64,000 bases of DNA from an uncultured Prochlorococcus sp. (GTDB taxonomy: Bacteria > Cyanobacteriota > Cyanobacteriia > PCC-6307 > Cyanobiaceae). This document shows, one piece after another, positions 1-64,000 of this stretch. Under the pieces are notes generated by a model that was given only the letters and a program-made list of their open reading frames with translations, did no database searches and was not told the origin of the DNA. A program made the translations under genes and the position numbers. The stretch spans positions 1 to 64,000 of the forward strand of contig CABZHQ010000002.1 in NCBI GenBank assembly GCA_902525585.1. Reading direction: 5' to 3'. Position 1 is the stretch's first letter, and every line of letters begins with the position of its first letter.

Positions 1-915
1 CTTATTAACTTTATTTCTATTTTTTTCTATGGATTTACTTCGAGATTCCAAAAATTGACTATAAGGAATGCCATTTGGCAGAGAATCATTATCTAATATT
101 TGGACATAATTAATAAGACGATCAATACCTCCTTCAAATTCATTTATATCCAATTGCAAAGTAAAGTAATCTTCAAAGTTGTTTTCTAAAAAGGACTCAA
201 AATCTTTAGAAGTAATTAATCCCTGGAAATAAACGATATTGTTTTCATCATCAAATTTCACACCTAATACTATTTGAGGGGATTCTCCATATCCTCCAAT
301 TCTTATATAAGAGTTTTTTAAAAACTCTACATTTTCTTTTAATGAAAAGTCAGAAGGAACTTTATCTACTAGTTCATTAAGAATTCTTTCCCCGCCAGAT
401 AAATTGAATAATTTATTATCTTTAAGTGATTGACTAATATTATCTAAAGAAAGATCTTTTCCTTCTGAATACAACAAAAGGGCTGTTCTAAAAATCTCTT
501 GATGAATATCAATATAAAAAACATCAGGAGGTATAACCGTCATAACATCTTTTATAAAATCAGGATATTTCAAAATTGTTCCTATTATTGATTCCTCTAT
601 TTCCCTATTTTTTCCCAAAGCACCCATATTATCTAACCAACTCTTTATGGGTATAGAAATCTGATCGGATGTAATACCTGTAATAACAATTTGTATGGCA
701 AAGTTATTTAAATAGAGCAGGCCTTCAGAAAAATAATTTTTAATATTTAAATGTAAATCTGATTCTAATTTTCTTTCTTTAATAAGCTTTTTTAAAGCCA
801 ATAAAATCATCTCCTCCTTTGAAGCGTTATTAATAGAGTCCAATAAAACTGATCCTTCAGGAATAGAAAAAGCCTCTATATAATCATCTTTTGGTTTTTT
901 AGTTTTTATGCTCAT
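1..915 (-). CDS. DnaB-like helicase N-terminal domain protein (partial, runs off left edge)
   Basis: Not in ORF track because truncated. Reverse-strand translation from ATG at 915: MSIKTKKPKDDYIEAFSIPEGS...NREIEESIIGTILKYPDFIKDVMTVIPPDVFYIDIHQEIFRTALLLYSEGKDLSLDNISQSLKDNKLFNLSGGERILNELVDKVPS, matching the DnaB_N pattern; ATGA 4-bp overlap with the upstream gene. Confidence 0.75.
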   Translation of the reverse strand, partial: MSIKTKKPKDDYIEAFSIPEGSVLLDSINNASKEEMILLALKKLIKERKLESDLHLNIKNYFSEGLLYLNNFAIQIVITGITSDQISIPIKSWLDNMGALGKNREIEESIIGTILKYPDFIKDVMTVIPPDVFYIDIHQEIFRTALLLYSEGKDLSLDNISQSLKDNKLFNLSGGERILNELVDKVPSDFSLKENVEFLKNSYIRIGGYGESPQIVLGVKFDDENNIVYFQGLITSKDFESFLENNFEDYFTLQLDINEFEGGIDRLINYVQILDNDSLPNGIPYSQFLESRSKSIEKNRNKVNK

Positions 916-2207
916 GATCTTATGAATTCATTAATAAGAGTTTTTATTAAGTAATTATCTTTTGAATAAATAATTTTTTTAAGTAAAGACAAAACATTAT
1001 CTAAAGTCTTTGGATCTTTTTTTAAATTCTCAAAGTCTGGGTAATTTTTTAACTCAATAGCTGTTTTTAAGACAATATCTTCTATTAACAAGTTTTCCTT
1101 GAGCAGTTTACTAACCCAACTCTGTTTATGGCCACACTTTTCAGCGATCTTTCTTTGTGAAAGTCCTTTGGCATATAAAATCCAACATAACTTTCTATTT
1201 GGATCTTTATCCCACTTTTTTTGTTCTTTGTTTAGAACTTCTTTTATTACACTTCTAGCAGATGTATTTATTGTGTAATTGATAAAATTAATATTTTTTG
1301 AATCGTATTCTGAGTCTAAATTATTATCTTCCGAACTAGAATTTAGTTCTTCCCTGTAAGGTAAAGAATCTTTTAATTTTATAGATGGAGACATGTAACT
1401 TCTTACTGCTTTATCTATAAGCAGAAGATTATCAAAATTTTTTTGCTTAGGTATTAGTGAATTCAAGAAGTTTGAATCTGGTTCCCAACCAATAATTCTT
1501 CCCGTTTTCTCTTTATATTTTAATTTCGCTTTTGAATAACTATCGGTATATGACTTATGAAGAGTTTCCACTTGTTCTAAGGTCATGATATCTGAATCAT
1601 ATCTATTCCAAGCCTCTTTGACTCTTTTTAGACTTGTATTATTTAGCAATGCCCAGGGTGTTATTAGAAAAAGACCACAACTTCTGAAATAAGATTTAAG
1701 TTCAGAATCAGATTTAACATTAATTGCTATCCATGTATTAATTTTTGCAATGGAATCATTAAAATTAAAGATAATTCTTGCAGTAAGAGGTCTTATATTT
1801 TTTTCTGGTATTTTAGATATATTTTTCCAAGTAAATGGAAACCTTAGAAATCCAGACCCTTGATTATTTTTTCTTATTTTTAAAAAATCACTTCCTTTAT
1901 CATCAAGGACACAGATCAACATACTAAACAAATCTATCTCATCATTATTTTTTCTCTCTTTTAAATAAAGATAATTAATCTCTTTATATATCCCATGACT
2001 AACCCTGCAGCGAAGAGAAGCCAGAGGTTTTATTGAATTATTCAATTTTTTACTTAAAGAAAATAATTTTTTATCTGTTTGATCTGATATTTCATCAAAC
2101 TTAATAGAATTTTCCTCTAAAAATTCTAAACAAACTTTACTAAATCTCCTTACTACACTTTTTTTTGAAGAATTTATTACCCAAAAATTAGTATATGAAC
2201 TATCCAA
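912..2207 (-). CDS. HTH-containing protein, possible replication/partition regulator of a mobile element
   Basis: 431-aa ORF; C-terminal HTH 'GLSQRKIAEKCGHKQSWVSKLLKE'; translationally coupled to the DnaB_N protein. Confidence 0.6.
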   Translation of the reverse strand: MDSSYTNFWVINSSKKSVVRRFSKVCLEFLEENSIKFDEISDQTDKKLFSLSKKLNNSIKPLASLRCRVSHGIYKEINYLYLKERKNNDEIDLFSMLICVLDDKGSDFLKIRKNNQGSGFLRFPFTWKNISKIPEKNIRPLTARIIFNFNDSIAKINTWIAINVKSDSELKSYFRSCGLFLITPWALLNNTSLKRVKEAWNRYDSDIMTLEQVETLHKSYTDSYSKAKLKYKEKTGRIIGWEPDSNFLNSLIPKQKNFDNLLLIDKAVRSYMSPSIKLKDSLPYREELNSSSEDNNLDSEYDSKNINFINYTINTSARSVIKEVLNKEQKKWDKDPNRKLCWILYAKGLSQRKIAEKCGHKQSWVSKLLKENLLIEDIVLKTAIELKNYPDFENLKKDPKTLDNVLSLLKKIIYSKDNYLIKTLINEFIRS

Positions 2208-2333
2208 AAGGCTGTAATTGATTTTTAAAATTATACCTAAATTCTTAAAATTTAAAATTTAAGTTTAAATATAATTTGGAATCATTAGCAATTTATTGAA
2301 ACTATATATTTCTCACAAATTATTTTTATACAA

Positions 2334-3272
2334 ATGCATGATTTATTAAATCTTTCTACTCTCTTTATTTCTTTGATAAGCCTTATTACTCTATTAATTT
2401 TTATTGGAAAAAAAATTAGAAATAATTCTCAATTATTTATGCCAAAAGAATATAAAACTGTAAAAAGAATTGTTAATAAAATTTCTAAGAAAAATGATCT
2501 TGGTGATTATCCTTTTACTTTTTCAATAACTGCAGGTTCAAGAGGTACTTGGATTGCTAAATCTTTAGGTTTATCAACAAAAAATGAATCATGCCTTCAT
2601 TTAAAACACGTTAATCCTTTTATTAAATATAAAGGTAAGCTATCTTATGAAATTAATGAAGCAATAAGACAAGCATATCTTTTAGATAATGTAGAAGCTT
2701 GTGCATATCCAAATGGATATATTCAAATTAGTAGGTCGAGTTTTAAGTGTAATGAAAATTTTGAAGATTATCTGGCTTTTGTAATAGGACATGAAATTAG
2801 CCATGTACTTAATGAAGATAGTTTTAATAATTCATTGAAGGTAAGCAAAGAAGGTAAAAAACTAAAAACAAAAAAGAAAATGGAACTTGGTTTTGAAGTT
2901 TCTAGAGATTCTGAAAGAGAGGCTGATATCTGCTCAGCAAAAATGTTGATAAATGCTGGATATTCAACATCTATACCAATAAAAGCACATGATTTTATTT
3001 CAAAAAAAATTGGTTATGGGTATGAAACCGAAAAAAAAAGTACCCATCCTGGATATGAAGAAAGAAGAAATAACCTAATAGATTTTATTTTTAAAAATTA
3101 TCCAGATTCTTCAGAAAACAAAGGATATACAAAAGGGAGTTGGAAATATGACCGGAAAGAAAATACTCTTACATACAAGATAAAAGAAAGGTATTCTCCG
3201 CCTAAAGAAGAGAATTTAAAAGCAGCAACCAACCTTGCAAAAGCTTTTGAAGGGGAAGTAATAAAAAATTGA
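2334..3272 (+). CDS. Membrane-anchored M48-like zinc metalloprotease
   Basis: N-terminal hydrophobic helix, HEISH (HEXXH) motif, downstream 'SEREADICSAKMLINAGY' resembling the third-ligand region of M48 peptidases. Confidence 0.7.
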   Translation: MHDLLNLSTLFISLISLITLLIFIGKKIRNNSQLFMPKEYKTVKRIVNKISKKNDLGDYPFTFSITAGSRGTWIAKSLGLSTKNESCLHLKHVNPFIKYKGKLSYEINEAIRQAYLLDNVEACAYPNGYIQISRSSFKCNENFEDYLAFVIGHEISHVLNEDSFNNSLKVSKEGKKLKTKKKMELGFEVSRDSEREADICSAKMLINAGYSTSIPIKAHDFISKKIGYGYETEKKSTHPGYEERRNNLIDFIFKNYPDSSENKGYTKGSWKYDRKENTLTYKIKERYSPPKEENLKAATNLAKAFEGEVIKN

Positions 3273-3275
3273 TAC

Positions 3276-3623
3276 TTAAAAAGTCTTTCTCCTTTTAGAT
3301 ACTTGATTTGGCTTAATTACGAGATTCGCAATTTCTTTATAGCAACCCAAGCTCACTCCATATTGTTTATCAGCCTCTGATTTAACTGCTAGCCGTTGAT
3401 ATTGAGTCAATAACCATGCCACCATTTCTTTATTATCATGATTATCGAATCCTTTAGATAGTTCTTTATTAGCCCAAACCACATCCATATTGGCTGATCT
3501 TCTTGTTAAACCGTAGTCTCTCATTAAATATTGAATTGTTTCACCCGTCCCCCAACCATCTTGGAGGCGTGAAAGTGCTGAAATTCTTCTTTTTTTTCTT
3601 TCTTCTCTAGTCACTCTTGCCAT
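3276..3623 (-). CDS. Small HTH protein, possibly terminase-small-subunit-like
   Basis: 115 aa; basic N-terminus, HTH-like 'TGETIQYLMRDYGLTRRSANMDVVWANKEL', C-terminal helical 'QYQRLAVKSEADKQYGVSLGCYKEIANLV' resembling small terminase oligomerisation helices; next to integrase. Confidence 0.45.
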   Translation of the reverse strand: MARVTREERKKRRISALSRLQDGWGTGETIQYLMRDYGLTRRSANMDVVWANKELSKGFDNHDNKEMVAWLLTQYQRLAVKSEADKQYGVSLGCYKEIANLVIKPNQVSKRRKTF

Positions 3624-3708
3624 AAGAAAAGAAAACCCGCATGTCTATATTCTAAGAACTAAGGTTTTAAATATCTAAATCTTGTTATTTGTTTTTTTGA
3701 TCCCAATT

Positions 3709-4923
3709 TTATTTATTTAACTTTTTAGATGCTTTAATTGCATCAACTTGATCATAAGTACTGTTGTATATCCTGAAATGGGTATTGATATCATGACCAA
3801 GACTTTTACTTGCAGCCCTTGCATCAATATCTGCATGAATACTTCTTATACCCCAATGATGTCTAACTGAGGTTAACTGTAAATTGTCTATTCCTAATTC
3901 TCTAGCTCTAGGTTTTAAGTACCTAAGCCACTGATTTCCTAGATATTTTACTTGAGATGGACTGTAACTATTTAAGTCAAAGGAATATGGTCTTTCAATA
4001 TTTTCAAGTTCCCACTTTTCGGCAAGTTCCTTAGTAAGTGCGATTGGATATTTAAGATGCATTGCTTTTTTAGCTTTTGGAATATTAACAGAAGTAGCAG
4101 TTCCGCTAGCGATATCAGGCACTAGTGAAAAAGTTTCTCCTGATCTTGTACCGTAAACATATTGTGCAGCGGTCAACCATCCCCATTTCTTATTATCTCT
4201 AACCATATCTATAAGTTGAACAAATTTATGTTCATCAATAGGTGACTTAGTTTTTGGAATATAACTCCCAACAAATTTATCAATTTTATCTAAATTTTCT
4301 ATTCCATTTAAAAGTCCAAGTTTTTTATAGAATTGACAAAGTTTTCTTCTTTTATCCGACTCGGGATGAGAATCATACTGTATAGAATCTAATAATAATT
4401 CAAGAGTAAGAACTGCGTTTTGAGGAAGTTTCTTTAAGTAATTAGCTTGTAAATTCCAGGTTCTTTGCTTTATTTCTTTATTTCTATCTTTATCCTTCCA
4501 GTACTCTATTTCTAGTTTTGAGATACCCTCTGCAACGGTAATACCTCCACCTGAGATTTCTACTTTTGGCGCATCCCATAAAAGTTCCTCAGGGATAAAT
4601 CCATTTTTTTTTATGTATTCCATCAGTTGCAAAATTCTTGCTTCAGCTGAAACTAAATTAGAAATATCAGTAGACAATCTAAGTGGAATCTTCCTATCTT
4701 TTCTGGCCCCTTTGCTATCTGTGAAAGTTCCCCTGATGTATAAATAGTTTTGTTTAGATAATATTCGTGCTTTTATACTTCTTTCTTTGAATTTCTCATT
4801 CAATTCTTCTATCTTTTTCTTCAATAGTTCCGAATCTGGTTCCGAATTTCCCACTGCATCAACATCACCTAAGGTATTAACACCAGACTTTCTTTTGTTA
4901 ATATTTGCTGATTTTTTACTCAT
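3709..4923 (-). CDS. Tyrosine recombinase / site-specific integrase
   Basis: C-terminal catalytic motifs: 'YGTRSGE', 'VRHHWGIR' (HxxR-like), 'LGHDINTHFRIYNSTY' (H...Y); adjacent to tRNA-Ser. Confidence 0.85.
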   Translation of the reverse strand: MSKKSANINKRKSGVNTLGDVDAVGNSEPDSELLKKKIEELNEKFKERSIKARILSKQNYLYIRGTFTDSKGARKDRKIPLRLSTDISNLVSAEARILQLMEYIKKNGFIPEELLWDAPKVEISGGGITVAEGISKLEIEYWKDKDRNKEIKQRTWNLQANYLKKLPQNAVLTLELLLDSIQYDSHPESDKRRKLCQFYKKLGLLNGIENLDKIDKFVGSYIPKTKSPIDEHKFVQLIDMVRDNKKWGWLTAAQYVYGTRSGETFSLVPDIASGTATSVNIPKAKKAMHLKYPIALTKELAEKWELENIERPYSFDLNSYSPSQVKYLGNQWLRYLKPRARELGIDNLQLTSVRHHWGIRSIHADIDARAASKSLGHDINTHFRIYNSTYDQVDAIKASKKLNK

Positions 4924-4960
4924 TTAACAAGAAAAGAGGAGTTCCGAATAAGTTCCGAAT
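4827..4960. repeat. Four direct repeats GTTCCGAAT (4827, 4839, 4941, 4952)
   Basis: Exact 9-mers in two pairs with 12- and 11-bp spacing, spanning the integrase start. Confidence 0.7.
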
Positions 4961-5048
4961 TTATGCCCTTAAATGTCCCAAAATGTCCAGTATATGTCAA
5001 GGTTTATGAAATAATTAAAAATTTAAAAATCTTCGGCAATAAGGCTTA

Positions 5049-5078
5049 TTGTAGGCTGTCACTTCCCTTTGCTATACT
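5049..5078 (+). promoter_or_regulatory. Probable sigma70-type promoter of tRNA-Ser
   Basis: TTGTAG (5049-5054), 18-bp spacer, TATACT (5073-5078), about 30 bp upstream of the tRNA. Confidence 0.5.
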
Positions 5079-5109
5079 GTTTAGGTGGCTAAAACTGAAT
5101 AGTCCCTTA

Positions 5110-5196
5110 GGAGGGGTGGTCGAGTGGTTTAAGGCTCTAGTCTTGAAAACTAGCGTGTCTGCAAGGGCACCGTGGGTTCGAATCCCACCCCCTCCG
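5110..5196 (+). tRNA. tRNA-Ser (anticodon UGA)
   Basis: 87 nt; acceptor GGAGGGG/CCCCTCC plus discriminator G; anticodon loop CT-TGA-AA at 5142-5148; long variable arm; GGTTCGAATCC T-arm. Confidence 0.95.
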
Positions 5197-5197
5197 T
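5182..5197. repeat. Candidate att core 1 (ATCCCACCCCCTCCGT) in tRNA-Ser 3' end
   Basis: Exact 16-bp direct repeat with 6447-6462; 12 bp of it repeated at 11509-11520. Confidence 0.8.
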
Positions 5198-5208
5198 ACC
5201 AAGACATA

Positions 5209-5337
5209 TTCTCAGGAGTTCTCATAACTTCTCATATGTTCTCAAAATTATTTTAAAGCTTCCGAAAAGAAGATATATCCAGAATTAAACTTAACTTAGC
5301 CTTCTCATACTTTCTCATTCATACTCATATTTTCTCT
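5209..5337. repeat. Two blocks of four TTCTCA-like units with 10-bp period
   Basis: TTCTCA at 5209, 5219, 5229, 5239; TTCTCA at 5302, 5312, then TACTCA at 5322 and TTCTCT at 5332. Confidence 0.75.
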
Positions 5338-5344
5338 TCATTTT

Positions 5345-5385
5345 GGTAGGGGAAATGGTAGGGGTTTTGTTGTAATTGGTAGGGG
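5345..5385. repeat. GGTAGGGG repeats (5345, 5357, 5378)
   Basis: 5345-5364 GGTAGGGGAAATGGTAGGGG is identical to 6360-6379. Confidence 0.75.
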
Positions 5386-5447
5386 TACGAGTTCAGTTTT
5401 GAAATTCGATCTAAAATATATGGTAATAAGTTCTTTTTTGTGAAGAG

Positions 5448-6320
5448 ATGGATAAATCTGATTTTGATGAATATGGTGTTCAAAGAGAAAATACTAAATT
5501 AGATAATTTTTTAAAAAGAGATTCAACCGAATATATGAGATTGCAGGGTTCCGAAAAAACTCTTTTTAAGGAAAGACAAAATACAGAAATGTATGAGATG
5601 AAATCTAACGGGGAATATAAAAGAAGAGATTATGATGGAACACTAGTCCTTACTACAAGAAGGCTTACTTTCTCACTTTATTCTCCACGAGGTAGGGCAT
5701 CAATACTTGCAATGACACCATTAATGGGTTCTGCAAATTACAGATACGGACTCAAAGAGAAAGATTATATTATTTTTTCATACCCAACATTTTTATTGCT
5801 TGGTAAATTCATCAATAAAGCTCCTGATAAATTTTTAGGAATACAACTTGCTGATGATATTCAATGGATAATTGAAGATGAAAAAGTTAAGTTTATAATG
5901 CCTGCAATGCAGGAAGAAACTATTAAAAATATAAATGACATTCTTAGCTTGGAACTAGATCAATTTATCTACAAAATGATGTTCGGTTTTAAAGATACCG
6001 AACTGTATCAAAAATGGGATGAGTTTGCTGAAACTCAGGATAAAGAAGTACTTCTAAATAATTTATTAAAAGAGAATAATCATTTTAAATTTAAAAGATC
6101 TTCTTTATTAAAGAAAATTTTGCAAGAAGGTGAAACCACAAGAAAATCAAAGGATGAGAAAGAAAATTTGAAAAGTCCAGAAAAATCAATTCCTAAATTT
6201 GAAAGTGAAAAAACTTTCAGTTATGCAGATGAGCTTGGGAAACTTATAGATTTAAAAGAAAAGGGATTACTTACTGATGAAGAATTTAGTGCCGCTAAGG
6301 CTAAACTTTTAAATTTGTGA
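5448..6320 (+). CDS. SHOCT-domain protein with possible PH/GRAM-like N-terminal domain
   Basis: C-terminal 'YADELGKLIDLKEKGLLTDEEFSAAKAKLL' is a typical SHOCT motif; N-terminal 'DGTLVLTTRRLTF' is typical of bacterial PH-like domains. Confidence 0.65.
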   Translation: MDKSDFDEYGVQRENTKLDNFLKRDSTEYMRLQGSEKTLFKERQNTEMYEMKSNGEYKRRDYDGTLVLTTRRLTFSLYSPRGRASILAMTPLMGSANYRYGLKEKDYIIFSYPTFLLLGKFINKAPDKFLGIQLADDIQWIIEDEKVKFIMPAMQEETIKNINDILSLELDQFIYKMMFGFKDTELYQKWDEFAETQDKEVLLNNLLKENNHFKFKRSSLLKKILQEGETTRKSKDEKENLKSPEKSIPKFESEKTFSYADELGKLIDLKEKGLLTDEEFSAAKAKLLNL

Positions 6321-6359
6321 AACGCTTACTTTTTGAATAAAAATCGAGAGTTAAAAAGT

Positions 6360-6379
6360 GGTAGGGGAAATGGTAGGGG
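6360..6379. repeat. GGTAGGGGAAATGGTAGGGG, second copy
   Basis: Exact 20-bp match to 5345-5364; followed by TTCTCA at 6405 and 6415 (10-bp period) before candidate att core 2. Confidence 0.75.
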
Positions 6380-6446
6380 AAATGAAAATCGAACTCAGAA
6401 ATCGTTCTCATCCCTTCTCATAGCTTGTTATTTAGCATAAAAGCTG

Positions 6447-6462
6447 ATCCCACCCCCTCCGT
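6447..6462. repeat. Candidate att core 2 (ATCCCACCCCCTCCGT)
   Basis: 16-bp exact copy of the tRNA-Ser 3' end, in the same orientation. Confidence 0.8.
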
Positions 6463-6549
6463 TCTAATTACGAATCAGGAAATATCAGATCTAGTCAGAG
6501 TATCCGAGAAAGACTGGTATCAGAAAGTATCCAGTAAAATAAGATATTC

Positions 6550-6591
6550 ACACAAACATATAATTCAGATTTATGAATTATATGTTTGTGT
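6550..6591. terminator. Perfect 18-bp hairpin, probable terminator downstream of the RM operon
   Basis: ACACAAACATATAATTCA-GATTTA-TGAATTATATGTTTGTGT, followed by T-rich DNA. Confidence 0.65.
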
Positions 6592-6776
6592 TTTGTTTGT
6601 GTTTTTTACTTATGTGTTTGTGTTTTTTTTTGATTTTCTATTCTTTATTCCCCACATCTCAAAGTAATTCTGACCCTTCTCCATCGGAGTATTCTTAACC
6701 CAAACTAACTTTTTTCATTATTTCTGTTGTATTTGAAAGAGCATAGGTTTGGTTGCAGAAATTACTCATAATTGAA

Positions 6777-8585
6777 CTAGGTCACACTAAGTATTTCTGT
6801 TATATCATCTTGAAGTTTTCTTATTTCTTTGTTAAGTCCTTCCATCTCTTTTTCTTTCAATTTGAAACTTTCTATAAGTTCCTTCTGTGTGGATTCTGGA
6901 GGTATTGGTATTTCCATATCCTTAAATTTATCCATATCTAAATTCTTTTGACCAACTCCCCTGGTAAAGGAGTAAATTTCCTTCATTCTATATAACATAA
7001 CGTAATCCATGTACTCTTGAATAACGCCTTTATGCTGTTTTACTTTAATAGTGAGACCTGAGTCATTTAAAAAAAACTTTCCTTTTACCTTCCTTACGCA
7101 TATTTCTGAAATTGCAAATCTTCCAATAACTACTCTGTCTTCTCTGTTATATGGTCTATCAGTAATAAATGATGCGTCACCACCTCCATATACATCATAT
7201 GTGGTACCTGTGTCATTTTTTTTTGTTATTCTGGTTCCATATTCTATTTGTGCTAACTCAGACAACTTATCAGTTGGGTATATAGATGAGATTTTAAAAT
7301 TCACATCATGATTCTCTAAAGGGAATTCAAAGTTTTTCTTTTTAGATATTTCTTTTTTCGTGATTGAATATTCATTATTTTGCGGATTTTTTAGATAATT
7401 TTTTACAATCTTAGAACATTTGGGAAGATCATTTTCTTTGATTGGAAGTCTCTGATCCCCAAGAGAGAACCCATCATTATTTATTTGAAAATAGAAAATC
7501 TGGTCAGTTTTTTTAAATAATAATTTATCCAAAAAAAGTATGTAAGTTTTAGCGGGAGTATATGGTTTAAAAACCCCTCTTGGTAGAGAAACAATTCCTA
7601 CAAGGGACTCATTAATAAGTGATTTTCTTAGACCAACATAATCCTTGTCTTTTCTAAATAATATTCCTTCTGGGACTATTATTGCTGCCCTACCTTTTGG
7701 AGTTAAGTGCTCATTGATGTAACTTGTAAATAATATCTCTGCTTTTTTTGAAGAAAGTGCAAATCTGTTATGAGGTTTAATTCCTCCTGTTGGAGTAAAG
7801 AACGGAGGATTTGCAAGAATTAAATCAAAGTATTCGTTCCATTTTGAATCATCTGAGAGAGTGTCATATTCGGAAATTTTTGGTTCACTTATGTTGTGTA
7901 AGTACATGTTAACAAGTGATGCCTTGATCATGCCTGGTTCAATATCGTAACCATGTATGTTTTTAGAAACATTAATTTTTTCTTCTAGGGAAATATTTTT
8001 GGCAAGAATGTATTTATAAGCAGAGATTAAAAATCCCGCAGTTCCACATGCTGGATCTAAAATTCTTTCATTTGGTTTTGGTTCGAGAAGTTCAACAATG
8101 AAATCAATTATATGTCTTGGGGTTCTAAATTGACCCAACTCTCCCTGCGATCCAGTTATTTTTAAAAGATGTTCGTATGCCGAACCCAAATCTTCAGAAT
8201 TATCATATGAGATTTGATCTAATACTATAAAAAACTCATTAAAAGTCTTGGGATCATCAATTATGCTCGGAATGTTTGAAAAAATATCTCTAAATAATTT
8301 TTCTATTGACTTTTCATTCGCGATTGCGTCAATGCCTTTTTTGAATATGTCTAATTTATCTGCACTACTATTCTTAGTATTCTTGATTTGGTCCCATGAG
8401 AACTCCTCTAAACTCCCTTTAAAAAAGTTTTTCTTGCCACCCCATGAAAGTGATTTATTGTCCATGTCATTCATGAACTTATACATAAGACCTAAAGTTA
8501 TTTGCTCCACTTGTCTCTGTGGGTCAGGGAACTTCCCAACAAGAATGTTTCTTAAAGTATTAACTTTATTTATTACTTCTGACAT
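6777..8585 (-). CDS. hsdM: Type I restriction-modification methyltransferase (HsdM) fused to a C-terminal specificity-type domain
   Basis: N-terminal HsdM helical region, 'GQFRTPRHIIDFIVELLEP', SAM motif 'ILDPACGTAGFLISA', 'NPPF' motif; C-terminal 'GYGTRITKKNDTGTTYDVYGGGDASF...KDMEIPIPPESTQKELIESFKLKEKEMEGLNKEI' is HsdS-like (one TRD plus conserved helix). Confidence 0.88.
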   Translation of the reverse strand: MSEVINKVNTLRNILVGKFPDPQRQVEQITLGLMYKFMNDMDNKSLSWGGKKNFFKGSLEEFSWDQIKNTKNSSADKLDIFKKGIDAIANEKSIEKLFRDIFSNIPSIIDDPKTFNEFFIVLDQISYDNSEDLGSAYEHLLKITGSQGELGQFRTPRHIIDFIVELLEPKPNERILDPACGTAGFLISAYKYILAKNISLEEKINVSKNIHGYDIEPGMIKASLVNMYLHNISEPKISEYDTLSDDSKWNEYFDLILANPPFFTPTGGIKPHNRFALSSKKAEILFTSYINEHLTPKGRAAIIVPEGILFRKDKDYVGLRKSLINESLVGIVSLPRGVFKPYTPAKTYILFLDKLLFKKTDQIFYFQINNDGFSLGDQRLPIKENDLPKCSKIVKNYLKNPQNNEYSITKKEISKKKNFEFPLENHDVNFKISSIYPTDKLSELAQIEYGTRITKKNDTGTTYDVYGGGDASFITDRPYNREDRVVIGRFAISEICVRKVKGKFFLNDSGLTIKVKQHKGVIQEYMDYVMLYRMKEIYSFTRGVGQKNLDMDKFKDMEIPIPPESTQKELIESFKLKEKEMEGLNKEIRKLQDDITEILSVT

Positions 8586-8594
8586 GTCTGATTT

Positions 8595-11030
8595 TTACAA
8601 TAATGTTTCAACCATTTGAGGGATTTTGTTAATTAATTCAGGTGATACTTTTCCTATACTTTCTGTACCAAGAGGATGATTGAAGAGTTTTCCATATTCT
8701 TTATTTTTAATGATTTCTCTATAATCCTCAGATTCATAACATGATAAAAATAAATCTTTAGCAGCGTCAAATTCCATCTCATCTATATCATTTTTAATTG
8801 AAAAATCATAAAAACTATCATCAAGATATTCATTTTTTGTTTTGATATGATCGATATGTCCAAATATATATAGGAGCAGTTCCTTCTTAGAAATTCTTCT
8901 GTCAACTCCAATAGATTCCTGTAATCTGTGTATACTATATTGATCATTTTTTGTTAAAAACTCTCTATCTAATAATTCTTCTGCTTTCTCAAAGTTCATC
9001 TTAGTAACGTTATCTCTAATAGCGGCATTATCCCTAACTTTCTCAGAGAATTTGGGATATAAATCCCTGTCTATTTTCATGACATTTTTTCCTAACTCAA
9101 TCTCAACTATTGATTCAATTGGATCTCTTTGATTGGTTTTAATCTCATCAATAACTCTTGTTTCTTTCCCATCTCCTCCACCGACTGTTGGAAGTGGCAA
9201 TATTTCATCATATTGATAATCTTGTTCAAAAAACTCATAATTGCCCATGAAGTCAAATAAAAAAAATGTATTTTTTTTTGTATTTAGCGAGTTACGACTA
9301 TCGTTTTTTACTTTGATGCACTCTTTGAAATCAAAGGTTCTTGTTCCTCTTCCTTTCATTTGAATAAAATCTGTTGGAGAAAAAATTGGTCTCATCAAGC
9401 ATATATTAAGTATATCTTCGCAATCGTAACCAGTAGTCATCATCCCAACAGTTACGCAAACCCTTGTTTTTGAAGATTTATAATTTTCATCAAACTTAGA
9501 GTTGCCGTTTAAACTATTTCTTAGATTACTAAAGTTAACTGTCATCTCCTGAGAATTAATGACAAAGGAGGTAACTTGCTCTGCAAAATCAGAATTATAA
9601 AGGTTTGGGAATTTTTTATGTGCCATTTCATTTAATATTTGAGTGACTCTAGATGCATGGTCTTGAGAAGCACAAAAAATTAATGTTTTTCCTATTTCCT
9701 CTGTGACAGGGTCTTTTTTTGCATGCTCCATAAATATCTTGCAAAACATTTTATTCGTGTCTGCTGAGAAAAATTTTTTTTCAAAATCAGATCTTTTGAA
9801 TATTGAATCAATATCATTTCCTTCACTATCTTGTGTTTGAAATATTAGACCCTTTTCTGAGAGCATTTGAGTCGTCAGTTCTGTGGTTGCCTTAATTACC
9901 CGAGGGTTAATAAGGTACCCCTCCTTAACTCCATCTTCAAGCGAATACCTATAAGTGGGAGTTCCTTCACTGCATCCAAATGTAGTGTAGGTGTCTTTTT
10001 GAAGTCTCTCTTCAAGTTGTTTTGGGTCAGTTGTAAGCAGGGAGTTAGTGTTTACAGATTTTAAAAAATTTCTAGGTGTGGCAGTAAGTCCCAACTTAAA
10101 TCCATTGAAATACTCAAAGACTCTTTTTTGTACTAATCCCAGAGATCTATGAGACTCATCTGAAATCACTAAATCAAAATCATTGTGCGTAAATATTTTT
10201 TCAAATTTATTTTTTCTTATAAATGATTGAATGGTTGAAACAACTATCTTTGCATTTCTCCAACTATCTTTATTTTCTTTCCAAATTAATGTTTTAAAAT
10301 CGTTCTTAAGCAATGATGAGAAAGAACTTTCCGTTTGCTCCTCTAATTCAACCCTGTCTACCAAAAATAATACTCTCTTTACATTAAATAGTCTAAAAAA
10401 CATTTTTATAATTGCTGCTGATGTAAGCGTTTTACCTGTTCCTGTCGCCATTTCGAGCAAAAATCTTGTTTGCCCCTCTTTTATGCTTTTTTTAACGGCA
10501 TGAAGTGCATCTAGTTGATAATCTCTAAGAAACTTAAGTTTATTTTTCGAAATAAAGTCTTCTCTTGTTGTTTCATCTATGAAGTCTACTTGTTCTGAAT
10601 AATTGCTCATAATAGATAGAGCAATATAATCTTTATCTATCTTCTCATTATTCGATATATCTGGTTTAAAAGAGTCTCTGCACTGGATTAATTTTTCTTG
10701 AGATGGGAATGTATCAATTGGTTGTGGGTTCCCATACCTAATATCCCATAGATAATGATTTACTCCATTAGATAAAATAACGAAAGGGCAATTTAATGTT
10801 TTGGCATATTTTTTTGCTTGTTTTTTTGCTGAGAGTGGATTTATTAATTCTTTCTTTGCTTCCAATGTGCATAAGTGATAATTGTTCTTATCAAGCATTA
10901 CATAGTCAGCAGATCCGGATTCGTTTGATAATTCTGTTATTACATTAGGTTTTTCTTGGTCCTCAAGAATCCAACCTGAATGCCTCAGCATGTCATTAAT
11001 TATTATTCTGGATTTCGATTCTTTTGCCAT
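8595..11030 (-). CDS. hsdR: Type I restriction endonuclease subunit R
   Basis: ORF 8595..11129; likely start is MAKESKSRI at 11030. PD-(D/E)xK-like 'SADYVMLDKNNYHLCTLEAKK', Walker A 'MATGTGKT', 'SDESHRS', 'QMKGRGTRT', EcoEI_R-type C-terminus. Confidence 0.9.
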   Translation of the reverse strand: MAKESKSRIIINDMLRHSGWILEDQEKPNVITELSNESGSADYVMLDKNNYHLCTLEAKKELINPLSAKKQAKKYAKTLNCPFVILSNGVNHYLWDIRYGNPQPIDTFPSQEKLIQCRDSFKPDISNNEKIDKDYIALSIMSNYSEQVDFIDETTREDFISKNKLKFLRDYQLDALHAVKKSIKEGQTRFLLEMATGTGKTLTSAAIIKMFFRLFNVKRVLFLVDRVELEEQTESSFSSLLKNDFKTLIWKENKDSWRNAKIVVSTIQSFIRKNKFEKIFTHNDFDLVISDESHRSLGLVQKRVFEYFNGFKLGLTATPRNFLKSVNTNSLLTTDPKQLEERLQKDTYTTFGCSEGTPTYRYSLEDGVKEGYLINPRVIKATTELTTQMLSEKGLIFQTQDSEGNDIDSIFKRSDFEKKFFSADTNKMFCKIFMEHAKKDPVTEEIGKTLIFCASQDHASRVTQILNEMAHKKFPNLYNSDFAEQVTSFVINSQEMTVNFSNLRNSLNGNSKFDENYKSSKTRVCVTVGMMTTGYDCEDILNICLMRPIFSPTDFIQMKGRGTRTFDFKECIKVKNDSRNSLNTKKNTFFLFDFMGNYEFFEQDYQYDEILPLPTVGGGDGKETRVIDEIKTNQRDPIESIVEIELGKNVMKIDRDLYPKFSEKVRDNAAIRDNVTKMNFEKAEELLDREFLTKNDQYSIHRLQESIGVDRRISKKELLLYIFGHIDHIKTKNEYLDDSFYDFSIKNDIDEMEFDAAKDLFLSCYESEDYREIIKNKEYGKLFNHPLGTESIGKVSPELINKIPQMVETLL

Positions 11031-11508
11031 AAAATAAATTCTGCCATAACTTTTTATAAATTTCCTAATAAGTGCACATAAGAGACCACAAAAAGTCATA
11101 TCAAATCCAAAAACTTCGGTTAACTTCAAAAATGGGTGAAATTTTTTGGGTTATTTTTACTAGGATTAATTTCTAGTAATTTTTAAAACCCCCAATTCAA
11201 AAAATTAGGGTGTTTTTTAATGACTAAAATTTTTAGAGTGTTACTCAGTACGTATCAATTAAATTACTTCACTCTTTAGAATTGCCTTTATTGCTTGATT
11301 TAGGTGTAGGAGAGATTTTACTTAATCAGTGGAAACAAGGATACACTTTATTAAGTAAGACCAAAAAAAATACCCTTAGAAATAGGGGTCTTTTTTTATA
11401 TTTTTAAAGTTTTTTGTGTTTGTGTTTTGTTTGTTTTTTTTATAATATTGGTTCAGGAAACCTCGTCAGATTAGTTCTGGACTGGTCACTCTAACCTGAT
11501 GCGACTGA

Positions 11509-11520
11509 CACCCCCTCCGT
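11509..11520. repeat. Candidate att core 3 (CACCCCCTCCGT)
   Basis: 12-bp exact match to the tRNA-Ser 3' terminus, same orientation; likely distal boundary of the island. Confidence 0.65.
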
Positions 11521-11592
11521 TTAAATAGAAAGAACCGAATAATATAAACGCCCTTTTGAAACGTACTTGTTAGTATAATTTTTATTTAGATT

Positions 11593-11793
11593 ATGAGTAA
11601 AGGATTTGCCACAGATAATTTAATAACCAAAAAGTCGAAAAAAAAAGTTATTTCAAATGAACCGCAAGGCAGATTAATATCTTGGTCTCCTTGGCCACCT
11701 GCTAATTTTCAAACACGATATCCTGCTTTCCCTTTTGTTCTTACAATATTGATTATAGTAATAGGGCAATGGTATCTTTCTCTACTCAGGTGA
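11593..11793 (+). CDS. Conserved small single-TM protein
   Basis: 66 aa, C-terminal hydrophobic helix. Confidence 0.5.
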   Translation: MSKGFATDNLITKKSKKKVISNEPQGRLISWSPWPPANFQTRYPAFPFVLTILIIVIGQWYLSLLR

Positions 11794-11847
11794 CCCGAAA
11801 CTGATTTTTTTATTTAAATTAGGATGAATTAAGTTTGAGAATTTATT

Positions 11848-12432
11848 TTGTTTTTTTTAATTTTATTATTTGCCCACTTTCAAGCGGCAATCATCCCAAT
11901 ATTTTTAGGTATTAGATCGATCAATAAATTCAAACATATAAGTAAGAACAAATTGATACCTTTCGGCTTTGTTTTTTTAGGATTGGCATCGATTTCTGAA
12001 ATGATAGATCATACTCAAACCTCTTGGATTTATGTAGATCACTCCTCTTTATTTAATTGGTTATTTTATTCTTTCCTATCTTTAGGTCTAACATGTTTAT
12101 CAATATCAGTTATAAAAAATAAGTTTATTCAAAAAATTAATTTTTGCATTTCTTTATGTTCAATAATCTCATATTTTTTATTTGATAAAACTATTGCTCT
12201 CCTTTTTCAAGTAATAATAAGTATCCTGCTAATTATAAATTGGCAAAGAGTTTTTAAAGATTGGCTTTTTATTCTTTACCCAATATTTGGTATTTTTTTT
12301 ACGACTTTCTTTGGCTCAAGGCTCTCAATTAGTGGCGATCAATTTTGGCATGTTTTAATAGGCCCATCTGGAACAATTAGCGTTCTTACCTTTTATTTAG
12401 TATTAAAGAGATCGCACAAAAAATTTACTTAA
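11848..12432 (+). CDS. Hypothetical multi-pass membrane protein
   Basis: 194 aa with several hydrophobic segments; start codon uncertain. Confidence 0.55.
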   Translation: MFFLILLFAHFQAAIIPIFLGIRSINKFKHISKNKLIPFGFVFLGLASISEMIDHTQTSWIYVDHSSLFNWLFYSFLSLGLTCLSISVIKNKFIQKINFCISLCSIISYFLFDKTIALLFQVIISILLIINWQRVFKDWLFILYPIFGIFFTTFFGSRLSISGDQFWHVLIGPSGTISVLTFYLVLKRSHKKFT

Positions 12433-12439
12433 GATTCTT

Positions 12440-12769
12440 ATGAAAATATTTGTATTTGTAAGTTTTATGCTGTGCCTAGTTACAATAATATCTCCAGTTG
12501 AAATCTTTGCTGATACAGCACTTGATGTTTACATGAATGATTTTTATTCTAAATCGAATGAAGCTAGCCAGATTCTTAAAGAAATCGAAAATAGTTTAAA
12601 AGAGGGATCAAGAAAAAAAGTATGCTCTAGGCAAAGAGAGGCAGCAAGATTAGGTCTTCTAGCTAATAAATCATTAATTAAAGCCTTTGAAATAGAAGGA
12701 GCAAATCCGCCAATGCAAGCGATAAAGGCAAGTCAACAAAGATGGGAATCTATTCTGAATGAGTGCTGA
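12440..12769 (+). CDS. Small secreted hypothetical protein
   Basis: N-terminal signal-peptide-like segment; 109 aa. Confidence 0.55.
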   Translation: MKIFVFVSFMLCLVTIISPVEIFADTALDVYMNDFYSKSNEASQILKEIENSLKEGSRKKVCSRQREAARLGLLANKSLIKAFEIEGANPPMQAIKASQQRWESILNEC

Positions 12770-12796
12770 AGAAAATCAGTAAATCCATAAATCTTT

Positions 12797-13231
12797 TTAA
12801 ATTTGCATTCTTACAGATTTACTAATTAAGGGAATTTCAGGTTCAACTCCATAAATACATTGAGAAATCGAATAAATAAAAATACATAGTATAAATATAA
12901 AAATTATTGAGCCTAATTCAACTATGGGAAATATTCTCAAGAGATATGAAATTATTATTAAAGCAATATCAATTAATAAAGCTTGGCATGCGTTATATCT
13001 AACGAAATAGGGAACATTTGGATTTCTTACTAATCCAGCAAACAAAATTATAAATAATAAAAAACTACCAAAAGGCAAAGATTTTTCAATTATTGCTATA
13101 GGAAAAGTTAGTAATAATAGTATTTTTAAAAAAGAATATTTATAGAACAAAAAATATCCAAAAGGTATTGATGCCTTTAATGGCAAAGTATACAAAAATA
13201 CTGATGAGAGTCTTTGGAATATCTGATTCAA
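12797..13231 (-). CDS. Tic20 family membrane protein
   Basis: 'RLSSVFLYTLPLKASIPFG...PYFVRYNACQALLIDI' typical of cyanobacterial Tic20-like proteins. Confidence 0.75.
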   Translation of the reverse strand: MNQIFQRLSSVFLYTLPLKASIPFGYFLFYKYSFLKILLLLTFPIAIIEKSLPFGSFLLFIILFAGLVRNPNVPYFVRYNACQALLIDIALIIISYLLRIFPIVELGSIIFIFILCIFIYSISQCIYGVEPEIPLISKSVRMQI

Positions 13232-13364
13232 TATATTATTGAAATTTCGTATTTATATTTTAGCCTAATTTTTCGAACATAATAAAAAGACATACTTTTA
13301 AAAAAATAAACTTTGGCAGATGGTTATTAAATATTAGATAATTGATTCAGGTTCATAATTCAAA

Positions 13365-13754
13365 ATGCGTATCCTACATACAATGTTGAGGGTTGGAGAT
13401 TTAGATAAATCCATTGATTTCTACGTCAATAGATTAGGAATGAATTTATTACGAAAAAAGGATTACCCTCATGGAAAATTCACTTTGGCATTTGTTGGTT
13501 ATGGCTCAGAAAAAGAAAACTCAGTAATTGAATTAACTTATAACTGGGACAAAAAGTCTGAAGACTATGAGCTTGGAGATAAATATGGTCATATAGCTAT
13601 TGGAGTAAAAGATATTCATCTAATTTGCCAAGGATTAGAAAAAAATGGTTGTAAAATAACAACCAAACCTAAAACGATGAAAAACAGTACTACTGTATTG
13701 GCTTTTGTTGAGGATCCTGATGGTTATAAAATTGAACTTATTGAAAGAGATTAA
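13365..13754 (+). CDS. gloA: Lactoylglutathione lyase (glyoxalase I)
   Basis: '[35 protein letters not shown]...[14 protein letters not shown]'. Confidence 0.92.
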
Positions 13755-13928
13755 AAGCTCAGAAGTTTTTAATTAAATAAACAAATAACTAAAATTTAAA
13801 AAGATTGAATTATCAAATATATCGTTTTTAATTAGCAAAAAAAACACTTCTAAGATCACTTTGGATGGATTCTGCAGTTTCAATTATTGTAAAAGATTAT
13901 TTCTAAGACGAGGAATTATTAAAAATAA

Positions 13929-13958
13929 AATTAATACATTAAACAATCTGTATTAATT
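13929..13958. promoter_or_regulatory. Inverted repeat AATTAATAC-(12)-GTATTAATT upstream of 14022 gene
   Basis: 9-bp perfect arms; further AT-rich palindromic sequence follows. Confidence 0.4.
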
Positions 13959-14021
13959 CTATTTAGAATACATAGACAATCTATATAGATTTATATATCA
14001 TAGAATTATCTTATAAAGCTT

Positions 14022-14519
14022 ATGCCTAGTAACTGGTCAAAAATAAGAGATGAATGGCTTGATAGAACCGCGGTTGCGAAAGATGATGCTAAATGGGCAT
14101 TAGAAGCTTTAATTAATTCTGAAGAAGAGTTATTTGAAATAGAACAAAAAATAAAGAATAAAGAGGACGCTATAAGCCAAGTAAAATTTTTGAAGAAAAA
14201 GGTTAAAGAAACTATATCCTCTAAAGAAATTAGTCTCGATGATATTGCATTAAATACTTCAAATTCAAACAAAGTACAGATCTCAGTTCCATCAAATCTT
14301 ACTTATCTTTTGAAAGTTTGGGCCGCAGCAGAAGGAAGAGATCTATCAAGTGTTGCTTTTCAATGTTTAGAAACTGGTATAAGGGAAATGAAAAGCAAAG
14401 GTTCAATACCTTCAGTAGCAGTAAATAGATATGACTCGGCCTGTCATAAGAGGATTGCACTAGCAGAAGTAAACAATCTATTGGAGAAATATGAATTAGC
14501 TCAGGATGAAATCAAATAA
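14022..14519 (+). CDS. Hypothetical protein with RHH-like segment
   Basis: 'VQISVPSNLTYLLKVWAAAEGRDLSSVAFQCLETGIREM' resembles a ribbon-helix-helix fold. Confidence 0.55.
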   Translation: MPSNWSKIRDEWLDRTAVAKDDAKWALEALINSEEELFEIEQKIKNKEDAISQVKFLKKKVKETISSKEISLDDIALNTSNSNKVQISVPSNLTYLLKVWAAAEGRDLSSVAFQCLETGIREMKSKGSIPSVAVNRYDSACHKRIALAEVNNLLEKYELAQDEIK

Positions 14520-14521
14520 TT

Positions 14522-14914
14522 ATGAAAAACAGAAAAATTATTAAAGGATACAAAACATTAATATCATCAAGATTTAATGTAGATAATTCTGAAGATAAAT
14601 TCAAAGATGGAATAATTTATACTCTTTATTCTGATGAATTTAATTCACTTAAAGTTGGTTTTGCTGAAAATGATAAGGTTCTAGAAAAAAAATTATCAAG
14701 TGAAGCATTGATATTATTGGATATGAAAAAAGGCAAAAAGAAAGATCTATATTTATTAGTAACCACTCTAAAAGAACTTGGCATCAAATATTCAGACAAT
14801 TTTTATTTCAAATACTCAGGTTCTTTAATGAAACATTTATCTACTTTGGGTTGGCCTGTTGGAAGATCACTTTATAAACAACGAAAGATTAAAAAAGAAC
14901 TTGTATGTGCATAA
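14522..14914 (+). CDS. GIY-YIG/T5orf172-like small protein
   Basis: 'GIIYTLYSDEFNSLKVGFAEND' resembles the GIY-YIG-type start; start 2 bp after preceding stop. Confidence 0.45.
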   Translation: MKNRKIIKGYKTLISSRFNVDNSEDKFKDGIIYTLYSDEFNSLKVGFAENDKVLEKKLSSEALILLDMKKGKKKDLYLLVTTLKELGIKYSDNFYFKYSGSLMKHLSTLGWPVGRSLYKQRKIKKELVCA

Positions 14915-14916
14915 AT

Positions 14917-15390
14917 TTAAATGTAATCGCACTCTAAAGTTTCTCTGGTTTCTCTATTTGTAATTGGATTAGTTCCAGTAGCACTTTCACAAAATTTCCT
15001 AATAATATCTTTTGGCAAAAAAACATTTGTGAAGTCTGCGCCTTGTATTTTTACATTTTCAAACTGTGTACTATAAGCAAATGAATCCTCTAAGTTAGTA
15101 TTTGATAAATCTGTTCCATCTAAAATAGCCGAGTCTAAAGTTACTTCTCTTAAATTGGAGTTACTTAAATTAGTATCTTTCAATTTTGCTCCATAAAGAG
15201 TAGCATTTTGGAGCTCACAATCTGATAAATTTGCATCTTGTAAATCAGTCAAATAGAAAGTTGCTCCTTTTAAATCAGATCCAGAAAAATCAGCTCCAAT
15301 TAAGGATTGTTTACCATAATCCAATGCAGCGAAGCTTCTAGAAGGGAGAGTTAAAACAATCATTAAAACAGTTAAAATTATAAATCTCAT
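14917..15390 (-). CDS. Secreted pentapeptide-repeat protein
   Basis: Signal peptide; 'ADFSGSDLKGATFYLTDLQDANLSDCELQNATLYGAKLKDTNLSNSNL' A(D/N)LxX repeats. Confidence 0.9.
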   Translation of the reverse strand: MRFIILTVLMIVLTLPSRSFAALDYGKQSLIGADFSGSDLKGATFYLTDLQDANLSDCELQNATLYGAKLKDTNLSNSNLREVTLDSAILDGTDLSNTNLEDSFAYSTQFENVKIQGADFTNVFLPKDIIRKFCESATGTNPITNRETRETLECDYI

Positions 15391-15496
15391 TTTTTGAGTA
15401 GTATTTCAATAAATTCTAACTTCTTAAGCTGAAATCTAAAAATTAATTATTTACTGAATGCTATATTTATTGAAATAACAAATCACGAACTAGGTT

Positions 15497-17137
15497 TTGG
15501 ATATAAGTCCTTATGATGCAATTGTTGTTGGTTCTGGAGCTACAGGAGGAATAGCAGCACTTACATTGGCAGAACAAGGAATCAAAGTTTTAGTAATAGA
15601 AGCAGGGCCTCAAGTTAAAAGGCATGAAGCTAGTAATCATGAGCCAAAAAGTACATTCAAAAGATTATCAGGAGTTTTAACAAAAAAACATGCAAATCAA
15701 TGCCAACATCCTGGTTATTGGAAAAATAATCCTGACTTATATTCAAATGAATTGAAGCATCCTTATGACTTCCCCAAAAAAAAGCCATTTCTTTGGACCC
15801 AAGGTAAACAATATGGGGGGAGATCATTAACTTGGGGAGGCATAACATTAAGACTTTCCTCAGAAGACTTTCATCCCGCTAAAAAAGACGGATTCGGACC
15901 AAACTGGCCTATTTCATACGAAGAACTATCCCCTTACTATGATTTCATTGAAAATTTCTGCGGCATCTACGGACGAAAAGATGACATTAAAGAAGTCCCA
16001 AACGGTAAATATATTGGAGAAATACCTCTTACAGAAAACGAAAATGTTTTTGGCAGCAAAGTAAAATCAAAATTAAACTATCCATTTATCCAATCAAGAG
16101 GATTTGACCGTAATTCATCAGTAAAAGAAAAAAAATGGCCAAAGTCCTCTAGCTTAGGAAGCTCTTTAAAAAAAGCTTTAGATACTGGAAATGTACAAAT
16201 AATCTCTAATTACCTAGTGGAGTCTTTTGAGATTAACAAGGCAACAGAGCTTGCCTCAAAACTAACGATCGTAAACCTAGAAAATGGACAAAAAGAAGTA
16301 TTGAATTGTGATTTAATTCTTCTCTGCGCATCAACAATTTCAACACTCAGAATACTACTGAACTCAGAATATAAAACAAATTCCTCAGGGTTTAAAGATA
16401 ATTCTGGAAAATTAGGCAAATACCTCATGGATCACATATCTATCTGTAGATTTTTTTCAGTCCCAAAAACAAAAAACTCAGATAAACCATTAGATAATCC
16501 TCCCGATCTTTCTGGAGCAGGCAGCTTCTTTATTCCATTTGGTTCAAATTTACCAGAAATTGACGACATAAATTTCCATAGAGGTTATGGAATCTGGGGG
16601 GCAATTGATCGATTAGGGATTCCTAAATTTTTGCAAAAAGACACAAACACATCCATTGGCTTTCTTATCGCCCATGGCGAAGTCCTTCCTAGAGAGAAAA
16701 ACTCAGTTTCTCTCTCACGAAAAACAGATAAATGGGGTATCCCAATTCCCTACATTGAATTCGAATGGAGCAAAAATGAGTTAAATATGGCTAAACATAT
16801 GGAAAACACAATCCGTAGATCCATCACAGCTGCTAATGGAGAAATAAAAAATATTAATGAACTAATGAATATCCCATTTGGGAGTCTATTTACAAAAAAT
16901 TTGATCGCACTTTCAGATAGTCCTCCTCCTCCTGGATATTACATTCATGAAGTAGGTGGGGCACCAATGGGGGTAGATGAAGAAAATAGCGTAGTTGATA
17001 AATTTAATAGATTATGGAGATGCAAGAATGTACTTGTATTAGATGGAGCGTGCTGGCCCACATCATCTTGGCAAAGCCCTACACTTACAATGATGGCCTT
17101 GAGTAGAAGAGCCTGTTTAAATATTAAAAAGACTTAG
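15497..17137 (+). CDS. GMC family oxidoreductase
   Basis: 'DAIVVGSGATGGIAALTLAEQGIKVLVIEAGP' FAD motif, 'GGRSLTWGGITLR', C-terminal 'WQSPTLTMMALSRRA'. Confidence 0.9.
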   Translation: MDISPYDAIVVGSGATGGIAALTLAEQGIKVLVIEAGPQVKRHEASNHEPKSTFKRLSGVLTKKHANQCQHPGYWKNNPDLYSNELKHPYDFPKKKPFLWTQGKQYGGRSLTWGGITLRLSSEDFHPAKKDGFGPNWPISYEELSPYYDFIENFCGIYGRKDDIKEVPNGKYIGEIPLTENENVFGSKVKSKLNYPFIQSRGFDRNSSVKEKKWPKSSSLGSSLKKALDTGNVQIISNYLVESFEINKATELASKLTIVNLENGQKEVLNCDLILLCASTISTLRILLNSEYKTNSSGFKDNSGKLGKYLMDHISICRFFSVPKTKNSDKPLDNPPDLSGAGSFFIPFGSNLPEIDDINFHRGYGIWGAIDRLGIPKFLQKDTNTSIGFLIAHGEVLPREKNSVSLSRKTDKWGIPIPYIEFEWSKNELNMAKHMENTIRRSITAANGEIKNINELMNIPFGSLFTKNLIALSDSPPPPGYYIHEVGGAPMGVDEENSVVDKFNRLWRCKNVLVLDGACWPTSSWQSPTLTMMALSRRACLNIKKT

Positions 17138-17435
17138 ATGGTGTAAATAATTGATTTAAATAAATTTCTGAGACAGAATTATCTGTACATCCGTTTTGAA
17201 CGAGAAAAGTAGCTAATGCTGAATTTATAAGCTTATATTGATCCCAAGTTGGGTTACTTAATACGAAATCTTTCATAGTGTTATAAAGAGTTTCTGAAAG
17301 CTCTGTTTCTAAAGAGACTTTATTTGGAGAGCACTCGACAAGTTTCTTATCAGTTAAATTTGACTGGCTGATTTGATCCATAGATTTATATGTTTTTTGC
17401 ATAACTATGATGATATTTTTTTCAAAAAAAATCAA
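17124..17435 (-). CDS. Conserved hypothetical protein
   Basis: 103-aa ORF, convergent with the GMC gene (14-bp overlap). Confidence 0.5.
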   Translation of the reverse strand: MIFFEKNIIIVMQKTYKSMDQISQSNLTDKKLVECSPNKVSLETELSETLYNTMKDFVLSNPTWDQYKLINSALATFLVQNGCTDNSVSEIYLNQLFTPSKSF

Positions 17436-17603
17436 AAAAAATCTACATTTAAACTTTTCAATTTATCAAATGAGACTCATGTTATAAGTTAGTTTTTAAA
17501 AAACTCACTTTTTAAAAAAGGTAATTGAATAAATCTTAAAGAAAAGTCAACAATAATGTTGATGTCCTGTTTTTTTTGAAAAATACTGGCATTTCTAATT
17601 CAA

Positions 17604-17645
17604 TGTGGATTTGGACGTGGAAAACAACCTTTAAATTGTGGAAAA
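17604..17645. promoter_or_regulatory. Cluster of three DnaA-box-like sites
   Basis: TGTGGATTT (17604), CGTGGAAAA (17616), TGTGGAAAA (17637; reverse complement is TTTTCCACA, the cyanobacterial DnaA box form). Confidence 0.35.
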
Positions 17646-17764
17646 TCTAGTCCAAAATACTTTCAAGAATTTACATTAAGAATACTTATATATACTGAGT
17701 CTATTAAGACTAAGTCGAGAAAGAGACAGGTGATTAATTGATTTTCAACGGATTTTCTTAAGAT

Positions 17765-18967
17765 TTAGTCTTTATTAGGCAAGCGAAGCGTGACAGGTCC
17801 TAAAGGGTGTTTTGAGTTTGGATAAATACTATGGTGATGATGATGGTGATTATGTTCATGTTGATGAGCCTCTACATGTTCATGTTCCAAGTAATCTCCT
17901 CCTCCTGATTTTGATTTTTCTTGATTATGAGTTGGTATTTGATTTTGTATTTCACAAGCACCATTACATTCAGGATCACATAAATCACAACTTATACCCA
18001 AGCCCTCTACATGGTCATGATGACTTTCTTGTACCATTCCAACTTCTTTTTCAAAGCCAAATAAATTTGACCTATATTTACAAGTTGAGCAATTCATAAA
18101 ATTATTACCTTCGTTATTAAGAATCTCTTCAATCCTTTCTACAAAAGTGTCAACCACATAAGACTGTGACGAAAGATATTTTGCATGTATAAATGAAATA
18201 TTTGGATTTTTAATCGCAACTAAATCACTTTGCCTTTTTATTCTTGTAACAAGGACACCTGAGAAAAGGAAATAAGGGAAAACAATTATATTTTTATAAC
18301 CAAGTCTCACAACATTTTTCAAGCCAGGTTCAACTAGAGGGAAAGTTACCCCAGAAAAAACTGTTTCCCCCCACCCTAAACCAATACCTTCTACGATCAT
18401 TCTCGTAATTTTTGAAACATTGGAATTCGCATCTGGGTCAGAAGAACCTCTACCAACAACAACTAATAATGATTCTTCAGGTTTGAGTGTATTATTTTGT
18501 TTAAATACATCTTTAACTCTTTCACAAGCTGCACTAATCATTAAATTATTAATACCTAATTCTCTTCCATAAATTATTTCAATACCTGTTTTACTTGAAT
18601 AATTCATAAGCAAGCTAGGTATATCATTTTTCACATGGCCAGCAGCGAAAAGCATTGCGGGTATTGCAATTACTTTTTTTATAGAAAGATCTCTTAATTT
18701 GTCTAGAGCATCAACAAGTGAAGGTTTAGCGAATTCCAAGAAACCATATTCAACCAAATAGTTTGGATATCTTTTTTGTATAAACTGAGTTAATTCTTGA
18801 AATTCAGTAATGGCTAGTTTATTTCTACTGCCGTGTCCACAGATAAGTATCGCGACTTGATTATTTAACTTCGAATCTAAATTATCCAAAATCAAGTTAT
18901 TACTTATACCATAATAGTAAAGAACAATATCATGTAGTGAAAAATAATAGTTTGCTTGAAGTTCCAA
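17765..18967 (-). CDS. CbiX/sirohydrochlorin chelatase family protein with Cys/His-rich tail
   Basis: 'AILICGHGSRNKLAITEFQEL', 'AIPAMLFAAGHVKNDIP', 'VVVGRGSSDPDAN'; C-terminal CxxC-type cysteines and HEHVEAHQHEHNHHHHHH. 5' end probably over-extended. Confidence 0.88.
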   Translation of the reverse strand: MELQANYYFSLHDIVLYYYGISNNLILDNLDSKLNNQVAILICGHGSRNKLAITEFQELTQFIQKRYPNYLVEYGFLEFAKPSLVDALDKLRDLSIKKVIAIPAMLFAAGHVKNDIPSLLMNYSSKTGIEIIYGRELGINNLMISAACERVKDVFKQNNTLKPEESLLVVVGRGSSDPDANSNVSKITRMIVEGIGLGWGETVFSGVTFPLVEPGLKNVVRLGYKNIIVFPYFLFSGVLVTRIKRQSDLVAIKNPNISFIHAKYLSSQSYVVDTFVERIEEILNNEGNNFMNCSTCKYRSNLFGFEKEVGMVQESHHDHVEGLGISCDLCDPECNGACEIQNQIPTHNQEKSKSGGGDYLEHEHVEAHQHEHNHHHHHHSIYPNSKHPLGPVTLRLPNKD

Positions 18968-20211
18968 ATATCAACTCAAAAGATGCAAAATTAAAGAAAT
19001 TAATTTATGACGTTGATGAGTCCTTATTTTATAAGGATAACTATTCTAATGAAGAATTCGAGCACCTTTGCGTATGTAGTGGAGGTACAACCTCTAGCTG
19101 TGCAAAAAATGGTTTTACAACTCTTGATCTAAGAAAAAATTACAACAAAATTCGCCTAGATAGAAAAACCAATTTAGTAACAATTGGAGGTGGAGTAATA
19201 ATGGGGGATCTAGTAAATCATTTACAAAAACATAATCGAAGTTTTCCAATCGGACTTTCTAAACTTCCAGGAGCAGGCTATATACTCACCGGTGGAGTGA
19301 GCCCGCTCAGTAGAGCCTACGGATTAGCCATTGATAATATTGAATCAATAAAAGGTTTCTTGGGAAATGGCACATTTATCTCTTTAAAAAAAAATCAAAT
19401 AAATCCAGAAGAACAATTGATTTGGGAAGCAATTAAAGGCGCAGCACCCTTCTTTTCAATTATTACCGAAATAGAACTTAAGACTATCCAATCTAATCCA
19501 ATAAAGGTTATTGAAGGATTTGTAAATCTAAATGAACTTTCAGAAATAATAAAACTATCAGAGGAATTTCCAGAAAATATTAGTCTTCAATGGATTTATG
19601 CCCAAAAAATTTATATATATATTTTTGCTGAACTCAATAATTTGGAGGATAAAAGAACAGAAGAGAACTTAATGCTTCTAGACAAATTTCCTGCTCTAGA
19701 AAAACAATTTTATGAAAACTTTAATAAAATTAATTTTTTTCCAAAGGAATTGAATTTATATGAGCTGAATGCAAATAACCATTCTGAGGTAATTAGTCTT
19801 CTTGGAGAAGATTTAAAAAATGATATCCCAATTTTTATAAAATGTTTAAGTGAAATAATGGAAAACAAACCTAATAATTCCTGTTATATTGCTTCTCAAC
19901 AATTAGGTGGCAAAACTAAAAAGTTAAATCATGGAGCAAGCTTTTTTGTTCATAGAAAAAGTACTTGGAAACCATGGATATATGCATCATGGAAAAAAAA
20001 TGATCTTCAAGAAAAAGAAGTCGTTCTGGAATGGATTTATAAATCATGGAGCAAGCTAAAAAGGTTTTATCCAAATATTCACTTAGCCCAATTGCATAAT
20101 CATTTGAATTCTCATGAAGAAGAAATTACATTAGCCTTTGGAAATAGAATGAACGAATTAAAAACTTTAAAGAATATTTTTGACCCACAAGGTATTTTGC
20201 CTCCTCTATGA
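18937..20211 (+). CDS. FAD-linked oxidase family protein
   Basis: 'LVTIGGGVIMGDLVNHLQKHNRSFPIG...GAGYILTGGVSPLSRAYGLAIDNI'. Confidence 0.85.
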   Translation: MKNNSLLEVPNINSKDAKLKKLIYDVDESLFYKDNYSNEEFEHLCVCSGGTTSSCAKNGFTTLDLRKNYNKIRLDRKTNLVTIGGGVIMGDLVNHLQKHNRSFPIGLSKLPGAGYILTGGVSPLSRAYGLAIDNIESIKGFLGNGTFISLKKNQINPEEQLIWEAIKGAAPFFSIITEIELKTIQSNPIKVIEGFVNLNELSEIIKLSEEFPENISLQWIYAQKIYIYIFAELNNLEDKRTEENLMLLDKFPALEKQFYENFNKINFFPKELNLYELNANNHSEVISLLGEDLKNDIPIFIKCLSEIMENKPNNSCYIASQQLGGKTKKLNHGASFFVHRKSTWKPWIYASWKKNDLQEKEVVLEWIYKSWSKLKRFYPNIHLAQLHNHLNSHEEEITLAFGNRMNELKTLKNIFDPQGILPPL

Positions 20212-20241
20212 GGTAACTTCTTAATTATAAAGAAAATTAAA

Positions 20242-21807
20242 ATGTCAAATTTCTCAAGATATTTATCTAAAAATTGGTTAGATGATCCAAAATCAAATAT
20301 TCTCTCTGGCTTAGTTGTTGCTTTTGCAATGATCCCAGAAGCAATCGCTTTTTCAGGTATAGCCGGTGTAGATCCTAAAGTTGGCCTTTTTGGCGCATTT
20401 TGCCTATCTATAACAATTGCGATTGTTGGCGGAAGAATGGGTATGATCACTTCAGCCACAGGTTCAACAGCTCTTTTAATGACTGGACTTGTTGCTTATG
20501 GAGAATCACAAGGCCCTGGTTTAGGAGTCCCATATCTTATTGCAGCAGGAATATTAACTGGATTTTTCCAAATTCTTTGGGGATATTTAAGACTTGCCTA
20601 CCAAATGCGATTCGTGCCAACAGGAGTATTAAGTGGATTTGTAAATGCACTGGCTCTTTTAATATTTCAAGCACAACTACCGCAGTTAGGAATAGGTATT
20701 AAAGAATCAAAAGAATTAGTTGAAGAAACTTTAAGTCAATATCCAGTTAACTCTCAGATTCCAGTAGTTTGGATTCTTGTAATCCTAGGATTAGTAATTA
20801 TCTATGGGCTTCCAAAAATCACAAAAGTAATCCCATCTCAACTTATTGCAATAGTAGTAATAACTCTTATAAGCATATTCTTTAATCTAGATGTCCCAAC
20901 AGTTAGCGATTTGGGTAAATTACCTGATGGATTACCAAGTATTTCGCTTCCTTTTGGATCAATAGAAAATGGAAAGGTACCTTTTAGTCTTGAAACATTA
21001 GGGATAATTTTACCGACCTCACTCGCAATATCTCTTGTGGGTTTAATGGAAACCTTTTTAACTCAAGACATTTTAGACGATGTAACTGATACAAGTTCTA
21101 ATAAAAATAAAGAAGCAAGAGGACAGGGGATAGCAAATATTGTGGCATCTTTATTTGGTGGAATGGCTGGATGTGCCTTAGTTGGGCAATCTGTGATGAA
21201 CACTGAGAATGGTGGTAAATCTAGATTATCAACCCTCTCCTCAGGTATATCTCTACTAATTATGATCATCCTCTTGAAGTCTTGGATTGGAGCAATACCA
21301 ATGGCTGCTTTAGTAGCAATCATGATAACGATCGCAATAAGTACAGCAGATATAAATGGATTAAAAAATATTAGAAAGATACCTAAAAGCGATACTGCAG
21401 TCATGCTCATGACTTTTGCAGTTACTATGCTTACAAAACCTCATAATCTTGCACTTGGAGTTATTGCAGGAGTTGCATTAGCTGCAATTCTTTTCAGCAG
21501 AAAAGTTGCAAAAGTTATAACTGTCTCAAGAGCAAAAGAAAATAATTTAACTACTTACAAAGTAAAAGGACAATTATTTTTTGTAAGTAAAATTTATTTT
21601 TTACAAGGATTTGATATTCATGAACATCCAGAAAATATTGTAATTGACATGTCTTTAGCTCATATTTGGGATCAAAGTGGCGTTGTCGCACTTGAGCAAA
21701 TTATTAGAAAATTCCAGAATGGTGGTTCTAAAGTTGAAATTGTAGGGTTAAATAAAGAAAGTCTCAACTTATTTGAGAGACTTGGTGGTATAGAAAGCGC
21801 TCATTGA
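20242..21807 (+). CDS. SulP family anion transporter (possible bicarbonate transporter) with STAS domain
   Basis: 'NILSGLVVAFAMIPEAIAFSGIAGVDPKVGLFGAF' and C-terminal STAS-like region. Confidence 0.9.
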   Translation: MSNFSRYLSKNWLDDPKSNILSGLVVAFAMIPEAIAFSGIAGVDPKVGLFGAFCLSITIAIVGGRMGMITSATGSTALLMTGLVAYGESQGPGLGVPYLIAAGILTGFFQILWGYLRLAYQMRFVPTGVLSGFVNALALLIFQAQLPQLGIGIKESKELVEETLSQYPVNSQIPVVWILVILGLVIIYGLPKITKVIPSQLIAIVVITLISIFFNLDVPTVSDLGKLPDGLPSISLPFGSIENGKVPFSLETLGIILPTSLAISLVGLMETFLTQDILDDVTDTSSNKNKEARGQGIANIVASLFGGMAGCALVGQSVMNTENGGKSRLSTLSSGISLLIMIILLKSWIGAIPMAALVAIMITIAISTADINGLKNIRKIPKSDTAVMLMTFAVTMLTKPHNLALGVIAGVALAAILFSRKVAKVITVSRAKENNLTTYKVKGQLFFVSKIYFLQGFDIHEHPENIVIDMSLAHIWDQSGVVALEQIIRKFQNGGSKVEIVGLNKESLNLFERLGGIESAH

Positions 21808-21813
21808 AAAAAG

Positions 21814-22704
21814 TTAATTAAGACTAACTTGTTGATAACAAAACCAAAGCCATTGCTGAAAAAGCAAATTTCTATGAGATCTCCAAGCGGTTTTTGAACT
21901 ATTTAGATCAAAATTTTCAGGTGGAGGAACATCTCCCTTTTCTTTGTCTCTTTCAATTTCACTAATAATTCTATGCACAGTATATTCAGGATGACCTAAA
22001 TGCATAAGTTGTTTTTGATCATTAGATTCAAATATTGTATATCCAACGTTTTCTCCATATGCCAACAAATTCAATTTCCCTTCTTTTTGGGCCTTCTCCA
22101 TTTCCAAATCTGGTAATCCAGCAAATCTACTTTGAGGACAAATAAATTCATCATCTTGTGTACCCATCAAAGGGTGTCCAGGAACAAGACTTTTTAAAGG
22201 GAATACCCCAAATAATTTCCTATCAAAAACTTGCTTATCAACCCCTGCCAAATAAGCCAGAGCAAAGCCAGCCCAACATAATCCAAGAGTACTCGCACAA
22301 GAATTTCTAGCTTCATTTACAATTTTCACAAATTCATCCCAATACTTAACCTCCTCAAAGGCTAGGTGCTCAATAGGTGCTCCAGTAATGATGATTCCAT
22401 CTAACGGTTCTGGATTATTTGCTTCTTCCCAAGTTATGTATAGATTATTTAGATGATTAAGATCCCATGTTTTATAAGAGTGAGTTTTAAGCTTTATCCA
22501 AACTGGCTCAATTTGAAGAGGAGATAAACCAAGTGGATGTAGTAAGTTAAATTCATACTGCTTGCCAAGAGGCATGATATTTAAAATACCAATCCTAAGA
22601 GGACGTATATCCTGTCTTTTTGCCAATTCTGGTTCGATCCAAGATATATGATTTTTCTCGACATCACTAATCTTGTGATAGTTACTAGGAATTATTAAAG
22701 CCAA
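21814..22704 (-). CDS. metA: Homoserine O-succinyltransferase/acetyltransferase
   Basis: 'LRIGILNIMPLGKQYEFNLLHPLGLSPLQIEPVWIK', 'GLCWAGFALAYLAGV'. Confidence 0.93.
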   Translation of the reverse strand: MALIIPSNYHKISDVEKNHISWIEPELAKRQDIRPLRIGILNIMPLGKQYEFNLLHPLGLSPLQIEPVWIKLKTHSYKTWDLNHLNNLYITWEEANNPEPLDGIIITGAPIEHLAFEEVKYWDEFVKIVNEARNSCASTLGLCWAGFALAYLAGVDKQVFDRKLFGVFPLKSLVPGHPLMGTQDDEFICPQSRFAGLPDLEMEKAQKEGKLNLLAYGENVGYTIFESNDQKQLMHLGHPEYTVHRIISEIERDKEKGDVPPPENFDLNSSKTAWRSHRNLLFQQWLWFCYQQVSLN

Positions 22705-22717
22705 TAAATCTCCTTTC

Positions 22718-24061
<1,344 letters not shown>

Positions 24062-24117
24062 CTATTATCTATTTAACTTAAAAAAGCTTAAAAAAAAAAC
24101 AAAAAAAAGATAAATAT

Positions 24118-24795
24118 TTATAAATCCTTTTTTATTGAGGGGTAATTATCTTTCATATATAAACTTAAATCATCTTTTATCGCAGATCTGAGTTTCTCAA
24201 TATTTGCAGTATCAATTATGGGAAAAGTTTTATTAGCATCAGGATCTTTTTCAGTAATTGATTTCCAATTCTTACCAACTTCTTTTTCAGAGTTTTTTAA
24301 AACCTCATCAAAGTTGAAAACATTTTCGTTGTTTTTAGCGTCAAATTCGCTAAAAGCTTTTTTTATGAGCTGTTTTCTATTTTCGAATAGATTCTTGGCT
24401 TTTAAAGTATCTGGAAGACCCATAACTGGTTGTAATTCCTTAAGAAGTTTTATTTCCTCTTCAAGCAATAGTGTCCAAACACCAAGTTTATTTTTTGGGA
24501 GATTGTAATTACTAAAAATATTAATTTCATCTAGGTAAAAATTTAGCCATAAATAATATGATTTTTCTTCAATAGTTTTTTTTACAGATATCTTTTTATT
24601 TTGAAGCTTTGGGAGTAACTTTTCTGCTTTCTTTAAAAACTGTCTGTCTTCTCTTTCTAAATTTATTAGTCCCCATCTTTGACTATAGTCCCACAAATCT
24701 TCGTATCTTGTTAAATCTTCTTGATTCCAACCAAGAGCTTTCAGTTCATGAGAACGATGTGTTAATTCCTTTTTCAAAAAAAACCTTAAAACCAT
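24118..24795 (-). CDS. Conserved hypothetical protein
   Basis: 225-aa ORF. Confidence 0.6.
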   Translation of the reverse strand: MVLRFFLKKELTHRSHELKALGWNQEDLTRYEDLWDYSQRWGLINLEREDRQFLKKAEKLLPKLQNKKISVKKTIEEKSYYLWLNFYLDEINIFSNYNLPKNKLGVWTLLLEEEIKLLKELQPVMGLPDTLKAKNLFENRKQLIKKAFSEFDAKNNENVFNFDEVLKNSEKEVGKNWKSITEKDPDANKTFPIIDTANIEKLRSAIKDDLSLYMKDNYPSIKKDL

Positions 24796-24868
24796 AATAA
24801 TTCTAACCTTGCAATCAAGATTAGTAAATAAATGAAAACCTTAGTTTTTTTGTAAATTAAACAAATAA

Positions 24869-26377
24869 TCAATTATTAAAATAATTATTAATTATTTTCA
24901 ATACATTAATGTAACTTGGATTTTTTTTAGAAATTTGATTACTAGATTCATTATTTTTAAAATCATTTCCATCTTTGTAAATAAACAATTTCTTATAAAG
25001 GTTTTCAATATTATTAAAAAGAAAATCTCCTTTTAATTTTTCGTTTAGTTCTAAGGATAATTCAGATTTCACAGATTCTTGGCAAAAATTAGTTATTTCT
25101 TCTGAACTAATTAAAACCTTATAAATTTCTTTTTTTTCTTCTGAATTTGCATTAAAGCATAAATAAATAATATTTATCATTGAACAATTATTATTTTTGA
25201 TTTTGAATTGTTTGTAAATATCTGGCCAAAATTTTAAGGATTTTAGACCTTCTAAACCTCCTTGACTGAGAGAGTATTTATTACACCAATCTACAAATTC
25301 TGAGACATCTTTTGGACATCTCTTGAGTTTTAAAAGCATATCTGATAAGACTTGTCCCGCCTGAAAATTCCTTGTTGGTTTTCCTTCAGTTGGTAGAGTC
25401 ATGCTCCCTAAGACATCAGCCTTAACAGCATTTAACTGAGAAAAAGTATAATCTCCTTTTTCACAAAATTTATCATTAATTATTTCCTTTGCACTAATTA
25501 TTTCTTCACCATAACCAAGTTCTTTTAATGAAAGATATTTATTCCCTAATTTATTTTCTTTTCTAACTTGTAATGATACTGATGCGGCTTGATCTAAACA
25601 TTGAGTTAACAAAATCGTATTGATGGTAGGTAGCATTCCTGGCTTATCGGAATGAAAGTTATTTACAAAACCTGCAAATATGGATGAAATATTTTTTATT
25701 GATTTTATATATTGACATTCAATATTATGAACTCCTGGAGAAACTTGAATTTTCGGAGACAATTGATTCAAAATACGAGCCCCTATAAAAGCAGTAAGGG
25801 CATCCGGATGGCAGAAATTTGCAGTAAAACTATCATTAGGATTTCGTAAAGCTCCATGTCGATGAAATCCTGTAAAAAAAGCTAAATTTGGATATTTATT
25901 ACAAATAATAAAAGGGTTTTTGTTTTTTTTATCAATGCAAAAAGAACCAACGAGACAGCCAAGAACCACATTTTCTCTTTTTAAAGTTTTTCTAAGTTCT
26001 AAAGCCTGCTTAACATCATCTTGTATGTGATTACTGTTTGCAGCAAGAATAACTATCTCACATTCCAAGAGAAGATCTTTTAGATCATAAGACTTACTTT
26101 TTCCCTCTGAAGAATAATGTCCCATTCTCTCAATCTTTTTAAGAATCTCATTATCCATATCAGAAATAACATTATTTGAGAAAGCACCTAACAAATCTCT
26201 ATCTTCCCTAGGAGCTAAGAGAATATTTTTTGATTTTCCATGCATAGCGCAGTTATATGCTAATGAAGCTGGATATAAACCAACACTGTAAAATCCAACT
26301 TTACAAGTCTTTAAATCTCTAATCAATGAATAAAAATATTTTTCATTATTAAGGTTTTTGATAAATTTATTCTTCAT
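24869..26377 (-). CDS. Glycerol-3-phosphate dehydrogenase-like NAD-binding protein
   Basis: 'VGFYSVGLYPASLAYNCAMHGKSKNILLAPRE' Rossmann-like, 'LECEIVILAANSNHIQDDVKQAL'. Confidence 0.6.
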   Translation of the reverse strand: MKNKFIKNLNNEKYFYSLIRDLKTCKVGFYSVGLYPASLAYNCAMHGKSKNILLAPREDRDLLGAFSNNVISDMDNEILKKIERMGHYSSEGKSKSYDLKDLLLECEIVILAANSNHIQDDVKQALELRKTLKRENVVLGCLVGSFCIDKKNKNPFIICNKYPNLAFFTGFHRHGALRNPNDSFTANFCHPDALTAFIGARILNQLSPKIQVSPGVHNIECQYIKSIKNISSIFAGFVNNFHSDKPGMLPTINTILLTQCLDQAASVSLQVRKENKLGNKYLSLKELGYGEEIISAKEIINDKFCEKGDYTFSQLNAVKADVLGSMTLPTEGKPTRNFQAGQVLSDMLLKLKRCPKDVSEFVDWCNKYSLSQGGLEGLKSLKFWPDIYKQFKIKNNNCSMINIIYLCFNANSEEKKEIYKVLISSEEITNFCQESVKSELSLELNEKLKGDFLFNNIENLYKKLFIYKDGNDFKNNESSNQISKKNPSYINVLKIINNYFNN

Positions 26378-26542
26378 TTTTGGGCTCTCTTCATAAATTT
26401 TTTAATTTCTTAACTTAACCAATATTTTCTACATTAAAGCAATGTTTGAACAAAGCAAATTGATAATTGTAAATATTGAATTCCTTAATTTATAATTTAA
26501 ATTACAAAAAATTATTTTTAAAGAGAGGAAATAACTATAAAG

Positions 26543-27763
26543 ATGGATTACAGCAGCACTAATTTGAACTTTCTAAAACAAATACTTTCTTCTCAAAATA
26601 TTTTATTTATTCAAGATATTGACGGGGTTTGCATCCCTTTAGTTAAAGATCCATTGGCTAGAAAATTAGAATCAAAGTTTATTTATGCCGCAAAGGCTTT
26701 AGCAGAAGAATTCTTCGTATTAACTTGCGGAGAACATGAAGGCCATAGAGGTGTAAATAGAATAATTGAGAGAAGTTTGAAAAGTACCATAAAAGCCAAA
26801 GATAATGAACTGTATCTAAGGGGCTTGGCAGCCTGTGGAGTTGAATATCAAGACAGCGATGGTGAAACAAGTTTTGAAGGAATTTCAGAAAAAGAACTGA
26901 ATTTCTTATCAACAGTACCAAACATAATAAGACCAAAATTTGATTCAATAGTTAAGAATATTTTCCCTAAACTTGTCCAAGAAGATATCAATTTCCACGC
27001 AGCAAAATCAATATGTGATACTCGTTTCTCGCCGACGATTAATTTCAATAGCCTTTTTGATTTAGTAAGTAAAGATTCTGAAAAAAGAAGGATAATTCAG
27101 ATTAGTTTTGAAAAAATGATGAATGAAATCATATATAAAGCTGAATCGGAAGGACTCAAGAACTCATTTTTCCTCCACATATCACCAAATTTAGGCAGTA
27201 AAAATGATAAAGAAATTATTAAACTTTCTACTGAAAATGATATTGGATCAACTGACATACAATTTCTTATAAAAGGAGCAGTTAAAGATGCAGGAGTATT
27301 ATTTCTTTTAAATAAATTTATTGAGGCTAAAACTGGTAAAGCTCCTTTTGGAAGTAATTTTAATTTTAGAAATTCGCCGAAATCTATTAAAGAAAAAATA
27401 GATTTATGCAAAAAAAATATTCACAAAGTCGATATGCCATTAATTATTGGAGTAGGTGACACAGTGACATCAAACAAAATGATTGGTGAGAAAATTTATT
27501 CAAGAGGAGGAAGTGACAGATCATTTTTAGAGTTCATACAAATATTAGGTAATAAATTTGGCATTAACAATAAAATAATTTATGTAGATAGTAGTTCTGG
27601 TGAAGTTGAAAGGCCTTCTATAAAAAAAACAGGTTTATTAGGGATTAGTGATTTTAATGATAGCCTGAAGTTTGATATGGTTTTTAAGAATGGGGCAAAA
27701 GAATATATAAATTGGTTTATTGAACTTTCAAAAAAGAGATCCAGCTTTAAAAAAAATAATTGA
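26543..27763 (+). CDS. Glucosylglycerol-3-phosphate phosphatase family (StpA/GgpP)
   Basis: 'ILFIQDIDGVCIPLVKDPLARKLESKFIYAAKAL' and overall length. Confidence 0.8.
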   Translation: MDYSSTNLNFLKQILSSQNILFIQDIDGVCIPLVKDPLARKLESKFIYAAKALAEEFFVLTCGEHEGHRGVNRIIERSLKSTIKAKDNELYLRGLAACGVEYQDSDGETSFEGISEKELNFLSTVPNIIRPKFDSIVKNIFPKLVQEDINFHAAKSICDTRFSPTINFNSLFDLVSKDSEKRRIIQISFEKMMNEIIYKAESEGLKNSFFLHISPNLGSKNDKEIIKLSTENDIGSTDIQFLIKGAVKDAGVLFLLNKFIEAKTGKAPFGSNFNFRNSPKSIKEKIDLCKKNIHKVDMPLIIGVGDTVTSNKMIGEKIYSRGGSDRSFLEFIQILGNKFGINNKIIYVDSSSGEVERPSIKKTGLLGISDFNDSLKFDMVFKNGAKEYINWFIELSKKRSSFKKNN

Positions 27764-27803
27764 CTTTTTAATTTACGAATTACAATTAATAAAAAATATA
27801 TTT

Positions 27804-28736
27804 ATGAAAGAAAATTTCCCCTTAATAAATAAAGAACCTGTAGAAACATTGCAAATTAACATAGGTTATAAGTGCAATCAAGCTTGTAAGCATTGTCATG
27901 TAAATTCAAGCCCTTTACGTACAGAAAAGATGTCCAATGAAATAATCTCCCTTATTCCACAAATAATTGATAAATATAAAATTAAGACTTTAGATATTAC
28001 AGGAGGTGCACCAGAACTCCATCCAGAGTTTAAAAATCTAATTAGTACTTTAAGCACAAAAAAAATTGATATTATAGATAGATGCAATTTAACAATATTC
28101 TTTGAAGAGGGATATGAAGATATCCCTAAATTTCTTGCAGATAATAAAGTAATAGTTACAGCTTCTCTTCCATGTTATGAGAAAAATAATGTTGAGTTAC
28201 AAAGAGGATATGGGGTTTTTGAAAAAAGTATTAATGCTATAAAAATTCTTAATTACTTAGGATATGGTAAGCAAGATAGTGGATTAAAATTAAATCTTGT
28301 TTACAATCCTGTAAGTCCAATTCTTCCGCCTTCTCAAGAATTATTGGAAAAGGATTATAAAAAAATACTATTCGAAAAATATAATATTGTTTTTAATAGC
28401 CTTTACACAATAACTAATATGCCAATTAATAGATATGAAGAATCTCTAAGAAGAGAAGGTAAACTAAATTCTTATTACAAATTACTAAAAGAAAATTTTA
28501 ATGAAAATAATTTAGAAAATCTTATGTGTAAAAAGACAATTAGTGTAAATTGGCTTGGTGAAATTTATGATTGTGACTTTAACCAACAAATAAATTTCCG
28601 AGAAAATAATGGACCAAAGACTCTTTTTGATCTATTGGAGGAATCATTTACTTTTAACTACGGGGTTGCTGTAAAAGAACATTGTTTTGCTTGCACTGCA
28701 GGTGCAGGATCAAGCTGCGGAGGGACTTTAACTTAA
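27804..28736 (+). CDS. Radical SAM protein, ArsS (arsenosugar biosynthesis) family
   Basis: 'LQINIGYKCNQACKHCHVNSSPLRTE' CxxxCxxC, 'DITGGAPELHPEF', 'DRCNLTIFFEEGYEDIPKFLADNKVIVTASLPCY', C-terminal Cys motifs. ORF opens at 27720; ATG at 27804 preferred. Confidence 0.85.
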   Translation: MKENFPLINKEPVETLQINIGYKCNQACKHCHVNSSPLRTEKMSNEIISLIPQIIDKYKIKTLDITGGAPELHPEFKNLISTLSTKKIDIIDRCNLTIFFEEGYEDIPKFLADNKVIVTASLPCYEKNNVELQRGYGVFEKSINAIKILNYLGYGKQDSGLKLNLVYNPVSPILPPSQELLEKDYKKILFEKYNIVFNSLYTITNMPINRYEESLRREGKLNSYYKLLKENFNENNLENLMCKKTISVNWLGEIYDCDFNQQINFRENNGPKTLFDLLEESFTFNYGVAVKEHCFACTAGAGSSCGGTLT

Positions 28737-28742
28737 AATATG

Positions 28743-29195
28743 CTAGATACAATTAGGACATATAGCTCTTACATTTAAAGAGGATTCAATTAGTTTAAAT
28801 CCATTAGCTTTTGCTGCAAATTTGCCTGCTTCTAAAACTTCGTCATTTTCGAATTCTTCTGTTCTTCCACACCTAATACAAATCAAGTGGTGATGATCAG
28901 GAGTTTCGTTACTAAGCAATTCATATCTGTGTCCGCCCTCACTTAGTTCTAATTCATGAAGCAAACCCATTTGCACTAGAAGTCTCAACGTTCTATAAAT
29001 TGTTGCTAGTGAAACTTTGGAACTTGATCTAACTAACTTTTCATGAACCTCTTCAGCACTAAGGTGTTTCCCAGAACCAATATTCTCAAATAAATTTAGA
29101 ACCTTAAGCCTCTGAGCAGTTAATCTCTTCCCATCTTTATGTAATCCATCCTCAAGAGGTGAACTAATGACTTTGTATTGAGAGGATAATGACAA
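28743..29195 (-). CDS. fur: Fur family metalloregulator
   Basis: 'LTAQRLKVLNLFENIGSGKHLSAEEVHEKL', 'SLATIYRTLRLLVQMGLLHEL', 'HHHLICIRCGRTEEF'. Confidence 0.92.
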   Translation of the reverse strand: MSLSSQYKVISSPLEDGLHKDGKRLTAQRLKVLNLFENIGSGKHLSAEEVHEKLVRSSSKVSLATIYRTLRLLVQMGLLHELELSEGGHRYELLSNETPDHHHLICIRCGRTEEFENDEVLEAGKFAAKANGFKLIESSLNVRAICPNCI

Positions 29196-29324
29196 AAATT
29201 AACGGACTACTATTCTCAATAATAACTCTAGATGAGAGTAAAACAACTTTTTGATTTAAATGTTTACTAAAGCTCTCCAAAATATTATGTTAAACATATC
29301 TTTATTTAGAAACAATAATAGATC

Positions 29325-29882
29325 ATGATTAACTCTACTTATAAGAAATTACCGAAAGTAAATGCCTTGCTAATTATTGATATTCAGGGAAAAATAATTA
29401 GACCAATTTTTAATAGGGATTCAATAATCAAAAACATCAAAAAATTAATAAATGCTTACCAAATTTTAGAAGAGAACATATTTGTATCCGAACAGAACCC
29501 ACTTAAATTGGGTACAACGATCCCCGAATTATTGCCCAAAGTCGATTTCAAGAAAATTGAGAAGATGGAATTTAGCTTAGCTAATATAAAAGAATTTCTA
29601 AAAGAAATTAAAAATAAGAATATTACAAATTTAATAGTTTGTGGTATAGAAACTCATATTTGTATTCAACAAACAGTCCTAGATTGCTTAGAAAAAGGAT
29701 TTGAAGTTATTCTCATATCAGATGCTATGAGCAGTCGAAATAGGTTAGATCATGAAATAGCTTTACAGAGAATGATTCAGAAAGGTGCGATCTTAACAAC
29801 CACTGAATCAATAATCTTTGAATTATGCAAAACTGCAGATAGAAAAGAATTTAAAGAAATTAGAAAAATTATACTAAGTTAA
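29325..29882 (+). CDS. Isochorismatase-like hydrolase
   Basis: 'ALLIIDIQGKI', 'LIVCGIETHICIQQTVLDCLEKGFEVILISDAMSSR'. Confidence 0.88.
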   Translation: MINSTYKKLPKVNALLIIDIQGKIIRPIFNRDSIIKNIKKLINAYQILEENIFVSEQNPLKLGTTIPELLPKVDFKKIEKMEFSLANIKEFLKEIKNKNITNLIVCGIETHICIQQTVLDCLEKGFEVILISDAMSSRNRLDHEIALQRMIQKGAILTTTESIIFELCKTADRKEFKEIRKIILS

Positions 29883-29953
29883 AGAAAAATTAAGACTGGT
29901 TAGTTTTTTAGAGATAATTTAAAATTTTATTAGAGATAAATTTTTGATTTAAT

Positions 29954-30991
29954 TTGAATATGAAATTAGTTACTGAAAACTTCCTACTGGCAATATCTAT
30001 TTTTTTTATTGGAATTTTATTGTCGATAATAATTTCTAAACTTTCAAAAATATTTTTTAAAAAGATCTCCAAAAGGACAAAAACAAATTTCGATGATTTT
30101 ATTTTTGAGGTAATTGTTGGAATTATAAAACCTATAGGTTTCCTCCTCTCATTTTATTTTTCAATAGATTATTTTTTTGCGGACGAAGTAACTTTTATTT
30201 CTGTTTTATTGAATATTCAGAAATTGTTCATATTGGTAATAATTATAAAAGCTCTCAACAAAGTTTTAATCAGATCTTTAACAGAATCCACAGCAAAAAT
30301 TAACGATTCCTCAATCAGTTCAATGATATCTTCATTAACTCCACTGTTAAAAGCATTAACATGGACTATTGGTTCGATATTTTTCTTGCAAAATATAGGT
30401 GTTCAAATGACTGCAATTTGGGCCTTACTAAGTGCAGGTGGTATTGGTGCAGGATTAGCTTTGAAAGATCCAGTTCAAGAGTTTTTTGAATACATAACAA
30501 TCTTACTTGATAAGCCTTTTCAAAAAGGTGAATTTATAAAATCTGATGGTGTCCTCGGAATGGTTGAGAGAGTTGGAGTAAGATCCTCAAGGATAAGAAG
30601 TATTAATGGCGAAGTAATAGTAATGAGCAATAGCGCCCTAACAAATGGAATAATTTCAAATTACGCACAAATGGAAAAAAGAAGGTTAGTGCATAAATTA
30701 GGAGTTGTTTATGAAACTTCTCCAAAACTTATGAAATTGATTCCAATAATAATAAAAAAAATAGTTGAAGATACAAAAGATGCCTCTTTTGATAGATGTC
30801 ATTTCAAAGATTTCGGCGACTTCAGTCTTAACTTCGAACTTGTTTATTACATCCCAACAAATAATTATCTTGCTGCAATGGAGGCTCAACAATCTATAAA
30901 CTTAAGAATTATTGAGGAATTTGCAGTTAATAATATAGAGTTTGCATTCCCTACACAAACCTTAAATATTGAAAGTAACAAAGCCAAATGA
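29954..30991 (+). CDS. MscS family mechanosensitive ion channel
   Basis: 'SAGGIGAGLALKDPVQEFFEYITILLDKPFQKGEFIKSDGVLGMVERVGVRSSRIR'. Confidence 0.9.
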   Translation: MNMKLVTENFLLAISIFFIGILLSIIISKLSKIFFKKISKRTKTNFDDFIFEVIVGIIKPIGFLLSFYFSIDYFFADEVTFISVLLNIQKLFILVIIIKALNKVLIRSLTESTAKINDSSISSMISSLTPLLKALTWTIGSIFFLQNIGVQMTAIWALLSAGGIGAGLALKDPVQEFFEYITILLDKPFQKGEFIKSDGVLGMVERVGVRSSRIRSINGEVIVMSNSALTNGIISNYAQMEKRRLVHKLGVVYETSPKLMKLIPIIIKKIVEDTKDASFDRCHFKDFGDFSLNFELVYYIPTNNYLAAMEAQQSINLRIIEEFAVNNIEFAFPTQTLNIESNKAK

Positions 30992-31963
30992 TCTACAAAT
31001 CTCCTCACTTAAAATCCAGAGTTTTGAAGCTAACTCTGAATTATTTGCCTCATCACTAACCTTACTTTCAACTAATTTATGTTTTTTAAAAGATATAAGT
31101 TTATTACTTAAATGAACGTAACCAATATTATTAAAATTTGAATCAAAAACAATTTCAGAAAGAATCTTACCAGCATTTTCTACACTTTCAGAAATTCCTA
31201 AAATATTTTTCGCAACTTTAGAAAAAATAAAATATCCAGAAAGATTAAAACGTTTGCTATATCTAAAGAAACCTGAATCATCATCTGGGATTACAAGACC
31301 AGGAGCCCAAGTAATTACAGAAATTTTACTAGAGGATATTTTTAATTTTTTTACAAGTTCTTTGGCAAACAAAATATTACATAATTTACTATTTTTATAA
31401 GATTCATCAGCATTAAAATTTAAAAATTTACCAGTAACTTTCTTTCTAAAATCAATTAGATTATTCAGCCCTGCTTTCTTTCCTATATTTCCACCTGAGC
31501 TTTTAGGGTCGTGAACATCTGATGATGTAATAATGATTCTTGATTCTTCATTATCTCTAACAAAATCTTTTAAGACGTTAATCAAGTAAAAATGTGAAAG
31601 ATGATTAACCGCAAACGTTAGCTCTACCCCTTGTTTTGATACTTTAGGGTAAAAAGAACCTGTATATTGCAATCCTGCATTTAAAACAATTACATCTAAA
31701 AAAATCCTTCTACTGTTAAAGTAATTTTTAATTTTTTTAATATTCTCTAAATCTGAAAGATCACAATTTTCAATAATTTTTAAAGATTTACTAAGGTAAT
31801 TTTTATCAAAATATTTCTCAATTTTTTTGATAAATTCATTCTTTCTAAATTCGTTTTTTATAACAACATATAAATTATTTTTCTTCTTTAGTAAGTTAAT
31901 AATAGCAAAAAAACCAATACCTGAATTACCTCCAGTCATTAGAATATTTTTATTTTTAAACAT
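30962..31963 (-). CDS. Short-chain dehydrogenase, protochlorophyllide-reductase-like
   Basis: 'MTGGNSGIGFFAIINLLKK', 'NAGLQYTGSFYPKVSKQGVELTFAVNHLSHFYL', 'YKNSKLCNILFAKEL'. Confidence 0.8.
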   Translation of the reverse strand: MFKNKNILMTGGNSGIGFFAIINLLKKKNNLYVVIKNEFRKNEFIKKIEKYFDKNYLSKSLKIIENCDLSDLENIKKIKNYFNSRRIFLDVIVLNAGLQYTGSFYPKVSKQGVELTFAVNHLSHFYLINVLKDFVRDNEESRIIITSSDVHDPKSSGGNIGKKAGLNNLIDFRKKVTGKFLNFNADESYKNSKLCNILFAKELVKKLKISSSKISVITWAPGLVIPDDDSGFFRYSKRFNLSGYFIFSKVAKNILGISESVENAGKILSEIVFDSNFNNIGYVHLSNKLISFKKHKLVESKVSDEANNSELASKLWILSEEICRSFGFVTFNI

Positions 31964-32188
31964 TAAAATTTCTCTATATTTTTTTATAATAAAAAAAAAT
32001 AGATAAGTTTTTTTTTTTTGTAATCTTATAAATTATTGTTAAAACACTGAAAACATATTCACTAGTAATTGAGTAATTTGATTATTATTAATCTACTCTC
32101 GTTACAAGTATTGGATGAAATATAAAAAACCAATCGCAGAAATAATATTTTATTCCCTTAATTTATTTAATTATAAAATTTATATTTA

Positions 32189-33472
32189 ATGTCAAAAGAA
32201 AGCATGCCAGATGTTCTTGTTTTGGGTGCAGGGCCTGCAGGCATGGCAATTGCATCAGCTTTAGGAAAGGAACAATTAGATGTAGAAGTTCTTTCTCCAA
32301 ATGGACCAGATGAACCTTGGCCAAACACTTATGGCATTTGGGGGGAAGAAGTTGATCAACTTGGGCTTCAGGATTTACTTGAATATAGATGGAAGAATAC
32401 TGTAAGTTTTTTTGGGCATGGTGCTTTAGAAGAACAGGATGACGAGAACAAAGCCACAGAGCATTCTCTAGATTATGGACTATTTGATAAGGAGAAACTC
32501 CACAATTTTTGGTTTAATGAATGCAATAAGTCTTTTATTAAATGGCATCAAGGCTATGCAAACAATATACATTTTGAAAAATATAAAAGTACAGTAACTA
32601 CAAAAGATGGCAATACTTACTCTGCAAGATTAGTAATAGATGCAACAGGATATGATCCTGTTTTTCTTAAATTAAAATCTTGTGGTCCTTTAGCAGTACA
32701 AACTTGTTATGGAATAGTAGGTAATTTTAGTAAACCTCCGCTGAAAAAAGGACAGTTTGTATTAATGGATTATAGAAATGATCATCTTAATGAAGAGCAA
32801 AGAAAAGAACCGCCCACTTTTCTTTATGCCATGGATATGGGAAATGGGAAATATTTTCTTGAAGAAACATCTCTTGGTTTAGTAAATCCTCTTACAATGG
32901 AAAATTTAAAAGAGAGACTCGAGAAGAGGCTTTCTTATCGAAATATATCTATTACAAGCATGCAACACGAAGAGCTTGGGTTGTTTCTTCCAATGAATAT
33001 GCCAATACCAGATTTCAAACAACAAATACTTGGATATGGTGGTGCTGCTTCAATGGTACATCCTGCATCCGGATACTTAATTGGTAATGTTTTAAGAAGA
33101 GCTCCACTTGTTGCAAAAACAGTAGCAGAAGCAATTAAAAACAAGAATCTTAGCACCTATCATATTGCAAGAAAAGGTTGGGAAACTTTATGGTCAAAAG
33201 AATTAATTAGAAAGAAATCACTTTACCAATTTGGATTAGAAAAACTCATGAGGTTTGACGAAAAACTATTAAGAGAATTTTTTGGCAGTTTTTTCCAACT
33301 ACCTAAAAATCAATGGTATGGTTTTCTAACTGATACTCTCTCCTTAAAAGAGATTGTATATGCTATGTGCATAATGTTTATAAAGGCTCCATGGAGTGTA
33401 AAGAAAGGTCTGATGATTATGCATGGTAGAGAGTTTAAAATGTTGCTTAGGATAATATTTCCAAATATATAG
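32189..33472 (+). CDS. Lycopene cyclase (CrtL type)
   Basis: 'DVLVLGAGPAGMAIASALGKEQLDVEVLSPNGPDEPWPNTYGIWGEEVDQLGL', 'GYGGAASMVHPASGYLIGNVLRRAPLVA'; beta versus epsilon not resolved. Confidence 0.9.
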   Translation: MSKESMPDVLVLGAGPAGMAIASALGKEQLDVEVLSPNGPDEPWPNTYGIWGEEVDQLGLQDLLEYRWKNTVSFFGHGALEEQDDENKATEHSLDYGLFDKEKLHNFWFNECNKSFIKWHQGYANNIHFEKYKSTVTTKDGNTYSARLVIDATGYDPVFLKLKSCGPLAVQTCYGIVGNFSKPPLKKGQFVLMDYRNDHLNEEQRKEPPTFLYAMDMGNGKYFLEETSLGLVNPLTMENLKERLEKRLSYRNISITSMQHEELGLFLPMNMPIPDFKQQILGYGGAASMVHPASGYLIGNVLRRAPLVAKTVAEAIKNKNLSTYHIARKGWETLWSKELIRKKSLYQFGLEKLMRFDEKLLREFFGSFFQLPKNQWYGFLTDTLSLKEIVYAMCIMFIKAPWSVKKGLMIMHGREFKMLLRIIFPNI

Positions 33473-33479
33473 TTTCAAA

Positions 33480-34187
33480 ATGAGAACAATACTTATAAGC
33501 GGAGCTAGTAGAGGTATTGGCTTAAATATTGCTTATAAAGAATTAAAAGAAGGCAACAGAATTAGTGTTGGCATTAGAAATCTAGAATCATTAAATGGAA
33601 GTGTTATTGATCCAAATAAATGGCCAAAAGGGAGAATTATAATTAACAAATATGATGCATTAAACAAAATATCAGCCAAAAATTGGATAAAAAATACGGT
33701 AGATGAATTTGGAGGATTTGATTCAGTAATAAATTGTTCTGGAGTATTATCAAAAGTTCCTTTTTTATTCAAAGATGGCGATGAAGAAGACATTTTAAAT
33801 ACACTAAATATCAACTTTTTGGCAATTTGGAATTTATGTAGGCTTTCTTGGGATCATTTATGCACCTCAGGCAGAGGAAGAATTATTGTTTTAGTTTCAA
33901 TGAGTGGCAAAAGATCTAAAGGGGATTTAGCAGCTTATTCTTCTTCAAAGTTTGCTTTGATGGGATTATGCCAAACAATGAAAAATAAAGGTTGGGATAA
34001 AAATATAAGGATTTCAGCAATTTGCCCAAGTTGGGTTAATACAGAAATGGCTCAAAACATCTCTTCCCTAGACAAATCAAGCATGACACAACCTGAAGAT
34101 ATTGCTGAAATATGCTCAACTATTCTGAAGTTACCTACCCAATCAGTTCCATTTGAAATTGCCTTAAATTGTAATTATGAAATTTAA
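33480..34187 (+). CDS. Short-chain dehydrogenase/reductase
   Basis: 'ILISGASRGIGLNIAYK', 'YSSSKFALMGLCQTMK'. Confidence 0.9.
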   Translation: MRTILISGASRGIGLNIAYKELKEGNRISVGIRNLESLNGSVIDPNKWPKGRIIINKYDALNKISAKNWIKNTVDEFGGFDSVINCSGVLSKVPFLFKDGDEEDILNTLNINFLAIWNLCRLSWDHLCTSGRGRIIVLVSMSGKRSKGDLAAYSSSKFALMGLCQTMKNKGWDKNIRISAICPSWVNTEMAQNISSLDKSSMTQPEDIAEICSTILKLPTQSVPFEIALNCNYEI

Positions 34188-34726
34188 CCTAATTTGAAAA
34201 TTAAGTAAGCCATTGAGAGCATTGCGATTGCTATAAGTAAGCCTTTAATTCTATTTGTTAATAATGAAAAAAGAGATAAATCTTCAGAAAAGTATCCACC
34301 AAAACTACCCGTAATGAATAATATAACCATTGGTAGAGATGCCATGCCAAAAGAATAAGATATAGCTTTTACAAATCCAAAATTCAGATAATTAAATATA
34401 AAGGAACTTAATGAAAACAATAAAAAAGATGCAAATAAAGTAATGGAAACTTCAGCGTCTAAAGTGTGAGGTAAGCTACCCTTTAATTCAAATTGCTTTT
34501 TGCATTCTCTTATTTGTCTTTTAGAAAGATTTAAATAACCAGTTTCAGGAATTCTTTGCGACTTATATTTTCTTAGTAATCTTGCTTCAAGAGTTTCGGG
34601 CTCCTTTGTCATAATTGACGTTAATAATTCATCTGGTTTTAATTTCTTAATTTTCTTTTCAAGATTATCCGTTTTACCAATTCTATAAAGATCTCCTACT
34701 CTTATAAGGTAAACATATCCCGACAT
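34184..34726 (-). CDS. GIY-YIG/T5orf172-type domain fused to transmembrane helices
   Basis: 'GYVYLIRVGDLYRIGKTDNLEKKIKKLKPDEL...EARLLRKYKSQRIPETGYLNLSKRQI' then hydrophobic helices. Confidence 0.75.
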   Translation of the reverse strand: MSGYVYLIRVGDLYRIGKTDNLEKKIKKLKPDELLTSIMTKEPETLEARLLRKYKSQRIPETGYLNLSKRQIRECKKQFELKGSLPHTLDAEVSITLFASFLLFSLSSFIFNYLNFGFVKAISYSFGMASLPMVILFITGSFGGYFSEDLSLFSLLTNRIKGLLIAIAMLSMAYLIFKLG

Positions 34727-34801
34727 TTGCGTTGTAAAATTAAATCTATATCTTATTTAAATAATACTAAAAGAATTTAGTAAATTAAAAGTTTTTACAA
34801 A

Positions 34802-35458
34802 ATGAAAAATGAAATTCTATATTCATTTCGAAGATGTCCGTATGCAATTCGTGCTAGATGGGCTCTAATAATTTGTGAAATAAAAGTAGAGATAAGAGAA
34901 ATTGATTTAAAAAATAAAGCTCAAGATTTTCTAAATCAATCAAAAACAAAAACGGTTCCGATACTTATTAAAAAAAATAATGAAGTTATTGAAGAAAGTC
35001 TTGAAATCATCTTATGGGCACTCTCGGAATCAAAAAAAGAAAACATTAAATTAATTTATTTACCTGATAACAAAAAGAAAGATATTTTTGAAATAATTAA
35101 TGAAAACGATAATGAATTCAAATATCATTTAGATCGATTTAAATATTCCACAAGATATGAAAATAGTAATGAAGAATTACATTACTCAAATGCAATTAAA
35201 TTTATTAATAAATGGAACGAACTTCTTACAGTGAACAAATACTTTTTTGGAGATAACCCTACAATCGCTGATTGGTCTATTTGGCCTTTTGTAAGACAAT
35301 TTAAAATCGCTTGTGAAAGTCAAAAAAGAACAAATTATTTTGAGCCCTCAATAAAAAAATGGTTAGATTCCTTCGAAAAGGATAAAGATTTTAAATCCTT
35401 AATGTATAAGTACGAATTATGGGGACCAAATTCTAGAAAGAACTATTTCCCCTCATAA
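34802..35458 (+). CDS. Glutathione S-transferase family protein
   Basis: 'LYSFRRCPYAIRARWALIICEIKVEIREIDLKNK'. Confidence 0.85.
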   Translation: MKNEILYSFRRCPYAIRARWALIICEIKVEIREIDLKNKAQDFLNQSKTKTVPILIKKNNEVIEESLEIILWALSESKKENIKLIYLPDNKKKDIFEIINENDNEFKYHLDRFKYSTRYENSNEELHYSNAIKFINKWNELLTVNKYFFGDNPTIADWSIWPFVRQFKIACESQKRTNYFEPSIKKWLDSFEKDKDFKSLMYKYELWGPNSRKNYFPS

Positions 35459-35719
35459 TTAGCTTTCTAAAAACTTCCTTTTTTCAATTATCCGTGCTAA
35501 CTCCAAAAAATATCCTGCAGTTCTAAATTTTCCAATATTTTTTTCCTTAAAATCAAGGTCACTTCTGATTTCAGCAGCTTCCGCCATAAGCAAATCCAAA
35601 TCATTTGATCCAAGACTGTATAATTCACCAAGTTCGATTTCCCTTCCGAGTAAATGACTCCTAAACCACTTGCCTTTATTTTCTTGCGGTGGAATATCAT
35701 AGGGAGTAAATGACATCAA
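35459..35719 (-). CDS. Conserved hypothetical protein
   Basis: 86-aa ORF in core position. Confidence 0.55.
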   Translation of the reverse strand: MMSFTPYDIPPQENKGKWFRSHLLGREIELGELYSLGSNDLDLLMAEAAEIRSDLDFKEKNIGKFRTAGYFLELARIIEKRKFLES

Positions 35720-35752
35720 AATAAAATTTAAGCTTTTACCATTCTAGGGTTT

Positions 35753-37135
35753 TTATGAAAACTTTTTCATCTCTATTCTATTAAAAATAAATGCAATGAA
35801 AAGAATTGCGAATGTAATTAGGGCACAAATTTCAGTCCAATACTCTAACCCAATTTTAGAAATCATTAATGGTGCAAGAACTGTGAAAAGTCCCCCAGAA
35901 AGAATTAGCTGAGCGAATAGCTGTTTTGACGTAAAAATTGGTAAAGTTTTAGAAATATTTTTTGGATCCGCAAGCCTTAAAAGAAGTAATCCAGAAGCTA
36001 CTACACCTGTAGAATTTCCAAACTCTATCAAACTTTTTTCAAACCAATAATCATCAAAAATAAAGTATGCAAAATAAGCAATGCAGATTAAATTCCAAAA
36101 TAAACCGAAAATAGTAAACACTAAAATAAGTATCCAATTATCAAAAACAACTCCAATATCTAAACTAGCCATAGCTGTAAAAATCAATAAGTCTGTAGAT
36201 AAAATACCAATCTCCCTTTGCAAAATATTTGAAATAAATTCTGTTTTTTTTGTTTTCTCTAAAATATATCTTATAAGAAGTGAACCTATAAGAATAAAAG
36301 GGAATACTGGTAGCGAAAAAATAATTTCCTTCGAAAAATCACCAAAAGAACTTGAAACGTACCTTAAAAATTTAAGGAGGAACACACCAAAAGAAATTGC
36401 CAACCCGGAGAAACCAAGATTTATTATAAAAATTCTTAAATCTGCAAAAATTTCTATCCTATTTTTTTCCTTTAGATGTTCTTTTTGTTCAAGAATTTCC
36501 TCAGTATCTGAAAGACCTAAAGTCCTCCCAAAAAAAATAAATATGCTACCCAATATTGAAGAGGATAAAAGACCCATTGTTGCCATAGCCAAACCAAGAT
36601 CTAAACCATTTGGAAAACCTAGTTTACTAAAACTTTCACCGATTATTGATGCAGCTCCATGACCTCCCTCAAAACCAACCTCTATTAAACATCCCATTAG
36701 AGGGTTTGTATCCATAGATGGAGGCAGAAAATATTTAACAACTAGACCGCCAACAAAAAATTGTCCGAAACCTAGGGAAAGAGCTAATAGAAATTGATTA
36801 AAAATTGGCTTAACTAAACCATTTATATTCGGAATTGGTCTCCCCATCATTAAAGTTGCGAAGACTAATGATAAAAGAGGAGTAGGAAAATTACTCCAAA
36901 CATTAATTGTTTCTTTTGGTAAAAGGTGTATCGCTCCAAATGGGCCTATAGATATACCTAAAATTCCTGATATAACTGCTATCGGTAATCCAAACCTCTC
37001 AAGTTTAACAGCCAGCTTAAGTTTCCGCCCAAAAATCAACAAAAAGAATATAGTTAACAAACCCAAAAAACTTATAAAAAGAGAATTTGAAAAAATATCA
37101 TTATTCTGTAGAGAAAAAATATTCAATGATTTCAA
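35753..37135 (-). CDS. Sodium/glutamate symporter-like membrane protein (GltS family)
   Basis: 'GCLIEVGFEGGHGAASIIGESFSKLGFPNGLDLGLAMATMGLL' GltS signature-like; many TM helices. Confidence 0.8.
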   Translation of the reverse strand: MKSLNIFSLQNNDIFSNSLFISFLGLLTIFFLLIFGRKLKLAVKLERFGLPIAVISGILGISIGPFGAIHLLPKETINVWSNFPTPLLSLVFATLMMGRPIPNINGLVKPIFNQFLLALSLGFGQFFVGGLVVKYFLPPSMDTNPLMGCLIEVGFEGGHGAASIIGESFSKLGFPNGLDLGLAMATMGLLSSSILGSIFIFFGRTLGLSDTEEILEQKEHLKEKNRIEIFADLRIFIINLGFSGLAISFGVFLLKFLRYVSSSFGDFSKEIIFSLPVFPFILIGSLLIRYILEKTKKTEFISNILQREIGILSTDLLIFTAMASLDIGVVFDNWILILVFTIFGLFWNLICIAYFAYFIFDDYWFEKSLIEFGNSTGVVASGLLLLRLADPKNISKTLPIFTSKQLFAQLILSGGLFTVLAPLMISKIGLEYWTEICALITFAILFIAFIFNRIEMKKFS

Positions 37136-37183
37136 AAAAATATAATTATAAATCTAAATTAATAAACTAAATTTTTCAAATAA

Positions 37184-37210
37184 AAAAGACTCCTTTAAGA
37201 GGAGCCTTTG
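37184..37210 (-). terminator. Intrinsic terminator downstream of pcb
   Basis: On the minus strand GGCTCCT-CTTAA-AGGAGTC followed by T-run. Confidence 0.65.
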
Positions 37211-37233
37211 AATACAGTAATAGAATTTGAGAA

Positions 37234-38292
37234 TTAATCTTTAAGAGTAATTGTTGCACTATCAATATTACTAATAGCATTAGTTACTCTCTTGAAATCA
37301 AAGCCCAATGCTCTAAGAGCATGCCAAAGATGGCCTTGAATAAAGAAGAAACCAAAGTAATAGTGAACATTAGCTAACCATGCCCTTGATGTAAATTCCC
37401 CATCAGGGAGATCAACAGTATCTACCCAATAAGGAGAAATACTAAATTTCAATTCAAGTGGTTCGCCAAAGAATTCAGTTGGATAAACAGTTGTGTTAGC
37501 TGCACTCCAGAAAGCCGCAATGATAGCCATCCAACCTATACCTGCTAATGACCAAGATAAAACAGCTTCGGCTGATAGAAGACCTTTACCTTTGAACTTA
37601 GTAAATTCTCCTACCTGCTTAGTAGCGATATGCCATGCACCACCTGTTATCTCGACAAAAGCTAAGAATGCATGACCACCCATAACCTCTTCAAGACTAT
37701 CAATAGTCAAAAAGTCTGTTTGATGATTCCAAATTTTTGCTAAGTTTAATTCGTATTCAACTTGTCTTACAGCACCAATAGCTGGATCATAAATCCCATG
37801 GACTCTGGCCCATTCAACAAAAGCAATAACTGCAAATCCTAAGAAGAGAAGATGATGTCCAAGAATAAATGTCAATTTGTCAGGATTATCCCATTCAATA
37901 TTGAATTTTCTTGCTCTGGCAATATCTGAATCTTCTAAATTTCCTGGTAGAAGTAGAGAGTGTAAAAGTCCTCCAGCAGCTAAAACCATTGAAGAAACTA
38001 AGTGTACTATTGCTATTGCAAGTACAGGTTTGGTATCTCCCATCGCAACGCCATTAGCGTCAAACCCTATCCCTAGAGTTGCTAAGTGAGGAAGAACAAT
38101 TAAAGGTTGATGACCCATAGGAACACTAGGATCAAATCGTGAAAGTTCAAAAAGGGTGAAAGCACCAGCCCAGAAAACAATTAATCCTGCATGAGCAACA
38201 TGAGCAGCGATAAATTTTCCTGAGCGATTAGCTACACCTGAATTTCCAGCCCACCACCCGTAAGTGGTATCTGGATTACCGTAGGTTTGCAT
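37234..38292 (-). CDS. pcb: Prochlorophyte chlorophyll a/b-binding light-harvesting protein (Pcb/CP43-like)
   Basis: '[60 protein letters not shown]' and six-helix CP43-like sequence, 352 aa. Confidence 0.97.
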
Positions 38293-38608
38293 TTAGGAAA
38301 TGATTAGCTTAAACGTTCTGAGAATACTTTAATTTTCATCAAACAGTTGAATTCACAACAAAATTGTAAAAATTAGTAATCCTAAAAAAAAAAAATTAAT
38401 TAATTTACGAAACCATTAAATATAAAAGAAGTTAGATTTCATAAGTAAAGTTATTGCTAGAGAATAGATTACATATTAAATAAAAGGTAAAAATTTTTTT
38501 TTAAATTTCTTTTTGCTGACATTAAACGATGTTTTGTTTCATTAAAACACTAATTTTGTTGCCTCATTCAAAAACAATTATTAAAAAGGGGATAAGACAT
38601 CTAATCTC

Positions 38609-38785
38609 ATGAATATTTCTGAAGGGTCTTCAAGAAAAATTTCACTAGAAATGAAATCTGAAGTTCATTACAAAAAAGCTGCAAAATCCTACAGGAAATC
38701 ACAACAATATATGAAAATGATTAATTTATACCCTACTTTACAAAATACCCTAATTGAATGTAGGGATGAGAATTTAATCGAATAG
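38609..38785 (+). CDS. Small hypothetical protein (58 aa)
   Basis: ATG...TAG: MNISEGSSRKISLEMKSEVHYKKAAKSYRKSQQYMKMINLYPTLQNTLIECRDENLIE; below ORF-track cut-off. Confidence 0.35.
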   Translation: MNISEGSSRKISLEMKSEVHYKKAAKSYRKSQQYMKMINLYPTLQNTLIECRDENLIE

Positions 38786-38827
38786 TAATTTTATATATCT
38801 TTCTATGTATTCAAAAAAAACATTCTT

Positions 38828-39061
38828 TTAGGCTGCAATATTATCGTTTTCTTCAAAATAAGACTTACTAATAATAGTTTTACACTTTTTTAAATTATAA
38901 AGAGCTTTTGGCTTCCAAGGTTTCTTTTGACCCAGCGGAGAGCTTTTCCAATGAATTCCTGGCTTAAGTATTCCATTTTCACGTAAAAAAGAAAGTTTAA
39001 TTTCAGTTATTCCTAATTTTTCTGCGGTCAATTCAGATGAAATCCAGATATCCCCTAACAT
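38828..39061 (-). CDS. Small excisionase/MerR-like DNA-binding protein
   Basis: 'WISSELTAEKLGITEIKLSFLRENGILKPGIHWKSSP' HTH-like. Confidence 0.55.
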   Translation of the reverse strand: MLGDIWISSELTAEKLGITEIKLSFLRENGILKPGIHWKSSPLGQKKPWKPKALYNLKKCKTIISKSYFEENDNIAA

Positions 39062-39198
39062 TGAATTTAAGTAAATATTATTAATCCTTGATAACGTTAA
39101 TTTTATTTTTATGAAAGGGGTAAAATTTTTAAATAATTATTAAGTAAAGCAAAACCTAGTATTTTTAAGGAAAAGTGATTTAAAGGATATGTATCAAA

Positions 39199-39498
39199 TT
39201 AAGAAATATTAAATACAGAATCTTCATTAACGAATATCTCATTCATATCTTCAACCTTATTAGTGGATTTAAAGTAAATATATTCTTTAGTAATCGATTT
39301 ATGTTTTGGAAGTTTGATCCAACCTTTATACCAATTCCCACTATTTATTAATTCTTCGTAAGTAGTTTTTAAATTTATTTCGGAATCAAGTACAGATACC
39401 ATCAAAAAAATAATATTTCCTTTTTCTTTAGCCTCATTTACCAAAACAAAATGTCTTAATCCTTTTATGGGTTTATTAGAAGTCCAGAAGTTTTCCAT
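39199..39498 (-). CDS. Trp-rich conserved hypothetical protein (TIGR02450-like)
   Basis: 'FWTSNKPIKGLRHFVLVN...NWYKGWIKLP'. Confidence 0.6.
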   Translation of the reverse strand: MENFWTSNKPIKGLRHFVLVNEAKEKGNIIFLMVSVLDSEINLKTTYEELINSGNWYKGWIKLPKHKSITKEYIYFKSTNKVEDMNEIFVNEDSVFNIS

Positions 39499-39500
39499 AA

Positions 39501-39794
39501 TTATTTTTTCTTTATGTTTCTTGCCGCATTTTCTCTAGATATTTTTTTATATTCTTTTCTAATTTCTTCTAATAAAAGTTTTCTTCTATCCCTATAATCA
39601 ACAGAATCTTTTTTTGATAAGTTATATCGCTCTTTTTTGGTTAAATTCATCCAATTATTAAGATTCTTCTTATTGAAAGTTATTAATTTTTTAGATTTAA
39701 AAACTTTTTGTTTTCTATTTAATTTAAAAAAATATCTTAAATTTAAAAAACTTATTATAAAAAGAAAAATTATTACTAACTTCAAGAGCATCAC
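39501..39794 (-). CDS. Small membrane-anchored basic hypothetical protein
   Basis: N-terminal hydrophobic helix; 4-bp overlap with hisS start/stop region. Confidence 0.5.
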   Translation of the reverse strand: MMLLKLVIIFLFIISFLNLRYFFKLNRKQKVFKSKKLITFNKKNLNNWMNLTKKERYNLSKKDSVDYRDRRKLLLEEIRKEYKKISRENAARNIKKK

Positions 39795-41074
39795 TTTACG
39801 AGTAAGTTATTGTTTATCCACTTTTCTAATTTAATATCATTCTCAAAAGATATAAACTCTTCTTCATTCCCATTACCTGATTGATCAAAGAGCCTTATAA
39901 TAAATCCTCCTTTAACTGCCTCATCATCACCAATAACAATAATACTTTTAGATTTAAGTTTATTTGCCTTTTTAAATTGTTTAGAGAATGAGGCTCCGCT
40001 TAAATCTAACTCAATTAACAAATCATAATTTCTTAATTTTCTAGATAAATCCATTGCTAATGATTCAGCAATTAAGCCTTGATTAATGATATAAATATCA
40101 GTATTTCTTGGAATTTCAAGTTCTTTTCCAGCGAGTAAAATTAATCTTTCTAAACCAATAGCGAAGCCAATTGCAGGGGTATTTGGCCCTCCCATTTGTT
40201 TTATTAAGTCGTCATATCTTCCTCCTCCGCAAACTGTAGCTTGGGAGCCTAGAGCCCCGCTAGTAATTTCAAAAGCTGTATGGGTGTAGTAATCTAAACC
40301 TCTTACAAGATTAAAATTTTCCACGTAAGGAATTTTTAAAACCTCTAAATTTTTTTTTAATTTTGAATATCTTTTATGACTTTTTTCAGATAAAAAATCA
40401 AATAATCTTGGGGCATTCTTTAGAGCTTTTTGTGTTTGAATACTCTTCGAGTCAAAAATCCTCAAGGGATTTTTAGTAATCCTGTTCTGAGAATCTAAAT
40501 CTAGAGAATTTTTATTTATTTCTAACCATTTTAAAAATGATTTTTGAAAATTTAATCTATCATTAAAATCTCCCAAAGTATTTATTTCAAGATTAAGTTC
40601 TTTTATTCCTAATTTACCTAATAGGTCCCAGGCTAAAGCAATAATTTCAACATCACTTCTAAATGAATCGTATCCTATAAACTCAACACCTAACTGATGA
40701 AACTGTCTTTGCCTACCAGCTTGAGGTCTTTCATATCGAAACATAGGCCCCATGTACCAAAGTTTTTGAAGAGGATTATTAGACAACATTCCATTTTGTA
40801 TTAACGCTCTTGCAACGGAGGCAGTTCCTTCAGGCCTTAGAGTGCAGGATCTTTCCCCTCTATCAATAAATGTATACATTTCCTTACTAACAACATCTGT
40901 TCCTTCACCAATTCCTCTTATAAATAATTCAGTCATTTCGAGTATTGGCGTTCTTATTTCATTGATAGATGCTCTTGCAAGCTGCTCTAATACAATTTTT
41001 TCAACGTTTTGCCACTTTATTAATTGATCAGGCAGCAAATCTACTGTTCCTCTAAGATTTTTTAAGTTTTTCAA
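39791..41074 (-). CDS. hisS: Histidyl-tRNA synthetase
   Basis: 'LRGTVDLLPDQLIKWQ', 'TLRPEGTASVARALIQ', 'RYERPQAGRQRQFHQLGVE', 'LVRGLDYYTHTAFEI'. Confidence 0.97.
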   Translation of the reverse strand: MKNLKNLRGTVDLLPDQLIKWQNVEKIVLEQLARASINEIRTPILEMTELFIRGIGEGTDVVSKEMYTFIDRGERSCTLRPEGTASVARALIQNGMLSNNPLQKLWYMGPMFRYERPQAGRQRQFHQLGVEFIGYDSFRSDVEIIALAWDLLGKLGIKELNLEINTLGDFNDRLNFQKSFLKWLEINKNSLDLDSQNRITKNPLRIFDSKSIQTQKALKNAPRLFDFLSEKSHKRYSKLKKNLEVLKIPYVENFNLVRGLDYYTHTAFEITSGALGSQATVCGGGRYDDLIKQMGGPNTPAIGFAIGLERLILLAGKELEIPRNTDIYIINQGLIAESLAMDLSRKLRNYDLLIELDLSGASFSKQFKKANKLKSKSIIVIGDDEAVKGGFIIRLFDQSGNGNEEEFISFENDIKLEKWINNNLLVK

Positions 41075-41172
41075 AGTTCTAGAAAATAATTCAAAATTTT
41101 TAATTCAAGTAGGAATTAATCTTTTATTAGTTGTTTTGTGGGACAATTTTAATTTAACATTTAGAAAAAATA

Positions 41173-41595
41173 TTGGAAATTAACAAAAATAAAGAGAATC
41201 TGCATTGCGGTACAAAACCAAAAAAAATTGCTTTTGGGATAGCACCCCTTGGTATAGTTTCAGTAGGAATAGTACCAATGGGAGTAATAAGTATTGGAGT
41301 AGTTCCAATGGGTGTATTCTCTTTTGGTGCAGTAGCAATGGGAATAGTCAATTTATCAGTAGTTGGGATGGGAATTATCTCTGCTGGGGTAACGACTATG
41401 GGAATATGGGAGTATTCACCTAATCCTCAAAGCAAGCATCATATCCATTCCAAACGAATTTCAAGTTCAAGCAAAGAAATGATAATGTCAGATCTATTTA
41501 ACACTAAACAAGAAGCTGAAAAGGCTGCCTCAAAATACGGATGTATTGGAGCACATAAAATGGGTAATAAATGGATGCCCTGTAAGATGCACTAA
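41173..41595 (+). CDS. Decapeptide-repeat protein with DUF3721-like C-terminus
   Basis: Six tandem ~10-aa units (residues 21-80) and C-terminal 'AEKAASKYGCIGAHKMGNKWMPCKMH'. Confidence 0.7.
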   Translation: MEINKNKENLHCGTKPKKIAFGIAPLGIVSVGIVPMGVISIGVVPMGVFSFGAVAMGIVNLSVVGMGIISAGVTTMGIWEYSPNPQSKHHIHSKRISSSSKEMIMSDLFNTKQEAEKAASKYGCIGAHKMGNKWMPCKMH

Positions 41596-41625
41596 ATATT
41601 TTCTTATTAAAAAATTTGTTGAATA

Positions 41626-42405
41626 TTAATTTAAAATCTCTACTCTAAAATCAAGATTTTTAGCCTCATCATTAGTTAATTTTTTTGACCACGCTCCTAT
41701 AACAGGACTATTCCATCTAAACCCAGCATTTTTAGCTAAAGATCTGTCTTCGTAACTAATAAGCGCCTTATATAAAAACCTCGGTTCGGTAGCTTTAAGT
41801 AAAAGTTCCTCTAAATTTTCGCATTTTTTGAAGACCTCAGATATGTAAAAGCAATCAGATAAAGCTCTATGTAAATTCCAAACAGGTATTGAAAAAGATA
41901 AAGCCAGATCAGTTACTGAGGGTCTATTTTTTAGTGATTTTTGAAAAGACCAATTAATATCCTCTAAACTGCATATCCATTTTTTATTAAGTTTAGGTAA
42001 TCTTCCTTTCCCAAACCATTTCTTATCAAATTCTACATTATGCGCGACAATCAAATCAGAACAATCAACAAGTTTCAGAAAGAAATTCAATCCATCTTCC
42101 CATGGTTGCGAGATATTAGTTACATCAGCAGATATTCCATTAACATGTTCGGCTTCATTATTATTGACTGGTAATAAAAATGAAACTTGTGAAAGAACGC
42201 ACTTAAAAGATACATCAAACAAAATACAACCTATCTCTATCACTTCATCTTTATTTTCATCTAAACCTGTTGTTTCAGTATCAAGAATTAAAACTTTTTC
42301 AATTTTTTTATTTTGATTAGCAACACCCTCTTCAGAAGGATAATTGATAACTTGATCCTGAAGAATATCCAATTGATTTAATTCTTTTTTGTTAGGTAGT
42401 TCCAA
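41626..42405 (-). CDS. 3'-5' exonuclease (DnaQ-like)
   Basis: 'VLILDTETTGLDENKDEVIEIGCILFD', 'DLIVAHNVEFDKKWF', 'NLHRALSDC'. Confidence 0.88.
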   Translation of the reverse strand: MELPNKKELNQLDILQDQVINYPSEEGVANQNKKIEKVLILDTETTGLDENKDEVIEIGCILFDVSFKCVLSQVSFLLPVNNNEAEHVNGISADVTNISQPWEDGLNFFLKLVDCSDLIVAHNVEFDKKWFGKGRLPKLNKKWICSLEDINWSFQKSLKNRPSVTDLALSFSIPVWNLHRALSDCFYISEVFKKCENLEELLLKATEPRFLYKALISYEDRSLAKNAGFRWNSPVIGAWSKKLTNDEAKNLDFRVEILN

Positions 42406-42522
42406 TTAGCTGAAAACACTTTCATTTATCTTGACGCATTTAATAAAAATTTCTCTTAAATTAATATAAATTTAGAAACATGATTAGAAAATAATTTTTG
42501 AAACACTCTTAGTTTATTAAAA

Positions 42523-43245
42523 ATGACTTTTACAAAATATCAATTTAACAATTTTTGTTACTGGCCTTCAAATCCAAAAAAAATCGTGGAATTTATTGGT
42601 GGAAGTTATCTAGCTTCTAAACCAGATTTAACTTATAAAAGATTCATAGAGAGTTTAATTAATAAAAACTATGCAGTACATGCATATAAATACACTCCAC
42701 AATTTGATCACCAACAACTTGCTATTAAAGCATGGAGAGATTTCAAGAATTGCCGAATATCTTTATCCAAGAGAATAGGAGCATCAATTCCTTCAATAAG
42801 AATTGGTCATAGCCTAGGCTGCAAACTTCATCTAATTTCCCCTGATGGCGGAAGAAATTGCGAAAAATTCATCTCAATTAGTTTTAATAACTTCAGTGCC
42901 AACAAATCAATTCCATTATTGAAACAAATTTCTCAAAAATTAGAATTCAACAGTGAATTCAGCCCAAGCCCTGAAAGAACTTTGCGATTAATTGAAAAAA
43001 CATATAATCAAAAAAATAACTTCCTAATAAAATTCAATTCAGACGAATTAGATCAAACAGATAAATTATTTTCTTGTCTGAAAGCAAGAAAAGAAGATAA
43101 TTCTAAGGGGGTAATGTTAAAAGGTACACACACTATAATTGCAAGCGCAGGACTTAGAGAAAATTTTTTGGGAGACTGGGCAGATGATGAATTCAAAAGA
43201 AATACTATAAAAAAAATTTCCAATTTAATTGATGAATCTAATTAG
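42523..43245 (+). CDS. DUF1350 family protein
   Basis: '[50 protein letters not shown]'. Confidence 0.75.
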
Positions 43246-45224
43246 GATAATTCTTTAAGCTTTTCCAAAACAGAAATATCTTCAAGAGTGCTTATATCTC
43301 CACTAATTTTTTCTCCAGCAGCCAAAGTTCTTAAAATTCGCCTCATAATTTTTCCACTACGTGTTTTCGGAAGAGAGTCAGAGATTATTATCTTTTCAGG
43401 CTTTGCGATAATTCCAATTTCATTAACAACATGTTTCTTTAAATTTTCTACTAATTCTGAGGAGCTGTTCACGTCTTTCTCTAGAGATACAAAAGCAACT
43501 ATAACTTCACCTTTTAAATCATCTTTTTTGCCAACAACTGCAGACTCTGCTACTAATTTATGACTTACCAAAGCAGATTCTATTTCCATTGTTCCTAATC
43601 GATGTCCTGAAACACTTATGACATCATCAACTCTTCCCATAATCCATATATATCCATCTTCATCAATGCGAGCTCCATCTCCAGCAAAATAAACATTTTT
43701 TTCTCCTTTAAAAGAGATATATTCCCAATAACTCTCCAAATATCTCTTTGAATTTCCGTGAATTGTTCTCATCATTCCTGGCCATGGTTTCTTAATAATT
43801 AAATAGCCACCTTCATTCTCCTTAACCTTATCTCCATTCTTATCCACGATTTCAACTTCGATTCCTGGCAGAGGGAAAGTAGCTGAACCTGGCTTTGTAG
43901 CAACTACTCCAGGCAAGGGACTTATCATCACACCACCAGTCTCAGTTTGCCACCATGTATCAACAATAGGGCATTTACTTTTGCCGATAACATCCCTATA
44001 CCACATCCATGCCTCAGGATTAATTGGTTCTCCAACTGTGCCCAAAAGTCTAAGACTCTCAAGATTATATTTATCAGGGATTTCACGCCCAGACTTCATA
44101 AATGCTCTTATTGCAGTTGGTGCAGTGTAAAAAATAGAAACCTTATATTTTTGAACAATTTCCCAAAAAGCCCCTAAATTTGAGGGTCTTGGCACTCCCT
44201 CATACATTAAGGTTGTAGCACCATTAGATAAAGGCCCATAAACTATATAACTATGGCCTGTGATCCAACCAACATCAGCTGTACACCAGTAAATGTCGTT
44301 ATCCTTTAAATCAAAAATCCATTTAAATGTCAAATGGGACCAAAGATTGTAACCACCTGTAGTGTGAACTACACCTTTGGGCTTTCCAGTAGAGCCTGAA
44401 GTGTAAAGAATAAAAAGTCTATCTTCGCTATTCATTATTTCTGGTTCACACTGATCTTGTTGATCTTCTAGTAATTCATGCCACCATAAATCTCTATCAT
44501 CAACCATCGAAATATTTTTTTTTGTTCGTTTAACAACAACTACTTTTTCAACAACTTTATCTGCCCCACTTTCAATAGCATCATCAACTGCTTGCTTGAG
44601 TTCAATCACTTTATCTTTTCTAAAGCCACCATCAGCAGTAATAACAAATCTTGCGTTTCCATCAATTAACCTATCTTTTAAAGCTTCTGAAGAAAATCCT
44701 CCGAAGACAACTGAATGAGGCGCGCCAATTCTCGCACAAGCTAACATCGCAAACATCGCTTCAGGAATCATCGGCATGTAAATACATACCAAATTTCCTC
44801 TTTTTACACCAATTGTTTTTAATGCATTAGCTGCTTTACATACCTCTTTTAGAAGTTCTTCGTAAGTATATTTTTTGCTATCTCCTGGTTCGCCTTCCCA
44901 TATAAGTGCAGTCTTTCCTCCAAGCCCTCTCTTAATGTGTCTATCTAAGCAGTTATATGTAATATTAAGTTTCCCTTCTTTGAACCATTTAAAAAAGGGC
45001 GCATTTTCGTTATCTAATACAGTTTTAAATGGCTCAAACCAATCTAATTCAGATTTTGCAAAAGATTCCCAAAATTGAATAGGATTATCTGATGCTTGTT
45101 TTTTTAGACTTAGTAATTCTTCTTGAGTACTAATATTTGAGTTTTCTGCAAATTTTTTTGATGGAGAGAAGATTCTCTTTTCTTCAAGTATGTTATTGAT
45201 TGAATTTTTTTTATCTAATGACAT
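43242..45224 (-). CDS. acs: Acetyl-CoA synthetase
   Basis: '[19 protein letters not shown]', '[18 protein letters not shown]', '[14 protein letters not shown]'. Confidence 0.97.
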
Positions 45225-45318
45225 TAAATAAATCTATGCTTAATAAACTTAGTCGAAAAAATTAACGTTTTCAAAAATTTTAATATTAATTTAGTTCAAA
45301 GATTTATTTCTAATAGAT

Positions 45319-46290
45319 CTAATAAATGCGGCTTAGAACAAATTCTGGAAGAGCCATTAAAGCTCTTTTATATTCTGAATCAGGGAGCCAGACTATAGCT
45401 TCTTTAGAAAGCATTGCAAAATCTTCAGCTAGTTTCCGGGAACTTTCTATAGCTTTAGAGCTCATGATGATATTAAGAGCATCATCTAAATCATCTTTTT
45501 CAGCAAGTTCTCTGTTAATAAGAACTGACAATTTTTTATTTTCTTCTAAGGCATATAAAACTGGGGCGGTAAGATAACCGCTTGCAAGATCACTTACAGC
45601 AGGTTTTCCAAGTTGTTTATCATTTCCAGTAAAGTCAAGAATGTCATCTACAACTTGGAATGCTAAACCAATATTTTTGCCAAAATCGTACAACGAGGTT
45701 AAGTTTTCGTCATTAATCCCACTCAAAACCCCAGCTGCTTTACAACTATTAGCTATTAATGACGCTGTTTTACAATAACTCTTATTGATGTATTTGGGAA
45801 AAGATTGAGCAGAATCGAATCTATTTAAATTTTGTTTTATTTCGCCCTCAGCTAAATCCATTATTACTCTACTAAGTAATTTAACTACATTTACATTGTC
45901 AAGATTTGCTAAGTGCCAACTCGCCTGAGCGAATAAAAAGTCACCAGCCAAAACAGCTACTCTTGTATTAAATCTGCTATGAACTGTATCTACTCCTCTT
46001 CTTGTGGACGCCTCATCAACAACATCATCGTGAACTAATGATGCTGTATGAATCATCTCAGTTATTTCAGCAAGCCTCTTATGTTTGCTTGTCAAGCAAA
46101 ATTCAGGAGATATAGCTTTTGAAATTAATAAAACTATACCAGGTCTTAACCTTTTCCCCCCCGCGCTAAACAGGTGTTCTGCTGCAGCTTGAAGAATTGG
46201 GTGACCAGCTCCTATTAGATTTTTCAGTTCTAAAATAAGATCATCAAGATCATTTTCAACTGGTTGTAGTAGCTCTGTTACTGTATTCAT
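45319..46290 (-). CDS. sds: Polyprenyl (solanesyl-type) diphosphate synthase
   Basis: 'GGKRLRPGIVLLISKA', 'LVHDDVVDEASTRRG', 'FQVVDDILDFTG'. Confidence 0.92.
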   Translation of the reverse strand: MNTVTELLQPVENDLDDLILELKNLIGAGHPILQAAAEHLFSAGGKRLRPGIVLLISKAISPEFCLTSKHKRLAEITEMIHTASLVHDDVVDEASTRRGVDTVHSRFNTRVAVLAGDFLFAQASWHLANLDNVNVVKLLSRVIMDLAEGEIKQNLNRFDSAQSFPKYINKSYCKTASLIANSCKAAGVLSGINDENLTSLYDFGKNIGLAFQVVDDILDFTGNDKQLGKPAVSDLASGYLTAPVLYALEENKKLSVLINRELAEKDDLDDALNIIMSSKAIESSRKLAEDFAMLSKEAIVWLPDSEYKRALMALPEFVLSRIY

Positions 46291-46317
46291 GATTAACCTC
46301 TCTTATATCTTAAGGAA

Positions 46318-47112
46318 TCAAACATTACTTCGGAGGTTAACCAACCTAATTTCTTTATTAATTCCAAGCCAGAATTTTACTTTATTGGAAAACTCATCTC
46401 TTTCTGAAGTAACAAAAAATTTTACATTTTCGAAAGAAATACTCTCATAGCGGTCAGTATTTGGAATAGCAAAAGATTCATTAAATTTTTTTATTAATGC
46501 TACTGATGGATCAATAATTTTTATATTTGAATCTAATTTTTTTCTTAAAAAGTCATAAATCAAAGGATAGTGACTACATCCAAGTATTAATTCTTCAATA
46601 TTTTTGTTTATTAGTGGCCTTAAGTATAAGTCTGAAAGACTATTCAACTTATCAAGATTTAATTTTTCTCTTTCAATTTCTGATACAAATTCTGGACATT
46701 CTTGCTGAAATATTATCTTATTCTCTTTTTTAGAATTTATAGCTTTCTTGTAATACGATGATCGTACAGTTGTTTGTGTTGCTAGGACACCAATTATTTG
46801 TTTATCAACTATTTCCGATACTGAGTTTATAAGGTCAAAACAAGGGACCTTTAAATTATCCTCCAGAATATCAAGCGCACATGCATTTGTAGTGTTACAA
46901 GCAACTAAAAGTGCATCCAAATTCTTATCAACAAAAAAAGTACAAATCTCCTTTGCAATTAATCTTATCTCTTGAGAATTTTTACTCCCAAAAGGTATTC
47001 TTTTTGTATCCCCCAAATAAAAAACTTCTACATCTTTACGTGTTTTTAGTAAAGCATTAAGGATAGTAAAACCACCTATTCCACTATCAAATATACCTAT
47101 TTTAAGTTTCAC
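46318..47112 (-). CDS. murI: Glutamate racemase
   Basis: 'IGIFDSGIGGFTILNALL', 'FYLGDTKRIPFG', 'VACNTTNA', 'LILGCSHYPL'. Confidence 0.95.
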   Translation of the reverse strand: MKLKIGIFDSGIGGFTILNALLKTRKDVEVFYLGDTKRIPFGSKNSQEIRLIAKEICTFFVDKNLDALLVACNTTNACALDILEDNLKVPCFDLINSVSEIVDKQIIGVLATQTTVRSSYYKKAINSKKENKIIFQQECPEFVSEIEREKLNLDKLNSLSDLYLRPLINKNIEELILGCSHYPLIYDFLRKKLDSNIKIIDPSVALIKKFNESFAIPNTDRYESISFENVKFFVTSERDEFSNKVKFWLGINKEIRLVNLRSNV

Positions 47113-48194
47113 CCTACTTTATCTAGATATTGGAGGATGCCTTTTGCAATTGCATAGGCTAATCTTTTTCTATGGGTTATTTTTTCTAATCTTCTTGCAT
47201 CTAATCTTCCCGTTAAAAATCCAATTTCTACAAGGACTGCAGGCATCCTAGTATTTTTAATAACATAAAATCGACCTTGTTTAACTCCTCGATCAGGACT
47301 CCCGGGGGAAACTCTTAAAATTTGTTTTTGAATTCGTTTCGCCAGTAATCTTCCTCTCACTCCTCTGTAATAAAAGGTTTCCAATCCATTTATGTCCCTT
47401 CTTTTACCTCTTGAGGCATTTGCATGAATACTTACAAAAATATCTGCATCCGTATTATTAGCGATGGAAACTCTTGGAGATAAATCTAAATCAACGTCAT
47501 TTGTTCTAGTCAACCTTACTTTGACACCTTTCTCAGAAAGTAATTTTTTAACTATTTTTGAAATCTCTAGAACAACATCTGTTTCTCTAATACCACCAAT
47601 ACCTATTGCTCCTGGATCAGGTCCTCCATGCCCTGGATCGATTACAACCTCAAACTTGTTTCGTTTTACCTCTGGTAGTTTCAAGTAACCATGATTTTTT
47701 TTCTTCTTATGAATGAAATTTTGATTTGCTTTGATATTTCCTCTTTTCTTTTCAACCAAACCTTCACCAATTTTTTTAAATGAATATTTTGGGTTAAATA
47801 GTTTAATTCTCCACCTGTTTTGATCTAAGCCAACCAATCGCCAAGTCAAAGGTTTCAAATAAGTCTCTTCCTTAAATTCAATTACTAGTCTTGTTTTACC
47901 CTTAGTTGGTTTACCTAATCTAATTTCTTTAATTGGACCATTACCTTTTATTATTCTAGGATTTTTTAATTCTCCTGAAAAATCCACCCAGAATCTATCT
48001 CCAGATAATTGATTAGCTTTCTTAAAGTATGCTTTTAAATTTGTATTTGATTTAGTTCTTAATTCTAAAACCCCATTAGTATTTATAACCCATGCTGCCA
48101 GAGCACTTGAAGATTTAACTGGGAGGATTGAAGAATTTAATAATAAAAAAACGGATAAATAACGAAAAAGTTTATTATTTAAAAACTTTATCAT
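47109..48194 (-). CDS. N-acetylmuramoyl-L-alanine amidase (Amidase_3) with AMIN-like N-terminus
   Basis: 'VVIDPGHGGPDPGAIGIGGIRETDVVLEISK', 'FVSIHANAS', 'PAVLVEIGFLTG'. Confidence 0.93.
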   Translation of the reverse strand: MIKFLNNKLFRYLSVFLLLNSSILPVKSSSALAAWVINTNGVLELRTKSNTNLKAYFKKANQLSGDRFWVDFSGELKNPRIIKGNGPIKEIRLGKPTKGKTRLVIEFKEETYLKPLTWRLVGLDQNRWRIKLFNPKYSFKKIGEGLVEKKRGNIKANQNFIHKKKKNHGYLKLPEVKRNKFEVVIDPGHGGPDPGAIGIGGIRETDVVLEISKIVKKLLSEKGVKVRLTRTNDVDLDLSPRVSIANNTDADIFVSIHANASRGKRRDINGLETFYYRGVRGRLLAKRIQKQILRVSPGSPDRGVKQGRFYVIKNTRMPAVLVEIGFLTGRLDARRLEKITHRKRLAYAIAKGILQYLDKVG

Positions 48195-49021
48195 TAGTTT
48201 GAAAACAAGTTATTTTTTCTATGTTTAAGGCTTGGCATCTGCTCTCTAATTTTCTTTACTCTTTCTTTATCAGCAGGTGCGATTGCAGCTCCCTGAGTTT
48301 TTCCGGCATCAGATAAAACTGTACCCCAAGGGTCAATTACCATTGCATGGCCATGACTTTGCCTTCTCCCATAATGAATCCCAGTTTGAGCTGGAGCGAC
48401 TACATATGCAGTATTCTCAATTGCTCTTGCTTGTAATAGGATTTGCCAATGATCTTTTCCTGTAAATGCTGTAAAAGCTGCGGGAATCATAATTAGCTCT
48501 GCACCATTCGAAGACAAATATCTATAAAGTTCAGGAAATCTAACGTCATAACAAATCGATAATCCTACTTTGCATAAACCAGGGACATCTACAACAGGTG
48601 GATACTCCTCCCCAGATAAAATAGTGGATGATTCCTTATATAAATTTCCATCTGGCAAATCAACGTCAAATAAGTGGATCTTGTCGTATTTTCCCAAAAT
48701 CTGTCCGTCCTTACCGAATAGTGCTGACCTATTAAAAGTATGACTGTCATCACCCGCAGGAACGGGATAACCTCCCCCCAAAAGAAATACTTGATATCTT
48801 TGTGACATGGTTTTTAGAAAATTTGCGCACTTCTCTGATAATTCAGAGGCTAATCTAAGTTTTTCATCATCTCCTCCTAAAAAAGCAAAATTCTCAGGCA
48901 ATCCTATTAACTCAGCACCTCTTCTAGCAGCTAGTTCAATCTGTTCTTCTGCTTCAATAAAATTTGCATCAACATTTGAAGTGCTAGTAATTTGCAATGC
49001 AGCTACCAAAAAATCAGTCAA
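48194..49021 (-). CDS. Carbon-nitrogen hydrolase (nitrilase family)
   Basis: 'GLPENFAFLG', 'KYDKIHLFDVD', 'GLSICYDVRFPELYR'. Confidence 0.93.
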   Translation of the reverse strand: MTDFLVAALQITSTSNVDANFIEAEEQIELAARRGAELIGLPENFAFLGGDDEKLRLASELSEKCANFLKTMSQRYQVFLLGGGYPVPAGDDSHTFNRSALFGKDGQILGKYDKIHLFDVDLPDGNLYKESSTILSGEEYPPVVDVPGLCKVGLSICYDVRFPELYRYLSSNGAELIMIPAAFTAFTGKDHWQILLQARAIENTAYVVAPAQTGIHYGRRQSHGHAMVIDPWGTVLSDAGKTQGAAIAPADKERVKKIREQMPSLKHRKNNLFSN

Positions 49022-49051
49022 GACTTTACTCCTAGTGAACCAATTCGTAAA

Positions 49052-49786
49052 TCATGAGGCACGAATCACACCTCTTTCAACTTGCGCTGGAACAATATCT
49101 AAGCAATCAAGTTCAGAGCAACATTTAAAATCATCCTCATAATCTCCAAGACTTGTCAATCTTTTGCCATGGGTTGCTGTTTTTAAACATTTTAAAATAT
49201 CATTTTTCCAAAAATCCCAAAGTGCCAAAGCAGCTTGTAATTCGTCATTCATAATATTAATTTGGAGTTCACAGTTCTGTTTAAGATATGAGGCCAAAGC
49301 ACCAGCAGCTAAAGAATCCTCAAGTGAATAAGAGCCTTCCCAACCACTACCAAGTATTAAAACATTTTCACTTTTTAATGAAATGATTTTTTCTGCAACT
49401 GCTTTCCTATTTGGGAGACCCATAGCAAATAAATGCTTAGCATTTTGAACTTTATGCAATGATTTAGTCCCGTTAGTCGTGCTCATAAATAGTCTTTTAC
49501 CATTAACAACTCTTTTTGTAACTGATAAAGGAGAATTTCCTAAATCAAAGCCCTCAATCTTTTTTCCGCCTCTTTCTCCGAGCATAATTCTCTTTTCAGC
49601 TTGCCATTTAATGGCAGATTCTTTTAATAAATCTAAATCCGCAAAAACTTGTATTGAATCAGCTCCATTTTTCAAAGCCCAAGAAATTGTGGTTGTAGCT
49701 CTCAAAACATCAATCACAACTGCAATATCTGGACTTACTTCTGGAACATCCTTTGCAACGTGATAATAAGTAAGATTAATAATCAA
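49052..49786 (-). CDS. comB: 2-phosphosulfolactate phosphatase family (ComB)
   Basis: 'VVIDVLRATTTISWALKNGAD', 'LGERGGKKIEGFDLGNSP', 'STTNGTKSL'. Confidence 0.9.
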   Translation of the reverse strand: MIINLTYYHVAKDVPEVSPDIAVVIDVLRATTTISWALKNGADSIQVFADLDLLKESAIKWQAEKRIMLGERGGKKIEGFDLGNSPLSVTKRVVNGKRLFMSTTNGTKSLHKVQNAKHLFAMGLPNRKAVAEKIISLKSENVLILGSGWEGSYSLEDSLAAGALASYLKQNCELQINIMNDELQAALALWDFWKNDILKCLKTATHGKRLTSLGDYEDDFKCCSELDCLDIVPAQVERGVIRAS

Positions 49787-49913
49787 ATCCCTTTTTCTTT
49801 TTTATTATAGAAAACAGTTACTTAATTTGATTATTTTTTTTTTAAAACAAACTTATTGATAATATATACATAATTTGTTTTTACAGAAATCTTATCAAGT
49901 ATTTAATTTGAAA

Positions 49914-51224
49914 ATGAATAATATCCGCACAATAAAAGGTGGAGTTAATTTAAGAGGAAAAGTAAAAGTACCTGGAGATAAGTCTATTTCTCATAGAGCT
50001 TTAATATTAGGAAGTATTGCTAATGGCGAGACGACTATTGAGGGGTTTCTTCATTCTGAAGATCCACTTTCAACTGCTGATTGTCTTAGAAAATTAGGTG
50101 TCAAAATACCAATCATAAAAAAAGACGAGCCTTTTACGGTTTCAGGATTGGGTCTTAATGGATTTAAAGAGCCTAAAGAAATTTTAAATTGTGGGAATTC
50201 GGGAACCACCATGAGATTATTAATGGGGTTACTAGCAGGTCAAGAAGGTAAGAATTTTATCTTAACAGGGGACTCATCTCTTAATGAGAGGCCTATGAGT
50301 AGAGTGGGCAAACCATTATCTTTGATGGGAGGCAAAATTTTCGGTAGAGAGAAAGGGAACAAAGCTCCAATCTCAATTGATGGCAATAAACTTAAAGGAT
50401 GCGTTATTGGAACTCCTGTAGCCAGTGCTCAAGTAAAGTCAGCAATATTATTAGCAGGTCTTCAAGCTTCAGGAACCACTTCGGTTATTGAGCCAGCATC
50501 TTCAAGAGATCATACCGAAAGAATGTTAAAAGCATTTGGAGCTGACATAAGTATCAGAGGGGAATTAGGAAGGAATGTAGTTATAAAGTCAGGGGGCAAC
50601 TTAATTGGTCAGAGAATATTAATCCCTGGAGACATAAGCTCTGCTTCCTTTTGGATGATTGCAGCATCTATTGTTCCAGATTCAGAAATTTTAATTCAAA
50701 ATGTCGGATTAAATCCCACTAGAACAGGGATTTTAAATGTAATGGATTCAATGGGGTGCGATTATCAGATTTTAGATAAATCGACTATTGCAGGAGAACC
50801 TATAGGATCTATTAAAGTAAAAACTGCAAATAATTTAAGATCATTCACTATTGAAGGTGATATTCTCCCAAAACTAATAGATGAAATCCCTATCCTTACA
50901 GTTGCTGCTTGTTTTTGTGATGGAGTTTCAAAAATTAAGGATGCTCAAGAATTAAGAGTTAAGGAAACTGATCGATTAAAGGTAATGGCAAGACAGTTGC
51001 AAAAATTCGGTGCTGAAATAAAAGAAAAAGAGGATGGGCTAATTATTAATGGTAAATCAAAATTTAATTCTGCGAATGTTGACAGCGAGACTGATCATCG
51101 AGTAGCAATGAGTCTTGCCATTGCTTCACTTCTTGCCAAAGGCACCTCAAAAATCATGAGAGCAGATGCTGCTGGAGTATCGTATCCCAATTTTTGGGAA
51201 GACCTTACCAAACTCACTAGCTAA
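49914..51224 (+). CDS. aroA: 3-phosphoshikimate 1-carboxyvinyltransferase
   Basis: '[28 protein letters not shown]', '[17 protein letters not shown]', 'RVKETDRL'; likely start MNNIRTI within ORF opening at 49875. Confidence 0.96.
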
Positions 51225-52152
51225 TTTAATAAAGTTTTTGTCTGAATTAATTGAAGTTTTAACAAAGGACGGGAGTTACTCATTAAGAAGTGTATTTTTT
51301 CAAGAGAATTTCCATAGCCTATTAGGAGCGCTGGAGGAGACAAAATCAAAGTTTACAGCCACTTCTGATTTGCAAAGATTTAAGGGTAAATCTCTTAGTG
51401 TTTTGGATATATGTTTTGGCTTAGGATACAATTCCGCTTCTTTATTAAATGAATTAATTAAACAAAAATCCTATTTAAATTTGTATGCTTTGGAGATTGA
51501 TAAAAAGCCTCTTGAATATTCGCTTAGAAATGAATCTTTCCTGAAATTATGGGACCCAAAAGTCAAAAGAATATTTAAATCATTGTACTGCAATGATTAC
51601 TTTGAGGATCAGTTTTTTAAATGCAGTTTTTTATGGGGTGATGCTAGAAAAAAAATCAACATTATTCCTCCATCAATTAAATTCGATCTGATTTATTTAG
51701 ATGGCTTTTCTCCGCAAAAATGCCCACAAGTATGGACAATTGAATTTTTATCTAAAGTAACAGAAAAGCTCAAACCTCAGGGTTATTTAATAACTTATTC
51801 TTCTTCAGCGGCAGTAAGAAAAACTTTAAGAAATTTTGGATTAGAAATTTTTACTATAAAACCAAGTTTTAATAACAAAACACTTTGGAGTCAGGGAACT
51901 GTCGCAATATCAAAATTTCATAAGAATAAATTGAAAGCCAATTTCAATTTTGAAAAGTTATCTTTAATGGAAGAGGAACATCTCTTAACAAAAGCTAGTA
52001 TTCCATATAGAGATAAAGATTTAAACTTAAATAAAGACGATATAATTAAGAAAAGATTAGACGAGCAATTATTATCAAATTTATTATCTACAAATAAATG
52101 GAGAGAAAAGTGGGGAATGACGAAGTTATCCTCAAGAGTTAGATTTAAATAA
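51166..52152 (+). CDS. MnmC-like SAM-dependent methyltransferase (DUF752)
   Basis: '[20 protein letters not shown]', '[26 protein letters not shown]'; the 5' end overlapping aroA is probably not coding. Confidence 0.85.
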
Positions 52153-52167
52153 GTACTTCAAATAAAT

Positions 52168-53517
52168 ATGTTAAGTGTTGCAATATTAGCGGCAGGGAAG
52201 GGCACTAGGATGGAAAGCTCATTGCCAAAAGTTTTACATAAAATTTCTGGCAAAAGTCTTCTACAAAGAGTAATTGATTCATGTGTTGAATTAAAACCCC
52301 ATCAAATCTTTGTAATTACAGGACACAAATCAAAAGAAGTACAAAAGTCAATTCCAAATAATAAAAAAATCAATGTAGTTATTCAAGAACCTCAATCAGG
52401 AACCGGTCATGCTATACAAGTACTTTGTAGAGAAATTAAAAAACACCAAGGAAAACTTTTGGTACTTAACGGTGATGTACCACTAATTAGGCCTAGTACT
52501 CTTAAAAAGCTTTTATATTTACACGACTCAAAAAATGCTGATGTTTCTTTAATAACTACAAAGAAAACAAATCCTCATGGATATGGCAGAGTTTTTTTGC
52601 GGGGGAATTTTATAGAGAGAATTGTTGAAGAAAAAGATTGCAATGATCTAGAACGAGAAAATCCATTAATAAATGCAGGTATTTACTGTTTTAACTGGAG
52701 TAACTTGTCAGAAATAATTAATACGTTGCAAAGCAATAATAATCAAAAAGAAATTTACTTAACAGATACAATTTCTTTGCTAAAGAATTCCTTAAGCCTC
52801 GAGGTAGAGGATAATGGTGAGCTTCAGGGAATAAATAACAGAATTCAACTATCAGAATGCGAAGAAAATATTCAGAATTCAATTAAAGAAAAGCATATGC
52901 TTAATGGTGTAACTTTTATAAATAAAGCAAGTTGTTCAATTAGTGAAGAAGCAGAAATTGGTAAGGATGTAATCATAGAAGCTAATACACATATAAGGGG
53001 AAATACCAAAATAAATAATCATTGCATTATTGGACCAAATACTTTTATTGAGAATTCTAATGTGGGACTGCATTGTGAAATTTCAAACTCTACTGTTTAT
53101 GACTCTCAGATCATGGATTATATAAAAATTGGTCCTTACAGTCATATAAGACCAAACTCCAAAATATCTTCCTTTAGCAAAATTGGTAATTTTGTTGAAA
53201 TCAAAAATAGTCATTTAGAGGAAGAATCTAAAGTAAACCATTTAAGTTATATCGGGGATTCTATTATTGGAAGATCTACAAATATAGGAGCAGGTACTAT
53301 TACTGCAAATTTTGATGGTCAGAAAAAACATCAAACAAAAATTGGTAAAAATTCCAGTATTGGTGCAAATACAGTTTTTGTCGCGCCAATAAATCTCGGC
53401 GAATCAGTAACAACCGGCGCCGGTTCAGTTATCACCAAAGACTCTAAAGATAATTCATTAGCAATCTCAAGAACTAAGCAAGTTAATATAGAAAATTGGG
53501 AAAGAAAGAAATCTTGA
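52168..53517 (+). CDS. glmU: Bifunctional GlmU
   Basis: '[32 protein letters not shown]', C-terminal left-handed beta helix hexapeptides. Confidence 0.96.
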
Positions 53518-53518
53518 T

Positions 53519-54895
53519 CTAATTAATTAATTCAATAATTTTTTCAAGCTGCCAACATCTGCTCCCTTTTATAAGAATAGAATCACCATTTTTTGTGGAT
53601 TTGTTTATCTCTTTAGGTACATCTTTAATATTATTTACAACTAAAAATTTTTTATTGTCTTTAAGATAGTTTGTGTAAATTTTTTGATTTTTTTTATCGC
53701 AAATAAATAAACATTTTTCTATGTCTGAATTATTAACTAAGTTGAATATTTCCTTATGATATTTTTCAGATTCATCACCCAATTCTTGCATACTTCCAAA
53801 TATGAAAAATTTATTTCTCGGTTTTTCAAGAAGGGTTTTAATACATGCTTTTACTGACTCTGGCGAAGCGTTATATGATTCATCATATATTGTCGTTTTT
53901 ACTGATTGAAGAATTTTATTCCTTCCACCTAAACTTGCGAAATTAAATTTATTAAAACTTGCAAAATCAATTCCTAGCTCTTTAGCAACTGCATAAGCAT
54001 ATAAGAAATTCCAAGCATTGTGAAATCCCTCTAATGAAATTTCAAAGGTATTTTCTTCAACTAAAATTGTTTTTTTCGAAGGATTATAAAATCCTCGCAA
54101 ATTATCATCTTTCTCAAAACTATCCTTTCGATTTTTTATATTTAATAGTCTTACTTTTATCACTCTCCCTTTCCAAAAATTTTTTAAAGTTATTTCTAGA
54201 AATGGATCATTTGCTGGAATTATTACAACTCCATTGGGATTTAGGAACTTACTAATTTCACACTTTGCATAAGTAATATTTTTTTTCGAACCTAATAAAC
54301 CAATATGAGCTGTGCCAATATTAGTAATAACTGCAATATCTGGCTCGCTAAATTTAGATAAATTCTCAATCTGTCCAAGACCTCTCATCCCCATCTCAAG
54401 AACTAAAACTTTATCTTCTATGTCTGTAGCAAAAATAGTAAGACCAACTCCAATCTCATTATTAAAATTTGCATGAGATAATTTAATTCTTCCAAGTTTA
54501 TTTAAAACCCCACCAATCATTTCCTTTGTTGTTGTTTTACCCACAGAACCAGTTACCGCAACAACAGGGATATCTAATTTTTTTCTTTTTAGCAATGCTA
54601 ATTTTTGAAATGCTTCTAATGTGTCATTTACAACCCAATAAGGAAAATCACTTGGAAGTAATTTCTGCATCCCTTTTCTAATTACTACTGATTTAACTCC
54701 TTTATTTAAAACCTCTGGAAGAAAACTATGTCCGTCAAAATTTTTACCCTTGATAGCTATAAAAAGATCATTTTTTAGTAAAGTTCTACTATCAATACTT
54801 ATATTTCTAAATTTTAAAAAATCTCTTTTCCCCAAGCTTAGGTTTTTAATATCCCCTAAAACATTATTTAATTCTGATAAAGAGAATTCCATCAA
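53519..54895 (-). CDS. murF: UDP-N-acetylmuramoyl-tripeptide--D-alanyl-D-alanine ligase
   Basis: 'ISIDSRTLLKNDLFIAIKGKNFDGHSF', 'VAVTGSVGKTTTKEMIGGVL'. Confidence 0.95.
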   Translation of the reverse strand: MMEFSLSELNNVLGDIKNLSLGKRDFLKFRNISIDSRTLLKNDLFIAIKGKNFDGHSFLPEVLNKGVKSVVIRKGMQKLLPSDFPYWVVNDTLEAFQKLALLKRKKLDIPVVAVTGSVGKTTTKEMIGGVLNKLGRIKLSHANFNNEIGVGLTIFATDIEDKVLVLEMGMRGLGQIENLSKFSEPDIAVITNIGTAHIGLLGSKKNITYAKCEISKFLNPNGVVIIPANDPFLEITLKNFWKGRVIKVRLLNIKNRKDSFEKDDNLRGFYNPSKKTILVEENTFEISLEGFHNAWNFLYAYAVAKELGIDFASFNKFNFASLGGRNKILQSVKTTIYDESYNASPESVKACIKTLLEKPRNKFFIFGSMQELGDESEKYHKEIFNLVNNSDIEKCLFICDKKNQKIYTNYLKDNKKFLVVNNIKDVPKEINKSTKNGDSILIKGSRCWQLEKIIELIN

Positions 54896-54904
54896 AAAAT
54901 TAAG

Positions 54905-56356
54905 TCATACTTTTTTTAAAGATGGATCAGCTGATTGTCCGTAAGAGAACTTTTCAACTTCAGCAAAATCTGGAGATGGTTCTTTTATTCCACAAACATC
55001 TTTGTACATAATTTCGTATTCGAGTGCGGATCTTTGCCAACTAAACTCTTGGCTCATCGCTCTTTTTTGTAATAATTCCCAACTATCTTTATGCCTAAAG
55101 GCCTCCCAAGACCTTACTAAAGATGTATAGAAATCTATAGGCTCAAAGCGATCGAAGCAAAAACCTGTACCACTATTATTTTCTGGATCATGAGGTAAAA
55201 CTGTGTCAACTAAACCTCCTACTCGCCTTACTATAGGAATAGAACCATACCTCATCGCAAGTAGTTGACTAATACCACAAGGTTCGAATCTACTTGGCAT
55301 TAAAAATGCATCAGAGCCTCCATATATAAGTCTTGATAAAGAATCATCATATGTAAGAAATACAGAAAATCTTCCTGGATAATCTAATGCAAGTTGCCAT
55401 AATCCTGACTCTAAATATCTATCTCCAGTCCCTAAAACAACTATTTGCGAATCAGTATATGCTAAAAGTCTTCTTGAAACTTGTAGAAGTAAGTCAACCC
55501 CTTTCTGATCAACTAACCTACTGACCATACCTAAAAGATATTTTTTAGCATTAACTTCGAGACCCATTTCTCTCTGCAAAATTTTTTTATTTTCTAGCCT
55601 ATTTTCTAGATTCTTAATACTAAATTTTGCAGGTAAAACTGGATCTTTGGCTGGATTCCATTCATCAAGATCTATACCATTAAGAATTCCCCTTAATTTA
55701 CCCGAAATGTAATTAAGTAATCCTTCAAGGCTTTCCCCATATTCATGGGTTTTAATTTCATCTGCATAAGTCGGAGAAACAGCATTGACCCTATCTGCGT
55801 ACAACATTGCCGCAGCCATTGTGTGGTCTCCATGCATATACCAAGGACACCAAGTCATTTTTTCAAGTTTCCATCTCCAAGGGCCTTGGTATTTTAAATT
55901 ATGAATTGTGAAGACAGTACTAATTTCAGGGTCCTGATGCATCCACACAGGAATCATTCCAGTGTGCCAATCATGACAATGGAGGACTTGAGGTTTCCAA
56001 CAATTCCAGGCAAATTCTGCAGTAGCACTGGCAAAAAATGTAAAGCGCCAGTCCTCACTTTCGCCTCCATATATTTGGTCAGAGTCAAACGTTGGATGAC
56101 CCACTAGGTAAATCACATAATTATGCATGGGATGTTTTGCTTCATATACGGCAAAATCAGTGCCCATTGTATTTGCTCTAAATACTGGTTCATTCGATAC
56201 CTCTAAAAGACTCCACAATTTTCCATATCCTGGAATTATTACCCTTACATCGTGACCAAGTTTTATCAAAGATGGAGGCAACGAACCAACCACATCTCCC
56301 ATACCTCCAACTTTGATCATTGGAGCACATTCAGCAGCGGCAAGAAGAATTCTCAT
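54905..56356 (-). CDS. glgA: Glycogen synthase
   Basis: '[27 protein letters not shown]', '[27 protein letters not shown]'. Confidence 0.96.
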
Positions 56357-56392
56357 TGATTATTATTAAAAAAAGTTCTTTTGAAAAATAAA

Positions 56393-57250
56393 CTAGGGTG
56401 TCCACTTATAGTCAGAAAAGTCTGGTGGACGCTTTTCAAGAAAGGCATCTCTACCTTCTTGAGCTTCTTCAGTCGAATAGAATAATTGAGTTGTGTATCC
56501 AGATAATTCTTGAATACCTGCAATCCCATCATTCTCTGCATTGAATGAAGCTTTAAGAATACGAATAGCAGTTGGACTATTTCGTAAAATCTCTCTTGCC
56601 CAGATTACACCCTCAGCTTCTAATTCTTCAATCTTTGTAATTGCATTTATCAAGCCCATCTTCAAAGCTTCCTTAGAATTATATTTTCTACACAAAAACC
56701 AAATTTCTTTTGCTTTTCTTTGACCAACAAGTCTTGCTAAATAACTAGATCCAAAACCCGCATCAAAACTACCAACTCTTGGACCTGTTTGACCAAATAT
56801 TGCGTTTTCAGAGGCGATACTGAGATCACAAATTAGATGAAGTACCTGCCCTCCTCCAATTGCGAAACCAGGAACTAAGGCAATAACTACTTTAGGCAAA
56901 CTTCTTATTAATCTTTGAAGTTCAAGTACATTTAATCTCTGCTTCCCTTGATCATTTTTATATCCATTTTTACCCCTTACACTCTGATCACCTCCAGAGC
57001 AAAAAGAATAAATGCCTTTCTTGTCAGGTCCCGCACCTGTAAAGAGAACTACGCCAATAGTTTCATCATTTCTTACGATATCAAATGCGTCAATGAGTTC
57101 ATCTACAGTTTGTGGCCTAAATGCATTTCTTTTTTCAGGCCGATTAATTGCAATTCTCGCTATTCCCTCATCTGATTTGTGAAACAATATATCCCCATAA
57201 GATTTGCATTCTGACCAATTTAAAGTTGTTTTTCCAGGTAATACTTTCAT
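56393..57250 (-). CDS. menB: 1,4-dihydroxy-2-naphthoyl-CoA synthase
   Basis: '[24 protein letters not shown]', '[11 protein letters not shown]', '[21 protein letters not shown]'. Confidence 0.96.
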
Positions 57251-57285
57251 GAAATCTAATTATTCAAAGATAGAAAATGATAAAT

Positions 57286-59049
57286 TTAACTGCCAATTAT
57301 TTTTTCTAGCAAGGCATTTTTTTCACAAATTTCATTTTCTGGATCAACATTAACTTTAATTATTACAGATTTTTGGATAGAAATGCTCCAATCTAATGCC
57401 TCTCGTAATTTTTTAAAATTTGCCACACTTTTAAAGTTTACTTGATAACTTTCCGCAAGTTTTGGCCAGTTTATTTCTTTTGGCATAATAAATAGTTTTT
57501 TTAATTCATCTTCTTTTAAATTTTCTTTATAAATACGATTAAATATATTTCCGCCATTATTATTTATCAAAAGAATTGTTAAATTCATGTCGATTGAATT
57601 TTCAATCAGCCAACCATTTATATCATGTATAAAAGCCAAATCTCCAGTCACAAGAAGTAGAGGATTTTTAATTCTAGAAATACCTAATGCAAGAGATAAA
57701 GTGCCGTCTATGCCAGAAGCGCCCCTAAAACTGAAACAATTTCTTGTTAAAGTACCATTTTCTGAAAATGTTAGCCAATCTCTAATCGGGCTACTCGCGG
57801 AAAGCATTATAGGATTTTCAGTTGGCCAAAGTTTTGGAACAAGATTTGCAAGCATATACTCAGTAATTTGATTATCTTGAGTAATTTTCTCTTTTAAAAT
57901 TTCTTTAATCTGCTCGCCTTCCTCTATTAGATTAAGAGCCATCGGAGTAAGAGGCTTTTTGTTTTTTTCGTTGATTGATAATTCTTCTAACAATAGAGTA
58001 GTGAAATTTGATAGCCCAAAATCATATTCAAATGATTGTTTTGTAGGGTCCAATTTTCTATAGTTTTTTTCTTTTATAAGAATTTGTATCCCTTTGAAGT
58101 TTATTAAAAACTTCTCCAAATCAATTGAGGATGACATAGGGCCAAGCCTCAAAAGTTGATGACAATTTATTGAATTTTTATTTTTTCTTAGGACTAATTC
58201 CCAATTCACGACTAGTCCTCTCAAACCAGAATAAACACCTGAAACAGGATCAGCAAATACTGGCCAACCAGTAATCTCTTGTAATCGTTCTAAAGACTTA
58301 TTGAAAGAAGTTAAATCATTTATGGAACCTTGATAGGGACCTACCAAAATAATGCCGGATTCATCTAAATTTAAATTTTCTGAAATTTCGAAGAATTTGT
58401 TATTATCAGACTTTATTTCAACTTCCTGAAATATATATTTTTTCTTTAAATAAGTTCTCTCAAAAACCTCTAAAACATTTTTTTTATTTAAAAATGAAAT
58501 ATCTAAAGGCTTATTAATAGGAATATTTAAATGAATAGGACCTGGGAAGGTTGATATTTGTTTCTCAATAGTTCGAACTAAATTCAAGATTTCATTTTCT
58601 TTTGTTTCATGAAGTCCATTCAGATTTGTACTTAAAACCCTTCTGCAGACTGAACTCAAAAAATCTTCTTGATTTACTGTTTGATTAGCGCCACAATCTT
58701 TTAATCTTAAGGGTCTATCTGCAGTAAGAAATATAATACCTTTACAAGATCGGTCTGCCTCAACTGCCGCTGGCAATAAGTTACTTACGGCAGTTCCAGA
58801 AGTTGTAATAACTAAAGAAAGATTACCTGAGGCAGCAGAAATCCCAAGAGAGTGGAATCCCGCAGATCTCTCATCTATTGAATTGAAAATATTTACAAGT
58901 CCTAATTTGTTTAATTCTCCAGCAGCTATTGCCAAAGGTGCCGATCTACTTCCAGGACATAATATTAAATTTTGAACTCCTATTTTTATAAGAAGATTCA
59001 AAAGTTGTAAACTTCTAAGAAAATTTTTGCATTCAATAGATGATGTCAT
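57286..59049 (-). CDS. menD: SEPHCHC synthase
   Basis: '[20 protein letters not shown]', '[15 protein letters not shown]', '[14 protein letters not shown]'. Confidence 0.95.
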
Positions 59050-59099
59050 AATTTATATAAATGCTTTGGGATTTTCCTTATAACTGAATTAAATAAAAC

Positions 59100-59684
59100 A
59101 TGTCTACAACTCAAGAAAAAAGAAATTCAATACTAAAGGATTTAAAAAATCTTTTAATCTGGATATCTATAGCTTTAATTATACGATGGCAGGTTGTAGA
59201 GCCAAGATGGATCCCATCCGGTTCAATGCTTCCAACTCTTCAAATACAAGATAAAATTCTTGTTGAGAAAGTAACCCCCAAAATCATATCCAAATCAAAT
59301 CTTTCAAAATTAAAAAATAAAATAGTTGTTTTTAACGTTCCCGAACAATTAATTAATGCTGGTTATGAAGCAGATACTGCACTAATAAAAAGGGTAATTG
59401 GAATACCTGGAGACAAGGTAGAAGTAAGAGAGGGTAACCTTTACTTAAATGATATCGTTCAAAAAAATTACGTTTTTGATAAAAATATTAATTATTCTAT
59501 AGGGCCTTTTATTGTCCCTGAAGAGTCATTATGGGTAATGGGAGATAATAGAAATAACAGTATGGACTCTCATATTTGGGGATTTTTACCATATGAAAAG
59601 GTTATTGGTAAAGCTATTTTTAGATATTGGCCGTTTAATAAAATTGGACCTATTCGGTTCCCTGCACTTAATAATTTAGATTAA
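59100..59684 (+). CDS. lepB: Signal peptidase I
   Basis: 'PRWIPSGSMLPTLQIQDKILVEKV', 'ALIKRVIGIPGDKVEV', 'WVMGDNRNNSMDSHIWG'. Confidence 0.96.
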   Translation: MSTTQEKRNSILKDLKNLLIWISIALIIRWQVVEPRWIPSGSMLPTLQIQDKILVEKVTPKIISKSNLSKLKNKIVVFNVPEQLINAGYEADTALIKRVIGIPGDKVEVREGNLYLNDIVQKNYVFDKNINYSIGPFIVPEESLWVMGDNRNNSMDSHIWGFLPYEKVIGKAIFRYWPFNKIGPIRFPALNNLD

Positions 59685-59729
59685 TGGGTACGTGATGTTG
59701 TAGTGTTTTTATATCTTGAAGGTGTAGAA

Positions 59730-60065
59730 ATGTTTAATCCAGAATTTCTTGCTACTGAAAATAATGATCCAAACGATGAGAATGATTTAATACAATATTT
59801 ACAAAAACAATCTCCAGAAGTTTTGCAAAGAGTCGCAAAATCAGCTAGTGAAGATATTCAAGAAATTATTAGACAAAATGTTCAAGGTCTTCTTGGAATG
59901 CTTCCTTCAGATCAATTTGATGTAAAAATTACATCTTCAAAAGACAACATCGCCAATTTATTATCTTCTGCAATGATGACAGGATATTTCTTAAGACAAA
60001 TGGAGCAAAGAAAAGAGCTAGAACAAACTCTTAAAAATGATGAAAACATGTCTATTGAAGAATAA
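59730..60065 (+). CDS. DUF760 family protein
   Basis: 'LIQYLQKQSPEVLQRVAKSASEDIQEIIRQNVQGLLGMLPSDQFDVKITSSKDNIANLLSSAMMTGYFLRQMEQR'; likely start MFNPEF within ORF opening at 59703. Confidence 0.8.
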   Translation: MFNPEFLATENNDPNDENDLIQYLQKQSPEVLQRVAKSASEDIQEIIRQNVQGLLGMLPSDQFDVKITSSKDNIANLLSSAMMTGYFLRQMEQRKELEQTLKNDENMSIEE

Positions 60066-60071
60066 TAGTTT

Positions 60072-61235
60072 TTAAAGATTTACTTCTTCAGGAATTATTC
60101 CTAGTTCAAACAACTTTTTATATAAACCCATCAGAAATTTATTATCCTCAGGAAGTTTGTCCCACTTTTGGGAATTAATTTCATTAATTAATTTTTGACA
60201 ATCTTCTATTGTGAATTTTATAGGTGCATTAAAATGAGCTGGAATTAAATATTCCATATCATCAAAAGACTTGATATTTTCTAACCATTTAAGTAAGACT
60301 TCTTTTGAACGAGGAAAAATTAATTTTTGTAAAACTGGTGCAATTTGAACCTTAGGATTATCTTTACCCATTATTTCAACAAGAGAGGATTCCCAATCTT
60401 CGTCCCATAAAAAGGGATAAATACCGAAATGAGATCTCCAATTTCTAAGATCTTTTTTGAATGAATACTTAAATATTTTTTTTAAAGGTGGAATATTTAA
60501 TTTACCTGGTTTCAAAAAAGATGAAAATAAGACTAACCTTTTCCAACCTTTTTTTCTTTGTTCGAGGGTGTCAATCAAGGGTTCATCTCCTCTCTCTCTA
60601 GAATGAAAAAGAAGTGGAGTTGGATCAAAATTAAATATCTCAGGTGGTGTGGAGTCTATTCCAACTATTGCGTCTGTTACGTGAAGAGTTTTCGTAGGGT
60701 AATGGAAACAGCTTATCTCCTGATATCTTCCAAGTCCTAAATTCAGTGGGCCTAATGAAGACCATTTAAAGGAGTTTGTATATGGAGTACCTTCCTCAAA
60801 CAGTATTCTTGATCTTTTTGATGGAATCCCTAAAAAATCTAGTGGTAGATTTATGGGGAAACTCCATTGTCCAGGACAAAGCCAAATTTCTGCATCTTTA
60901 AAAATTCTTGAAAGAGCTGGCAGTCCAATTTTATGTTCTAGTCCAGAGGCACTTGGTAAAATTATTGTTTTTACTTTGCCATGAATCGTAATTAATTTTT
61001 CTAACTCATTTATTAATTCTTTTGTCGGAGGCAGTGGATTTATTAGCATCAATCCATTATCAACCTTTATTACGGTCATTCTTATTGGAACAGCAACATA
61101 ATAAAGTCCCTGTATTTGTTCAATGGACCATATTTGATCAGGGATTAATTCTCTAAGAATTGTTTTCTTTTTTCCATAAGGATATAAGGGGAATAATGGC
61201 CACCAACTCCATTTTTTATTTAAAGTTTCTTCCAT
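60072..61235 (-). CDS. DUF4336 family protein
   Basis: 'WSWWPLFPLYPYGKKKTILRELIPDQIWSIEQIQGLYYVAVPIRMTVIKV'. Confidence 0.75.
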   Translation of the reverse strand: MEETLNKKWSWWPLFPLYPYGKKKTILRELIPDQIWSIEQIQGLYYVAVPIRMTVIKVDNGLMLINPLPPTKELINELEKLITIHGKVKTIILPSASGLEHKIGLPALSRIFKDAEIWLCPGQWSFPINLPLDFLGIPSKRSRILFEEGTPYTNSFKWSSLGPLNLGLGRYQEISCFHYPTKTLHVTDAIVGIDSTPPEIFNFDPTPLLFHSRERGDEPLIDTLEQRKKGWKRLVLFSSFLKPGKLNIPPLKKIFKYSFKKDLRNWRSHFGIYPFLWDEDWESSLVEIMGKDNPKVQIAPVLQKLIFPRSKEVLLKWLENIKSFDDMEYLIPAHFNAPIKFTIEDCQKLINEINSQKWDKLPEDNKFLMGLYKKLFELGIIPEEVNL

Positions 61236-61240
61236 CGCTA

Positions 61241-62113
61241 TTATTTATACCCAGCAAATAATTTCTTTAACTTAAATATTCCATATCTAGGAGCGAATAA
61301 AAAAGCAAATAAAAAAATAAAAGTTTGTGCCAATACAATTGATCCACCTGTTTCAAGATCAAACCAAAAACTAACATAGATTCCTATAAGGCTTGAGATA
61401 ATTGCACTTAATACTGAAATTACTGTCATATTATCAAACTTATCCGTAAGTAAATATGCTGTAGCCCCTGGCGTAATCAACATTGCAACTACCAAAATAA
61501 TTCCAACAGACTGCAAGCCAACAACAGCTGCCAAAGATAAGCATGTGAGGAGTAAATAATGAAGAAAAAATACATTAATCCCAACTGTTTTTGCATGCCT
61601 AGGATCAAAACAATAAAGCATTAAATCTTTTCTGAAAATTGATAACAGGATTACTACCAATAAACAAATAAATATAGTTTGTTTTACATCTGAAAGTGAT
61701 ATTCCTAATGGACTACCAAAAAGAATTGAGTGCAGATCAATATTACTTTTAATCTTAGAAACCAATACGATTCCAAGAGCAAAAAATCCAGTAAATACTA
61801 ACCCGATAACAGTATCTTCCTTTACTCTAGATTTCTGCTTAATAAACCCTATCAATGCTACAGACCCAACTCCGAAAATAAATGCCCCTAATGAGAAAGG
61901 AAGACCTAGTGCATAAGCAACCACAACACCAGGCATTACTGAATGTGACACTGCATCTCCCATCAAAGCCCATCCTTTAAGAGTCAAATAACTTGACAGG
62001 AAACCACAAACAGCTGCAACTAGTGAACTCATAAGAAGTGCTTTTCTCATAAATTCATGAGTTAAAGGATCTGTTATGAATGAATCTAAAGTTAAAAAAG
62101 AACAGAGCTCCAT
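61241..62113 (-). CDS. Mn/Zn ABC transporter permease (ABC-3 family)
   Basis: 'MGDAVSHSVMPGVVVAYALG', 'HARTVGIN'-like 'PRHAKTVGIN', 'LLVVAMLITPGATAYLL'-type sequence. Confidence 0.92.
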   Translation of the reverse strand: MELCSFLTLDSFITDPLTHEFMRKALLMSSLVAAVCGFLSSYLTLKGWALMGDAVSHSVMPGVVVAYALGLPFSLGAFIFGVGSVALIGFIKQKSRVKEDTVIGLVFTGFFALGIVLVSKIKSNIDLHSILFGSPLGISLSDVKQTIFICLLVVILLSIFRKDLMLYCFDPRHAKTVGINVFFLHYLLLTCLSLAAVVGLQSVGIILVVAMLITPGATAYLLTDKFDNMTVISVLSAIISSLIGIYVSFWFDLETGGSIVLAQTFIFLFAFLFAPRYGIFKLKKLFAGYK

Positions 62114-62125
62114 ATAATTTAAAAT

Positions 62126-62890
62126 TTAGGATTCAGGTCCAAACAAGAAATCAGGTGAGATCCCTCCAAAAGTGGTTGTAATATTTTCAGGGGTAAACAC
62201 TTCAGAGGTCTCTCCGTAAGCTACAACAGTTTTATTTATTAAAAGCACCAAATCACAAAATTCACGGACATGAATCATATCGTGAGTTGATAATAATATA
62301 GTTTTTCCCTCATTTTTAAATTGAATAAATAATTCAGAGATAAGTTTCTCAGTTCTTATATCAACACCTGAAAAAGGCTCATCAAGAAGTAATATTGAAG
62401 CTCTTTGCGCAATTGCTCTAGCTAAAAAAGTTCGTTTTCTCTGACCTCCAGATAAGTTTCCAATAGGTGTAGATAAATGATCAGTAAGATCAACTCTCTC
62501 AATAGCATCTTTAACCGCCTGAACATCAGACTCTCTCGGGCACCTAAAAATATTCATAGAACCATATCTTCCCATCATCACTACATCCCAAACATTTACT
62601 GGAAATTGACTATCAATTCCCTCATTTTGAGGAACATAAGCAATTGTCTGATCTTTTTGAGCAGATCTTACAGACTCTCCATTTATTCTAATTTTTCCCT
62701 TTGAAATATTTACAAAGCCAGTTAAAGCATTAAAAAAAGTTGTTTTACCAGCCCCGTTCATCCCTACTAACCCACAAATCTGGCCAGGTTTCAATCTTAA
62801 ATTGGCATCATACAAAGCCACCTTACCGTTGTAATCTACGCAAATATTCTCTGCCTCAATCCTAAAGTTTTGATAATTGATTGTTTCCAT
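62126..62890 (-). CDS. Mn/Zn ABC transporter ATP-binding protein
   Basis: Walker A 'GMNGAGKTT', signature 'LSGGQRKRTFLARAIAQ', Walker B 'ILLLDEPF'. Confidence 0.95.
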   Translation of the reverse strand: METINYQNFRIEAENICVDYNGKVALYDANLRLKPGQICGLVGMNGAGKTTFFNALTGFVNISKGKIRINGESVRSAQKDQTIAYVPQNEGIDSQFPVNVWDVVMMGRYGSMNIFRCPRESDVQAVKDAIERVDLTDHLSTPIGNLSGGQRKRTFLARAIAQRASILLLDEPFSGVDIRTEKLISELFIQFKNEGKTILLSTHDMIHVREFCDLVLLINKTVVAYGETSEVFTPENITTTFGGISPDFLFGPES

Positions 62891-62893
62891 AAT

Positions 62894-63793
62894 TTAAAAA
62901 AGCCCTTTTTTTATCAATTCCAAATTATGCTCAAGCATTTTCATATAGGAACTAGCAGGCCCACTATCATCAGATAATGAATCAACAAAAAGATTTCCTC
63001 CAAAATTAGCCCCAGTTTCGTTTGCAACTACCATTTGAGATTCTTTACTTACAGTACTTTCGCAAAATACAGATGGAACATTTTTTTCTTTAACTAGTGA
63101 GATTGTTCTTGCCATTCTTTTGGGAGTAATTTGACTCTCAGCATTGACTGGCCACAAATAAACTTCCTCTAATCCATAATCATTTGTTAGATAAGAAAAA
63201 GCACCTTCACAACTTACTAGATACCTCCTGTCTTTATTTAAGTTATTAATAAAAAGTGAGAATTCTTTATCTATTTTAGATAGTTTATCTTTATAAATTT
63301 TTCCATTTTCTTCAAATAATGTCCTTTTGGATGGCCTCAATTCTGATAAAGAATCCACCAGAATATCTACGTATAGGATCCCTTTTCTTGGAGAAATCCA
63401 GGCATGAGGATTGGGTTTTCCTTTATAAAAATCTTCACTGATAAAAATAGGATCCAAATCTTCCGCGACAGTAATTCTTTTAACTTTTAAATTAGAAACA
63501 AATTTTTCAGCCCATAATTCAAATCCAAATCCATTATCAATAAAAACAAAAGCCTTAGAGGCATTTACCAAATCGCTTGGAGTTGGTTGGTAGCCATGAA
63601 CTTCAACTCCAGGTTTCGTTATTGATCTAACAATAAAATCGTCTTTAACGACATTGCTGATTATATCCGCCAAAACAGTGAAACTTGCCAGTATTACTTC
63701 TTTAGTTTCATTTTTATTTGATATTCTCTTACAAGAGCCTGAAGTAATAGAAAGCAGAAGTATCAAACTTAAAAAAAGAATATTTTTTTTCAT
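62894..63793 (-). CDS. Mn/Zn ABC transporter substrate-binding protein
   Basis: Lipoprotein-like N-terminus, 'VEVHGYQPTPSDLVNASKAFVFIDNGFGFELW', 'NPHAWISPRKGI'. Confidence 0.92.
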   Translation of the reverse strand: MKKNILFLSLILLLSITSGSCKRISNKNETKEVILASFTVLADIISNVVKDDFIVRSITKPGVEVHGYQPTPSDLVNASKAFVFIDNGFGFELWAEKFVSNLKVKRITVAEDLDPIFISEDFYKGKPNPHAWISPRKGILYVDILVDSLSELRPSKRTLFEENGKIYKDKLSKIDKEFSLFINNLNKDRRYLVSCEGAFSYLTNDYGLEEVYLWPVNAESQITPKRMARTISLVKEKNVPSVFCESTVSKESQMVVANETGANFGGNLFVDSLSDDSGPASSYMKMLEHNLELIKKGLF

Positions 63794-63814
63794 ATTTAAT
63801 ATTCATCCCAAGAT

Positions 63815-64000
63815 TATGAATTAAAAGATAGTTTCATAAGTGGTTTTCTAAGATCTAAAATAAACCCTTTCCAATTTATTTTTTCTTTTTCAAAGGCTTC
63901 TTCAACAATTTTCTCAGAATTTTTCTTTATAAAATCCAAATCAGGTTCTTCTACTCCTTTTGTTATTGCCATGAAATCAGCCAAAGAACTTGATACTACT
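63815..64000 (-). CDS. Partial CDS at right edge, unknown function
   Basis: Open frame ...VVSSSLADFMAITKGVEEPDLDFIKKNSEKIVEEAFEKEKINWKGFILDLRKPLMKLSFNS*, upstream of the binding-protein gene on the same strand; truncated by window. Confidence 0.5.

Follow-up and report, generated by a model that had tools for sequence, protein, structure and literature searches.

Helically phased direct repeats beside a tRNA gene raise the question of which protein they serve and what kind of DNA they border. We addressed this question at a tRNA-Ser(UGA) gene in 64,000 nucleotides of an uncultured Prochlorococcus sp. (hereafter, the window), where the original prediction had pointed to TTCTCA repeats next to a tRNA att site. 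In our reading, to which we assign a probability of about 0.8, these arrays are the attL and attR arms of an integrative element, small and without an integrase of its own, that sits at the 3' end of this tRNA and would be served in trans by a P4-type integrase.

Results

Anatomy of the element

The target gene, tRNA-Ser(UGA), was placed by ARAGORN at positions 5110-5196 of the forward strand, on which all features of element 1 are also given. A 16-bp att core (ATCCCACCCCCTCCGT; core 1, 5182-5197) starts in the T-loop, covers the 3' end of the tRNA and stops 1 nt beyond it. It is directly repeated as core 2 (6447-6462), which forms both the end of element 1 and the start of element 2. Element 1 (5198-6462) is 1.27 kb long and has one plausible gene (5448-6320), encoding 290 aa with a C-terminal SHOCT domain; this gene is its sole content, and no integrase was found within the element by inspection of ORFs and domain search.

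TTCTCA arrays lie close to both cores. On the left, array 1 (5209-5244) has four copies, at 5209, 5219, 5229 and 5239, and is found with substitutions in 12 genomes, while array 2 (5302-5337) has TTCTCA at 5302 and 5312, TACTCA at 5322 and TTCTCT at 5332. The right array (6405-6420) has two copies, at 6405 and 6415, and three in genomes G132, G152 and G176. Direct reading of the sequence confirmed all of the TTCTCA coordinates first reported, including the two further copies before core 2, and the period is exactly 10 bp within every group. Same-face direct repeats do flank both att cores, as had been expected of recombinase-arm or recombination directionality factor (RDF) sites.

A second motif, GGTAGGGG, was overlooked in the original prediction. 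It lies outside the TTCTCA arrays and farther from the core on both sides, forming putative distal arm sites at 5345, 5357 and 5378 on the left (5345-5385; spacing 12 and 21) and at 6360 and 6372 on the right (6360-6379; spacing 12). Element 1 combines two features of a P4-type integrase att site, a short tRNA 3'-end core and a 3+2 set of arm-type sites (12/21 and 12), with the CIME-type feature of retaining attL and attR after the loss of integration genes. Ahead of the cargo gene, TTTTGAAATTCGATCTAAAAT (5395-5423) resembles by eye the stretch upstream of other cassettes' cargo and may act as a promoter. A promoter-like sequence, TTGACAGTCGATCTAAAATAAGGGGCAATTAGCTCC, precedes cargo, whole or in part, in cassettes of both core types (window 5395-5423 and survey flanks).

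Rarity of phased TTCTCA

The pattern TTCTCAN4TTCTCA has five matches in the window, where chance predicts 0.02, and each of 100 shuffled sequences gave fewer than five. Genome-wide there are seven matches, all on a single strand, and a reversed-pattern control gave none. The two matches outside the window (L121 and L122) are taken as chance because, by eye, they sit in apparent coding genes. Among 266 genomes of the genus, seven have a triple TTCTCA, and six of these are the same element at tRNA-Ser(UGA). The seventh, in G250 (L120, position 3945), was rejected as a copy of the element; there a slipped repeat of TTCTCAGACT, with no relation to the element, lies about 2 kb away from tRNA-Pro. 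The original prediction had named two outcomes that would count against it, equal density of 10-bp-phased TTCTCA elsewhere in the genome and absence of arrays from homologous elements; neither was found. Conservation by itself does not mark the left-array motifs as protein sites, since the motifs (0.05 and 0.07) are not singled out from the sequence between the arrays (0.05).

Viral collections gave no match to the element's end pattern. A scan for triple TTCTCA returned 46 stretches, none with an att core or the element layout; GGTAGGGG doublets, among the matches listed, were mostly uninformative low-complexity repeats, and phage BLAST with a cargo-free element returned mostly weak tRNA-like fragments. 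In a related marine viral group (L074, L076 and L112), TTCTCA arrays lie near a lysozyme-like gene, and no integrase or tRNA was seen there.

Distribution, cargo and mobility

BLAST located the same ends at tRNA-Ser(UGA) in 12 of 266 Prochlorococcus genomes, a count that leaves out five more genomes with weak matches. Their cores repeat 13-17 bp of the 3' end of the tRNA, and between these short cores the cargo varies from one to several ORFs, or is lacking altogether. The cargo-free elements of G152, G176 and G186 are about 240 bp long, and a 168-bp deletion form in G165 has lost GGTAGGGG. In G069 and G027, no single contig was seen to hold both ends complete. No integrase was recognised in a 5-kb relative in G187, which encodes a PD-(D/E)XK/Cas4-like protein and another protein that matches SLATT weakly, perhaps with a role in defence (L286, 6667-9543). 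At one G186 locus (L060, contig C15), tRNA and array positions are identical whichever strand is read; this inverted duplication probably arose during assembly.

The variation in cargo bears on two other explanations of the arrays. They could be operators or promoter elements regulating the cargo gene, given that the left arrays sit between tRNA and cargo and that binding sites of integrases and RDFs often serve as operators as well. The right end, which lies downstream of the cargo, also has arrays, however, and both ends are kept in cargo-free elements (L060, L064 and L065); the phasing tracks the att core and not the gene start, and we regard regulation of the cargo as highly improbable. 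Iterons, too, resemble 10-12-bp phased direct repeats, and an excised circle might need replication for its spread. The chance that the arrays are replication iterons of such a circle is slimmer still, as the element has no recognisable replication initiator and the arrays flank a recombination core on both sides in elements with unrelated cargo.

The tRNA-Ser(UGA) survey comprised 83 sites, 60 taken in listing order and 23 picked earlier for arrays or a recombinase; 25 of the 83 are empty, with a chromosomal gene directly after the tRNA. Between G186 and other carriers, the non-coding ends of the element share 90-96% identity, against 70-75% for neighbouring chromosomal genes, and across 28 pairs end identity and host identity are uncorrelated (-0.03). 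Because the ends are far more alike than their hosts and the two identities are uncorrelated, the pattern is the one expected of horizontal transfer rather than descent.

Two observations concern cargo. A near-identical signal peptide (MKRLLIPLLAALALPTAVNAE-like) is joined to seemingly unrelated mature parts in the cargo of L050, L051, L052, L061, L063, L049, L370 and L286. One small gene (MLRKKEKQTLTRLFLLGVGAPIGLDRFYEGD...) occurs in elements of differing end types (L289, 5205-5438; L290, 2974-3201; L065, 10597-10824), and cargo therefore appears to move between arm types.

A shared 3+2 arm layout

The 3+2 layout recurs, with other motifs, in element 2 and in 5-7-kb elements at three other tRNA genes, which encode an arm-binding integrase of P4 type; the integrase-encoding elements compared lie at tRNA-Asn(GUU), Ser(GCU), Ser(CGA) and Ser(UGA). 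The comparison has 22 rows, each an element (one with two core choices), with motifs picked by eye for each element. In most rows the left distal sites start about 113-156 bp from the core with spacing of 11/12 and then 21/22, and the right distal pair, spaced 11/12, starts about 70-93 bp before core 2. L380, G061, G007 and G001 differ in the number or spacing of sites, and in G017, G107 and G184 a single right site matches exactly. Elements of other types in the surveyed tRNA-Ser(UGA) flanks have different motifs at the same places.

Phasing near the core was also assessed across elements, with expected pair counts derived from dinucleotide shuffles. In the first 160 bp after the core, 18 element-bearing sites have 45 TCA/CCA pairs at 10 bp against 4.2 expected (z 20), and 40 against 3.9 without the window; the 25 empty sites have 0 against 2.0. 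In 4-mer periodicity, periods 10, 11 and 12 stand out (z 10, 7 and 7) and no other among 6-16. These z-scores are descriptive, as TCA/CCA was chosen after looking and, with several of the elements related, the scores overstate independence. The empty-site group gave smaller peaks at other periods because its sequences are homologous. At integrase loci, short flanks and strict 6-mer runs yielded almost no arrays, which were revealed by wider regions and looser spacing.

Element 2 is stacked in tandem with element 1 at the same tRNA, with core 2 common to both. It has a left proximal array of TCA at 6475, 6485 and 6495 (6475-6497; 10-bp period) and putative distal sites of GTTTGTG at 6584, 6595 and 6616 on the left (6584-6622; spacing 11 and 21), with GTTTGTG at 11418 and GTTTGTT at 11429 on the right (11418-11435), all on the forward strand. 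Its cargo, on the reverse strand (6777-11129), consists of restriction-modification genes (N6_Mtase with Methylase_S; ResIII with HSDR_N_2). Beyond core 3 (CACCCCCTCCGT; 11509-11520, forward strand) the chromosome resumes, and the downstream DNA resembles the empty sites of G150 and G128.

Domain matches of the integrases in related elements are to Phage_integrase or to the SAM and central domains of that family. For Arm-DNA-bind_3, the match is above the cut-off in L379 and weak in L375 and L380, and the excisionase AlpA is clear in L373 and L379. The elements at L370, L373, L375, L379, L380 and L053 also have a serine resolvase-like gene (~190-230 aa) and small DNA-binding-like proteins. A partial scan of the ORFs of integrase-encoding relatives noted no conjugation genes. 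The search for an integrase with arms of the GGTAGGGG/TTCTCA kind found none: within the genus, the doublet of GGTAGGGG is confined to the elements described here, and viral collections scanned with two integrases gave no match. A P4-type integrase (E <= 1e-12) is present in one of the 12 carrier genomes (G165), many of which are incomplete; G027 and G118 are near complete.

The neighbouring recombinase

A tyrosine recombinase is encoded on the reverse strand at 3709-4923, 186 bp from the tRNA, and the original prediction had proposed it as a possible partner of the arrays. It could bind them and move the element; some cassettes adjoining such recombinases likewise lack an integrase and have 10-bp arrays. 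Several comparisons argue against this. Elements beside recombinases of this type, whose relatives use an anticodon-loop core, have tRNA duplications of 41-64 bp with a boundary at the anticodon stem-loop, whereas the duplication here is 16 bp. The recombinase also has phased arrays of its own between gene and tRNA (4942-4998, no strand assigned), with TTCCGAAT at 4942 and 4953 (11 bp) and TGTCC/TGTCA at 4974, 4984 and 4994 (10 bp), which are conserved with the gene in most related loci. A gene of this kind is missing next to the tRNA at most TTCTCA elements, the near-complete genomes G118 and G027 have TTCTCA elements and no close copy of it, and relatives 95% and 89% identical to it adjoin elements with other motifs. 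Because its relatives use a different tRNA sub-site and it has its own phased arrays, this recombinase is probably a neighbour and an unlikely partner of the TTCTCA arrays, and that proposal was not supported. The division of tRNA genes into anticodon and T-stem sub-sites is known (Islander, PMC4383910).

Two features were seen at anticodon-core loci. Cassettes at L050, L051, L052 and others have a terminator-like hairpin and T run (CTCCTTTTAGGAGTTTTTTT) directly after the restored tRNA. Remnants of the tRNA 5' half (about nt 1-44) lie ~7-11 kb upstream of the tRNA in L052, L055, L056 and L058 and are probably the far ends of recombinase-carrying elements.

Discussion

The layout shared with integrase-carrying sister elements suggests how such cassettes probably move. 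In circular form, the element would have a single attP of ~300 bp, made up of the core, TTCTCA arrays of 10-bp period near it on each side, and five G-rich distal sites divided three and two between the arms. A P4-type tyrosine integrase (Int) supplied in trans would place its N-terminal arm-binding domain on the distal sites and its catalytic part on the core. On the TTCTCA arrays, either an AlpA-like directionality factor would form a same-face filament or Int would make further contacts, bending the DNA and setting the direction of recombination. The cargo between the arms could be swapped or lost.

We infer the pairing of proteins with motifs from the domains of the integrase-encoding relatives and the parallel with ICEMlSymR7A; supply of the integrase in trans is likewise a proposal. 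On these grounds the arms most likely serve a P4-type integrase (GGTAGGGG) and, in the case of TTCTCA, either its directionality factor or a further contact by Int. Taken separately, the distal sites quite probably belong to Int. For the TTCTCA arrays a directionality factor has roughly even odds, a reading countered by their presence on both arms, as RDF sites normally occupy one arm only; attribution of the arrays to Int is the more doubtful of the two, at perhaps one chance in three.

We put forward, tentatively and at somewhat less than even odds, a wider proposal: that the tRNA genes of Prochlorococcus are home to a large and diversified pool of cassettes that lack an integrase, are built on one att scaffold and are moved in trans by P4-type integrases. 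If true, that scaffold would be a 10-bp array with 3+2 distal sites in which arm motifs and cargo are both swappable, a tRNA-based counterpart of integron cassettes. Cassettes at tRNA genes, many without an integrase, add to gene-content differences in streamlined ocean bacteria. A recognisable arm code, with fixed 3+2 spacing and a varying motif, would allow cassettes and integrases to be matched from sequence alone, and would offer a route to elements as small as about 170-250 bp that are invisible to gene-based searches.

Some of this is already known. Integrase-less elements are familiar as CIMEs, and tRNA-anchored cassettes have been described in marine bacteria. Unlike an integron gene cassette, the TTCTCA element has ends made of core and arms, not a single foldable attC. 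Tycheposons of Prochlorococcus target tRNAs and carry cargo, and the 3709-4923 recombinase may belong to one; the TTCTCA element differs in having no tyrosine recombinase of that type, a gene also absent near most of its relatives, and in using a different part of the tRNA. Accounts of marine additive flexible genomic islands and tRNA cassettes describe genes added at a tRNA and marked by repeated tRNA parts; the portions of these accounts considered here treat repeats and cargo, with no mention of phased arms or of a connection with any type of integrase (PMC10872708, PMC4119200, PMC7771536). CIMEs keep attL and attR after losing their integration genes, and they are found stacked in tandem with further elements at a single target (PMC5704250). 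TTCTCA elements resemble them in all three respects, but show no sign of conjugation genes and form a family of short elements with varied cargo rather than a single decayed ICE.

The nearest studied parallel is ICEMlSymR7A, a P4-type system with its core at a tRNA 3' end. Its integrase, IntS, requires five arm sites with the consensus TGKTGGTATC, and its directionality factor RdfS, a small winged-HTH protein, forms oligomers and binds close to an arm site of attL (PMC11963761). The attP of the element described here would be alike in its tRNA 3'-end core and its five arm-type sites with a similar G-rich motif, the IntS consensus resembling distal motifs such as TGTTGGTGGATT. TTCTCA-type elements differ from ICEMlSymR7A in lacking an integrase or RDF gene, in their size of 0.2-5 kb, in a changed arm motif and in having, to either side of the core, an additional long array of 10-bp period.
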